Shown here piece by piece: positions 1 through 47,981 of a stretch of 47,981 bases of DNA. The stretch comes from Gammaproteobacteria bacterium (GTDB lineage: Bacteria > Pseudomonadota > Gammaproteobacteria > UBA5861): assembly GCA_022360445.1 (NCBI GenBank), contig JAKSCV010000053.1:1-47981 (forward strand), in the 5' to 3' direction. Positions within the stretch are counted from its first letter, which is position 1, and every line of letters starts with the position of its first letter. Both the position numbers and the translations under genes were made by a program. Below the pieces are notes generated by a model. That model was not told the origin of the DNA, did no database searches, and was given only the letters and a program-made list of their open reading frames with translations.

Positions 1-17
1 ACAGCAAACACACGGGC

Positions 18-48
18 TTGACCTGTGACTCGCTCCAAGGTGTAGAGT
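18..48 (+). promoter_or_regulatory. MerR/CueR-type promoter and operator
   Basis: A -35 element TTGACC (18-23) and a -10-like TAGAGT (43-48) are separated by 19 bp, the over-long spacer typical of promoters activated by MerR-family proteins. An interrupted dyad ACCT (21-24) / AGGT (38-41) has the same register as the ACCTTCC/GGAAGGT dyad of CueR-controlled copA promoters. It lies directly ahead of the regulator gene, so the regulator probably controls itself and copA as one operon. It also argues against any start codon upstream of position 78. Confidence 0.75.
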
Positions 49-77
49 ACCACTCACGTACGAAGAGAGCGTCCATC

Positions 78-506
78 ATGCATGTTCAAGAAATGGCTCA
101 GGCTGTCAATATTTCACCCGATACCGTCCGCTACTACACACGGATTGGCCTTTTGCATCCGCGGAAAAACCCAAAAAACGGTTATAACGAATATGACCTC
201 GTGGACCACAAACGCTTGAAATTCATCACCAACGCCCGACAACTGGGTTTCTCAATCCAGGATATCGCCGCCATCCTGGAAGAATCTGACCGCGGGCAAG
301 CGCCCTGCTCTCAAGTACGCCATCGGGTCGAAAAGCGCATGATAGAAATCAAACGGGAATTGGAGAATACCCAAGCACTCTACAGCCGTATGAAAACGGC
401 TTTGAAAACCTGGCACAACATGCCAGACAAACAACCGGGAGACGCATCGATTTGCCCCCTCATCGAACATTGGAGCGAGTCCACAGCTCATGAGACGACC
501 AACTAA
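78..506 (+). CDS. MerR-family metal-responsive regulator (CueR-like)
   Basis: This 142-residue protein has the MerR winged-helix domain at residues 1-70 ([21 protein letters not shown]), a long dimerisation helix at about 77-112, and a C-terminal metal-binding loop with [11 protein letters not shown] at 120-130. The CPLIE segment matches the CueR loop, which places it in the Cu/Ag/Au branch, and the next gene is a copper ATPase. Only two cysteines are present. Cys126 matches the second CueR ligand. Cys77 sits where CueR has Ser77 and divalent sensors have Cys. The first CueR ligand cysteine is replaced by Gln119. The ATG at 78 is chosen because earlier in-frame codons lie within the promoter. 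It overlaps copA by 17 bp, which suggests translational coupling. Metal specificity is uncertain. Confidence 0.85.
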
Positions 507-3012
507 CGCGCAAGCAAACAGCCCAAATCGCGCCCATGCCGAAGCGACAGCGATTCAGCGTATTGAACTTCAGATCGAGGGTGCCCATTGCGGTAGCTGC
601 GTCAATCGTATTGAAACAGCACTGAAACAAACACCAGGTGTCACAAATGCCAGTATGAACCTTGTTTTAAAGAACGTCACAGTCGAAGGTACAGCCACCG
701 CCGATGCTCTCCTCGGCGCGATCCAAGAAGTCGGATACACGGCTCACCTGGCCAAGCAACAGGACAAAGCCGCCGCTCACCCACGAGTGATGTTACGGGT
801 GGAAGGTGCGACCTGTGGCAGCTGTGTTAGCAAGATTGAATCGGCGCTTCAACGCGTTCCCGGCGTCTCGTCGGCTACGATGAGCCTCGCTGAGCGCATC
901 GTTTCCGTTGAAGGAACAGCGGCCACAAGCGATTTGATTCACGCCATTGCAACAGCCGGATACCAGGCCGAAGCGATACACGATGCGGCGGATGACACGC
1001 TGATCAGTGACAGAGAAAAAGCCGATCAAATGGCATACAAACGATTGATGCGTGACATGGCACTTTCCCTTGGCGTTGGTATACCTCTGATGCTTTATGG
1101 CCTGCTTGGCGGTGCTATGACGGTCAACACAGGCACCGAGCGTATCACCTGGTTTCTCGTCGGACTTGTCACTCTCGCAATCATGTGGGTTGCGGGCAAA
1201 CACTTTTACACCAGCGCCTGGAAAGCGTTTCTCAATCACCATGCCAACATGGATACCCTGATTGCATTGGGTACGGGCACAGCCTGGTTCTATTCCATGG
1301 CCATTATTGTGTTTCCAGCGACCTTTCCCGACATGGCCCGCCATGTTTATTTTGAAGCAACAGCAATGATTATCGGCCTCATCAATCTCGGGCTCGCGCT
1401 AGAAACCAAAGCGCGTGGGCGCACCTCAGAGTCCATCAAGAAGCTCATCGGCCTGCAAGTCAAAACAGCCCGTGTGATTAACAACGGAAAAATGAATGGC
1501 ATTCCTATCAGCCAGGTTCAAGTGGGTGATCACATCCAAATACGGCCCGGTGAAAAAATACCCGTTGACGGCATCATTATTAATGGCCACTCCAGTATTG
1601 ACGAATCCATGCTAACCGGGGAACCCATGCCGGTGGAAAAGCATATGGGCGACACCGTGGTTGGTGGCACGATGAACATCAACGGCGCGCTTATTTTTGA
1701 AGCGCAACACATTGGCAAAGACACGGCCCTTGCCCGGATCATCGACATGGTCAAACGCGCTCAAAGCTCCAAACCGGCCATCGGGCGGCTGGCAGACAAA
1801 ATTGCCGGCTACTTTGTTCCCGGCATCATGATCATCGCCGTTATCAGTGCGCTTATCTGGCTCAATTTCGGCCCGGAGCCCAGCATTGCCTTCGCGCTTG
1901 TCTCAGCGACGACGGTCTTGATCATCGCCTGCCCCTGCGCACTCGGTTTGGCAACACCAATGTCAATTATGGTCGGGGTGGGTAAAGCCGCAGAGCACGG
2001 AGTGCTCATTCGCAATGGCGATGCATTGCAAAGCGCCTCGCGCCTCACAACCATGCTGCTGGACAAAACCGGTACCATCACTCAGGGTAAACCCCGAGTG
2101 ACCGATATCCTGACGTTATCTGACGACAGTGAAGCCGACATTCTCCAGTTGGCTGCCAGTCTTGAACAAGGTTCTGAACACCCATTGGCTTTTGCCATCA
2201 TGGAATCCGCCACTGAAGCAGGGACTGCAACACAAGCCGTTGACCGTTTTTCAGCGATCACCGGACAAGGTCTTGCCGGCACCGTTGATGGGAAAGACCT
2301 GCTCTTCGGCAATCCACGTTTGATGGCTGAAAACGATGTCGACATCCATGATTACGAAGACCGGGCCAGGTCGCTGGCACAGGACGCAAAAACCCCCATC
2401 TATTTGGCGATTAATGGCCAGTTAGCCGCCATTCTGGCGGTCTCAGACCCTATCAAAAAAGATGCCATCAGCGCGATCAAACGGCTACAATCCGAAGGGC
2501 TCGAGGTTGTCATGTTGACGGGTGACAATAAAGACACGGCCCAAGCTGTTGCGAACAAAGCCGGCATTACCCGTTTTTTTGCCGAGTTGCGCCCTGAGGA
2601 CAAAGCCAAAACGGTTTCAAGCCTGCAGGCAAAAGGAGAAATAGTGGGCATGACCGGCGATGGCATTAATGACGCCCCAGCCCTCAGCCAGGCTGATGTG
2701 GGTTTTGCCATTGGAACAGGGACGGATATCGCCATTGAAAGCGCTGATGTCACCCTGTTGCGAGGTTCCCTACACGGTTTGGCGGATGCCATTGCCATTA
2801 GCCAGGCCACTGTCCACAATATCCACCAAAACCTGTTCGGTGCCTTTATTTACAATATTGCAGGCGTCCCCATCGCGGCAGGCCTGCTGTACCCGTTCAC
2901 GGGCATACTTCTCAGCCCGGTCATTGCTGGTGCAGCCATGGCGATGTCATCCGTCACTGTCGTCACTAATGCGAACCGGCTGCGCTTTTTTTCACCGAAA
3001 TCGGCGCATTAA
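490..3012 (+). CDS. copA: Copper-exporting P1B-1 ATPase CopA
   Basis: This 840-residue inner-membrane pump exports Cu(I) from the cytoplasm using ATP. Two N-terminal heavy-metal-associated domains carry CxxC (Cys34/37 in AHCGSC and Cys109/112 in ATCGSC). The actuator has TGE at 376-378, the transmembrane metal site has CPC at 481-483, the phosphorylated aspartate is Asp525 in DKTGT, the nucleotide domain has an SEHP motif, and the hinge has TGDGIND. The later membrane helices contain YN-IAGVP and MAMSS, the TM7/TM8 signature of the Cu+ subgroup. The length is normal for a two-domain CopA. It overlaps the regulator gene and shares its promoter, so expression should follow metal stress. Confidence 0.96.
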
Positions 3013-3020
3013 TCACACTC

Positions 3021-3101
3021 ATGAACATGCTACTGATTAATCTTTTTGGCATTACTCTTATTCTGCTTATTATTTGGTGGTTCTGGCTTTACAAGCCCTA
3101 G
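3021..3101 (+). CDS. 26-residue single-helix membrane peptide after copA
   Basis: A short frame starting 8 bp after the copA stop encodes a peptide that is almost wholly hydrophobic and ends WWFWLYKP. It would form one transmembrane helix with a basic C-terminus. The pattern resembles, from memory, the N-terminal anchor of cupredoxin-like proteins sometimes found after copA, but no cupredoxin domain follows in this frame. It may be a genuine small membrane protein or the remnant of a truncated anchor. No clear Shine-Dalgarno sequence precedes it, so translation would depend on coupling to copA. Confidence 0.35.
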   Translation: MNMLLINLFGITLILLIIWWFWLYKP

Positions 3102-3187
3102 AGAGACTCTGGTGCAAAGAATGGCAGGTTTTTTGCTGAACTTTTGCTAAAAGATGTTCGCACCGACGCGTTAATGAGGACTTTGGC

Positions 3188-3838
3188 TTGGCAATGGAAA
3201 AAAATCTCACCAGGAAACTCGCCCTTTTAAAACCCGCACAACAACCGTCATCTCATCCAGCGGATTTTTGTATTCTGGTGGTGGATGCCCATCCCTCACG
3301 AGCAGAGTTACTCGCACAGACCTTAGCCGAGTATGGTTATCAATCGGCGTATTGTCATAACCATGCTGATCTCGATCGTGCGATACATAACTCCAAGCCC
3401 AAAATGGTGATTGTGGGCGTGAATGTCATTGATGACTCTCTGCTAAAAAACATTGAAACAATCACACAACAAGACCCTCTCCCCGTGATCATTCTTGCGG
3501 AAAGACACGCGCCAGAGCTAATCCAGCGAGCAGTGCGCGCCGGTGTCAGCGCGCATATTGTGGGTGGGTTTCAACCCCAACAATTGCAACCGATCATAGA
3601 CATTGCCCAGGCACAATTCTCCGAGTCCCGTGAGCGACACAAAGAGCTTACGACAGCGCAGAAAAAATTGGCCGAACGCAAACTCATTGAGCGGGCCAAA
3701 GGCATGCTGATGGCTAAAAAATCCATCGATGAAGCTCAAGCCTATCAACACCTGCGTAAAATGGCGATGGATAAGGGTATGACTCTTGCGACCGCCTCTA
3801 AAAATACAATCGACATCCTGAACCTTCTGGAAGACTAA
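3188..3838 (+). CDS. nasT: NasT-like ANTAR-domain antitermination regulator
   Basis: This 216-residue protein has a receiver-like domain at about 26-140 and a C-terminal ANTAR RNA-binding domain at about 158-214 (AERKLIERAKGMLM, then EAQAYQHLRKMAM). NasT proteins bind paired hairpins in nascent leader RNA and prevent termination ahead of nitrate-assimilation genes. The usual phospho-acceptor Asp at the end of beta-3 is Gly77 (VIVGV), so phosphorylation is unlikely; known NasT proteins are held by a partner, NasS, instead. No NasS gene is in the window. The TTG at 3188 is preferred because GAGGA at 3176-3180 is 7 bases away; an ATG at 3194 is the alternative. The matching RNA target lies just downstream. 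Confidence 0.85.
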   Translation: MAMEKNLTRKLALLKPAQQPSSHPADFCILVVDAHPSRAELLAQTLAEYGYQSAYCHNHADLDRAIHNSKPKMVIVGVNVIDDSLLKNIETITQQDPLPVIILAERHAPELIQRAVRAGVSAHIVGGFQPQQLQPIIDIAQAQFSESRERHKELTTAQKKLAERKLIERAKGMLMAKKSIDEAQAYQHLRKMAMDKGMTLATASKNTIDILNLLED

Positions 3839-3982
3839 CAGGCTGTGGATTTCGTTATCGAGACCGGCATAACCAGGAAAAATCAGGCGAAAAAGCGCAG
3901 TTTATGCGTAATAAATGAACGTTTTGAGCCTGATTTTAACGCCGTTAGAGCAAGGCAGATAGAAAATCCAAAGCCTGCTAGT

Positions 3983-3999
3983 TGTTCCAATTTGGTGCA
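3983..3999 (+). promoter_or_regulatory. NtrC-like enhancer site
   Basis: TGTTCCA-ATT-TGGTGCA matches the NtrC consensus TGCACCA-N3-TGGTGCA at 12 of 14 defined positions. Its centre is about 140 bp upstream of the start site inferred from the sigma-54 promoter at 4104, the usual distance for an NtrC enhancer. A second half-site, CGCACCA at 4013-4019, lies 25 bp on, near -114. The assignment is by consensus matching by eye. Confidence 0.6.
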
Positions 4000-4103
4000 A
4001 CAGCCTGTTAGTCGCACCAAGCAGAGTAAAAAATACCCTATAAAGTTTAAGAGATGATCTAAAAACCCTACCAAAACCGCTGACTTTCTACGCTTCACCT
4101 AGT

Positions 4104-4119
4104 TGGCACAGTCCGTGCT
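4104..4119 (+). promoter_or_regulatory. Sigma-54 (-24/-12) promoter of the transporter operon
   Basis: TGGCAC-N5-GTGCT differs from the sigma-54 consensus TGGCAC-N5-TTGCW at one base and keeps the invariant GG and GC with correct spacing. Transcription should start near 4130, immediately before the first leader hairpin. It has an NtrC-like site upstream and an antitermination leader downstream, which matches nas operons of other proteobacteria. Confidence 0.72.
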
Positions 4120-4135
4120 GAAGTCATGTCATCCC

Positions 4136-4184
4136 TCTTTTGTCAATGTGGACAAAAGAAACACAAGGTAGCAACGATGTTACC
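4136..4184 (+). promoter_or_regulatory. ANTAR target RNA: two hairpins with 6-nt loops
   Basis: Hairpin 1 pairs 4136-4144 with 4151-4159 (core CTTTTGTC/GACAAAAG) around the loop AATGTG. Hairpin 2 pairs 4167-4172 with 4179-4184 (GGTAGC/GTTACC, one G-U) around the loop AACGAT. Both loops are exactly six bases with A at position 1 and G at position 4, the known ANTAR-binding signature. The linker is 7 nt. The element lies between the sigma-54 promoter and an intrinsic terminator, and the NasT-like gene is immediately upstream. Confidence 0.82.
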
Positions 4185-4197
4185 CCGTTTAAAAAAG

Positions 4198-4260
4198 CAA
4201 AGGCGCTTACTTAACAGTCCGGCAGTGTGTTGTCTGGAGAAGTTAAGAGCGCTTTTTTTG
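4198..4260 (+). terminator. Leader terminator controlled by antitermination
   Basis: The arm 4203-4215 (GCGCT, a two-base TA bulge, then CTTAAC) pairs with 4242-4252 (GTTAAG-AGCGC). Seven T residues follow at 4253-4259. The loop can pair further through TCC/GGA. It ends 28 bases before the first transporter gene, so the operon is silent unless antitermination occurs. Its position just after the paired 6-nt-loop hairpins fits NasT-type attenuation. Confidence 0.8.
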
Positions 4261-4287
4261 TTTTTAAAATTAAGGAGCTAAGAAAGT

Positions 4288-5670
4288 ATGAAGTGGTTCA
4301 AACCGTTTAAAATAGCAGCCGCCATAACAATCTTCGGCGCAAGTCTGACCGCCCCCCTGAATGTACAGGCAGCCGAAGAAATTGGTTTCCCTGAAAAAGA
4401 AGAATTGACATTTGGCTTCATCAAGTTGACCGATATGGCACCGATTGCCATCGCTTATGAAAATGGCTACTTCGAAGACGAAGGCCTCTACGTCACGATT
4501 GAAGCACAGGCTAACTGGAAAGTATTGTTAGATGGTGTCATCGACGGACGTCTTGACGGCGCTCACATGCTGGCCGGCCAGCCAATCGCTGCAACTATGG
4601 GTTTTGGCACGAAAGCCCACATCATCACACCATTTTCCATGGACTTAAACGGGAATGGCATTACCGTATCCAACGAAATCTGGAAACAGATGAAGCCGAA
4701 TATTCCCAAACGGGCGGATGGCAAACCCGTACACCCGATCAAAGCCGACTACCTCAAACCCGTTGTGGACGCATTCAAAGCAGACGGAAAACCATTCAAT
4801 ATGGGCATGGTATTCCCTGTGTCTACACACAACTATGAGCTGCGCTACTGGCTTGCCGCTGGCGGCATTCACCCAGGCTACTATGCCCCTCACAAGGGTG
4901 ATACGTCTGGCCAAATCAGCGCCGATGCCTTGCTTTCTGTCACCCCACCTCCGCAAATGCCCGCCACGCTGGAAGCAGGTACCATTTACGGCTATTGCGT
5001 TGGTGAACCCTGGAACCAACAAGCTGTTTTCAAAGGCATTGGCGTACCGGTCATCACAGACTATGAAATCTGGAAAGATAACCCGGAAAAAGTCTTCGGT
5101 ATTACAGCAGAATTTGCAGAAAAGTACCCCAATACTACCATTCGTTTAACTCGTGCGTTGATCCGTGCCGCCAAGTGGCTGGATGAAAATGACAATGCCA
5201 ATCGTCCTGCTGCGGTGAAAATCCTGTCGCAATCCAACTATGTCGGTGCCGATTACGATGTCATCGCCAACAGTATGACTGGGACTTTTGAATATGAAAA
5301 AGGCGACAAGCGTGCAGTGCCCGACTTTAACGTCTTCTTCCGTTACAACGCGACTTACCCCTACTACTCCGATGCCATCTGGTATATGACGCAAATGCGC
5401 CGGTGGGGACAAATTTCAGAAGATAAAAGTGACCAGTGGTACTTTGACCTGGCGAAGAAAGTTTATCGTCCAGACATTTACACCAAAGCGGCACAGTCTT
5501 TGATTGCTGAAGGTTTGGCCAAAGCCAATGAATTCCCGGACTTTGCCAAGGAAGATGGCTTCAAAAAACCGCAAACCGAATTTATCGATGACATTGCTTA
5601 TGACGGCAAAAAGCCTAATGAATACATCAATAAGTTCAAAATTGGTCTGAAGAAAGGTGACCGGCTCTAA
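4288..5670 (+). CDS. NrtA/CmpA-family ABC transporter binding protein
   Basis: This 460-residue protein starts with a Sec-type signal peptide (hydrophobic core about 9-22, cleavage probably after NVQA at 28) and continues with an NrtA/CmpA domain ([20 protein letters not shown], then [10 protein letters not shown]). The family captures nitrate, nitrite or bicarbonate in the periplasm. Nitrate is favoured by the NasT gene and the nas-style leader upstream, but the substrate cannot be proved from sequence. Start ATG 4288 follows TAAGGAG. It is followed after 222 bp, not the usual few, by the permease gene, because an inverted-repeat element lies between them. Confidence 0.85.
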
Positions 5671-5694
5671 GCCGGCACCTGCCCTTAACGATTT

Positions 5695-5861
5695 ATAGGA
5701 GCCTCTGATTAAGTTCATGATATTTCTGGCTTACCGGTTTTTTCGCGGTCGAGACCTTGTGAAAAACCACGAAGGGCGAGGTCATTGTCTTCGCTTTTCG
5801 CCTGACAACTGCACGTTTCAGGTCACGCAGAAACCGTATGAACTTAATCAGAGGCTCCTAT
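5695..5861. mobile_element. MITE-like element with 24-bp perfect inverted repeats
   Basis: The left end, 5695-5718 (ATAGGAGCCTCTGATTAAGT...), is an exact inverted copy of the right end, 5838-5861. They enclose 119 bp with no plausible gene. Total length is 167 bp. The terminal TA could be a target duplication around GGAGCCTC-type ends, as in IS630/Tc1- or IS5-related elements, but the parent element is not identified. The element separates the binding-protein gene from its permease and would fold into a strong hairpin in the mRNA. No second copy was noticed in the window. Confidence 0.75.
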
Positions 5862-5892
5862 CTTATTTTTAGCAGTATATCTAGGAGTTCCC

Positions 5893-6891
5893 ATGTCAAA
5901 TGCAGCCTCAATCACTGAAGGACGCGACATCAAACTCACCGCCACATCCATTCTGAATGCCGTATTTGAACGTGGTGTTAAAGTGGCGCTTGCGCCTGTT
6001 CTGGGCATTCTTGCCTTTCTTATGATTTGGTCATTAGCCGCGCAGAACATCCATACCTCCTTGGGGCAATTTCCTGGCCCCACGGATGTCTGGCAGCAGT
6101 TTGGATCGCTTTATAACGAACACACGACGGAACGGACGAAAGCCACGGCGTTTTATGAACGCCAGGAAAAACGCAACGCGGCCCGAGTGGCGAAAGACCC
6201 GACCTATGTTCCCAAAATCCGCGCGTATACAGGCAAGGAAACTTACTTTGACCAGATTGTCACCAGCCTGATTACTGTGATGAGCGGCTTTATTCTGGCG
6301 GCATTGATCGCTATACCCCTTGGCATTGCCGTGGGTCTTAACAGCGCATTGCGTAGCGGATTTAATCCGATCATACAAATCTTTAAACCCGTCTCCCCGC
6401 TTGCCTGGTTGCCACTGGTCACTATGGTGGTTAGCGCGGTTTATGTCAGCAATGACCCTCTGATCGCGAAGTCGTTTTTGAACTCCATGATCACGGTAAC
6501 GCTCTGCTGTCTCTGGCCCATGTTGATCAATACTTCTGTGGGCGTTGCTTCTCTGGATAAAGATTTGGTGAATGTCAGCCGGGTACTCAGATTACCTGCG
6601 CTCAAGCATGTGCAAAAAATTGTTCTGCCGGCTTCTGTACCCATGATTTTCACCGGTATGCGACTGTCACTGGGCGTGGCCTGGATGGTGTTAATCGCAG
6701 CGGAAATGTTGTCCCAAAACCCAGGTTTAGGGAAGTTTGTATGGGACGAGTTTCAAAACGGAAGTTCAAGCTCGCTGGCCCGCATCATGGCAGCGGTGAT
6801 TACCATTGGTTTTATCGGGTTTTTGCTTGATCGCGGAATGCTCGCTTTGCAACGTTTTGCTTCCTGGGATAAAGACAGTGCTGCAGCCTAA
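5893..6891 (+). CDS. NrtB-like ABC transporter permease
   Basis: This 332-residue inner-membrane permease belongs to the BPD_transp_1 family. One N-terminal helix at about 30-50 is followed by a polar stretch at about 55-112, then about five more helices; the conserved cytoplasmic loop is near 225-245 (LRLPALKHVQKIVLPASVP). It forms the channel for the NrtA-like protein and the downstream ATPase. The start ATG 5893 follows TAGGAG. The polar insertion after the first helix is long but is seen in NrtB relatives. Gap to the ATPase gene is 42 bp, consistent with one operon. Confidence 0.88.
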   Translation: MSNAASITEGRDIKLTATSILNAVFERGVKVALAPVLGILAFLMIWSLAAQNIHTSLGQFPGPTDVWQQFGSLYNEHTTERTKATAFYERQEKRNAARVAKDPTYVPKIRAYTGKETYFDQIVTSLITVMSGFILAALIAIPLGIAVGLNSALRSGFNPIIQIFKPVSPLAWLPLVTMVVSAVYVSNDPLIAKSFLNSMITVTLCCLWPMLINTSVGVASLDKDLVNVSRVLRLPALKHVQKIVLPASVPMIFTGMRLSLGVAWMVLIAAEMLSQNPGLGKFVWDEFQNGSSSSLARIMAAVITIGFIGFLLDRGMLALQRFASWDKDSAAA

Positions 6892-6933
6892 TCAATACCT
6901 TGCGTCACACTCACGTCACGAGCGGAGAATGAT

Positions 6934-7788
6934 ATGACACCCATTTTAGACATCAGCCATATTGATATGGTTTTCCCAACACCGAAAGGCCCCTTCACCG
7001 CCTTGAAAAATGTTGATTTGAAAATATCCAAAGGTGAATTTGTCTCTTTAATTGGCCACTCAGGCTGCGGTAAATCTACCGTCCTGAATATCGTTGCCGG
7101 ACTTTATCAAGCCACAACCGGCGGCGTTGTTCTGCGTGGGAAAGAAGTGACAGAGCCTGGCCCTGAGCGGGCAGTCGTGTTTCAAAATCACTCACTGCTA
7201 CCTTGGCTAACGGCTTACCAGAATGTCGAACTGGCCGTAAAACAGGTTTTTGGCAAAACAAAAACCAAGACTGAAACTAAAGAGTGGATTGAACATAACC
7301 TAAAGCTGGTGCACATGGATCACGCCATGCATAAGCGGCCCGATGAAATTTCTGGCGGCATGAAGCAGCGCGTAGGCATTGCGCGGGCGCTGGCGATGCA
7401 ACCTGATATTTTGTTAATGGACGAACCCTTCGGCGCACTGGATGCCCTGACTCGTGCGCACATGCAAGACTCGTTGATGGAAATACAAAATGAGTTGAAC
7501 AATACGGTCATCATGATCACTCACGATGTGGATGAAGCGGTACTACTGTCCGACCGCATCGTAATGATGACCAATGGCCCTGCAGCAACAATTGGTGAAA
7601 TTCTGGAGGTCAACCTGGAGCGGCCTCGCGAACGCCTTGCACTTGCCGAGGATACTGACTACACCCATCTTCGGTCGGAAGTCCTGCGATTTCTCTATGA
7701 AAAACAACGCAAAGTGGAGGATATTTCTTCGGTAAAAAAGTCAAAGGCTAAAAAGCGCAACGATAAAAACCAACATCATGCCGCCTAA
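6934..7788 (+). CDS. NrtD-like ABC transporter ATPase
   Basis: This 284-residue cytoplasmic ATPase powers the nitrate-type importer. It has Walker A GHSGCGKST, Q-loop FQNHSLLPW, signature ISGGMKQR, Walker B ILLMDEPFGALD and an H-loop THDVDEAV, the pattern of the nitrate/taurine/sulfonate importer group. A lysine-rich tail of about 20 residues extends beyond the core. It is the last gene of the operon and an intrinsic terminator follows at 7877. Confidence 0.9.
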   Translation: MTPILDISHIDMVFPTPKGPFTALKNVDLKISKGEFVSLIGHSGCGKSTVLNIVAGLYQATTGGVVLRGKEVTEPGPERAVVFQNHSLLPWLTAYQNVELAVKQVFGKTKTKTETKEWIEHNLKLVHMDHAMHKRPDEISGGMKQRVGIARALAMQPDILLMDEPFGALDALTRAHMQDSLMEIQNELNNTVIMITHDVDEAVLLSDRIVMMTNGPAATIGEILEVNLERPRERLALAEDTDYTHLRSEVLRFLYEKQRKVEDISSVKKSKAKKRNDKNQHHAA

Positions 7789-7876
7789 AAAAATGCGCCC
7801 TATAAAGAAAAGCGCACAATGAACGCTAAAGGCAACGGGTTTTCCAAAAAAACCAAGCCGCTAAAATCCCCCTTGA

Positions 7877-7906
7877 GGCCAGTTTTATACTGGCCCTTTC
7901 TTTATT
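7877..7906 (+). terminator. Intrinsic terminator of the transporter operon
   Basis: GGCCAGT at 7877-7883 pairs with ACTGGCC at 7889-7895 around a 5-nt loop, and a T-rich tract CTTTCTTTATT follows. It lies about 90 bases after the ATPase stop. Confidence 0.75.
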
Positions 7907-8022
7907 CTCAGGCACTACAGAGCCTCATATCTCCTGCAATCACCTAATTAGGGGATGAACTGAATCACAGTTACGCTTAAAATTAATAAAAAACAAACAA
8001 TTGCAGAGTACAAATACCCAGC

Positions 8023-8637
8023 ATGTCGTCAATTATGCATCTCGCCACCACAATCGATAGTGTCAAGCAGCTCTCTCTCTCTGCAAATCACCGCGTGTTT
8101 TCGCAAGGACAAATGAGCCAACACTATATTTATGTCCAGTCAGGGAGCATCAAGGTTCTCCGGCACGCCGGGAACGGGCGCGAGTTTGTTTTATATCGCA
8201 TTAAGCCCCACGAAATGTGTGTCCTGACAACCGCCTGCATGCTCGGGAATTTTGCTTACCCTGCGGATGCGGTGACCGAGACGGAAACTGAGGCCCTACT
8301 TTTTGGTCAGGCCGACTTTGACCAACTCACAACAAGCTCGGCTGAATTCCGTAACTTTGTATTGGCAAACTTCGGGCAACGGCTGACAGACTTAATAAAG
8401 CAGCTTGAGCACGTCACTCTTAAAAACATTGATCAGCGTTTAGCCGAATATTTGTTAAGAATGACTGACAAGTCGGGCCAAATTAAAACAACCCATCAGT
8501 TTATTGCCACCGACATCGGAACAGCCCGAGAAGTGATCAGCCGCCACCTCAAAGCCATAGAAAAAAAAGGAATAATCAAACTTGGGCGAGGCACGATACA
8601 AATCATCAACAAAAAATATTTACTCGATTTGATCTAA
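8023..8637 (+). CDS. Crp/Fnr-family transcriptional regulator
   Basis: This 204-residue protein has an N-terminal cyclic-nucleotide-binding-like beta barrel (about 15-120) and a C-terminal winged helix (about 140-200; recognition helix TAREVISRHLKAIEKKG). It lacks the N-terminal cysteine cluster of oxygen-sensing FNR. It does carry Cys residues in MCVLTTACMLG, typical of a subgroup often found beside DUF2892/YgaP-type genes, as here. The signal sensed is unknown; redox or sulfur species are plausible. The recognition helix has E..SRH, compatible with FNR-type sites, and a perfect FNR box overlaps its own stop codon. Confidence 0.85.
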   Translation: MSSIMHLATTIDSVKQLSLSANHRVFSQGQMSQHYIYVQSGSIKVLRHAGNGREFVLYRIKPHEMCVLTTACMLGNFAYPADAVTETETEALLFGQADFDQLTTSSAEFRNFVLANFGQRLTDLIKQLEHVTLKNIDQRLAEYLLRMTDKSGQIKTTHQFIATDIGTAREVISRHLKAIEKKGIIKLGRGTIQIINKKYLLDLI

Positions 8638-8642
8638 ATCAA
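8629..8642. promoter_or_regulatory. FNR/ANR box
   Basis: TTGAT-CTAA-ATCAA is a perfect FNR consensus palindrome. It overlaps the TAA stop (8635-8637) of the Crp/Fnr gene and lies 98 bp before the DUF2892 gene. If it acts from -41.5, transcription would start near 8677, with TTAGTC at 8665-8670 as a weak -10. The neighbouring regulator or a genomic FNR could bind it. Confidence 0.7.
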
Positions 8643-8733
8643 CAAACCCTGCCACGTCAGTAACTTAGTCACTGAAAGCCCCCGCCAGCTAGGCTAAAGT
8701 AGCCTCTATACAGACCGCTAACCGGAGGCAACC

Positions 8734-8928
8734 ATGGTAAAAAATGAAGGCTCAACAGATCGCATTATTCGTGTCATCATAGGCTTGGCATTGCTGAGCT
8801 TGACGGTGGTAGGCCCACAATCTCCCTGGGGGCTCATAGGCCTTATTCCCCTCATCACCGGGCTTGTGGGATTTTGCCCACTTTACAAACTATTCGGGCT
8901 CAATACCTGTCCTATCCGTAAACAATAA
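8734..8928 (+). CDS. DUF2892 (YgaP-type) inner membrane protein
   Basis: This 64-residue protein matches DUF2892: an N-terminal NEGSTDRIIRVIIG motif, two transmembrane helices (about 12-28 and 32-50), then the conserved GFCPLYKLFGLNTCP end with two cysteines. The family forms the membrane part of YgaP-like sulfurtransferases and also occurs alone. Function is unproven; a role in sulfur or redox homeostasis is inferred from family and neighbours. The start follows CGGAGG. It is probably under the FNR box upstream. Confidence 0.85.
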   Translation: MVKNEGSTDRIIRVIIGLALLSLTVVGPQSPWGLIGLIPLITGLVGFCPLYKLFGLNTCPIRKQ

Positions 8929-9027
8929 AACAGATCGAGGACGTTATCAGTATGAGTGGTAGCGTTCTCGCCCCACCATATAGTTAGATGAGACCATATG
9001 AACCAGGCCTGACCAACGTTACCTCCC

Positions 9028-9954
9028 TCATGTGGGTGCCCTAGTCAGCTCTGGTACATGCTCTTTTAAAAACTCAATCATCACTCGGACTTTATGAGGA
9101 AGATAATCTCTGCTGGGATATACAAGCCAAGCGGCGCTATCAAAGTTTCTTGCTGTTGCCTCATATTCTGGAAAGAGATCAACAAGATTGCCCTTGGCAA
9201 TATCACGGCCGATCAGCCAGTCAGGTACTAAAGCAGGACCATCACCACCTAAAACGACCGAACGTAAACTGCACATGGATGTTAAAACCGTACCACTTTG
9301 AATCTGGACTTTTTTTACTGAAGCGTCTTTGCCGACCTGCCGTAATCGGAAAGACCACTCTGAACGAAAACCCGGTAAAGCATAAACAGTGCATCTGTGA
9401 TGCTTCAGATCTTCTGGATCTTTAGCCATTGGAAAGCGCTTGAGATACTCTTGACTCGCAACAATACGGTAAGACGTTGAAAACAATTTTGAAACAATGA
9501 CATTACCAGTAATGTACGGGCCAAATCGAATGGCCAGGTCAATATTGTCTGCCACCAAATCTAGGTTGGCATCCGTAAACAAGAGCTCCAGCTTGAGGCG
9601 TGGGTAATGCTGACGAAAGAGAGGTAGCAGCGGTACGATAATATGTTCACCGAATGAAATAGAGGATGTGATTCGCAAAGTACCCACAGGCTCAATATGT
9701 ACCCGCCGGGCCTGCTCTTTAGCTTCTTCCAGCTTGTTTAAAATATCCTCAACACGCAGCAAGTAAATCTTTCCACTTTCTGTGAGTGTCATTGTTCGTG
9801 TAGTCCGCTGGAATAAGCGGAAACCCAAATGCTTTTCCAATTGGGCAATCGTGCGCGACACAGAAGAAGGATTCACTTCACGTGCTTCAGCAACGGCGGC
9901 AAAGCTCAACTTATAGGCAGTATCCACAAATAAGCGTAGAGTATCAAGATTCAT
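9028..9954 (-). CDS. LysR-family transcriptional regulator
   Basis: This 308-residue protein has the LysR winged helix at 1-60 (LRLFVDTAYKLSFAAVA, then SSVSRTIAQLEKHLGFRLF) and a periplasmic-binding-like effector domain at about 90-300. It is divergent from the azoreductase gene with 102 bp between the starts, and a palindrome in that gap is a likely operator. The effector is unknown; control of the neighbouring oxidoreductases is inferred. Confidence 0.92.
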   Translation of the reverse strand: MNLDTLRLFVDTAYKLSFAAVAEAREVNPSSVSRTIAQLEKHLGFRLFQRTTRTMTLTESGKIYLLRVEDILNKLEEAKEQARRVHIEPVGTLRITSSISFGEHIIVPLLPLFRQHYPRLKLELLFTDANLDLVADNIDLAIRFGPYITGNVIVSKLFSTSYRIVASQEYLKRFPMAKDPEDLKHHRCTVYALPGFRSEWSFRLRQVGKDASVKKVQIQSGTVLTSMCSLRSVVLGGDGPALVPDWLIGRDIAKGNLVDLFPEYEATARNFDSAAWLVYPSRDYLPHKVRVMIEFLKEHVPELTRAPT

Positions 9955-10003
9955 TCGTGCGTATCTCGCATGATTAACGTGTTATTCAACTTATTTATCT
10001 TAG

Positions 10004-10021
10004 CTTTACTCATAAGTAAAG
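10004..10021. promoter_or_regulatory. Probable LysR operator palindrome
   Basis: CTTTACT-CATA-AGTAAAG is a perfect 7+7 bp inverted repeat containing the LysR-type T-N11-A geometry. It lies between the divergent LysR gene (start 9954) and the azoreductase (start 10057). Confidence 0.5.
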
Positions 10022-10056
10022 TAGCTCTTCCACCCACTGACCCCAAGGTCTTACTT

Positions 10057-10677
10057 ATGCAAACAATCTTACGTATTGACAGCAGCGCTCGTCATGAAGA
10101 CTCCCATTCACGCACATTAGGCGATTACTTTGAAAAGCAATGGTTAAACCAAAACCCTGATACAAAGCGTCTATCTCGCGATTTGGCATCACACCCTATT
10201 GAGCACATTCAGCAGGATACGATATCAGGATTCTATACGCCTCTCGAACAACTCACAGATGACTCGATTCGAGCCACAGCGCTGTCAGATGAGCTAATTA
10301 ATGAACTACAGGCAGCTGATGTATTATTAATAACCGTGCCTCTTTATAACTTCTCGATTCCCTCTTCACTGAAAGCCTGGATCGACCAGGTCTCACGCAT
10401 CGGACATACTTTTTCCTATGATGGCGAACGCTTTCAAGGGCTCGTAAAAACCAAACGCGCTTATATCATTTGCACCTACGGCGCTGCTGGCTATTTACCG
10501 GGCAACACATTGGCTTCTGCGAACTTCTTGCAACCCTATCTGCAGTTCATTCTGAATTTTCTGGGTATTCAAACAGTCCACTTCTTTTCCCTGGAGGGCA
10601 CCTCTTCAGATGCAACCACAATTGCAAACAATGTGGCCCACATAAAATCAATGATAGACCAGTCTGTCTCGGCTTAA
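10057..10677 (+). CDS. azoR: FMN-dependent NADH-azoreductase (AzoR family)
   Basis: This 206-residue flavodoxin-fold enzyme reduces azo compounds and quinones with NADH through FMN. It starts QTILRIDSSAR (FMN phosphate loop), then has VPLYNFSIPSSLKAWIDQV and ICTYGAAGY, all typical of AzoR. The ATG at 10057 is chosen over an in-frame ATG at 9970 because the extra 29 residues are non-homologous, the operator lies within that stretch, and AAGGT precedes 10057 at good spacing. The downstream dehydrogenase starts 20 bp after it, so they are probably co-transcribed under LysR control. Confidence 0.88.
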   Translation: MQTILRIDSSARHEDSHSRTLGDYFEKQWLNQNPDTKRLSRDLASHPIEHIQQDTISGFYTPLEQLTDDSIRATALSDELINELQAADVLLITVPLYNFSIPSSLKAWIDQVSRIGHTFSYDGERFQGLVKTKRAYIICTYGAAGYLPGNTLASANFLQPYLQFILNFLGIQTVHFFSLEGTSSDATTIANNVAHIKSMIDQSVSA

Positions 10678-10697
10678 CCAACGTCAAAAGGTGTTTT

Positions 10698-11582
10698 ATG
10701 AAAAAAATCGCTTTTCTCGGTATGGGCGCCATGGGTTCCCGAATGGCGAAAACATTATCTGATGCCGGGCATTCTGTCACAGTATGGAACCGTTCTCTTG
10801 AACCCACAAAAGTGCTGGAACAAACCCCTGTGACCCTTACTTCCCGCCTATGTGACGCCATCGAAAACGCCGCCTTCATTTTTTCGATGGTTCGAGATGA
10901 TGAAGCTTCCCAAGCTATCTGGCTGGATAAGCAAAACGGTGTCCTGAGCACAATGTCCAAGGACACAATAGCTATTGAGTGCTCAACACTTTCCATACCT
11001 TTTGTTCAAACGCTTAGTGAACAGTTCAGACAAGCAGATCGTAAATGGCTTACCGCCCCGGTTGTCGGCTCACGTCCACAAGCAGAAGCCGGTCAGCTGA
11101 TTTTTATGCTCGGTGGCGACACCAACATCGTTGATCATGCCTCACCTATTATTGAACCAATGGCCGCAGCGATCCACCACGTGGGCAACCAGGTTGCTAG
11201 CATAGCTACTAAATTGATGGTGAATGCCCTTTTCGGCACTCAGCTGGGTGCAATAGCTGAACTGATCGGTGTTGCGAAACGTGCCGGCATAGACACTGAA
11301 AAGGTGTTACAAGCCATCAGCGCTACCCCCGTTTGCAGTCCGGCTGCAAAAGCGGCTGCAGACGCAATGGTTGCCGAAGCATGGTCACCTGCTTTTCCTA
11401 TCGAGCTGGTTGCAAAGGACTTCCTCCTACTTAACCACTCCAGTACAGCACTTAACGCCCATACACCAATTATCTCGGCCACAGAAAATGTTTATATTGA
11501 GGGTGTTAAACAAGGATACGGTCACGACAATATTACCGGCATCGTACAACTGTATACTGAACTATCCCGCCAGAATAAATAG
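10698..11582 (+). CDS. NAD(P)-dependent beta-hydroxyacid dehydrogenase family protein
   Basis: This 294-residue enzyme belongs to the 3-hydroxyisobutyrate dehydrogenase/GLYR family. The dinucleotide fold begins IAFLGMGAMGSRMA. The substrate region reads APVVGSRPQAEAGQL, and the catalytic lysine is in ATKLMVNALFG. It reduces or oxidises a small hydroxyacid or semialdehyde; the exact substrate is unknown. The start ATG 10698 follows AAAAGGTG. A strong hairpin follows the stop. Confidence 0.85.
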   Translation: MKKIAFLGMGAMGSRMAKTLSDAGHSVTVWNRSLEPTKVLEQTPVTLTSRLCDAIENAAFIFSMVRDDEASQAIWLDKQNGVLSTMSKDTIAIECSTLSIPFVQTLSEQFRQADRKWLTAPVVGSRPQAEAGQLIFMLGGDTNIVDHASPIIEPMAAAIHHVGNQVASIATKLMVNALFGTQLGAIAELIGVAKRAGIDTEKVLQAISATPVCSPAAKAAADAMVAEAWSPAFPIELVAKDFLLLNHSSTALNAHTPIISATENVYIEGVKQGYGHDNITGIVQLYTELSRQNK

Positions 11583-11600
11583 CGGATCGCTCAAATAGGG

Positions 11601-11636
11601 ATACCGGCCAAATGGGGGTGTTGGCCGGTATGTTTT
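11601..11636 (+). terminator. Terminator hairpin after the dehydrogenase gene
   Basis: 11601-11611 and 11621-11631 form a perfect 11-bp stem (CCGGCCAA/TTGGCCGG core) with a 9-nt loop, followed by a short GTTTTA tract. It ends the azoR-dehydrogenase transcript. Confidence 0.7.
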
Positions 11637-11813
11637 ATGAGCCACTCGCCGCGACTCCTCTAAAAAATATTGAGCGAGATCAACTGAACCTCTAAAAACA
11701 CTTTCAATATCCGTTGAGCACCACCAGACTAGCAACAAGGTCGACCGGCTTTCGATCAGTAAACGGCCGACATTGAAAAGCCAATTTCTACGCCATAAAC
11801 AAGGAGGCGAGGT

Positions 11814-12974
11814 ATGGACCAGTTGCAACGCATCGTACTCTTGATTGCTCTTTTTGCAGGCTGGGCACTGCCCGTGAACGCTGCCAACGTTGAATATAAA
11901 AAGCACCTCGTCGTCACAAACCCAGTAATTGATGATCTTTACTTGGCTGGACAAACGGTGGAGGTCGCCACAAAGATACAAGGCGACCTGGTCGTCGCAG
12001 GCCATACGGTTAGCATGAGCAAACACATCAGTGGAGACATTATTGCCGCAGGAGAAACCGTTACTCTTCGAGGTTTTGTGGGGGATGATGCCCGCCTCGC
12101 AGGCAGAAATGTCACCCTGGCCGCACGCACAACCGGCCATCTTGTCGCTGCGGGTGATCATGTCATTTTGGCAACCGAGGCAACAACCGGTAGCTCAGCG
12201 TGGCTCGCGGGCCGAATTATCAAAGTGCTGGGTCATGTGGGTGGTGAACTCAAAGCCGCGGGTCAGGAAGTCATCATAAGTGGAACAGTGGAAGGTGATG
12301 TCGACCTCACTGCAAAAGCAATACACATTCTCGACAGCGCCCGTATCCATGGACGACTGAGATATCGTAGCGAAAATTCCCTCGATATCGCTGAAAACGC
12401 ACAAATCATGGGGGAAGTCGAGCGCTTAGAAATGCCGGAAGTGGATATGCCTGACAAACACACTGGCATCATGGTAGGACTGATATTCGCCAGTATACTC
12501 ATACTGGGTCTGTTCATCACTGGCGCACTTTACCTGCTTGCTTTCCCGGTCTTTTCGGCAAAGGCTGCCGAACTTGCCAGGCAAAAGGTATGGGCATCGG
12601 TTGGACTGGGTTTTACCTTATTCGTTTGCGTACCCGTCGTTGCCGTAATATTCATGGCAACGGTTATTGGATTATTGCCTGCCGTCGTATTATTCATCAT
12701 TTATGCGCTCATATTGTTGTTTGGTTATATAGCGGGCCTGCACTGGTTATGCGAGTTAATTGCAAACCGAAAACCGTCAGCTCAACCGGGCTCTCGCGTG
12801 CGGCTGCTCGTCACATTCTTCTTGGTCCTCCTAGCTACATCTTTTATTCGATTAATACCTCTAATTGGCTGGCTGATAGGCTTATTTATCTGGCTCATTG
12901 GCATTGGGAGCCTGGTACTTTCACTGTTTGGCCGCTACCGTAGGCAAGCACCGTATCCAAACCTTGGGGCCTAA
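11814..12974 (+). CDS. Bactofilin-like beta-helix membrane protein
   Basis: This 386-residue protein has a signal peptide (cleavage near VNAA, residue 24) and a region at about 30-205 of short repeats such as GDLVVAGHTV and GDIIAAGETV. These resemble the beta-helical turns of polymer-forming bactofilins. Several hydrophobic helices follow between about 220 and 375. The signal peptide puts the beta-helical domain outside the cytoplasm, unlike classical bactofilins. Function is unknown; an envelope scaffold is a reasonable guess. It stands alone, with AAGGAGG before the start. The 231 bp upstream hold the dehydrogenase terminator and otherwise nothing clear. Confidence 0.7.
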   Translation: MDQLQRIVLLIALFAGWALPVNAANVEYKKHLVVTNPVIDDLYLAGQTVEVATKIQGDLVVAGHTVSMSKHISGDIIAAGETVTLRGFVGDDARLAGRNVTLAARTTGHLVAAGDHVILATEATTGSSAWLAGRIIKVLGHVGGELKAAGQEVIISGTVEGDVDLTAKAIHILDSARIHGRLRYRSENSLDIAENAQIMGEVERLEMPEVDMPDKHTGIMVGLIFASILILGLFITGALYLLAFPVFSAKAAELARQKVWASVGLGFTLFVCVPVVAVIFMATVIGLLPAVVLFIIYALILLFGYIAGLHWLCELIANRKPSAQPGSRVRLLVTFFLVLLATSFIRLIPLIGWLIGLFIWLIGIGSLVLSLFGRYRRQAPYPNLGA

Positions 12975-13029
12975 TATGGTGGGTACCACTCATCATCAAT
13001 CACTCCTGCAACACGCCGGGGGCCTGTTT

Positions 13030-13779
13030 TCAGCCCCTGTCAACCCGACCCTTTATCTCTTGCCAAAGATGGCGATAAGACTCGGAGGCTCTGACATTTG
13101 GCTTGAATAAAATCAACGGCTTGCGCTCAAATCCCATGCGTTCAACATCACTGGCGTAAGGAATATCGGTCTCTGCAAACTGAACACCTAACTTGGGCGG
13201 CATTTCAACAATCATCCGGTGCATGGTTTTGCGCCGGTCCACCATGGAGAAAAACGGGATGAGCTGCGTACCTTTCAACGCTTTTTTATCACGGTAGCGA
13301 ATAATCTGTTCCAAAGTGCGCAATGACAGAATGGTTGGGATAGTGGGAATGATCAAAGCGTCACTGGCGTAAAAAACATTTTCCGAAACCATGGAAAAAC
13401 TGGGTGGGCAATCCAAAAACACATAATCATATTCATCCGCAAGAGGCTTGAGCAGTTTTTTTAATCGAACTTTAGATTTCTTCAGACTCTCCAAGATCAC
13501 ATCCAAATGTCGATAGGAAAAGTCAGCCGGAATGAGATCAATATTGTGGTAATCCGTCCCCTTGATGTGCTGTCTCACTGATGAATGACCACTTAAAAGC
13601 CGTTTTATCCCTCCTTTGACTTTCGCTTTAATGCGGAAATAGAAGCTCGCAGCACCCTGAGGATCAAGGTCCCAAACTAAAACCCGCGCCCCTTCCAGTG
13701 CACAGAGGTGGGCCAAGTTAACTGTCGTCGTGGTTTTCCCTACACCGCCTTTGATGTTGTAGCAGGCCAGTATTATCAT
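13030..13779 (-). CDS. ParA/MinD-type P-loop ATPase coupled to a CHAD protein
   Basis: This 249-residue ATPase has the deviant Walker A KGGVGKTTTT at 11-20, switch DLDPQGAASFYF, and Walker B YVFLDCPPS. It lacks the N-terminal helix-turn-helix of plasmid ParA, as in chromosomal cargo-positioning ATPases. Its ATG overlaps the CHAD gene stop in an ATGA junction, which implies coupled translation. No ParB gene or parS-like repeats were seen nearby, so chromosome partition is unlikely. A role in placing polyphosphate granules through the CHAD partner is inferred from context only. Confidence 0.85.
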   Translation of the reverse strand: MIILACYNIKGGVGKTTTTVNLAHLCALEGARVLVWDLDPQGAASFYFRIKAKVKGGIKRLLSGHSSVRQHIKGTDYHNIDLIPADFSYRHLDVILESLKKSKVRLKKLLKPLADEYDYVFLDCPPSFSMVSENVFYASDALIIPTIPTILSLRTLEQIIRYRDKKALKGTQLIPFFSMVDRRKTMHRMIVEMPPKLGVQFAETDIPYASDVERMGFERKPLILFKPNVRASESYRHLWQEIKGRVDRG

Positions 13780-15344
13780 GCCGCACCCTCCCCTTCAACT
13801 GAGTGAAAAAGGGCTTTGGATTCAACCTGATGAGCGGCTTCGGAAAACTGTTCAAACTGATTAAAGAATGCCCCGCGCTGCTGTTCCAAACGCGCATCGA
13901 AGTGTTGAATCAACAACGCTATAGCGTGCGTTGTTTCTGGGGTTAATTGCCTTTCTGCTTCCATTTGTGATTCAAATTGCTGCAGAGTATGCGCTTGAAC
14001 CGAAAGGTCCTGGAAATCACCCAAAACATCCTGAAGCTTTTTAAGCTGTTTCATCAAAGGCTGTATGCGGGCAGACGGATAAAGCGTTTGGAAAAAGTCC
14101 AACAAGTATCGTACTTTTTTAGCATTGATTCTCAGCCGGTGGAGCTTTTTATCCGGGCACTCAGGTGAAATAACCTGCCCTCGTTTGAGTAATTTTTTAT
14201 ACGCTTGCCAAACATACCGGTCCGCCGTACGTTTAACGGTTTGCAATGCCACTGCTGAGGGGGGCTTTTTCATATCTTTTTTTTCGAGAAACGTTCGCCA
14301 CTCACTCTTCAACTGTTGATACCGGCCCGACTGTAACAGTCTTGCCAGCTTTTTTTGTTCTATTTTCTGCTGCCGGGTCAGAAAACGTTTTAGTGGCATG
14401 AGGTTTTCACCCTCTGTTACGGGTAAGGCTTGCTGATAATCGTTAAACTTCAGTAGGTATACATCTAAATCCCGCAGCGGCCCTGTGATCTTGCCAACCC
14501 AGGCAAAACTCGGTTCAAATTGATTTAATACCTTTTTTGGAAAGGCTTCGGGAATCTGGCTAAGAAGCGCACGTGTCCGCCGAACAGATACTCTGAGATC
14601 ATGTAAAAATTCACTGTCGATTCCCTCGATCACGCCCGTTTCATTTTTTTCCATATTCTCAAGACAATCCAAAAGGATACGTTTGAACGCCTGATCTGTT
14701 GGCATTTCCGGATCCAAACCCACCTGGAAAGTATTGCTGTAGCGGCTCAAGGGCTGATCTGCCGCTGACATGGCGTGAAGAAGTGGATTGTCCTGCGAGA
14801 GCCTCAAGCCATGCACCCGTTCTAGGTACCGCGCAACAGCTTTGAGTGGTTTATCGTAACCTCTTACGGGAAGGAGCAATAAGCGTTTATCCAGTGGGAT
14901 AATAGAGCCGTCGGGCCGCATTAACTGCGAGTACTCAATGATTAAGCGGAGTTGTGTTTTCTCATCCCCCCCCAAGTAGTGCAGGATATGTTGCTTCACC
15001 GATACGGAGATCTGAGGCATTAAAGCCCGAATTTTGGTAATGGCCTGTATTTTCCGCCCAAGCACGGAGGACTCAATCACCGCCGGCCAAACCACATCCT
15101 CACAGGCTGTACTTTGCAAACGTTCACCAGTTTTGAAGTTATGCACAAAAACATCGTAAAAAGATTCACGCGTCTCTTGCCAAAAAAGGTATTTTTTTTG
15201 GTATAAGCGGCCATCAAATGTGTCTTTATAAAGACGGTGCAGCCACTGGGGTGACTGTCGCTCAAGTGGAAATGCCCGAATTAATGCACTTTCCAGGTCA
15301 ACGCAAGTTTCAGGGATTGTGTATTGCTGAATTTTAGCGGCCAT
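13776..15344 (-). CDS. CHAD-domain protein with a divergent CYTH-like N-terminus
   Basis: This 522-residue protein carries a C-terminal CHAD domain at about 215-505. It shows the two-repeat signature: His248 in HDLRVSVRRTRALL and His402 in HRLRINAKKVRYLL, with RDLDVY and LGDFQDL after each. CHAD domains bind polyphosphate through basic residues and localise to granules. The first 180 residues resemble a CYTH fold (DTFDGRLYQKKYLFW, IRALMPQISV) but lack the ExExK catalytic motif, so the enzyme activity is probably lost. It sits between a SixA-type gene and the ParA gene in one operon, beside ppk2, ppx and ppk1. The start has only a weak ribosome site. Confidence 0.8.
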   Translation of the reverse strand: MAAKIQQYTIPETCVDLESALIRAFPLERQSPQWLHRLYKDTFDGRLYQKKYLFWQETRESFYDVFVHNFKTGERLQSTACEDVVWPAVIESSVLGRKIQAITKIRALMPQISVSVKQHILHYLGGDEKTQLRLIIEYSQLMRPDGSIIPLDKRLLLLPVRGYDKPLKAVARYLERVHGLRLSQDNPLLHAMSAADQPLSRYSNTFQVGLDPEMPTDQAFKRILLDCLENMEKNETGVIEGIDSEFLHDLRVSVRRTRALLSQIPEAFPKKVLNQFEPSFAWVGKITGPLRDLDVYLLKFNDYQQALPVTEGENLMPLKRFLTRQQKIEQKKLARLLQSGRYQQLKSEWRTFLEKKDMKKPPSAVALQTVKRTADRYVWQAYKKLLKRGQVISPECPDKKLHRLRINAKKVRYLLDFFQTLYPSARIQPLMKQLKKLQDVLGDFQDLSVQAHTLQQFESQMEAERQLTPETTHAIALLIQHFDARLEQQRGAFFNQFEQFSEAAHQVESKALFHSVEGEGAA

Positions 15345-15398
15345 CAGATGTGATATAAGGTTCTTCTCATCCTCTACAGATAAACAACGGCTTTTGTC

Positions 15399-15914
15399 TC
15401 ACGACTCCGGCAATGACTTTGGGCGGATAATCGAAATAAGCGCCCCATCTTTTTCACCCAGATCCGCCCATTGCTTTTGGATGAAAACGTGTGCCAACGC
15501 TGCTGTAGGCAATAATTTTCCATTCTCTGGCAAAGACAGAGACGGCTGAACGAGCAAGGCCAACAACATTTCAAGCCCGGGGCTGTGTCCCACTAACAAA
15601 ACTCGTCTGGCCACTTCAGGGACTTCACGGATCACCTCATAGAGGCTGGTTGTGGCGGCCTCATAAAGACGGGCGTCGGTCTCCAGCACCTGGACATCCA
15701 GACCCAGGGCTTTACACACACGCTTTGCCGTAGAAAGTGCACGCAAGGCTGGTGAGCAGATAACGCAATCCGGTACGAGTTGACGACTTAACAGCCACTG
15801 TCCTATGCGCTTTGCGCTTCGCCGCCCACGGCTGTTTAAGGGACGGTCAAAGTCATCAGCCTGAATCGTCCAATCGGATTTGCCATGACGTAGAATCAAA
15901 AGCTCACGAGTCAA
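15399..15914 (-). CDS. SixA-type histidine phosphatase
   Basis: This 171-residue protein of the histidine phosphatase (RHG) superfamily has LRHGKS near the N-terminus, the second histidine in LLVGHSPGLE, and CSPALRALSTA between them, which is the SixA layout. SixA removes phosphate from phosphohistidine in signalling proteins. Here it starts a sixA-CHAD-parA operon (gap 54 bp), and this group often accompanies CHAD or polyphosphate genes. The start codon is TTG at 15914; an alternative start is possible because no ribosome site is clear. The substrate is unknown. Confidence 0.82.
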   Translation of the reverse strand: MTRELLILRHGKSDWTIQADDFDRPLNSRGRRSAKRIGQWLLSRQLVPDCVICSPALRALSTAKRVCKALGLDVQVLETDARLYEAATTSLYEVIREVPEVARRVLLVGHSPGLEMLLALLVQPSLSLPENGKLLPTAALAHVFIQKQWADLGEKDGALISIIRPKSLPES

Positions 15915-16103
15915 AACGGGTACACATCAGTCAGGTACATATTCCGGCCTTTGCGAAGGGCGAGCAATGCATGACTATACAGCTCTATCTTCACGAATGA
16001 GTCATCAATAGATAAATTCTACAGGAAAATTAACCACTTCCTGATAAAACCTGGGCATTTCTTTATATACTACAGCCTTGTACCTCTTTTCAAAGCAAAC
16101 GAC

Positions 16104-16871
16104 ATGAATAAACATAATAAGCTCGTCGATATTTCTCTTGATAAGACACTGGCTGATAAAAAAGAATATAAGCGCCGATTAAAACACGCTCAACTGCAAC
16201 TTTTACGTATTCAGCGATATATCTATACCGAGCAAAAACGCGCTATCTTGTTATTTGAAGGCTGGGATGCCGCCGGTAAAGGTGGCTCCATCCGCCGCTT
16301 GGTTGAACGGCTTGACCCCCGAGGCTATCGAGTTCACCCCATCGGTGCACCCGACTGTGACGAACTACAGCGACACTACTTGCATCGCTTTTGGGAAAAA
16401 CTGCCACCTCCCGGTACACTTGGCATTTTTGACCGCAGTTGGTACGGACGGGTACTGGTGGAGCGCGTTGAAGCACTGTGCCCAACCAAGCGCTGGCAAC
16501 AGAGCTATTCTGAAATCAATGCCTTCGAAGCCATGCTCGCTGCGGATGGCGTTCCCATTGTCAAATTCTTCCTTCACATTTCCCAGGAAGAGCAACTTAA
16601 GCGCTTCAAAGAGCGCGAGCAAGATCCCTTTAAAGCTTGGAAAATAACACCAGAGGATTGGCGAAATCGGGAACGCTGGGGCGATTATGAATCGGCCATT
16701 GATGATATGTTCGAAAAAACATCAACAAAGACATGCCCCTGGACGGGTATCGCCAGCGAACATAAGTGGTACGGGCGCATATCGGTCATCGAACACACGG
16801 TCTCCGTTTTATCAAAAAGCTTTAAGCTCTCATTGGAACTCCCACCCGGTTGGCATTTCCAAGCGGACTGA
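16104..16871 (+). CDS. ppk2: Polyphosphate kinase 2
   Basis: This 255-residue kinase transfers phosphate between polyphosphate and nucleoside diphosphates. It has Walker A GWDAAGKGGS at 53-62, Walker B FDRSWYGR at 109-116, and the lid NRERWGDYESAIDDM. The size and single domain fit the short PPK2 class; nucleotide preference is not predictable with certainty. A -10-like TATACT lies at 16066-16071. It is divergent from the sixA-CHAD-parA operon, with 189 bp between starts, which suggests joint control. Confidence 0.93.
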   Translation: MNKHNKLVDISLDKTLADKKEYKRRLKHAQLQLLRIQRYIYTEQKRAILLFEGWDAAGKGGSIRRLVERLDPRGYRVHPIGAPDCDELQRHYLHRFWEKLPPPGTLGIFDRSWYGRVLVERVEALCPTKRWQQSYSEINAFEAMLAADGVPIVKFFLHISQEEQLKRFKEREQDPFKAWKITPEDWRNRERWGDYESAIDDMFEKTSTKTCPWTGIASEHKWYGRISVIEHTVSVLSKSFKLSLELPPGWHFQAD

Positions 16872-17006
16872 TTATGCTAGTCTGGTTAAAAATCCAAGCA
16901 ATATAAAGAAAACCCTCTAGTCTTACAGTTAACGCATATTGGCAGGGCCGATGAGTACAATTTCATCCATTCCAAATTACAATGCAGACACCCCGTTCCA
17001 GCAATT

Positions 17007-18551
17007 ATGAACATAGACCCCACGGACGTTCCCCCAGAAGGAATTGAAGAAAACTCACCCAACTATTATGCCGCTGTTGATCTCGGCTCCAACAGTTTCC
17101 ACATGATTCTTGCACGTCAACTTAATGGGCAATTACAAATTGTTGACCGCCTGAGAGATATGGTGAGGTTGCGCTCAGGACTCATGAAGGATGGTTCGAT
17201 TAACGAAGAAACCCAGATGCGCGCATTAGCGGCGCTCACGCGTTTCGGAGACCGTCTCAGCAATGTGCCTGCAGAACACATTCGCATTGTCGGAACTTAT
17301 ACTTTACGGCGTGCACGCAATTCAAACGAGCTGCTGCGCAATGCAGCAAAAGCCCTGGGGCACCCGGTCGAAATTATTTCCGGGCAAGAAGAGGCCCGTC
17401 TGATTTACCGTGGCGTTGCATTTACCCAAGGCGTTGCTAAAGAAAAAAGATTGGTGTTTGACATTGGAGGCGGCAGTACAGAACTGATCTTGGGAGAAGG
17501 CCCCACACCAATACTGATGGAAAGCCTGTTTATGGGCTGTGTCAGTTATAGCACTGAGTTTTTTAAAGCGGGACAGATCTCTCCCAATCAATGGCAACGG
17601 GCTGAAATAGCGGCTCGTTTAGAACTCCAACCCGTTGAGAGTCAATTCCGTCTAAAGGGGTGGTCCGAAGCCATCGGAACCTCTGGATCGATCCGCTCCA
17701 TTTCAAATGTATTGCTGGAATCCGGTATTTCTGATGGCATCATTACACCCGCTGGGCTAGCGCTTTTGAAGGAAAAATTATTGGCCTTTGAGCACATCAA
17801 TGATATCAACCTGCCTGGCTTAAGCAGCGACCGAAAGAGCGTTTTTGCAGGAGGGTTAGTCATTTTGACGGCTATTTTTGACAGCCTGGGCATCGATCGG
17901 CTGTCCCCTTGTGATGCCGCGCTGCGAGAAGGCCTCTTAGATGAAATGGCAGGGCCAGGCGGACTCAAGAATGTCCGTGAACAAACTGTCACGTCTTTAC
18001 TCCGCCTCTACCATGCTGATGAGAACCAGGCAGCCCAAGTTGCCGATACCGCTGTCTACTTATTCGATCAAGCTGCAAAGGACTGGGAACTGAAAGACCC
18101 TGAATTACGCGAACTACTGGCTTACAGCGCCCAATTGCATGAAGTTGGGTTGGCTGTTTCACACAGCGGTTATCATAAGCATGGCCACTACTTGCTGAGC
18201 CATGGCGACCTCGCCGGCTTCTCTAAGGAAAACCAGCATTTGGTTGCAATGCTGGTACGACTTCATAGACGGAAAATTTTACCCACTGAAATCGATAAAG
18301 TTGCCTCTGAATATGTTCTGAGTATACAGCCGCTCATCTTACTGTTGCGTCTTGCTGTTCTGATCCACCGAAACCGCATGTATGAGCCCCACCCCGAAAT
18401 GGCGTTGAGCGCGCATAAAAATAAACTGCACTTGCAGTTCCCGTGCGATTGGTTTCAAGGCCACCCTTTGATGGATGCCGACTTAAGGCGGGAAATCCGT
18501 TATCTCAAATCCATTGGATTCAAACTCACGTACAGTGAATGCTTTGCTTAA
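17007..18551 (+). CDS. ppx: Exopolyphosphatase / Ppx-GppA family
   Basis: This 514-residue cytoplasmic enzyme degrades polyphosphate from its ends or hydrolyses pppGpp. The ASKHA nucleotide fold begins AVDLGSNSFHM (23-33), followed by EEARLIYRGVAF and FDIGGGSTELI. A C-terminal HD-like domain contains QLHEVGLAVSHSGYHKHGHY. The length matches E. coli Ppx (513), and the flanking kinases favour Ppx over GppA. It converges on ppk1, with only 13 bp between the two stops. Confidence 0.92.
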   Translation: MNIDPTDVPPEGIEENSPNYYAAVDLGSNSFHMILARQLNGQLQIVDRLRDMVRLRSGLMKDGSINEETQMRALAALTRFGDRLSNVPAEHIRIVGTYTLRRARNSNELLRNAAKALGHPVEIISGQEEARLIYRGVAFTQGVAKEKRLVFDIGGGSTELILGEGPTPILMESLFMGCVSYSTEFFKAGQISPNQWQRAEIAARLELQPVESQFRLKGWSEAIGTSGSIRSISNVLLESGISDGIITPAGLALLKEKLLAFEHINDINLPGLSSDRKSVFAGGLVILTAIFDSLGIDRLSPCDAALREGLLDEMAGPGGLKNVREQTVTSLLRLYHADENQAAQVADTAVYLFDQAAKDWELKDPELRELLAYSAQLHEVGLAVSHSGYHKHGHYLLSHGDLAGFSKENQHLVAMLVRLHRRKILPTEIDKVASEYVLSIQPLILLLRLAVLIHRNRMYEPHPEMALSAHKNKLHLQFPCDWFQGHPLMDADLRREIRYLKSIGFKLTYSECFA

Positions 18552-18564
18552 GGTCTGACATGCC

Positions 18565-20649
18565 TTAAGAGATGTCAGAAAGCTTCTCCAGTAACGCGCT
18601 TTGTCCTGAAAAAGGTTTTTCATTTTTAGGTTGGCAGTGCACGTAGCTACCGTCACTTTGCAACAGCCAGGTTTGCGTGTTATCAGCCAGGTAGTTGTAA
18701 AAACTTTCCTGAATCACGCGTTCTTTCAATGCTGGATTGAGTAAGGGAAAAGCGGTTTCAATACGCTTGTGCAGATTCCGTTCCATCAAATCAGCACTAG
18801 AACAATAAACCTCTGGATTGCCTCCGTTTTCAAAGTAATACACTCGGGTATGTTCAAGAAAACGTCCGATAATCGCACGCACTCGGATATTTTCTGAAAC
18901 GCCCGGAATACCGGGGCGTAGACAACAAATACCCCGGACAATCAAATCTATCTCGACACCGGCTTGTGATGCAGTGTAAAGCGCTCGGATAATTTCAGGG
19001 TCACTCAATCCATTGACTTTGATCATAACTCGAGCAGGCTTACCACTTTTCAGGTTCTGTACTTCTCTATTAATACGTTCAATCACACCTTTACTGAGCG
19101 TGAAGGGAGACTGTAAAAGAGACTTTAACTTTGGAATACGGCCAAGAGAAGTCAGCTGTAAAAAAACACTGGCGACATCATCTGCAATATCTGGGTGACT
19201 GGTCAATAAACCATAATCGGTATAAAGTCGTGCTGTCCTCGCGTGATAATTACCCGTCCCCACGTGCACATAGTGACGTAACTCCTTCTGTTCCCGCCGA
19301 ACAACCCAGGACATTTTAGCGTGTGTTTTATACCCCACCACTCCGTAAACAACATGTGCACCCGCTTCCTGCAACCGGTTAGCCAGGCTAATGTTGGCCT
19401 CTTCATCAAAACGTGCTCTCAGTTCAATGACAACGGTGACTTCTTTACCATTCTGTGCGGCCTGCCTGAGTAGCTCAACAATGGCAGAATCCGTGCCTGT
19501 CCGATACAAAGTTTGACGAATAGCCAGCACGTTCGCATCAGTGCTGGCTTGACGAATAAACTCAACCACGGGTGCAAACGATTGAAAAGGGTGGTGCAAC
19601 AGCAAATCCTGGTGCCGGATGACATCAAAAATATTGCCGCCATAGGCAGATGACCGAGATAAACCCGGAGTGAAAGGTGTGTAAGTTAAGTCCGGTCGCT
19701 CAACCAGCTCCAAAATATTCATGAGCCGGCTTAAATTAACCGGCCCATCAACCGGATACATATCCTCTTCTTCAAGGTCGAAACGCTCCAGTAGGTAATC
19801 AGAAATTTCAGACGGGCACTCGCTCGCAATTTCTAAACGCACCTCATCTCCATATCGCCTGGATACCAATTCTCCTTCAAGTGCTAAAAGTAAGTCTTCA
19901 ACTTCTTCTTCATCAACAAACAGGTCGCCGTTGCGCGTTAAGCGAAATTGATAGCAGCCTGTGACTTTCATGCCTGGAAAAAGGTCATTGACGTGAGCCT
20001 GGATGACTGAACTCAAAAGTGTAAAAAAATCGGCATCTCTGGATCGTCCTGATGGGAGACGAATAATCCTCGGTAATGCGCGCGGAGCTTGCAGAATTGC
20101 CAGCGCGCTGTTGCGCCCAAAAACATCTTTCCCTTCCAACGAGAGGATAAAGTTAAGGCTCTTATTCAGAATTCTCGGGAAAGGGTGGGCCGGATCAAGC
20201 ACCATAGGGCTCAAAAGAGGTAGTACATCTTCAGTAAAGTATTCCTTTACCCATTTACTCTGAGAGCGCGTCCAGTTGGCTCGTTCTAATAGACAAATAT
20301 GCTCATCACGAAGCGCAGGAATCAGCTCTGCATTCAGTACTTGGTACTGTTGGCTCACAAGCTTATGCGCTCTTAGACTGATCAACCTCAAAGTTTCTAC
20401 ATGAGAAAGGTGGTCAGCAGAGGTTTGAACCGAACCAAAGGCTTGAAGCTCTTTCAGTCCAGCCACTCTGATTTCGAAGAACTCATCCAAGTTGCTACTC
20501 GAAATGCAGAGGAATTTTAACCGCTCTAGAAGGGGTGTTTTTACATCGCGGGCTTGTTCAAGAACACGCTGATTAAACTCAAGCAAGCTTAACTGGCGGT
20601 TTAAATAAAGCTCCGGTTTTTTTAAATCATCCGTTTTACTTTTCATCAT
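18565..20649 (-). CDS. ppk1: Polyphosphate kinase 1
   Basis: This 694-residue kinase makes long-chain polyphosphate from ATP. It has the N-terminal domain (LYLNRQLSLLEFNQRVLEQA), the first HKD-like motif with the autophosphorylated histidine in THAKMSWVVRRE, HVGTGNYHARTARLYTDYG, and the second histidine domain ending LHKRIETAFPLL. The length matches E. coli PPK (688). Its 5' region holds an inverted repeat at 20704-20732. Confidence 0.96.
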   Translation of the reverse strand: MMKSKTDDLKKPELYLNRQLSLLEFNQRVLEQARDVKTPLLERLKFLCISSSNLDEFFEIRVAGLKELQAFGSVQTSADHLSHVETLRLISLRAHKLVSQQYQVLNAELIPALRDEHICLLERANWTRSQSKWVKEYFTEDVLPLLSPMVLDPAHPFPRILNKSLNFILSLEGKDVFGRNSALAILQAPRALPRIIRLPSGRSRDADFFTLLSSVIQAHVNDLFPGMKVTGCYQFRLTRNGDLFVDEEEVEDLLLALEGELVSRRYGDEVRLEIASECPSEISDYLLERFDLEEEDMYPVDGPVNLSRLMNILELVERPDLTYTPFTPGLSRSSAYGGNIFDVIRHQDLLLHHPFQSFAPVVEFIRQASTDANVLAIRQTLYRTGTDSAIVELLRQAAQNGKEVTVVIELRARFDEEANISLANRLQEAGAHVVYGVVGYKTHAKMSWVVRREQKELRHYVHVGTGNYHARTARLYTDYGLLTSHPDIADDVASVFLQLTSLGRIPKLKSLLQSPFTLSKGVIERINREVQNLKSGKPARVMIKVNGLSDPEIIRALYTASQAGVEIDLIVRGICCLRPGIPGVSENIRVRAIIGRFLEHTRVYYFENGGNPEVYCSSADLMERNLHKRIETAFPLLNPALKERVIQESFYNYLADNTQTWLLQSDGSYVHCQPKNEKPFSGQSALLEKLSDIS

Positions 20650-20703
20650 AAAATCTGCATAACGCTGTAGAAAAATAATGCAAACTTTAAATTGTTACAT
20701 ATC

Positions 20704-20732
20704 TTCATGTCACTTTTATTAAATGACATGAA
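20704..20732. promoter_or_regulatory. Inverted repeat upstream of ppk1
   Basis: TTCATGTCA (20704-20712) and TGACATGAA (20724-20732) form a perfect 9+9 bp repeat with an A/T-rich 11-bp centre, 55 bp before the ppk1 start. It could be an operator or an mRNA hairpin. It does not have the 11-bp direct-repeat layout of a Pho box. The remainder of the 339-bp gap between ppk1 and the cold-shock gene holds a second hairpin (20796-20802/20819-20825) and the probable csp terminator. Confidence 0.45.
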
Positions 20733-20842
20733 CTCTGATAGATTCATCAGATATTAATGAACAGAATGAGTTGAATAAATGGCACAAAACCAGCCTATTG
20801 GGTAATGTCTATCTCATGCCCAATACTGTGGATGTTAAATAT

Positions 20843-20888
20843 AAAAAACCAAGCCCTCTAGCCAAAAATTTGACTTAGAAGCTAAAGG
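20843..20888 (-). terminator. Probable terminator of the cold-shock gene
   Basis: On the minus strand CCTTTAGC (20888-20881) pairs with GCTAGAGG (20862-20855) with one G-U, and a run of six T follows at 20848-20843. The T run is 6 nt from the stem, so it is a weak to moderate terminator. Confidence 0.45.
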
Positions 20889-20988
20889 ACTCTGTCATTA
20901 AATTAATTTGTACCAGAATATGCGCAACCACTCCATAAGTGGGAAACGCAGGTAAAACTGGATTTGATCTGATTTTATCTCGTTTGCT

Positions 20989-21198
20989 TCAAACGGCTTC
21001 AACATTTTCAGCCTGAGGACCTTTTTGACCCTGGCCTTCGGTAAAAGTCACTTGCTGGCCCTCTTGCAGGGTACGGTAACCATCACCAATGATGTTGCTA
21101 AAGTGTACAAAGAGGTCATTGCCTCCTTCTCGTGTAATAAAGCCATAACCTTTACTTTCATTGAACCACTTTACGGTTCCAGTCAATTTGTCAGACAT
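20989..21198 (-). CDS. CspA-family cold-shock protein
   Basis: This 69-residue single-domain RNA chaperone melts RNA structure. It has [16 protein letters not shown] (RNP1) and DLFVHF (RNP2) and is the usual CspA length. The ATG at 21198 is chosen because the family starts [13 protein letters not shown]; an upstream in-frame TTG would add 13 unrelated residues. It lies downstream of the DEAD-box helicase gene on the same strand, a pairing that fits cold adaptation. A terminator-like hairpin ends 24 nt before its start. Confidence 0.93.
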
Positions 21199-21222
21199 TG
21201 ATTGAGTCAACTCTCGGTAGTT

Positions 21223-21268
21223 AAAAAAAGCCTGCAACGCTGGCAGGGTGTATCAAGTATATGCAGGC
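21223..21268 (-). terminator. Terminator or attenuator in the csp leader
   Basis: On the minus strand GCCTGCA (21268-21262) pairs with TGCAGGC (21236-21230), followed by seven T residues (21229-21223). A competing hairpin pairs CCTGC (21247-21243) with GCAGG (21235-21231) around a 7-nt loop. It could end the deaD transcript. Its T run stops 24 nt before the csp ATG, so a csp transcript starting upstream must pass through it. Confidence 0.65.
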
Positions 21269-21420
21269 AGAATGCTCAAAGTGAGAAATAGAGAATGACT
21301 TCTCAATTGAGTACATTTCCTCCCCATACGTTCAAAGAGTTTAAAGAGGTTATTCAGTGATAGCAACAAATTTTAAAAAATGTAGGAAAAATTCAATGAC
21401 ATGCGGCCTATCAATAGTTA

Positions 21421-23154
21421 TCAGTGGCGCTTTTTTTTATATTTCTTTCTTTTAGTGTCATTGTTTTTATTTGAAGAGGGTATTTCCATTTCTATTTTTT
21501 CAATTTTAAGCGGCTGGTTACGAACATAGACCCGCTTCAAATGATGAAAGACCTCTTTTGGCATTCCTTCAGGTAAATCTACTGTACTTTGATCAAGGCC
21601 AATATCAATTCGTCCGATGTACTGGCTTTCAATTCCTGCTTCGTTAGCAATTGCACCAACAATGTCAGAAGGTTTGACTTGATTATTATGGCCCACAGCC
21701 AGTCGATAGGTTTCCATCACTAAGCCCGTTCGGCTATCTTCATGCTTGCCTGCCTTTCTTCCACTTTTTCTCTCAGGTGATGGTTTTTTTCTTGGATGGT
21801 CAGAAACCGCTTTTTTCTCCAGCTCCTGTAAAATGATCGGTCGATCTTTCTGGGCCAAATGAGCCAGTGCACTAGCCAGTGCCACCGGGTCCGTATCATT
21901 TTCATCTGTAATTTCTTGAACCAACTGTCCCCAAAAAGTTTTTTCTTTGCCTTGCTCCAAACTCTTTAATGCATCTGCAACAAGCTGTTTAAACTGAATA
22001 ATACGCTTTGCGTTGACCTGTTCCCGACTTGGCAGAGTGATAGGCTTAATCGTCTGACGTGTTGTTTTTTCAATCGCACGTAGCAAGCGTTTTTCCCTGG
22101 GTGCGACAAACAAAATCGCTTTGCCTGTGCGCCCAGCTCGACCAGTCCGCCCGATACGGTGCACATAGGCTTCTGTATCATAAGGAATATCGTAATTAAT
22201 CACATGACTGATGCGCGCGACATCAATACCACGTGCAGCAACATCAGTAGCCACAAGAATATCGACCTTACCTTCTTTCAACTGGGTAATTGTCCGCTCT
22301 CTCAGTGCTTGAGTCATGTCGCCATTAATGGCCGATGCTGCATAGCCGCGAGCTTCTAGCTTTTCAGCCAGCTCAACGGTTTGCGTTTTGGTACGCACAA
22401 ATAAAATGATGCCATCGAAATCTTCTACTTCGAGAATACGTGTTAATGCATCTAACTTATTGACGCCGCTGACTGTCCAATAAACCTGCTCAATGGTGGC
22501 AATTGTGCTGGTTTTTGACGCTATTTTGACCTTTTTCGGCTCGTGCAGATATCGCTCTGCAATGTGATGGATGGGTCCAGGCATTGTGGCAGAAAATAAA
22601 GCCACCTGGCATTTATCCGGAGCCTGCTCAAGAATCCAGTCAACATCATCAATAAAGCCCATTCGTAACATTTCGTCGGCTTCGTCCAGAACAACCGCCT
22701 GCAACCACTCCAGTTTTAAGGTTCCGCGCCGCATATGATCCATGACTCGTCCAGGTGTTCCCACCACAACATGTAGCCCTCGACGCAACTGGCGCAACTG
22801 AGTGCTCATTCCCTGACCACCGTAAATGGGCAATACGTGAAACCCTTTCATCTCACTGGCGTAGGACTGAAATGCTTCAGCCACCTGGATAGCCAGTTCA
22901 CGTGTAGGGACTAACACCAAGACCTGCGGATCCGTATGCTTGAGGTCCAAACGTGAAAGCAGCGGTAATGCAAAAGCTGCCGTTTTCCCTGTCCCTGTTT
23001 GTGCCGTACCGAGTAAGTCGTGTCCTTCAAGCAAGTGGGGTATGCTGGCGGCCTGAATCGGAGAAGGTTGTTCGTAACCGATACGCTGTAATGCACTGAG
23101 AACGGGCTCAGACAAGGCCAGCTCAGCAAAGCCTTTAGGAGAAACCTGGGACAT
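21421..23154 (-). CDS. deaD: DEAD-box ATP-dependent RNA helicase DeaD/CsdA
   Basis: This 577-residue helicase unwinds RNA in ribosome assembly and mRNA decay, especially in the cold. Motifs in order: Q motif YEQPSPIQ, ATGTGKTAAF, PTRELAIQ, DEADEM, SAT, and HRIGRTGRAGRTG. A C-terminal DbpA-type RNA-binding domain at about 480-555 (YRLAVGHNNQVKPSDIVGAI) and a basic tail place it with DeaD/CsdA. It is slightly shorter than E. coli DeaD (629). A cold-shock gene follows on the same strand. Confidence 0.93.
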   Translation of the reverse strand: MSQVSPKGFAELALSEPVLSALQRIGYEQPSPIQAASIPHLLEGHDLLGTAQTGTGKTAAFALPLLSRLDLKHTDPQVLVLVPTRELAIQVAEAFQSYASEMKGFHVLPIYGGQGMSTQLRQLRRGLHVVVGTPGRVMDHMRRGTLKLEWLQAVVLDEADEMLRMGFIDDVDWILEQAPDKCQVALFSATMPGPIHHIAERYLHEPKKVKIASKTSTIATIEQVYWTVSGVNKLDALTRILEVEDFDGIILFVRTKTQTVELAEKLEARGYAASAINGDMTQALRERTITQLKEGKVDILVATDVAARGIDVARISHVINYDIPYDTEAYVHRIGRTGRAGRTGKAILFVAPREKRLLRAIEKTTRQTIKPITLPSREQVNAKRIIQFKQLVADALKSLEQGKEKTFWGQLVQEITDENDTDPVALASALAHLAQKDRPIILQELEKKAVSDHPRKKPSPERKSGRKAGKHEDSRTGLVMETYRLAVGHNNQVKPSDIVGAIANEAGIESQYIGRIDIGLDQSTVDLPEGMPKEVFHHLKRVYVRNQPLKIEKIEMEIPSSNKNNDTKRKKYKKKRH

Positions 23155-23918
23155 CTTTAATGGACCTGACTCACGGACATACGACCGTATTGAGTGAATG
23201 TATTTTTAGGGGAAAGGGCGGAAATTATACACTGATTGATATTAAATGGAAGCACAAGAATTGATAAACACGCCTGAGGAGCCGCTCACACACTGCCTTT
23301 TAAATAACCTATTCATTATGTACGGCGGGGTTAACGCCCTTTAAAAAGAGAACCCAAAATACCTCGGGCTGCACTGTGCGTCATTTTTCCGCCTCATGGT
23401 ACGGGCGACACGTTTACAGAGCGTTTCAAGCACACCTTGCCGCAATAACGAACGCGGGCGACTACTGACTCAAGTTATTGAAGAAGCAAACTTAGAACAA
23501 TTGACCGAGCAGGACCTTCAATCCGCACTCAAGGAAGCGTCTCTTTTTAATGCACCTTGTTTTTCGCCGTTCAAAGACGTCCCGATCTTTGCATACGGGC
23601 AAACGCAACGCACCGAGGAAGTGAACTGACTCTGGGGATGATTCCGAAAAAAACATCACATTCACTCATTTCAAGCGGGTCGCACTCCGCCTTCGTTGAC
23701 CTACCCAAGATAACCAGCTTAGGCGCATCTGCAAACTCGACTTTGAAACCAATGGTGGTGCAAACAAACTTGAGCGCTTCGATCGGGCAAGCGCTCAAGG
23801 AGGAAAGTGGCAAGCCGTTTCCCTGGAAGACTCCATTAGGATCACCACTTTTTAACGTTTTCAACCAACAGCTCGAAGGCGCATAGGCCGAAGAGCAAAT
23901 ACGGGTAGGACTCGCTCA
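23155..23918. other. 764-bp stretch without a confident gene
   Basis: This gap between the deaD start and the lipoprotein stop carries several overlapping open frames on both strands, none recognised. The best is 23396-23629 (+). A second frame from ATG 23638 to 23886 (+) encodes 82 residues without recognised motifs. The first 120 bp probably include the deaD promoter. The pattern could be a decayed gene. Confidence 0.5.
23396..23629 (+). CDS. Unrecognised 77-residue open frame
   Basis: The frame encodes a charged helical stretch (RGRLLTQVIEEANLEQLTEQ) followed by FNAPCFSPFKDVPIFAYGQ. Codon choice looks similar to its neighbours, but no ribosome site is obvious and no family is recognised. 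It may be a small protein or a fragment of a lost gene. Confidence 0.22.
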   Translation: MVRATRLQSVSSTPCRNNERGRLLTQVIEEANLEQLTEQDLQSALKEASLFNAPCFSPFKDVPIFAYGQTQRTEEVN

Positions 23919-24395
23919 TCATCTATAACCGTCTTCACTCTTGTCGACGATAATTTCAATAAGCGTATTACGTGCATTAAAGACCAGGCGCCCTTCATTT
24001 TTATAATAAGCTTCTTTTCGTCGACGATCGCTCCCACGATAATAAGGAATCCAGGCCTTACCTGTTCGATACGAGTGAATATCCGTCGGTTCACCAATCG
24101 TATTGGTGACACGGTAATAAGACATTCCCTTACTCACTTTAGAAAATTTGCTTCCCGCGCTGACCTCCTTTTTGCTCGGCTTGGAATCACCTTCCTTCTG
24201 TGACGCCGATGGTGATGAGCTTTGCGTATTATTGGGTGACACTGACTTTTTTGAATGGCTGTCATCCGTACTTGTCGTAGTCACTTGAGAACAACCCGCA
24301 GCCAAAATACCTACAAATAACAAAGTCAGTACAGTGCGACCGGTTTTCCACAAAAATGGGGCCACAGCTTCTGCTTCATTGAGCTTCATCATCAC
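23919..24395 (-). CDS. Outer-membrane lipoprotein with a SmpA/OmlA-like domain
   Basis: This 158-residue protein has a lipoprotein signal with lipobox LAAGC at about 31-35, a Ser/Lys-rich linker to about 80, and a compact domain with KGMSYYRVTNTIGEPTDI and TGKAWIPYYRGSDRRR. These match small BamE/SmpA-like folds in spacing (GMSYYxVxxxIGEP). It is probably attached to the periplasmic face of the outer membrane. The start is GTG 24395 or ATG 24392; AGGAG precedes both. It could help in envelope assembly, but this is only family-level inference. Confidence 0.65.
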   Translation of the reverse strand: MMMKLNEAEAVAPFLWKTGRTVLTLLFVGILAAGCSQVTTTSTDDSHSKKSVSPNNTQSSSPSASQKEGDSKPSKKEVSAGSKFSKVSKGMSYYRVTNTIGEPTDIHSYRTGKAWIPYYRGSDRRRKEAYYKNEGRLVFNARNTLIEIIVDKSEDGYR

Positions 24396-24535
24396 TTACG
24401 TCTCCTAGCCTAAAAACAATTTAAAAAGAGGCTGGATTTTAGCATGTTCATGCAGCCGTTTAATGATAAAGCGCCAGGTGAAATGAGACCGCCTGAACAA
24501 ACCACAACAGGTGCGCCATAACCAACATAGAACAA

Positions 24536-24557
24536 GGAGGGCATTCGTCGGCCCTCC
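24536..24557 (-). terminator. Hairpin downstream of phoD
   Basis: GGAGGGC (24536-24542) and GCCCTCC (24551-24557) form a 7-bp GC-rich stem with an 8-nt loop, just after the phoD stop on the minus strand. The T tract is poor, so the assignment is moderate. Confidence 0.5.
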
Positions 24558-24605
24558 GTTTCAAAGCTAAAAATGATATCGGACAAAAATGCTCGGCTGA
24601 TGAGC

Positions 24606-26408
24606 CTAAGTGCTGAATACTGATATTTTATGGCTTAAACTTGCTTCAACCTGATAATTTTTTGATTTAACCGTATCGATAAAAACCCACTCGGCTTCTG
24701 CGTTTGACGGTGTGAACGTGACAACCATATAGCCCCTTTCTCGCAGATTGGTATAGTTTAAATCGTCCACCAACGCTGGAAAGGCCGCCTCTTGCTGACG
24801 AGCCGTCGCAGCATCTGGGATCTGTAAGTAATCTTCCAACCCAGGGGACGACACCGAGGCCACGGCAAACTCTATACCGACCGGACTGCCCTGGGCATTC
24901 GTCAACGCCCCAGACCATGCATTATGCGTATCACCCGCTAAAGTAATCAGGTTTTTACCTGCTCCCAAGGCAGCCCCCAAGACCACTTCGCGGTCATAGG
25001 CATAGCCATCCCAGGCGTCCAGGTTGTAAGGGATTTTAGGGCTTTGTAGATACCCCATTTGAACAGGATCGCGGATAATTGCAATTTGCTCATCGCTCAT
25101 GCCTGCGGCCTTAAGCGCTGCATCGGTATCCGGCACACCTTGTCCCAATAATGCCTGATAAGTCAACGCAGCGGTCGCAATTACGCCGTATTCAGCCAGA
25201 GACAGTGTCGGGCTCAAGGGATCTGGCGTCAGTGTAATAGCCGGCAGCAACATACGCGTCATCAAGACCTGCTGACCCAGCACCTGCCAGATGGCACCAG
25301 ATTGAGACAGCGATTGCACCAGCCAGTTTCGCTGCTCTGCACCTAAAATTGTGCGCTGATCGCTGCTCACATCGTTTGTGAACTCTGCAACATCCATCTC
25401 GCCCGTATTGGGGTTCATGTAATCAGCATAAGCCAGGGGTTTATCCCGTCCAATCAAACGCGTATCGAGCATACACAAATTCACCAGCTCACCGAATTCA
25501 AACTGACGATAAATTCTGCCCTCGACATCCGGCCGGATAGGCCTAAGCGGCAGCCACTCGAAAAAAGCCTGGACAGCCGCCTGCTTGCGGGTCTCAAAAT
25601 CACCCTCCGTTGTGCTGTCGTGATTCTCTGCGCCGTCGATATAAGCATCGTTGGCAATTTCATGATCATCCCACACGACGATAAACGGCACTTTGCCATG
25701 CAGTGCTTGCAAGTCTTCGTCGGTCCGATACTGGGCGTAGCGAGTGCGGTAGTCTGCAAGCTGAATAATTTCCCCTTCCGGCATCACCTCACGGCCTAAG
25801 GCCGCAGCATCTTCACTGGCGTAAGCCGGCGAACCATCGTATTCGCGGGCATACTCGTAAAGGTAATCACCCAGATGGAGAACAACGTCCAGATCGTTTC
25901 TTTTTGCAGCCTCGGCATAAACATTGAAATAACCGGCCGGGTAGTTAGAACAAGAAAACACGCCCATTTTGACCTGGTTGACACTACCGGTCGGCAGAGT
26001 TTTTGTCATTCCGACAGGTGAGACCAGCTTGTTCGCCCCGGTACCGGCCGTAAATCGATAGTAGTAAACCGTTCCGGCCGTTAACTGCTGCACCTCAATT
26101 TTCACGGTGTAATCACGGTGAGCACCAAAGGAGGCTTCGTCCTGATTAACCAAGTTTGTAAAGGCTTCGTCTGTAGCCACCTCCCACATCACCTTGACAT
26201 CACCCGCATCGCTGGGCGTCACACGCGTCCATATAATGACACTGTCAGACCAAGGATCACCACTGGCCACCCCATGATCAAAACGAAAAGCTTCCGGGTT
26301 ATCACTGGCTTCGTCATCGTCGCTACTGCAACCCTGTATTCCAGAAGAAACAACAGCAATCCCGGTATAAGCGCTGAGCTTAAGAAAGTCACGGCGGGTA
26401 AGCTTCAC
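24606..26408 (-). CDS. phoD: PhoD-type alkaline phosphatase, Tat-exported
   Basis: This 600-residue secreted phosphatase releases phosphate from mono- and diesters. It begins with a Tat signal (LTRRDFLKLS) ending in a possible lipobox IQGC, then the PhoD N-domain (DHGVASGDPWSDSVIIWTRV). Metal-site motifs are FSCSNYPAGYF, LHLGDYLYEY, VVWDDHEIANDA and LAGDTHNAWSG, as in Fe/Ca PhoD enzymes. The start is GTG 26408, preceded by GAGGA at 6 nt. A four-repeat Pho box lies 47 bp upstream, so it should be induced by phosphate starvation. Confidence 0.92.
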   Translation of the reverse strand: MKLTRRDFLKLSAYTGIAVVSSGIQGCSSDDDEASDNPEAFRFDHGVASGDPWSDSVIIWTRVTPSDAGDVKVMWEVATDEAFTNLVNQDEASFGAHRDYTVKIEVQQLTAGTVYYYRFTAGTGANKLVSPVGMTKTLPTGSVNQVKMGVFSCSNYPAGYFNVYAEAAKRNDLDVVLHLGDYLYEYAREYDGSPAYASEDAAALGREVMPEGEIIQLADYRTRYAQYRTDEDLQALHGKVPFIVVWDDHEIANDAYIDGAENHDSTTEGDFETRKQAAVQAFFEWLPLRPIRPDVEGRIYRQFEFGELVNLCMLDTRLIGRDKPLAYADYMNPNTGEMDVAEFTNDVSSDQRTILGAEQRNWLVQSLSQSGAIWQVLGQQVLMTRMLLPAITLTPDPLSPTLSLAEYGVIATAALTYQALLGQGVPDTDAALKAAGMSDEQIAIIRDPVQMGYLQSPKIPYNLDAWDGYAYDREVVLGAALGAGKNLITLAGDTHNAWSGALTNAQGSPVGIEFAVASVSSPGLEDYLQIPDAATARQQEAAFPALVDDLNYTNLRERGYMVVTFTPSNAEAEWVFIDTVKSKNYQVEASLSHKISVFST

Positions 26409-26454
26409 AGGCAGTCCTCATCTGTTCTCAAAAATTTGAGCGTAACGCGCCAAT

Positions 26455-26494
26455 ATGACAGAAAAGATTCAGTACGATGAATATGCGATGACAG
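26455..26494 (-). promoter_or_regulatory. Pho box (PhoB-binding direct repeats) of phoD
   Basis: Read on the minus strand, four 7-bp units start every 11 bp: CTGTCAT (26494-26488), TATTCAT (26483-26477), CTGAATC (26472-26466) and CTGTCAT (26461-26455). The spacers are 4 bp. The outer two match the PhoB consensus exactly. Ten bases after the last unit comes TACGCT, a possible -10. This is the arrangement of a double Pho box with the last units replacing the -35. Confidence 0.8.
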
Positions 26495-26521
26495 CAATAG
26501 CATAATCCAGGCACCACTTTT

Positions 26522-27637
26522 TCACCCGGTTAACGCTTGCACCGTCCAGCCCAGACCTAAAATGCCGATCACACCAGACGCCAACGGTAGCAAAACGCGT
26601 CGGTAAATGATGAGGTTCCGAATTAAAAACAACAGGGGCAGAACCACTCCCACCACCGCCAGTTGCGCCACCTCAATGCCCAAATTAAACCCGATCAACC
26701 CCAAAGCACGCTGACCCGAGGCTGAAATCAATTCGCCGAGCATGGTGGCAAAACCAAAGCCATGAACCAGGCCAAAGACCAGCGTGGCTATGAACCGCCA
26801 TCGAACAGGAACCGGATACAACAGACTGATGCCTGCAACAATAACCGTTAGACCAATCAAAGGCTCGACAAACGCTGACGGTGGTGTGATCCACCCGAGC
26901 GTCGAGATAACTAACGTTAACGAATGCGCAAGCGTAAACGCACTCACTAGGACCAAGCTGTCCTTTAAAGCAGGTCTCAATTGCGGAGCTGCCTGCCAGG
27001 TACGAGCTTTTCGAAATAGTACAGCGGGCAACAACAAGGCAAGCAAAAAAGCCAGATGATCATAACCGGTTACCAGATGCCACACACCTTCCATAAAAAA
27101 GACGGAAAAGACTTGCCTACTGGAAGAGGCATGCGAAGGACCGAGCAGCAACTGAGTGTCACGCTCAGTCATTACATGGTACTGCACATATCCCTCTTGT
27201 CCTCTCAAGCTCACCAAACCCCGGTGCAAAGGGTTATCTGCAAGTAGCAGCGTGTAATCAAGGTGTTCAAGCTGGTCGCCGAAGCAATCGACTTGAAAAG
27301 GCAGAGCAACATACAGACCATCTCCGTGTTGCGTCAAAGCGGGTGATTGCCATGCCGTGGAACAGTCACGCTGACGACCTTGCCAGCGCACATACTGATC
27401 CAGCCAGAGTGTTAGCTGCGGCCATCCTTGTTGAAAGGCATGCCAGTCAAGCGCTCGGTCACCATTCAATGACCAAGATAAATCCGGAGGCAAATCTGCG
27501 ACTGCTAAATCTAAACGCCCTTCCCATTGACTTTGCTGCGCTTGCAGATAGATAAAACTGTTACTGGCAGTATGGGCATAGGCGAACCCCACGGGCCATA
27601 TCAGCAATAACAGCACCCACCGAAATAAATACCTCAT
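26522..27637 (-). CDS. HupE/UreJ-family membrane protein
   Basis: This 371-residue protein has a signal peptide and an extracytoplasmic domain to about residue 175. The HupE/UreJ_2 membrane domain follows, with GVWHLVTGYDHLAFLLALLLPA, HSLTLVISTL and VFGLVHGFGFA carrying the conserved histidines of Ni/Co-type permeases. It is the last gene of a four-gene operon and its ATG overlaps the TPR gene stop by one base. Metal transport is a family-level guess; this long subtype has no proven substrate. Confidence 0.8.
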   Translation of the reverse strand: MRYLFRWVLLLLIWPVGFAYAHTASNSFIYLQAQQSQWEGRLDLAVADLPPDLSWSLNGDRALDWHAFQQGWPQLTLWLDQYVRWQGRQRDCSTAWQSPALTQHGDGLYVALPFQVDCFGDQLEHLDYTLLLADNPLHRGLVSLRGQEGYVQYHVMTERDTQLLLGPSHASSSRQVFSVFFMEGVWHLVTGYDHLAFLLALLLPAVLFRKARTWQAAPQLRPALKDSLVLVSAFTLAHSLTLVISTLGWITPPSAFVEPLIGLTVIVAGISLLYPVPVRWRFIATLVFGLVHGFGFATMLGELISASGQRALGLIGFNLGIEVAQLAVVGVVLPLLFLIRNLIIYRRVLLPLASGVIGILGLGWTVQALTG

Positions 27638-28764
27638 CAGACACCTCCTAGTTGATGGGAAGACGACGGCCGATAAACCTCAAGACGTGAGTCATAGAGA
27701 GAATACGCATCCACCCATTGAAACACACGTGCTACCACCGCCTGTTCTCCCGCTCGGGTTGCGGCCGCCAGCAATAAGCGTGCATCTTCTGGCGTTTTTT
27801 GAACTACCCAGTTTTGTTGTGCGTAGCGGAGGGCCTTTTCGGGCTGATTCTCAATCCATAGCGCATACCGGCTGAGCATACTGGCATCCAAAGGGTCCTG
27901 CCGCCGCTCAGCTTCCACCATTTTCTGCTGCAAACCATACTGGTATTCGTGAGAGACTTGGCCTAGCGCCTGACTGGCCAGCCGGTGCCATAGCGCCAGC
28001 TGAGGTTGATCACGCCCATCAGCCGTCAATTGCTGCAGAGCTGTCCAACGGCCTTGGCGATAAAGGTAGTCCGCCACCACCCGCCGCAAGTAAAGATTAT
28101 CAGCATCCACAACAAGCGCTCGCGCATACCACTGGAGCGCGTCAGGCTGGCCCTGTTGATCGGCTAGCTCCGCCAGAATACCGTAGGCCCATTGCTGCTG
28201 AACGGCAGGTAAGGCAGCCACCTCTCCCAGGCGCTTTTTCAAGCGCTGAAAAGCGCCCTTCACCTGCCCTTGACGGGACTCCGCCAAACCCAGACAAAAG
28301 TCCAGCACGAGAGAAGTCGGTTGCGAATTATCGCCGCGGGAGCATGCTTTAAGCGCATCTGCCGGCTTGCCTTGGGCCAGGTGTATCGAAGCCAGCAAGA
28401 GACGGGCTTCGAGATCAAAGTGTCCCTCATCAGCCATCGCAGACAATAACGCAGTTGCTTCATCAAAACGGTGCATGGCTTGCAACACCCGAGCTTTGAT
28501 TAACCGGTGCTGGTGTTCGGGCGCGTCTTTCAGCCCCGAAAGCGCACGACCAAGCCACCGCGTATCACCACTGACTTGATAGGCTGACCAAGCCTCATGC
28601 GCTTGGTCTCGTGCATCCGCCGGCGGTAATTGCGGCATCGCGCGTAAGACAAACGTATCCTGGGGCACCCAGGTTTCCGGCATAGCCATAGGCGGGGTTG
28701 AAGCCGCTTTAGCAGCGGCTCCTCCCAAGAGGCAAAAGCCGATCAGAAGGCTAGAAAAGCGCAC
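27637..28764 (-). CDS. Exported TPR-repeat protein
   Basis: This 375-residue protein has a signal peptide (cleavage near AKAAS, about 22) followed by Ala/Leu/Gln-rich helical repeats such as RVLQAMHRFDEATALLSAMA and ARLLLASIHLAQGKPADAL, which fit tetratricopeptide repeats. It probably acts as a periplasmic adaptor. It overlaps the lipoprotein gene by 14 bp and the HupE-like gene by 1 bp, so all are translated together. Confidence 0.75.
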   Translation of the reverse strand: MRFSSLLIGFCLLGGAAAKAASTPPMAMPETWVPQDTFVLRAMPQLPPADARDQAHEAWSAYQVSGDTRWLGRALSGLKDAPEHQHRLIKARVLQAMHRFDEATALLSAMADEGHFDLEARLLLASIHLAQGKPADALKACSRGDNSQPTSLVLDFCLGLAESRQGQVKGAFQRLKKRLGEVAALPAVQQQWAYGILAELADQQGQPDALQWYARALVVDADNLYLRRVVADYLYRQGRWTALQQLTADGRDQPQLALWHRLASQALGQVSHEYQYGLQQKMVEAERRQDPLDASMLSRYALWIENQPEKALRYAQQNWVVQKTPEDARLLLAAATRAGEQAVVARVFQWVDAYSLYDSRLEVYRPSSSHQLGGV

Positions 28765-28978
28765 TGAACACCTCTTCGTCTTCGCTCATTACAGCCGTAA
28801 TGTCGCGGTTATTAACGTCAACGGGATCCGCATCAGCATCCACTTCCAAGACTTCCAGCACCAGCGTATCAAACGTTTGTGTGGTCACATCGTTCTGATC
28901 GTCATTGTCCGACTCACAAGCGGTTAGACCGATAATCAACACAGCCATAAGTGCACTCGATTTAAATAGGTGTTTCAT
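28751..28978 (-). CDS. Small acidic lipoprotein
   Basis: This 75-residue protein has a lipoprotein signal with lipobox LTAC at about 18-21 and a strongly acidic mature part (about one in four residues Asp or Glu). It is not recognised beyond the lipoprotein signal. It is second in the DUF4331-lipoprotein-TPR-HupE operon. The acidic surface could bind cations, which would suit a metal-related role, but this is speculation. Confidence 0.7.
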   Translation of the reverse strand: MKHLFKSSALMAVLIIGLTACESDNDDQNDVTTQTFDTLVLEVLEVDADADPVDVNNRDITAVMSEDEEVFSALF

Positions 28979-28990
28979 CGGTTCGCTCCT

Positions 28991-30439
28991 CTACTCGCCT
29001 GCACCAGGAAACGGTGTATTCAGATAAGGAAAACTTTGTTGAAACTCGCCCGCGCTGACTGTCGCACCGTCGGTAAATGGCGCGGTATTATTGGGCGCGA
29101 TATCGCTGTCACTGATCAACGCACCCATCACGACCCGCAGTGCGGCATCGACAACATCGTCACCAGGTCGTCGGCCATTCGGGAAACCGGCCAGATCGCC
29201 GCCCAACACACCAAGATTGCTTTGCTCTTCTGCGGCCACGGGATCAATTGCCGTATTCAAACGCAGCATTTCAGAGGGAGTCACATTCGCCGGTTGATTG
29301 AGCCCTTCCACGCCGGTCAGGAAGACATCGACCAGATCATTACGTGGGAAGCTCATCGGTGCTTTGGCGCCGGCATCAGCGAACAAAATTTCCAGCAACG
29401 CGGGTAATGTTGGGTTGGTCACGTAGGTGAGAAACTGACCATCGCTTTTAGGTTCACTGGTGTTGAATCGGTCTTTATCTTTGAGGCCAATCACCACTTC
29501 ATTCACCAGTGGCATACCGAGGCGCGACAGCTGGACGTAGGGCCCGCCCTGCAGAGCCGCCGGTTTGTTTCTGTCTCCCCCCGGGAACCGGTTAAAGATC
29601 AAGGCTTGTGGCAGGCTAGCACTGGTCCAGGCACCGATAACAGCATCATCGCCTTGTGTTAAACATTCAATGGGCACTTCCAACGCCAGTGTGGTCACGT
29701 TAGTCCCTGCAATAGTGTTATCCGCACTATCCGGCGCACCCAGTGGGTTGAGGTTCACCAGGTCAAAGATGGCGCCCAGGTTAACGGAAAAGCCCTCAGC
29801 CCGTTGACCAGCGAACACACGACCGGCATTACAGCCCGGAATATCAATATCTCGGATGTGTTGGTTGGCGTAGGTCGCATATTCGGGAATGGATTTCGTG
29901 CCGATGTAGTCCAGAGGGCGATCAAATGTTGTCTGCCCAGTAACACCGTCAGCAACATCGGATTTACTGCCTCGCTTGCGATCACCCCGAATTAAAGTCA
30001 GCGAATAAGTCTGGCGCACATTGACCGCCCCCACATCACTGGCATTAGGACCGATTTGGCCAATATTCTTAAGCGGTACAGCCACATTAACGCCGTTGAC
30101 GGGAACAGCCAGATCTTGTTGAACCGTGTCAAACTGGAAGCGAAAAGTTAGGTCTTCTCTGGCGTCGCCATCATTATCAATATGAATTTCATAACGCGCC
30201 TTCGTATCCAAATCAAAATAATTCGGGCCACCATAAGGCGCCTGTAGCGGTTGGTAATTAGCAATTAAGGTGACATAACCTTCACGCCCTGGCTCATAAC
30301 TGCGAAACATATAAAAATCTGTTCCGTCAACTTTTGGGTGCTGGGTAATAAATGGCGCTTCCCGGTGACTGGATGCCTGAACACCCAAACTTGTCGCGGT
30401 GAGCAACGCACTGGTGACCAAAACAGTCAGCTTTCTCAT
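28991..30439 (-). CDS. DUF4331 secreted protein
   Basis: This 482-residue protein has a Sec signal (cleavage near VQAS, about 22) and the DUF4331 start SSHREAPFITQHPKVDGTDF and FMFRSYEPGR-like segment. The family is secreted, of unknown function, and frequently sits beside ECF sigma/anti-sigma genes, as here. It is first in a four-gene operon, starting 243 bp from the divergent sigma gene. GGAGGTATC precedes the ATG. A hairpin at 30473-30497 lies in its leader. Confidence 0.82.
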   Translation of the reverse strand: MRKLTVLVTSALLTATSLGVQASSHREAPFITQHPKVDGTDFYMFRSYEPGREGYVTLIANYQPLQAPYGGPNYFDLDTKARYEIHIDNDGDAREDLTFRFQFDTVQQDLAVPVNGVNVAVPLKNIGQIGPNASDVGAVNVRQTYSLTLIRGDRKRGSKSDVADGVTGQTTFDRPLDYIGTKSIPEYATYANQHIRDIDIPGCNAGRVFAGQRAEGFSVNLGAIFDLVNLNPLGAPDSADNTIAGTNVTTLALEVPIECLTQGDDAVIGAWTSASLPQALIFNRFPGGDRNKPAALQGGPYVQLSRLGMPLVNEVVIGLKDKDRFNTSEPKSDGQFLTYVTNPTLPALLEILFADAGAKAPMSFPRNDLVDVFLTGVEGLNQPANVTPSEMLRLNTAIDPVAAEEQSNLGVLGGDLAGFPNGRRPGDDVVDAALRVVMGALISDSDIAPNNTAPFTDGATVSAGEFQQSFPYLNTPFPGAGE

Positions 30440-30472
30440 GTGATACCTCCAAATCAGTGATTAATAGAAACT

Positions 30473-30497
30473 CCACCATGTCATCAACATGGGGTGG
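30473..30497. repeat. Imperfect inverted repeat in the divergent promoter region
   Basis: CCACCATGT (30473-30481) and ACATGGGGTGG (30487-30497) pair with a two-base bulge, between the DUF4331 and ECF sigma genes. It could be an operator or a leader hairpin. No sigma-specific -35/-10 pair could be called. Confidence 0.35.
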
Positions 30498-30651
30498 TCA
30501 CTCACAGGTCAATTTTGCAAGCTTAATTTCTATTCACACGAACTCACTGTTTTGGATGCATGTCTTTAAAAATTATTTTCGGCTGCATCCAAAGTGGCAG
30601 TCACGAGTGTATTCATTGATAATTACAATCAAAGGAAGAGGAGAAAGGCTG

Positions 30652-30693
30652 ATGCCGTATCTTGACTGTGAGCACACACGATATGGATACTGA
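30652..30693 (+). CDS. Possible 13-residue leader peptide before the ECF gene
   Basis: The ATG at 30652 has the only strong ribosome site in this area (AGGAAGAGGAGAAAGG, 30633-30647). It encodes MPYLDCEHTRYGY and stops at 30693, 11 bases inside the likely ECF start (ATG 30683). It could couple translation to the sigma gene. It might also be chance, with the sigma gene starting at TTG 30662. Confidence 0.3.
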   Translation: MPYLDCEHTRYGY

Positions 30694-31216
30694 TTTGACC
30701 GATTTGATCGCCCGCGTTGCCATGCGTGACCAGGCCGCTTTTCAAAGGCTATACACGCAAACATCCGGGCGCTTGTTTTCCATTTGTCGGCAGATCCTGC
30801 GTGACCACCACCTCGCCGAAGAAGCCCTTCAGGAAGCATTTATACAAGTCTGGCATCACGCCAGTGAATACCACTGTGAGCGGGGCTCACCGCTGACCTG
30901 GATGTCGGCTATTACCCGCTATCGAGCATTAAACATACTGCGATCACGCAACCCCAGAGAGCAGATTACTGACACCGCAGAGGCCGAAGAAGAAACTGCA
31001 ACTGATCCGCTCGATCACTTCATCAACGGTATACACGACCGCAAAGTACACTATTGTTTCGAGGCGCTCTCCCAGGAACAACGTCAATCGGTACTCCTGG
31101 CGTTTTACCACGGTTATTCACACCACGAAGTCGCAGCGCGATTACAATCACCGCTGGGGACCGTGAAAAGCTGGATACGCCGTGGTTTAAGCAGCCTACG
31201 GAGGTGTTTAAGCTAA
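30683..31216 (+). CDS. ECF-family RNA polymerase sigma factor
   Basis: This 177-residue sigma factor has region 2 (FQRLYTQTSGRLFSICRQIL, AEEALQEAFIQVWHHA) and region 4 (LSQEQRQSVLLAFYHGYSHHEVAARLQ, LGTVKSWIRRGLSSLR). ATG 30683 gives the usual family start MDTDLTDLIARV; in-frame TTG 30662 and GTG 30668 would lengthen it. The stop overlaps the anti-sigma start as TAATG. It probably controls itself and the divergent DUF4331 operon. Confidence 0.88.
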   Translation: MDTDLTDLIARVAMRDQAAFQRLYTQTSGRLFSICRQILRDHHLAEEALQEAFIQVWHHASEYHCERGSPLTWMSAITRYRALNILRSRNPREQITDTAEAEEETATDPLDHFINGIHDRKVHYCFEALSQEQRQSVLLAFYHGYSHHEVAARLQSPLGTVKSWIRRGLSSLRRCLS

Positions 31217-31902
31217 TGAAAAATATATCTCAAGAAGTACGCCAGGAACTCGCCGCACGTTATGTGTTGGGTATTATGCACGGCAAAGCCCGCCAGCGCT
31301 TCGAACGCTGGTTAATGGAATCTTTTGAGCTCCGGCAGGAAACCTGGTTTTGGGAGCGCGAACTCAACAATCTGCCGCTTCTAAGTGAAGACAGCCCACC
31401 GCCTCAACGGGTCTGGAAGAATATTGAACACCAGCTGAACGGGCACTCGACCAAAGAGAAAACCTGGAAACGCACCTCCCTCTTTGGTGGCGCACTGGCA
31501 GCCATTACCATTTCCACACTGATCGCATTGCTTGTCTTGCCACAACAGGACATACGCATTTCGCACGAAATGATTGCCGTCATTCAAAACCAAACCGCCC
31601 AACCCTTATGGACAATCAAGTTGGATGAGCAAGGCGGCTATCTTGTGCTGCGCCCGGAAAACATCGAAAAGCCTACGGATAAAGACTATGAACTCTGGCT
31701 ATTAAAATCTGGAACCCAACCGGTCTCAGCCGGTGTTTTGCCCGTCTCACAGGGAGAAATACAGGTGCGCTTGTCGCCTTCGCAACTTCAACAACTAATG
31801 GCCGGTCAGCAAATCGCGGTCAGCCTGGAACCGCCCGGTGGCTCACCAACAGGTCAGGTGACAGGCCCAGTACTGTATCAATCCACGTTTGTGCGTTTAT
31901 GA
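31216..31902 (+). CDS. RskA-type anti-sigma factor
   Basis: This 228-residue protein has a cytoplasmic N-terminal sigma-binding region (about 1-90, YVLGIMHGKARQRFERWL) and one membrane helix at about 94-115. The periplasmic RskA domain reads QPLWTIKLDE, YLVLRP, YELWLLKSG. It is translated from the TAATG junction with the sigma gene and should hold the sigma at the membrane until an envelope signal releases it. A frame starting at 31054 is longer only because it runs over the sigma gene. Its end overlaps the convergent methyltransferase gene by 25 bp. Confidence 0.88.
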   Translation: MKNISQEVRQELAARYVLGIMHGKARQRFERWLMESFELRQETWFWERELNNLPLLSEDSPPPQRVWKNIEHQLNGHSTKEKTWKRTSLFGGALAAITISTLIALLVLPQQDIRISHEMIAVIQNQTAQPLWTIKLDEQGGYLVLRPENIEKPTDKDYELWLLKSGTQPVSAGVLPVSQGEIQVRLSPSQLQQLMAGQQIAVSLEPPGGSPTGQVTGPVLYQSTFVRL

Positions 31903-32756
31903 GCCATATAAAAGGTCGCTGGCATCGAAGTTTCACATAGGATTTGCTCAAAGCCGGCCTGCCGTAAAGCAGCAGTCACATCCGTCCGGTGCCAAGCTTT
32001 GATAAAAGGCTCATAAACACGACGCGCCAGCAAACCAAAGTAAAGCCCGCGCCAACCGAATTGCCGTGTTAACGCACCCAAAGAAGCCTCATACTGAAGC
32101 TTGGAAGGCTCACAAAAAACCACTCGACCACCTGGTTTCAATACTCGATAAATGTCATCAAGCCCTTGCTGAAAAGCTTTGGGTGGAAGTTCGTGAAACA
32201 GGAAGAAAGCGCCGACGCCATCCAAGCTGTTATCATCAAAATCCAGCCGTTCCACCACTCCTTGCACAAAGTGAGCAGCCGGCCACGACGTGGCCGCGTG
32301 TTGCAACAAATAGGGTGAAGGGTCTAGCCCCCAAACATTCCTGACACCTTCAGCCAGCAGCGCCCCGGCCAGCTTACCGCCGCCGCACCCCACATCCAGC
32401 ACAGATTCGCATCCGCGGAATTGCTCAGCCATTCGCTGCCGCAAGCGCACCGTTTCATTGAGCATGACCTTGTCAAAGCCGGTGATATAGCCATGGGAAA
32501 TGCGCTTTGAATAATTGCCATTGGGCAGATTGTGATAGGGCAATAAAACATAAGCGGGAATCGCATGTCTCCCCGGGAGGCCCGCTGGCAATACCACCTT
32601 CTTTTTATGTGCGCCAGGGAGTGATGCAATCACTGAGAGCTTTTGCCACAAACTACCCGCTAAGCGCTCGTCTACCCAGCTATCCGGTAGTTCCACGTCA
32701 GCCCAATTGGTCAGGTTTGTATACTCCGGGTTTTCGAACAGTTGGGATAATGTCAC
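31878..32756 (-). CDS. Class I SAM-dependent methyltransferase
   Basis: This 292-residue enzyme has the SAM-binding motif VLDVGCGGGKLAGALL, then VWGLDPSPYLL, LDGVGAFFLFHELP and VLKPGGRVVFCEPS, which is the methyltransf_11 layout. The N-terminal 115 residues are not recognised. The substrate is unknown; a small molecule or lipid is likely. It stands alone. Confidence 0.85.
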   Translation of the reverse strand: MTLSQLFENPEYTNLTNWADVELPDSWVDERLAGSLWQKLSVIASLPGAHKKKVVLPAGLPGRHAIPAYVLLPYHNLPNGNYSKRISHGYITGFDKVMLNETVRLRQRMAEQFRGCESVLDVGCGGGKLAGALLAEGVRNVWGLDPSPYLLQHAATSWPAAHFVQGVVERLDFDDNSLDGVGAFFLFHELPPKAFQQGLDDIYRVLKPGGRVVFCEPSKLQYEASLGALTRQFGWRGLYFGLLARRVYEPFIKAWHRTDVTAALRQAGFEQILCETSMPATFYMAHKRTNVD

Positions 32757-32993
32757 AACATAGGTTCCTGATTACAACATAAGCCAACTCCTATTGTAGG
32801 ATAGACCAGGCATATGTTTGACTCTTCCAAGCCACTTTAAGAACACAAAGTAATAAAACGCTGGAAACCATCTACCAGAAGAGGTAAAACACGGTCTGAT
32901 GAGGCGCTGTTTAATTTTGAGGCTTTCATCTCAAAATTCTCATCTGTTTTTTTTGAAAATGTATATCCAACTATTCACCTCGGGAAAACCAAA

Positions 32994-33890
32994 ATGACAC
33001 ATCTCAAAAACGTATTACAGAAAGCACAATGGCTCTCGATTGTCTTGGGGCTGTCGCTTATATTCACCTTGAGCAGTTGCTCAAGTAGCGGCGGTGATGA
33101 CGATGATGGTGGTAACAACAATAATCCAGGAAATACCTCTGAGGCCACCGTTGCAGACAACAACAAAAAAGATGTTTCCCTTGCTTCTGCTGAAGGTACA
33201 AAACAAGCGGTTACGGGCTCCAGTTTACCAACCGGGGTCAGCGCAGAAAGCGACCTTAATGAGGCCTTGAAAGACTTGGCCGTTAACGTACTTGAGCAAG
33301 TTGAAAGCTTGAGTAACTTGCCAACAGGTTACAGCGGTACGATTACAGGCGACTGCGGTGGCAGCGCCAACTACAATGCTGTCATTAACGGACAGCAAGT
33401 TAACCGGATTGAATACGACTTTAACCAGTATTGTTCATCAAGCTACACACTGGATGGCAATATGACCATCTACTACACCTATTCTGGCAACGATATCAGC
33501 GGCTACCGAATTGTGTACGATAATGTCACCTACTCTGGTCCGAACTATAACGAAACCATCAATATGACCATCACGTGTAATGCAACCTATTCGTGCACTT
33601 ACAGCTCATCAACCACCGGTTCCGATGGACGGACTTATACCGTATCCGACTCCTCGGTGACCGGTAACAACAGCAGCGGTTACAACGTAACAGCAACAGT
33701 GACCGACCCAGACCACGGCACAATCACCATCACCGCCACAAACATTACAATCTGTGATAATGGCAATATTGGCAGTGGTGAGATTGAAGTCACTGACAGC
33801 ACAGGGGCTGTTGTCCTGTCGATCACCTTCCCGAACTGCTCTGAAATGGTGGTCACTTACAACGGCGTAGCCACAACTTATAATCAGTAA
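32994..33890 (+). CDS. Ser/Thr/Asn-rich lipoprotein of unknown function
   Basis: This 298-residue protein has a lipobox LSSC at about 26-29, then a low-complexity SSSGGDDDDGGNNNN linker, and a mature part rich in Thr, Ser, Tyr and Asn with several cysteines (GDCGG, YCSSSY, TCNATYSCTY, NITICDNG, FPNCSE) that could form disulfides. The alternating polar pattern suggests beta structure. It is probably a surface lipoprotein. No family is recognised. A strong terminator follows. Confidence 0.7.
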   Translation: MTHLKNVLQKAQWLSIVLGLSLIFTLSSCSSSGGDDDDGGNNNNPGNTSEATVADNNKKDVSLASAEGTKQAVTGSSLPTGVSAESDLNEALKDLAVNVLEQVESLSNLPTGYSGTITGDCGGSANYNAVINGQQVNRIEYDFNQYCSSSYTLDGNMTIYYTYSGNDISGYRIVYDNVTYSGPNYNETINMTITCNATYSCTYSSSTTGSDGRTYTVSDSSVTGNNSSGYNVTATVTDPDHGTITITATNITICDNGNIGSGEIEVTDSTGAVVLSITFPNCSEMVVTYNGVATTYNQ

Positions 33891-33914
33891 CTGCCTACTC
33901 TGTACAGAGGAAAA

Positions 33915-33942
33915 GCGCGCCTGTTCTGGGCGCGTTTTTTTT
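33915..33942 (+). terminator. Intrinsic terminator after the lipoprotein gene
   Basis: CGCGCC (33916-33921) pairs with GGCGCG (33929-33934) around a 7-nt loop, followed by eight T residues (33935-33942). Confidence 0.85.
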
Positions 33943-34012
33943 GGGCCACCAAACTTGTGATACGATTTTGAACCACTTGTAACAAACCAGCCCGATCACA
34001 TTACGAGGCGCA

Positions 34013-34849
34013 ATGACAACCCCTAAAACAACACCCCCCCTGCCCTCACTCACCCTGCTTATCGCCTGGGCCTGCTTTTTTCTCCCTTCCGTAAAGGCTG
34101 GCGAAATTTCAATCACACCCACCCTCTACGCCTTTAACTATCGCGAGTTTGATGAACGCAAAGTGGTACTGAATGAAGAAACCGGGCTCCTGAATGCGCT
34201 CTCTTTCAGCGCTGAGGCATCACTCGCCGGGCACTGGCGATCAGGATTCGGCCTCATGCTTGCCAAGGGCACCGTAGACTACGACGGTAGGACCCAAACG
34301 GGCCAGCCACACCACACCGAAACCGATGAAACCTTGAATGCCTGGCGCTATTCCCTGCGGCACCACACACAACTGCAAAACCAGTACGCTCAAGTAGGGC
34401 TGGATCTGGTTTACATGAACTGGACACGAGACATTCAGCCCAAGAACAACATCCTGGGGCTTTATGAAAATTACCGCTGGTGGGAGCTGGGCCTCGTCGC
34501 CGAAGCCGGTATGAAGACCGCCTGGCAAGGCCAGTTATCGACCCATTTATCGATTTTCCGTGTATTCAACCCGGAAATGGAGGTTGACTTAACAGCCGTA
34601 GGTTATGGACAACCTACCTTGAGTTTAGGCGAAAAGAATGGCGCACGAATGGCCCTTAACTGGACAAGGCCCCTCTCATCAGACTGGCAACTTGGCGTGG
34701 AGACCTGGTTTAAATTATGGCGATTTGGCAGGAGTAAGGATGTCCGGCTATCAAACAACAGCCCCTTTGGAATTACGATCCATGAACCGGCCAGCACCAG
34801 CCGCCACGCAGGTCTTAATTTAACGGTCACCCGTACTTTTTCAGATTAA
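34013..34849 (+). CDS. Predicted outer-membrane beta-barrel protein
   Basis: This 278-residue protein has a signal peptide (cleavage near VKAG, about 29) and alternating aromatic/polar strands through the sequence (YAQVGLDLVYMNWTRD, WWELGLVAEAGMKTAW, ARMALNWTRPLSSDWQLGVETWFKLW). It ends LTVTRTFSD, near the usual aromatic end of barrels. It is not assigned to a named family. Function is unknown. Confidence 0.6.
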   Translation: MTTPKTTPPLPSLTLLIAWACFFLPSVKAGEISITPTLYAFNYREFDERKVVLNEETGLLNALSFSAEASLAGHWRSGFGLMLAKGTVDYDGRTQTGQPHHTETDETLNAWRYSLRHHTQLQNQYAQVGLDLVYMNWTRDIQPKNNILGLYENYRWWELGLVAEAGMKTAWQGQLSTHLSIFRVFNPEMEVDLTAVGYGQPTLSLGEKNGARMALNWTRPLSSDWQLGVETWFKLWRFGRSKDVRLSNNSPFGITIHEPASTSRHAGLNLTVTRTFSD

Positions 34850-34857
34850 GCTCGCCC

Positions 34858-35181
34858 TTACACTGACCACAGCCACTTCCACAAAAAAAAGACACTCATT
34901 CCGACCAACAACGTCAAGAGTAATTGTCGGCAGTACCAGGCCACCAGAACCGTGGCTAACCCGCCGGCCAGATAGGGGCTGGTGGGGTCTAAAAACCACC
35001 CACCTCCTGGCCGGAAAATCATGGGTACGCAAATCGCTGTCAGCACAGCGACTGGCACATATTGCAAAGCATCCAAAATAGCCGCAGGCAAGGGGATTCG
35101 CCCCAAAATCACCAGCACGGGATAGCGAGACAAAAAAGTCACCAGCGCCATGCCTAAAACCAATATCCAGACATCACTCAT
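34858..35181 (-). CDS. azlD: AzlD-type transporter subunit
   Basis: This 107-residue protein has four hydrophobic helices and the AzlD pattern ([38 protein letters not shown]). With AzlC it forms an exporter of branched-chain or related amino acids. ATG 35181 is chosen because GGGGGAG precedes it and upstream residues are non-membrane. It overlaps azlC by 8 bp. Confidence 0.88.
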
Positions 35182-35920
35182 AGGTGCTCCCCCCTTTTGA
35201 CGGGGCGGGGTAAAAGTACCCGGCCCACATCCCTGCCGCAATCCCAGAGCAGGCCGCAAGAATCAGCCCGAGCTGGTGGGGCAAATCATAAAAGATGAGG
35301 GCAACCGCTCCAGAAACCATGCCGCAGAGCAACATGCCGGGAGTGACTAACATGGGCACGACAATACCCATAAACGTCGCCACCATGGCAAATTCAAGCC
35401 CCCATTCGCCCATTTGCTTAAGCTGGCTGCCTGCCAGTACGCCCAACAAGGTACTGAGCTGCCAGCTCACGTACATAAACGTCGCCGCTCCCAGATAGTA
35501 CCAGTGCTTACACGCAGAAGTATCTGGCGCTCGATAACGGGCAATGGTGACGGCATAAGCCTCATCCGTCAGCAAAAAACCAAGCGGTAACAGCCAGCGT
35601 TGCGGCAAATGCTTGACATAAGGCGCCAGCGAAGCAGCGTAAAGGGCATGCCGTACATTCAGAACGAATGTTGTCAAAATGATCAACAATACCCCCACGC
35701 CTTGAGTAAAAAGCCCAATTGCGACAAACTGTGAGGCACCTCCAAAGACCAAAAGCGACATCGCCATTGCCATTCCTGACGAAAGCCCTGCGCTGACAGC
35801 CAAAGCACCAAAGACGATACCAAACGGCACTGCACCGACCACCATGGGAATCATGTTCCGCACCCCATGACGAAATTCGCGCCAGACCTGTGCGCATGTG
35901 ACGATTTCTGGTTTCGACAT
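35174..35920 (-). CDS. azlC: AzlC-type transporter subunit
   Basis: This 248-residue membrane protein matches the AzlC family ([46 protein letters not shown]). It is the large exporter subunit for branched-chain amino acids, with AzlD downstream. The start is ATG 35920; a GTG lies one codon earlier. Confidence 0.9.
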
Positions 35921-35938
35921 CACGTGTTTACCGCGTAA

Positions 35939-37174
35939 TCAAGCACCTGTCGGCAACTCGTTAAATGGCATATCCTTGTCGACGCGGACATCCCCCGGCA
36001 GGCCCAGCACGCGCTCGGCAATGATATTTCGGAGGATTTCATCTGTGCCACCTGCAATTCTCATCGCGGGAGCCAGAATCCAACTCTCCGGGAAAAACCC
36101 TTGCTGGGGCGAATGCTCAGGGTCTGTCACAACACCGCCCATTCCCATCAGTTCCATAGCAAATGCTGCATAATCCTGACTGCGCGCCGCACTGACGCAC
36201 TTGCCAATAGATGCTTCTGGACCAGGCGTTTGCCCTTTACTGAGCGCCGTCATGGTACGGAAACGTGTGTATTTCAGACCTTGCCCTTCAGCGTACCAGT
36301 CTGCGAGTTTACCCCTGACATCGGCATTTTTGATCGCAGGCGAGCCGTCTTCCAGAGTGAAGGTTTTTATCATGGCAATAAACTCCACCATGTCTGCATC
36401 CAGCGTCCGGCCTGCACTTAAACGCTCATTCATTAATGTGGTCAGCGAGACCTTCCAGCCTTCGCCCACGCCACCGAGGCGCTGACTGTCTGGCACGCGT
36501 ACGTCGGTAAAAAACACTTCGTTGAAATTCCGTCCGCCAGAAATCTGTTTGATGGGTTTCACTTCTACACCTGGTGATGTCATATCCAGAAAGAAAAACG
36601 TCAATCCCTGGTGCTTGGGTACGGTGGGATCCGATCGCGTGACGATGATGCCGTAATCGGCATGGTGCGCCCCCGAGGTCCAGATTTTTTGCCCATTCAA
36701 AATCCAGTCATCGCCATCTTTTTCCGCTCGTGTTCGAATACCGGCCAGATCTGAGCCCGCAACCGGTTCTGAAAATAATTGACACCAGACCTCCTCACCG
36801 TACAAGGCCGGTTTTACATAGCGCTGCCGGTGCGCGTCTGTGCCGTGTTTGATGAGTGTTGGGATGCACATGCCCAACCCGATATCAAAAAAACCACGGG
36901 GAACCACATACTTGGATTCCTCGTCCGCATAGATCACGTTTTGCATGGGTGTGCCACCCAAACCACCCAGCTCTTTCGGCCAGGTAACCGCCGCATAACC
37001 CGCAGCGGCTTTTTTCGCTTGCCACTCTTTGGCTTTGGCCAGTGCCTCCGCCTGATTCTGGCGACTGCTGTAAGCGCTGGCCACTTCCTGATTTTGATCC
37101 GGTACGTTTGCTTTCAACCAGGTTTTGACTTCAGCCCGGAATGTGGCCTCTTGTGGGGTATCGTTAAAATCCAT
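35939..37174 (-). CDS. Acyl-CoA dehydrogenase (large form)
   Basis: This 411-residue FAD enzyme oxidises acyl-CoA thioesters. It has CQLFSEPVAGSDLAGIRTRAEKDG, WILNGQKIWTSGAHHADYG, and a C-terminal domain with SKGQTPGPEASIGK and GGTDEILRNIIAERVLGLP. ATG 37174 is chosen after GAGGAGG. It is downstream of a second acyl-CoA dehydrogenase gene by 13 bp, so the two may form a heteromer as in steroid and terpenoid degradation. The substrate is unknown. Confidence 0.88.
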   Translation of the reverse strand: MDFNDTPQEATFRAEVKTWLKANVPDQNQEVASAYSSRQNQAEALAKAKEWQAKKAAAGYAAVTWPKELGGLGGTPMQNVIYADEESKYVVPRGFFDIGLGMCIPTLIKHGTDAHRQRYVKPALYGEEVWCQLFSEPVAGSDLAGIRTRAEKDGDDWILNGQKIWTSGAHHADYGIIVTRSDPTVPKHQGLTFFFLDMTSPGVEVKPIKQISGGRNFNEVFFTDVRVPDSQRLGGVGEGWKVSLTTLMNERLSAGRTLDADMVEFIAMIKTFTLEDGSPAIKNADVRGKLADWYAEGQGLKYTRFRTMTALSKGQTPGPEASIGKCVSAARSQDYAAFAMELMGMGGVVTDPEHSPQQGFFPESWILAPAMRIAGGTDEILRNIIAERVLGLPGDVRVDKDMPFNELPTGA

Positions 37175-37187
37175 TGTTTTTTCCTCC

Positions 37188-38306
37188 TCAGGCTGCTGAC
37201 AGCTGCTCCAGTTGATCAACGAGACGATTTTTCCAGGTCAAAGCGCTGCCAAGGCTTAAGGCCAGCAGCTTTGCCCGACGATAATACAGGTGGCAATCGA
37301 ACTCCCAGGTGTACCCCATGCCTCCATGAGTTTGAATATTTTCCTTGGCAGCAAAATCAAAAGCCCGTGTCGCAGCAACGCGTGCTGTCGCCGCAGCAAG
37401 CGGCAGCTCACGGGCATTGGTCGACAGCGCCCAAGCACCAAAGTAGGTATTGGATCGCGCCAGTTCATTTTTGATGTAACAATCTGCTAGCTTGTGCTTA
37501 ATAGCCTGGAATGAACCTATCTGACGGCCAAATGCATAGCGGCCCAATGCATAGTCACGCGCCATTTGCAAAGCCGCATCGGCACCACCGATCTGCTCAA
37601 AAGCCAATAACACCGCAGCTTTATTGAAAAGCTCTGTTAACAAAGCCCACCCTCTGCCAGGTACCCCGAGGCATTCCGCCGGAGTGTTGTGAAACGTCAT
37701 GATTGCTTGTGGGCGTGTGGGGTCAACCGTTGTTAAAGGTTCCGTCTGAACGCTTGGGTCTGCGGCACCAACCAAGACTAAACTCGCCCCGCCTGTATCG
37801 TCATCTTTGGCCACAACGATGGCAACATCTGCCAGAGGGCCGTCCAGTACCGGCATTTTTTTGCCTGTCAGTCGCCCGGCTGAAAATCGGCATTGAAGGC
37901 GGCTCTCCGCAGGCGCGCCAGCGCCCTCTGCCAGGGCCAGCACGCCAATCGTTTCACCCGATGATAGTTTGGGCAACCAGTGAGATTTCTGAGCCTCAGA
38001 CCCTGCACTCAGCAGTGCTTCTGACACCAGATACACGGATGACGAAAAGGGAATGGGCGCGAGTGAGCGTCCCACTTCTTCCGCCAGCACACAAAGCTCT
38101 AAATAGCCCAGACCAGCCCCACCGTAGGCCTCGGGAATACATGTGCCCTGCCAACCCATCTCCGCCATTTCTTGCCAGACATGGCGGGCATACTCCATCT
38201 CACCTTCCAACACTTGCCGGACCACTGTGCTGCTGCACTGGTCCTGCAAGAACTTTCTGGCTTGATCTTTGAGCATTTTTTGCTCATTCGAAAAATCAAA
38301 GTTCAT
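37188..38306 (-). CDS. Acyl-CoA dehydrogenase (second subunit)
   Basis: This 372-residue protein has the acyl-CoA dehydrogenase N-domain (EQKMLKDQARKFLQDQ, YGGAGLGYLELCVLAEEVGRSLAP) and C-domain (YALGRYAFGRQIGSFQAIKHKLADCY, IQTHGGMGYTWEFDCHLYYRRAK). The middle domain is less conserved, as in the partner subunits of heteromeric ACADs. ATG 38306 follows GAGGAGG. It starts the two-gene operon. Confidence 0.88.
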   Translation of the reverse strand: MNFDFSNEQKMLKDQARKFLQDQCSSTVVRQVLEGEMEYARHVWQEMAEMGWQGTCIPEAYGGAGLGYLELCVLAEEVGRSLAPIPFSSSVYLVSEALLSAGSEAQKSHWLPKLSSGETIGVLALAEGAGAPAESRLQCRFSAGRLTGKKMPVLDGPLADVAIVVAKDDDTGGASLVLVGAADPSVQTEPLTTVDPTRPQAIMTFHNTPAECLGVPGRGWALLTELFNKAAVLLAFEQIGGADAALQMARDYALGRYAFGRQIGSFQAIKHKLADCYIKNELARSNTYFGAWALSTNARELPLAAATARVAATRAFDFAAKENIQTHGGMGYTWEFDCHLYYRRAKLLALSLGSALTWKNRLVDQLEQLSAA

Positions 38307-38465
38307 AGCCTTCCTCCTCAAGTTAACAGTTTTTATTTTGCCCAAAGGTTCTACCATAGGAAAGTCATAAAAACGAGTCTGGCCGATAAAGAAACGTCTA
38401 TGTCCCCTAGGTATTAGTCGATCAGGGGTCGGTCAGTGGCTTGTCCATTGATTTGTATCAAGATT

Positions 38466-38492
38466 CTTAACCGGCTTGGCGGTATGGTTAAG
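38466..38492. repeat. Inverted repeat before the host-attachment gene
   Basis: CTTAACC (38466-38472) and GGTTAAG (38486-38492) form a 7+7 bp dyad with an inner ACCG/CGGT pair (38470-38473/38480-38483). It lies 27 bp upstream of the next gene and could be an operator. Confidence 0.35.
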
Positions 38493-38518
38493 CGATTCAC
38501 CAATGGGGAGATAGGTCG

Positions 38519-38980
38519 ATGCAAAAAACCTGGATTATCGCCGCTGAAAGCAGCCGCGCCCGAATATTCACCGTCAGCTCACCTTCTTCGCCACTGGAAG
38601 AGCTGGAGACACTAGCCCACCCTGAGAGCCGTCTGCATGAGCGCAACATGGTCAGTGATTTGCCTGGGAAACATGCCGATAAAGACGGTCGTCAACGTGG
38701 CAGTGGTCACCATGCCTTTCAGGAGAAAATTGAACCGAAAGACCAAGAGTTGATCTACTTTGCCAAATGGCTGGCAGACCACCTGGCAGATGCGCATAAT
38801 AAAGGCAGTTATAAACGCCTAATCATCGTCGCTGCGCCTGCCATGCTGGGCGCTTTACGGCAGGGGCTGCCCGAGCGCATCCAGCAAAAAGTCATACTCG
38901 AAGTGGACAAAAATGTCGTCACTCAGTCTCCCGAAGCGATTCGCAAGCAGTTACCGGCATTTCTTCCCTCCCTGGATTAA
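38519..38980 (+). CDS. Host-attachment-like protein (baeRF-type)
   Basis: This 153-residue protein begins TWIIAAESSRARIF and has HAFQEKIEPKDQELIYFAKWLADHL and RLIIVAAPAMLGALRQ, the pattern of the PF10116 host-attachment family. That family relates to bacterial archaeo-eukaryotic release factor 1-like folds (baeRF). The name comes from plant-associated bacteria; a role in ribosome or RNA processes is thought possible. Its function here is unknown. Confidence 0.8.
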   Translation: MQKTWIIAAESSRARIFTVSSPSSPLEELETLAHPESRLHERNMVSDLPGKHADKDGRQRGSGHHAFQEKIEPKDQELIYFAKWLADHLADAHNKGSYKRLIIVAAPAMLGALRQGLPERIQQKVILEVDKNVVTQSPEAIRKQLPAFLPSLD

Positions 38981-39011
38981 GGCCAGCAAACAGGAAGGGG
39001 CAATCTGCATC

Positions 39012-39710
39012 CTAAAGGCCGGGCAGATCAAAAAGCAATATTTCAGCCTGCTCAAACGTAGAAAACGTCAGCGTTCCCGGGCTTTCCAGCCCCAAACCAT
39101 CCCCTTCCGCCAATGCTTGGCCGTCTAATGCCCCTTTTCCCAAAGCCATATGCACCCAGAGACGACGCTCGGGTCTCAAGGAGTAGGTTTGTGACTGCCC
39201 GGCCTGAAGCAGGCCCCGGTAAACGTTCACATCCTGATGGATTTGCAGAGTCTCAGTTGACTCAGCGGGTGAGGCCAATAATTGCCAGCGGCCATCGCTC
39301 AGAACATCAAAACATTTTTGCTCATAGGAAGGTGATAAGTTTCTCTCGGCTGGACGAATCCAGATTTGTAAGAGATGAGTTGGGTCCTCATCAGAAGGGT
39401 TAAATTCACTGTGTGAGATTCCCGTGCCGGCGCTCATCCGTTGCAACTCATGCCGCCGGGTGACCGAGCCATGTCCCAAGCTGTCCTGGTGTGCAATCTC
39501 ACCAGCAAGAATGTAGGTAATAATTTCCATATTCGCGTGGGGGTGCGTTGGAAAGCCAGCGCCGGGGGCAATTTGATCATCATTGATCACTTTGAGACAG
39601 CCAAATCCTCGGCGTGCCGGGTTCTGATAATTACCAAATGAAAAGGTATGGCGGGAATCCAACCAGTTTGTCTGTGTTCTACCTCGATCCAGCGCCTTGA
39701 TCAGGGGCAT
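39012..39710 (-). CDS. Pirin/YhaK-type cupin protein
   Basis: This 232-residue two-cupin protein begins MPLIKALDRGRTQTNWLDSRHTF and has the metal-binding pattern FPTHPHANMEIITYIL, HSEFNPSDEDPTHLLQIWI. It may act as a quercetinase-like oxygenase or redox sensor. ATG 39710 is chosen because GAGGTAA precedes it and the 34 residues upstream are not pirin-like. A glutathione S-transferase gene lies 28 bp upstream on the same strand, so the two may be co-transcribed. Confidence 0.88.
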   Translation of the reverse strand: MPLIKALDRGRTQTNWLDSRHTFSFGNYQNPARRGFGCLKVINDDQIAPGAGFPTHPHANMEIITYILAGEIAHQDSLGHGSVTRRHELQRMSAGTGISHSEFNPSDEDPTHLLQIWIRPAERNLSPSYEQKCFDVLSDGRWQLLASPAESTETLQIHQDVNVYRGLLQAGQSQTYSLRPERRLWVHMALGKGALDGQALAEGDGLGLESPGTLTFSTFEQAEILLFDLPGL

Positions 39711-39738
39711 GGTATTACCTCGCTTAAATACTTGGATT

Positions 39739-40347
39739 TTAACGTCGCGCCGCACGTGATGCCGGCCGCCCCAAGCACTGCTCCATCCAAGCTGCGACAT
39801 GTGGAAAGGCACTGAAGTCCACTTTAGACGCTTTTGCCCAAGCCATCACACTGGCGACATTCAGATCTGCCGCGCTGAAATGTTCTCCCACCAGATAGGT
39901 TTTACCCACCAAAGCCTGGTCTAACACCGCCAATGGGCGGGCCAGTTCTTTTTCTGTGGCGTCCGCCAATTGCGGATCACGCTGATCTTCTGGATACGTC
40001 GCCCGATGGCGCAAAAGGGTTAACAAACCGGGCTCCAGTTCATTGACGACCCAGAAGCTCCACTGGATAACGCGGGCTTCATCTTCCGGGTTGTCTGGCA
40101 TCATACGGCCGGGGTATTGACGCGCCAAGTATAGATTAATCGCCATGGACTCAAATAAAGTCAGCTCCCCATCCTGAATGGCGGGAATACGTCCGTTCGG
40201 ATTGATGCTTAAAAACTCGGCAGACCCTGTTCCCTGATCGCCAATGTCTACCGGAATGTGTTCGTACTCAAGCCCCAATTCTTCTGCCATCCAAAGGACT
40301 CGGAATGTACGACTTTTGGACATGCCAAAAATTTTCAGGTGACTCAC
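39739..40347 (-). CDS. Glutathione S-transferase family protein
   Basis: This 202-residue protein has the thioredoxin-fold N-domain (LKIFGMSKSRTFRVLWMAEELGLEYE, NPNGRIPAIQDGELTLFESMAI) and the helical C-domain (LVGEHFSAADLNVASVMAW). Ser in the SKSRT motif could be the catalytic residue. The start is GTG 40347 after GGAGGTAT. The substrate is unknown. Confidence 0.88.
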   Translation of the reverse strand: MSHLKIFGMSKSRTFRVLWMAEELGLEYEHIPVDIGDQGTGSAEFLSINPNGRIPAIQDGELTLFESMAINLYLARQYPGRMMPDNPEDEARVIQWSFWVVNELEPGLLTLLRHRATYPEDQRDPQLADATEKELARPLAVLDQALVGKTYLVGEHFSAADLNVASVMAWAKASKVDFSAFPHVAAWMEQCLGRPASRAARR

Positions 40348-40536
40348 TTTTATACCTCCAAACAGTCTCTGTCTGCTGATTGTGAATGACCATTTTGTGG
40401 TTACTCGACTGGCTTCATTCCTAAGTTTTCACAGAACTCGTGCCAGCACATGCCTATGCTATAGTCACACATTCAGCCTTCTTTTCGACACCCTGACGGC
40501 TTAACATCTGGCCATCAAAAGTAGAGTGTAACTGCT

Positions 40537-41169
40537 ATGTATCTGAGTGACCATGACATCCGTGATATGCCCAAACAGTACCGCACCAATTTCGTGAACA
40601 GCCTCAGTGGGTTCAAAAGTGCTAACCTAATTGGCACACGAAGCCAGAGTGGTTGCAATAATCTTGCACTCTTTAGCTCTGCGGTTCATTTAGGTGCCAA
40701 CCCAGCGCTGATGGGCATCATATCCCGACCTGATAGCGTCACTCGAGACACACTCACGAACATCCGTGAAACGGGCTATTTCTCGCTCAATCACGTCCAC
40801 AAGGACATGATTGAAGCCGCTCACCAGTGCGCTGCCCGATACCCGAGCGAAGTCTCTGAATTTGATGCCGTGGGCCTAACACCGCAAACCAGCCAGCACC
40901 ACCCCGCCCCTTATGTCAAAGAAAGTCATGTGAGTATTGGTCTTAAGTCGCGTGAGATTATGACGATTGCAGTCAACAATTGTTACCTCATTATTGGCGA
41001 GATTATCGAGGTAAAAATCGAAAACGAAGCCATTCAAAAAGATGGCACAATTGCACTTGAGGCGATTCAAACTGTGACTATTTCCGGACTGGACCATTAC
41101 CACACGACCCGGCTCATCCATCAATACAACTACGCTAAGCCAGATCGCCCACTAAGCATTAAAAAATAA
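40537..41169 (+). CDS. Flavin reductase-like (flavoredoxin) protein
   Basis: This 210-residue FMN-binding split-barrel protein matches the flavin reductase-like family (RTNFVNSLSGFKSANLIGTRS, CNNLALFSSAVHLGANPALMGII, ETGYFSLNHV). It probably supplies reduced flavin or electrons. It lies 23 bp before the DUF523-DUF1722 gene on the same strand, an arrangement common near ybgA genes. Confidence 0.82.
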   Translation: MYLSDHDIRDMPKQYRTNFVNSLSGFKSANLIGTRSQSGCNNLALFSSAVHLGANPALMGIISRPDSVTRDTLTNIRETGYFSLNHVHKDMIEAAHQCAARYPSEVSEFDAVGLTPQTSQHHPAPYVKESHVSIGLKSREIMTIAVNNCYLIIGEIIEVKIENEAIQKDGTIALEAIQTVTISGLDHYHTTRLIHQYNYAKPDRPLSIKK

Positions 41170-41192
41170 GCGTACGTAAAAAGTCGATAACA

Positions 41193-42155
41193 ATGACAGA
41201 TCAAAATCAAAAAATTCTCCTGGGTATCAGCAGCTGTTTGCTTGGCGAGCAGGTGCGCTTTGATGGCGGACACAAAAACAATGCCTACATTAACCAAACA
41301 CTGGGGGAATATTTTCGTTTCAAACCGTTTTGTCCCGAAGTGGCTATTGGCCTGGGTATTCCTCGGGAACCCATTAAACTGGTGAAACAGAGTGATACGA
41401 TACAAGCTATCGGTGTTAAAAATGCAACGCTCAATGTCTCGCAACAACTGATTGAATGCGCTAACGAACAATGCCATTGGCAAGACGATATTTTTGGCTA
41501 CATTTTCAAAAAAGACTCCCCAAGCTGCGGTATGGAGCGGGTAAAAGTCTATACTCCCAATGCCAACAGGCCGCCGGAGCGAAACGGTACTGGCTTATAT
41601 GCCGCCCAAGTCATGCGAAACTTTCCCCACTTGCCCATAGAGGAAGAAGGCCGGTTGGGGGACCCCAATCTACGAGAAAACTTTATCAGTCATGTTTTTA
41701 TTTACTGGCGCTGGAAAAGCCAATTAATATCCGGGCTCTCCCTGGCTATGCTCACGGATTTTCACGCTCAGCACAAATTGACTTTTATGAGCCACGACCA
41801 GGATACAACCCGGGGCTTGGGACGCCTACTCTCACAAAACGACGAGATGGCGCTCCCCGAGCTGGCGGAAGCCTATCTAACCCGGATGACGAAACTGCTC
41901 AGAATTGTGCCTAGCCGCAAAAACCACGTGAATGTGTTGCAACACATCCAAGGCTATCTGAAGAAGCAGCTAGATCGTGATGACAAGGCCGAGCTTAAGG
42001 AAGTAATCGAGCAGTATCGATTAGGCGCACTCCCTCTCATCGTGCCAATCACCCTGCTTCGGCACCACTTCCGCAAGCACCCGAGTGACTACATTCTGCG
42101 TTCGGCGTACATGACACCGCACCCCAAAGCGCTGATGCTGCTTAACCACCTCTAA
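41193..42155 (+). CDS. DUF523-DUF1722 (YbgA-type) fusion protein
   Basis: This 320-residue protein has an N-terminal DUF523 domain (about 8-160; ISSCLLGEQVRFDGGHK, FCPEVAIGLGIPRE, KKDSPSCGMERVKVY) with the three-cysteine set of TudS-like thiouracil desulfurases that hold a 4Fe-4S cluster. The C-terminal DUF1722/YbgA domain follows at about 185-305. This fusion is widespread in gammaproteobacteria. A desulfurase role is inferred from DUF523; the YbgA half is uncharacterised. Confidence 0.85.
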   Translation: MTDQNQKILLGISSCLLGEQVRFDGGHKNNAYINQTLGEYFRFKPFCPEVAIGLGIPREPIKLVKQSDTIQAIGVKNATLNVSQQLIECANEQCHWQDDIFGYIFKKDSPSCGMERVKVYTPNANRPPERNGTGLYAAQVMRNFPHLPIEEEGRLGDPNLRENFISHVFIYWRWKSQLISGLSLAMLTDFHAQHKLTFMSHDQDTTRGLGRLLSQNDEMALPELAEAYLTRMTKLLRIVPSRKNHVNVLQHIQGYLKKQLDRDDKAELKEVIEQYRLGALPLIVPITLLRHHFRKHPSDYILRSAYMTPHPKALMLLNHL

Positions 42156-42189
42156 AAAAACTGGGTCAATCGCGATGAAATCAGGCTGT

Positions 42190-42561
42190 CTAATCCTTCA
42201 ATCGGACTGTTTTTTCTTGCGGACTTAGGCCATGTACCTTGTCGTGCGCACGAATGGTGATTTGCTTGACATGCTCCGGAATTGAAAGAGTCAACCCGCG
42301 AGTAAAGGGTTGCTCGTCCACATGAGGATGGTGAAGAATACGCTGCCCAATCACCGCACCCTGTTCATCCAGTACATCCCAACGATCTGCGTAGTGCGCC
42401 CAACCGGTATCGGTATGTTTTAAGGTGACATTAATGTGATAGCGGCCCGAACCGGCAGGCTTGACAATCACATCCAGTATACTGACTTCCCCAGCCCATG
42501 AACCTGTGACTCCCAAAAGCAGCCAGATGGCCACAACATACCGTATTTGCTGTTTTAGCAT
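42190..42561 (-). CDS. Small periplasmic protein of unknown function
   Basis: This 123-residue protein has a signal peptide (cleavage near SWAG, about 23) and a single beta-rich domain with HTDTGWAHYADRWDVLDE and HHPHVDEQPFTRGL. These His-rich motifs suggest metal binding. It recurs as a conserved hypothetical in marine bacteria, by recollection. It lies downstream of the DUF2835 gene on the same strand (gap 13 bp). Confidence 0.65.
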   Translation of the reverse strand: MLKQQIRYVVAIWLLLGVTGSWAGEVSILDVIVKPAGSGRYHINVTLKHTDTGWAHYADRWDVLDEQGAVIGQRILHHPHVDEQPFTRGLTLSIPEHVKQITIRAHDKVHGLSPQEKTVRLKD

Positions 42562-42574
42562 CGCAGCGTTCCTC

Positions 42575-42820
42575 TCAGGATGAGGTTCTGTTCTTGATCA
42601 CCTCAACCAATTTATTTTGCCCATCAAAATACAAGGTGAATTGCCCATGCACCCCATTATGGTCAACAAATTTGCGCAAAACCTCGGCGGGAAACTGCAC
42701 GATTTCTCCCGTATCAGCCCTCACTCGAACGACACTTGCCGAGCCCTGATAGTAACGCAAATACTCATCATGAGCTAAGTTCAACTGAAAATGCAGGGTT
42801 CTATTATCATCTGTATTCAT
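42575..42820 (-). CDS. DUF2835 protein
   Basis: This 81-residue protein matches DUF2835 (FQLNLAHDEYLRYYQGSA, VQFPAEVLRKFVDHNGVHGQF). It is a small cytoplasmic gammaproteobacterial family with unknown function. It is probably co-transcribed with the periplasmic protein gene downstream. Confidence 0.85.
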   Translation of the reverse strand: MNTDDNRTLHFQLNLAHDEYLRYYQGSASVVRVRADTGEIVQFPAEVLRKFVDHNGVHGQFTLYFDGQNKLVEVIKNRTSS

Positions 42821-42948
42821 TGCAAGGCCATTGACCTGTGTTTTCTATCGGAAGGTCCTGTAAAATCAAGCATATCGTGTTTTTTTAAGTTTGCCACTTT
42901 TGTCTCAGACCTCAACTAAGCCTCTCAATTACGAGTCCGTTTGAGCTC

Positions 42949-44583
42949 ATGGAAAAATTTCTTCTGGTTGCCGCCGGTATCGGACTGTTTTTGCTGGGTA
43001 TGTCGTTGATGACTGAGGGCCTGAGAGCCCTCTCCGGCACCTGGCTGCCCAAACTGCTCGCACGCTTCACACGCAGCCCGGTTTCTGGGGCCATCAGTGG
43101 TGCCCTCTCCACTGCTGTCCTGCAATCCTCCAGCGCCACAACCTTAGTCACCATTGGCTTTGTCAGCGCGGGCTTGCTGTCTTTTGGGCATGCACTGGGC
43201 ATTTTGTTTGGGGCCAATATCGGCACCACCATCACGGGATGGCTGGTGGTCTTGATCGGCTTTAAACTCAAACTGGCTGATCTTTTGATGCCACTCATAC
43301 CTCTCGGCGCACTCTTACAGATTTTTAGCAAAACCAAACGCCTACTGGCGCTGGCAAAAATTCTTGCCGGGTTCGGCATCCTGTTCCTGGGCTTTTCGAT
43401 GATCCAACAAGGGATGACGGATTTCCGGGAAGTTTTAACCCCAGCTGCCTTCCCGCCTGACACACTTTCTGGCCGCTTTTTGCTGCTGCTCTTGGGCGTT
43501 GCCATGACACTTGTGACGCAATCCTCCAGCGTGGGTGTCGCCACCGCTCTGGCGGCATTGGCAGTCGACAGCATCAGTTTTGCTCAAGCCGCCTCGCTGG
43601 TCATAGGAATGGATATCGGCACAACCGCCACAGCTTTATTCGGCGCAATTGGCAGCAACCTGCAAGCTCGAAGAACTGCGATTTCCCATGTCATTTACAA
43701 CTTAATGACAGGAACATTTGCTTTTCTGCTGCTGAAAACGTACGAAAATGTTTGGTTTGGTGCATTTGAAACCGGCTTTTGGTCAGCACCAGAAATCGCA
43801 CTCGTGGCGTTCCACACACTCTTTAATTTGCTGGGTGTGTTATTGGTGTTGCCGTGGACACATCAGTTTGCCCGCCTGATCAAAAGCATACTGCCGGAGC
43901 GAGAGAATCAGCGCACCGCGCGGCTCGACCCCTCCCTGCTGAAAAACCCGGACACCGCGCTGCTGGTCAGCACAACCACCCTGGCCGAGCTAGCCATGCA
44001 ACTGGTGACGACCTTCAAACAAGTGGCCTCTGGCGGCACAGCAATGTACACCCTGCAAGCCTTTAATGACATTCAGCAAACACTATCGTCATTACGCCAG
44101 TACGCCGGATCGATCAAAACCGATCACGCGACTGAAAAAACCCAACAAGCTCACCTCGCATTGGTGCACGCACTCGAACATTTCAGCCGCCTGGCCAACC
44201 GGGTCGAGCACATGGATGACATCACTGTTTTTGACAAACACCCCACATTGCAGCAAACACTTGAGAATGCGATCGAACACTTTGACCAAGTTGCCACTGC
44301 CATGCAAAGCCCCGACATTGTCACCTCAACCGAGGCCGTACAGACTTTCTGGCAAACACTCAACCGCCAAACGGAAACCTACCGCAACACCCTCCTGGCG
44401 GAGATGTCCAGTGGGGCATTGAAGGTCGAGACCGGCTATGACGTGCTACACGCCCAGCGCTGGTTGAAACGAGTCTCCTACAATCTTTGGCGGCTGGCCT
44501 ACCACTTCCAGATAGCGGAAAAAGTTGTTGACCCCTTCCTCAAGAAGCCCCCAGCGTTGAAGCAAGCTCGTCCAACTGTTTGA
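42949..44583 (+). CDS. Na/Pi-cotransporter family protein with PhoU-like tail
   Basis: This 544-residue protein has two Na/Pi-symport repeats with the hallmark QSSSATTLVTIGFVSAG and QSSSVGVATALAAL, and about eight membrane helices up to about 310. A C-terminal helical PhoU-like domain follows at about 345-530. It probably imports phosphate with sodium, in keeping with a marine host. It lies apart from other phosphate genes; no Pho box was seen upstream. Confidence 0.88.
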   Translation: MEKFLLVAAGIGLFLLGMSLMTEGLRALSGTWLPKLLARFTRSPVSGAISGALSTAVLQSSSATTLVTIGFVSAGLLSFGHALGILFGANIGTTITGWLVVLIGFKLKLADLLMPLIPLGALLQIFSKTKRLLALAKILAGFGILFLGFSMIQQGMTDFREVLTPAAFPPDTLSGRFLLLLLGVAMTLVTQSSSVGVATALAALAVDSISFAQAASLVIGMDIGTTATALFGAIGSNLQARRTAISHVIYNLMTGTFAFLLLKTYENVWFGAFETGFWSAPEIALVAFHTLFNLLGVLLVLPWTHQFARLIKSILPERENQRTARLDPSLLKNPDTALLVSTTTLAELAMQLVTTFKQVASGGTAMYTLQAFNDIQQTLSSLRQYAGSIKTDHATEKTQQAHLALVHALEHFSRLANRVEHMDDITVFDKHPTLQQTLENAIEHFDQVATAMQSPDIVTSTEAVQTFWQTLNRQTETYRNTLLAEMSSGALKVETGYDVLHAQRWLKRVSYNLWRLAYHFQIAEKVVDPFLKKPPALKQARPTV

Positions 44584-44743
44584 GTGCCGCTTCCATCTGG
44601 GTACGCCACTGCACAGCTCTGTTTGAACGAATAAAGTGCTCGTATTTTTGCCAAGCAGGAAAGTCTGCCCTGGAGAACCTGCCGCGCAATCGCGGGTATG
44701 GAAAGCCCATAGAAGGCTTAATGACAGGCGGGGTACGGACCAA
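44540..44743 (-). CDS. Unrecognised 67-residue open frame
   Basis: The frame encodes PRLRGRFSRADFPAWQKYEH and a helical tail QMEAALKQLDELA. The aromatic and charged composition resembles a real small protein. The only starts are TTG 44743 and ATG 44710, neither with a ribosome site, and it overlaps the Na/Pi gene by 44 bp. It may be the remnant of a longer gene. Confidence 0.28.
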   Translation of the reverse strand: MVRTPPVIKPSMGFPYPRLRGRFSRADFPAWQKYEHFIRSNRAVQWRTQMEAALKQLDELASTLGAS

Positions 44744-45134
44744 TTTTTATAAACAACGGAAGGCTATAGAAGGTTTGTGACAGAAGGTAACAAGCAATCC
44801 TCCCCTTGAGAGCAGCTTAAGAATCAAATGTATTTGAGTGACCTATACCTTGTTGAAAGTTGGTCGTGTCTAGGGTGCAGGCATCATGATGCGAACCCAA
44901 ATTGCGCGACAAACCAAGGCCCAACTTAAGTGGAGCGGGATTGTGCTTCATCATCGCTACGCGGATTGTTATACTTTGCCATTCTCGTAGAGTCCGGCCA
45001 CAGCAATACTTCTCAAGTCGTCTTTGCGTTCAACCGCCACCGTGATGACACCGCCCTTCGTTTTATCGGAGCGCAGGTACACGGTGCGTCAATTCATTAT
45101 TCCCTCTGGGGAGAACAAAGGACGAAAATAAGAT
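44584..45134. other. 551-bp stretch without a confident gene
   Basis: This gap between the Na/Pi gene and slyD holds an unrecognised minus-strand frame (44540-44743), and an imperfect direct repeat (ATAGAAGG-type, 44709-44727 and 44766-44783). The last 100 bp presumably carry the slyD promoter. No tRNA or other RNA gene was recognised. Confidence 0.5.
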
Positions 45135-45620
45135 ATGACTATTGCTCAGGACAAAGTTGTCACCATACATTATAAAGTTGTGGACTCTGAAAGTGGTGAC
45201 CTCATTGACTCATCTGAAAACAAGCAGCCGATGGTTTACCTACATGGTGCGCAAAACATCATCCCCGGCCTTGAGAAAGCCCTCGAAGGCAAGCAGATCG
45301 GCGCGGAACTAGATGTCCGCGTCGCGCCAGAAGAGGCATATGGCCCACGCCGTGACGAACAGGTGCAGCAGGTGCCTAGGGACGCATTCAAAGAGATGGA
45401 AAAAGTCGAACCGGGTATGGCTGTTACAGCGCAAACCGAACAAGGCCCTGTCAATCTAATTGTGACCGAGGTGAGTGAAGCAACCGTAACCGTCGATGCC
45501 AATCATCCCCTCGCAGGAAAAACGCTCGATTTCAGCGTGAAAGTGGAATCGGTTAGAGATGCCTCAGAGGAAGAGTTGCAGCATGGCCATGTGCACGGAC
45601 CTAAAGGTCATGAGCACTAA
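45135..45620 (+). CDS. slyD: SlyD-type FKBP peptidyl-prolyl isomerase
   Basis: This 161-residue protein has an FKBP domain with an IF-domain insertion (YLHGAQNIIPGLEKALEGKQIG, PEEAYGPRRDEQVQQVPRDAF, DANHPLAGKTLDFSVKV). The histidine-rich tail HGHVHGPKGHEH can bind nickel. It folds proteins and may help metal-enzyme assembly. It is monocistronic, with a hairpin after the stop. Confidence 0.92.
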   Translation: MTIAQDKVVTIHYKVVDSESGDLIDSSENKQPMVYLHGAQNIIPGLEKALEGKQIGAELDVRVAPEEAYGPRRDEQVQQVPRDAFKEMEKVEPGMAVTAQTEQGPVNLIVTEVSEATVTVDANHPLAGKTLDFSVKVESVRDASEEELQHGHVHGPKGHEH

Positions 45621-45640
45621 TTTTCCCTTGCCCAGTGATC

Positions 45641-45663
45641 AGTCAACCGTACCTCGGTTGACT
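45641..45663 (+). terminator. Hairpin after slyD
   Basis: AGTCAACCG (45641-45649) and CGGTTGACT (45655-45663) form a perfect 9-bp stem with a 5-nt loop, 20 bases after the slyD stop. No T run follows, so it may protect the mRNA end rather than terminate. Confidence 0.5.
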
Positions 45664-45782
45664 TGAACTCATTGCTCGATGTTTGCTTTGATTACCCAGT
45701 GGGTCCATGCCTTTGACGACACGAACAATTACCAGTAAAGGGCACAGTGTTCGAAGCTAACGTGGAAAATTAAACGGGCCGG

Positions 45783-47144
45783 CTATTTAATCCAAATTTG
45801 TTTCGCGTTTACAAATTCCCGAATGCCATGGGGGCCTAGCTCGCGGCCATAACCGGATCGTTTGATGCCGCCACTTGGTAAACGTGGATCGGTTTTAACG
45901 ATACCGTTAATGGCCACCTGGCCGGTGTTCAGTCGATGGGCTATTTTCTCCGCTGCGGCAATATCCTGGCTCCAGATACCTGCCCCCAGACCATAATCGC
46001 TGTCATTGGCCAGCCTTATGGCGTCTTCGCTACCTAACGCTTTTATAACCACCATGACAGGGCCAAAGGTTTCCTCTCGAAATGCACTCATATCCGCCGT
46101 CACATCGGTTAACAGTGTTACGGGGTAGTAGAAACCAGCGCCTGAGGGCAATTCTCCCCCCAGCAAACAGCGGGCACCGCTATCAATGGTGGACTGCACT
46201 TGTCTGTGCAAGTTGGCGCGCAAATCCGCTCTGGCGATTGGTCCCACATCCGTCTCCATCTGGGTGGGGTCACCTACTTTTAGGTTTTCCAGGCGAGATT
46301 TGAGCAGGGCAATGAATTCGTCGTATACAGAGGCATCGACAATGACGCGTTTAGCCGCAATACACGACTGGCCGGCATTAATAATTCGTGAAACCTTGGC
46401 AACCTCTGCGGCTGCCTCCAAATCAGCATCCGCTAAAACCAGAAAGGGGTCGGATCCACCGAGCTCCAGAACCGCATGCTTAATCTCCGAAGCGGCAATG
46501 GCGGCAACAATTCCGCCTGCCTTGGCTGAACCGGTAAACGACACGGCCTGTATGGCGGGATGTCGAATGGCCTTTTCAACCAGCGCCGTTTTTATGGGCA
46601 GGTTCACCACAATATCCGTGGGAGCCCCGGCTTTTTCAAAGACATCAACAATAGCCTGAGCGCAGCCCGGTACGTGGGGATCATGTTTCATGACACAGGT
46701 GTTGCCAGCCATCAGTGCCGGCGCAAGATAGCGAAATGCAATCCATAATGGCGCATTCCAGGGCAGGATACCCAATAGCGTACCCAACGGTTGATGACAA
46801 ACATAACTACGAGACGCATCCGATTCTATGACCTGGTCTGCCAAGTATGTCTCCGCGTGTTCGGCGTAGTGCTCGGCACACCAAGCGGCTTTTTCCACCT
46901 CTGGACCGGCTTCTTTTGCCGGTTTTCCCATTTCGACGGTCATCAATTCAGCTAAACGTTGCTTCTGTTCTCGCAAAGCTTGCGCCACCGCTTTCATCAC
47001 AACGGCACGCTCAGTCAGGCTCTTATCTCGCCATGCATGACCAGCGGCATCGGCGGCATTGATTCGTGATTCAATTTCCGCCGCATTAAGCACTGGATAT
47101 TCCGCTATTTTTTCAGCGGTGGCCGGATTGATGGATATGAGCAT
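45783..47144 (-). CDS. NAD(P)-dependent aldehyde dehydrogenase (SSADH/DoeC-like)
   Basis: This 453-residue enzyme oxidises an aldehyde to a carboxylate. The active site has Asn130 (ILPWNAPLW), Glu227 (LELGGSDPF) and Cys261 (AGQSCIAAKRV). It resembles succinate-semialdehyde dehydrogenase. ATG 47144 follows AGGAGG; an upstream in-frame start would add 28 unrelated residues. It follows a DoeA-like ectoine hydrolase gene by 49 bp, so the ectoine pathway enzyme DoeC (aspartate-semialdehyde oxidation) is the most likely role. Confidence 0.85.
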   Translation of the reverse strand: MLISINPATAEKIAEYPVLNAAEIESRINAADAAGHAWRDKSLTERAVVMKAVAQALREQKQRLAELMTVEMGKPAKEAGPEVEKAAWCAEHYAEHAETYLADQVIESDASRSYVCHQPLGTLLGILPWNAPLWIAFRYLAPALMAGNTCVMKHDPHVPGCAQAIVDVFEKAGAPTDIVVNLPIKTALVEKAIRHPAIQAVSFTGSAKAGGIVAAIAASEIKHAVLELGGSDPFLVLADADLEAAAEVAKVSRIINAGQSCIAAKRVIVDASVYDEFIALLKSRLENLKVGDPTQMETDVGPIARADLRANLHRQVQSTIDSGARCLLGGELPSGAGFYYPVTLLTDVTADMSAFREETFGPVMVVIKALGSEDAIRLANDSDYGLGAGIWSQDIAAAEKIAHRLNTGQVAINGIVKTDPRLPSGGIKRSGYGRELGPHGIREFVNAKQIWIK

Positions 47145-47193
47145 TAATACCTCCTGTTGAACATTTCGCAGACGATTATTTTTTCTTGTGGCT

Positions 47194-47981
47194 TTACTTA
47201 CCCTTACTTGTCTTGGAAATGGCACCATTATTGGCGGCGGCCTCGGTTACGCGATTACTCGATACCTCAGCAGTTTTTGACCTGCTCTGACTTGCCTTGT
47301 CTGCCGCTCCCGCCTCTTCTGGCTTAACGACAAAATTTTGATCCAAGGTGAAAAACGATTCGCATCCGTTTTCGGTGATGAAGATGGTATCTGAAATACC
47401 ACAAGTCTTGCTGCCGTCAACGCCCCACATCCAGGGAATGATGTGAAAAGTCATTCCTTTACGGAGAACGGTGGAATCTCCCTGTTTTAAGCTGCAAATA
47501 TAGCCTTCATCCCAACTGGGCGGGAAAGCGATTCCGATTGAGTAACCCGATCGGGTAATCAAGCGTGCGCCGACATCATTGTGTGAGATGATGTTACGCA
47601 CCAGGTTATCGACATCGGAAACCGTCATGCCCGGCTGTATCTGGTCATGCAGTGTCTGCAACGCCAGCTTCATCAATTCTTGCGCTTTGTACATGGAGTC
47701 ATCCAGTTGCCCAAGAATGACCGTTCGCATCAGCGCCGTATGATAGCGCCGATAACAGCCAGCCACTTCTAAAAATACGTGCTCTCCAGGCTGAACGATT
47801 CGCCCTTCCCACGAGGCATGACCGATCATGGTTCGCGGGCCTGATGTGACATAGGGCATAACGGCCGGCGCTTCACCACCGGCCTTAAACATGGCGGCAC
47901 TGATTTCGGCGCCGATCTCATTTTCTGAAACGCCGGCTCTGCACGCTTCTATGCCGGCTTTCATGGCGGCCTCCGTGGCGA
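47194..47981 (-). CDS. doeA: DoeA-like ectoine hydrolase, partial at the window edge
   Basis: The frame is open through the window end, so the N-terminal creatinase-like domain lies outside. The visible part is a peptidase M24-fold domain with SGPRTMIGHASWEGR, SGYSIGIAFPPSWDEGYI and FHIIPWMWGVDGSKTCGISD, the pattern recalled for ectoine hydrolase DoeA/EutD. Metal-ligand positions of true M24 peptidases read EVAG and TALMRT instead of the usual Asp residues, as in metal-free creatinase relatives. After VKPEE the protein has about 40 low-complexity residues (Ala/Ser/Lys rich), an unusual tail. It opens ectoine to acetyl-diaminobutyrate for use as carbon and nitrogen. Confidence 0.72.
   Translation of the reverse strand, partial: ATEAAMKAGIEACRAGVSENEIGAEISAAMFKAGGEAPAVMPYVTSGPRTMIGHASWEGRIVQPGEHVFLEVAGCYRRYHTALMRTVILGQLDDSMYKAQELMKLALQTLHDQIQPGMTVSDVDNLVRNIISHNDVGARLITRSGYSIGIAFPPSWDEGYICSLKQGDSTVLRKGMTFHIIPWMWGVDGSKTCGISDTIFITENGCESFFTLDQNFVVKPEEAGAADKASQSRSKTAEVSSNRVTEAAANNGAISKTSKGK

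Follow-up and report, generated by a model that had tools for sequence, protein, structure and literature searches.

A nitrate-type ABC transporter with its own probable NtrC/sigma-54 promoter and ANTAR antitermination leader

The nrtABC locus and its surroundings

The window, a whole contig of 47,981 nucleotides (48 kb below), belongs to a 3.46-Mb gammaproteobacterial assembly that is 97.9% complete and lies in 110 contigs. A gene for a receiver-ANTAR (REC-ANTAR) regulator, here also called nasT, is followed on the + strand by nrtA, nrtB and nrtC/D (Table 1). By their family matches all three transporter subunits belong to NrtABC, nrtB falling below its own family cut-off. The NrtA protein comes closest to solved nitrate proteins, with a better match to NrtA (2g29, 169.7 bits) than to CmpA (2i48, 118.3 bits), and the Lys of the WKDxPEK motif is conserved between it and the known NrtA; nitrate, rather than bicarbonate or cyanate, may be the transported ion. 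The parts that the original prediction had placed at 3983-4260, namely an NtrC-like enhancer, a sigma-54 promoter, hairpins with A1 and G4 in their loops, and a terminator before the transporter, are all present, and the gene for a NasT-like protein that it saw next door is the REC-ANTAR gene.

Table 1. Features of the nrtABC locus, with positions in the window
Feature	Positions	Strand	Remarks
Second sigma-54-like site, ATGGCAGGTTTTTTGCT	3121-3137	+	TTG start of the REC-ANTAR gene 51 nt downstream; local P=0.01 at a score of 14.7 out of 16.2
REC-ANTAR gene, NasT-like without NasS	3188-3838	+	PF03861 2.8e-17, PF00072 1.4e-9; TTG start, ATG at 3194 possible
NtrC-like enhancer site, TGTTCCAATTTGGTGCA	3983-3999	+	2 mismatches in 14 to TGCACCA-N3-TGGTGCA; kept in L004
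Possible second NtrC half-site, CGCACCA	4012-4018	+	one mismatch to TGCACCA; kept in L004
Predicted sigma-54 promoter, TTGGCACAGTCCGTGCT	4103-4119	+	exact match to TTGGCAC-N6-TGCT; identical in L004
ANTAR-type hairpin 1, TCTTTTGTC[AATGTG]GACAAAAGA	4136-4159	+	loop A1, G4; extra upstream hairpin
ANTAR-type hairpin 2, GGTAGC[AACGAT]GTTACC	4167-4184	+	loop A1, G4; canonical P1 role
ANTAR-type hairpin 3, AAGC[AAAGGC]GCTT	4195-4208	+	canonical P2; antiterminator, mutually exclusive with the terminator
Intrinsic terminator	4200-4259	+	core arms 4203-4215 and 4242-4252, T run 4253-4259
nrtA, nitrate-type substrate-binding protein with signal peptide	4288-5670	+	PF13379 9.5e-96
nrtB, permease	5893-6891	+	PF00528; best match TIGR01183, 161 bits, below the 209-bit cut-off
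nrtC/D, ATPase	6934-7788	+	TIGR01184, 359 bits, above the 292-bit cut-off

A single congener was found, a metagenome assembly labelled Halothiobacillaceae (G001), whose corresponding locus is L004. The sigma-54 site of nrtA, the NtrC-like site and the second half-site are kept there despite changed surroundings. Two small elements, each at a TA, are missing from L004. The first, of about 140 bp (3838-3978), separates the nasT stop from the NtrC site, has imperfect inverted ends (CAGGCTGTGGATTT / AAATCCAAAGCCTG) and looks like a MITE; parts of it match a Pseudomonas veronii plasmid and a Halomonas plasmid record at about 81-82%. The second (5695-5861), between nrtA and nrtB, has 41-nt inverted ends that are 83% complementary. 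Two different MITE-like insertions would have entered this one operon since the split of the two congeners. A perfect 14-nt inverted repeat (3833-3846, GACTAACAGGCTGT; 4000-4013, ACAGCCTGTTAGTC) spans the nasT stop and the base directly after the NtrC site, and its second arm is altered in L004. Also kept in L004 is a small conserved ORF (3022-3102, MNMLLINLFGITLILLIIWWFWLYKP) located between a copper-type P-ATPase gene and nasT, which we take to resemble those of CcoS-type peptides.

The leader RNA and its distribution

All three hairpins of the leader carry A1 and G4 in loops closed by a C-G pair, with linkers of 7 nt between hairpins 1 and 2 and of 10 nt between hairpins 2 and 3. According to the published model, an ANTAR protein dimer binds a pair of hairpins whose hexaloops carry A1 and G4, and the distal hairpin overlaps the terminator (PMC3369931, PMC3369936), with which it shares its 3' arm (PMC3369936). 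Nucleotides 4203-4208 are common to hairpin 3 and the 5' arm of the terminator; since the 3' arm of hairpin 3 is thus terminator 5' arm, hairpin 3, and not hairpin 2, corresponds to the canonical antiterminator. The original prediction had described two hairpins, both of which are real and have A1 and G4, but they are not the switch pair, and the third hairpin had been overlooked. Hairpins 2 and 3 make up a probable ANTAR target, with hexaloops bearing A1 and G4, a short linker and a distal hairpin overlapping the terminator. Hairpin 3 has just four pairs and a folding energy of only -2.3 kcal/mol alone, against -23.5 kcal/mol for the terminator, so termination is expected whenever no protein holds hairpin 3.

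With short stems and degenerate sites, such hairpins might have arisen by chance on top of a terminator that is unregulated or acts as an ordinary attenuator. Several results argue against this reading, which is scarcely credible. The leader has three closed C[ANNGNN]G hairpins, a number reached in none of 20,000 dinucleotide shuffles (19,498 had none, 494 had one and eight had two); within the whole window, hairpin pairs of the ANTAR kind occur in the leader alone. The folded leader has a z of -3.2. When 14 leaders were aligned, 135 of 135 pair cells were standard pairs and eight of the ten pairs changed on both sides, counts that are partly circular because the sequences were chosen for closing hairpins; the covariation score and the paired cells exceeded those of all 500 shuffles.

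A covariance search with an ANTAR RNA model, which had been proposed as a check, points the same way. Model R2, built for hairpins 2 and 3 from twelve leaders of other genera, likewise chosen for closing hairpins but excluding the genus of this bacterium, matched 4167-4208 at 36.2 bits (E 1.6e-6 over 396 kb) and gave a weak match of 16 bits at L153. Searches against Rfam found no relevant family for the leader, at gathering cut-offs and at E<=10, and the terminator was missed by a sigma-70/terminator scanner, probably through its internal mismatches and the loop limit of the program.

The association of such leaders with nitrate genes extends through the class. In a sample of 369 gammaproteobacterial genomes, model R1 gave a strong match in 19. 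Eighteen matches fall outside the genus: a nasT- or nrtA-type gene is found no more than 1.5 kb away from 16 of them, and another adjoins a nirB-like gene. At least one of the matched genomes (G046) apparently contributed to the model. In a set of 26 genomes that carry a related nrtA, an ANTAR protein is present in 21 of the 22 whose leader has at least one strict hairpin and in none of the four without a leader hairpin (Fisher p 3e-4). The exception, L005, comes from a metagenome assembly in which a hairpin and no ANTAR protein were found. Some of these nrtA relatives have a single strict hairpin, or none where the genome has no ANTAR proteins. The genome studied here encodes the REC-ANTAR protein as its sole ANTAR protein and has one strong RNA match among the best 150 of 1966 candidates scored.

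The original prediction had noted that no reductase genes lie nearby, and this holds: a full-length nirB (C97), a NirB-like FAD oxidoreductase (C62) and the only molybdopterin oxidoreductase (C95) are on other contigs. No ANTAR hairpin pairs were found at these three loci, so the switch appears to serve the transporter alone; control of transporter and reductase can be split within one genome. The congener, too, has a single molybdopterin enzyme. That of the present genome is encoded at L152 (457-4737 of C95) as an Fdh/NasC-like protein beside a 655-aa protein joining Fe-S and DmsC-anchor domains, and is possibly an unusual nitrate reductase.

Promoter elements and a clade of solo regulators

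The sigma-54 element of nrtA has its GG at 4105-4106 and its GC at 4117-4118, which would set the transcription start near 4130, about 139 bp downstream of the centre of the NtrC-like site. The sigma-54 pattern has one match in the window, with a P<0.01 within the local region; since 1.4 matches with at most one mismatch are expected by chance over 48 kb, the weight of this site comes from its position and conservation. The NtrC-like site is the sole one in 48 kb at up to two mismatches. At up to three mismatches there are six such sites against 2.9 expected, so that taken alone it is weak evidence, near chance for a scan of this length. NtrC is encoded in the genome (729 bits). The GG-N10-GC element, the upstream NtrC site and the presence of NtrC in the genome are the traits expected of a sigma-54/NtrC promoter.

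The sigma-54-like site before the REC-ANTAR gene recurs unchanged in L004; corresponding sites were also seen in L008, L011, L014, L025 and L035, the last four resembling it in score and position. In the Psychromonas loci there is no good sigma-54 site before the leader itself, so regulator and leader are probably on one transcript there.

The regulator has the receiver and ANTAR architecture of NasT (PF00072, PF03861), and Pfam revealed these two domains alone, with no NIT domain. To this extent the earlier NasT-like label is apt, but it fits less well in two respects. The receiver has lost its phospho-acceptor Asp (VIVG), as well as its Thr/Ser and Lys, and no NasS paralogue occurs in the assembly, where the single PF13379 protein is NrtA.

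These traits are shared by a wider group. Thirteen solo regulators form one supported clade (97/98) as against 17 NasS-paired NasT proteins; L006 and L007 belong to it through their ANTAR genes L181 and L182. The Asp position is G, S, A or N in the solo clade and D in the paired group, except for N in L049 (L051 was not readable). A PF13379 search covered 12 solo-clade genomes (this one and those of L004, L006, L007, L008, L011, L014, L021, L024, L025, L035 and L046, that of L086 being left out) and found a second strong NasS-like protein in none, whereas NasS-paired genomes gave a NasS-like protein at 196-259 bits. Ordinary nitrate-responsive NasS-NasT control, a known arrangement (PMC3795266), could still apply if NasS lay in the 2% missing from an assembly in 110 contigs, or had diverged beyond PF13379. 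Such a hidden NasS is improbable: the congener and ten other searched solo-clade genomes also show no strong second PF13379 protein, and the receiver Asp, retained by paired NasT proteins other than L049, is missing from the solo clade.

Solo-clade leaders have three strict hairpins in 10 of 13 cases and two in the rest, which include L011, L086 and, with a further hairpin bearing a one-base bulge recognised by eye, L046. Paired leaders have mostly one strict hairpin (Mann-Whitney p 3e-6, a value that overstates independence, as the two groups are two clades). Three hairpins are not exclusive to the solo clade, an idea that was rejected because L064, L069, L075, L221 and L224 show three or more.

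Other variants were seen among the surveyed loci. The leaders of L027 and L057, both NasS-paired, have an upstream hairpin with the loop AACAGC, where A1 is present but G is not at position 4, a hint that a different recognition rule may apply there. L192 and L197 encode ANTAR proteins of 428 and 474 aa without a receiver, a NasR-like length, and in their genomes (those of L019 and L010) the nrtA leader has one strict hairpin. In the Thiodiazotropha genomes of L064 and L069, the NrtC ATPase is directly followed by open frames (L134, L135) of 738-761 aa that contain an NrtA-like domain, which suggests a fused NrtC of cyanobacterial type.

Proposed control and comparison with known ANTAR systems

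It is very probable that nrtABC, a single nitrate ABC transporter, has a leader of its own at this locus, which is transcribed from an NtrC/sigma-54 promoter and controlled by ANTAR antitermination. Under nitrogen limitation, phosphorylated NtrC bound to the upstream site would activate sigma-54 polymerase, and transcription would begin at about 4130. In the default state, the RNA would end before nrtA at the strong hairpin of 4200-4259. By analogy with the ANTAR family, from which both the binding and the direction of control are taken, the neighbouring REC-ANTAR protein would bind as a dimer to hairpins 2 and 3, hairpin 1 serving as an additional recognition site; by holding hairpin 3, and with it the 5' arm of the terminator, it would let polymerase read through into nrtABC. 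The original two-layer reading, in which an NtrC/sigma-54 promoter is combined with ANTAR antitermination, is well supported.

Because there is neither a NasS nor a phospho-acceptor, the input to the REC-ANTAR protein would be either an unrecognised sensor or its own sigma-54-driven amount, and a nitrate signal is an assumption. Under the first alternative, the pseudo-receiver would sense a ligand directly or through a partner, candidates being the NrtA precursor and a PII-type protein. AmiR offers a precedent: this ANTAR protein has a pseudo-receiver and is controlled without phosphorylation, through the binding protein AmiC (PMC3369936). NrtA is the sole NasS-like protein of the genome. NrtA bears an export signal, however, and besides nrtABC no partner gene is common to all neighbourhoods of the solo nasT genes; a gene of about 1.2 kb occurs downstream of nrtC in six loci, and the one tested gave no Pfam match. 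This sensor reading is plausible, if somewhat short of an even chance.

Under the second alternative, NtrC and sigma-54 would drive both the REC-ANTAR gene, from the site at 3121-3137, and the leader, and the transporter would be turned on once the antiterminator had accumulated, the protein reading no small-molecule signal. In addition to the missing NasS and phospho-acceptor, the conservation of that site in L004 and its presence in five other loci of the clade favour such a nitrate-blind timer. Loss of nasS in Paracoccus leads to constitutive expression (PMC3795266), so a NasS-free NasT can be active, and the solo protein could be always on. On the other hand, NasS-paired nasT genes tend to have sigma-54 sites as well, which are thus not specific to the solo clade, the NtrC half-site at nasT is not kept in L004, and the upkeep of a leader that reads no signal would be costly. 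A timer of this kind is rather unlikely, less so than a hidden NasS.

For the clade as a whole, we tentatively propose that a monophyletic REC-ANTAR lineage has dropped NasS and receiver phosphorylation and acts on mostly three-hairpin leaders, either as a nitrate-blind, NtrC-driven feed-forward antiterminator or through another sensor. Antitermination of the transporter would then be independent of a dedicated nitrate-binding partner.

The closest known systems share parts of this arrangement. The nasF leader of Klebsiella oxytoca, one of the two founding ANTAR cases, also lies before nitrate-assimilation genes and combines hairpins whose hexaloops bear A1 and G4 with an antiterminator that overlaps the terminator (PMC3369936, PMC3369931). 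It differs in that NasR has its own nitrate-sensing NIT domain, in having two hairpins rather than three, and in the reductases within the operon. In the NasS-NasT systems of Paracoccus, Azotobacter and Pseudomonas, a REC-ANTAR protein likewise acts on a leader before the structural genes (PMC3795266, PMC5424462); compared with these, the present locus has no NasS, a degenerate receiver, and the transporter alone as its target. The EutV leaders of the Enterococcus faecalis eut operons show the same dual-hairpin antiterminator geometry, with linkers of 5-12 nt (PMC3369931), but EutV is activated by the kinase EutW, whereas the usual route of phosphorylation is closed to the protein studied here. 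AmiR-AmiC of Pseudomonas aeruginosa provides a pseudo-receiver, as here, but in a different operon and with a binding-protein partner, of which no AmiC/NasS-type counterpart was found.

The original view that the promoter and leader parts were known only separately does not stand, since the nas genes, nasF among them, and nasT of P. stutzeri are NtrC-dependent (PMC8443478), and 66 sigma-54 promoters, including those of NasT genes, have been predicted at ANTAR genes (PMC12316311). Joint control of one operon by NtrC/sigma-54 and NasT/NasR is known from nas operons and is not new, and ANTAR leaders before nitrate transporters had already been predicted (PMC3369931). No description of three-hairpin ANTAR leaders or of a NasT without NasS was found in the open-access literature, most subscription papers being outside the scope of that search. 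The features that appear to be new are the three-hairpin layout, the NasS-less clade with its degenerate receiver, and the dedication to a transporter. ANTAR switches are usually explained by a dual hairpin and a defined input, whether a kinase, a NIT domain or a binding-protein partner; this locus and its clade retain the RNA switch, with an added hairpin, without a recognised input, and thereby make two questions testable, what the third hairpin contributes and how a partnerless pseudo-receiver is controlled.
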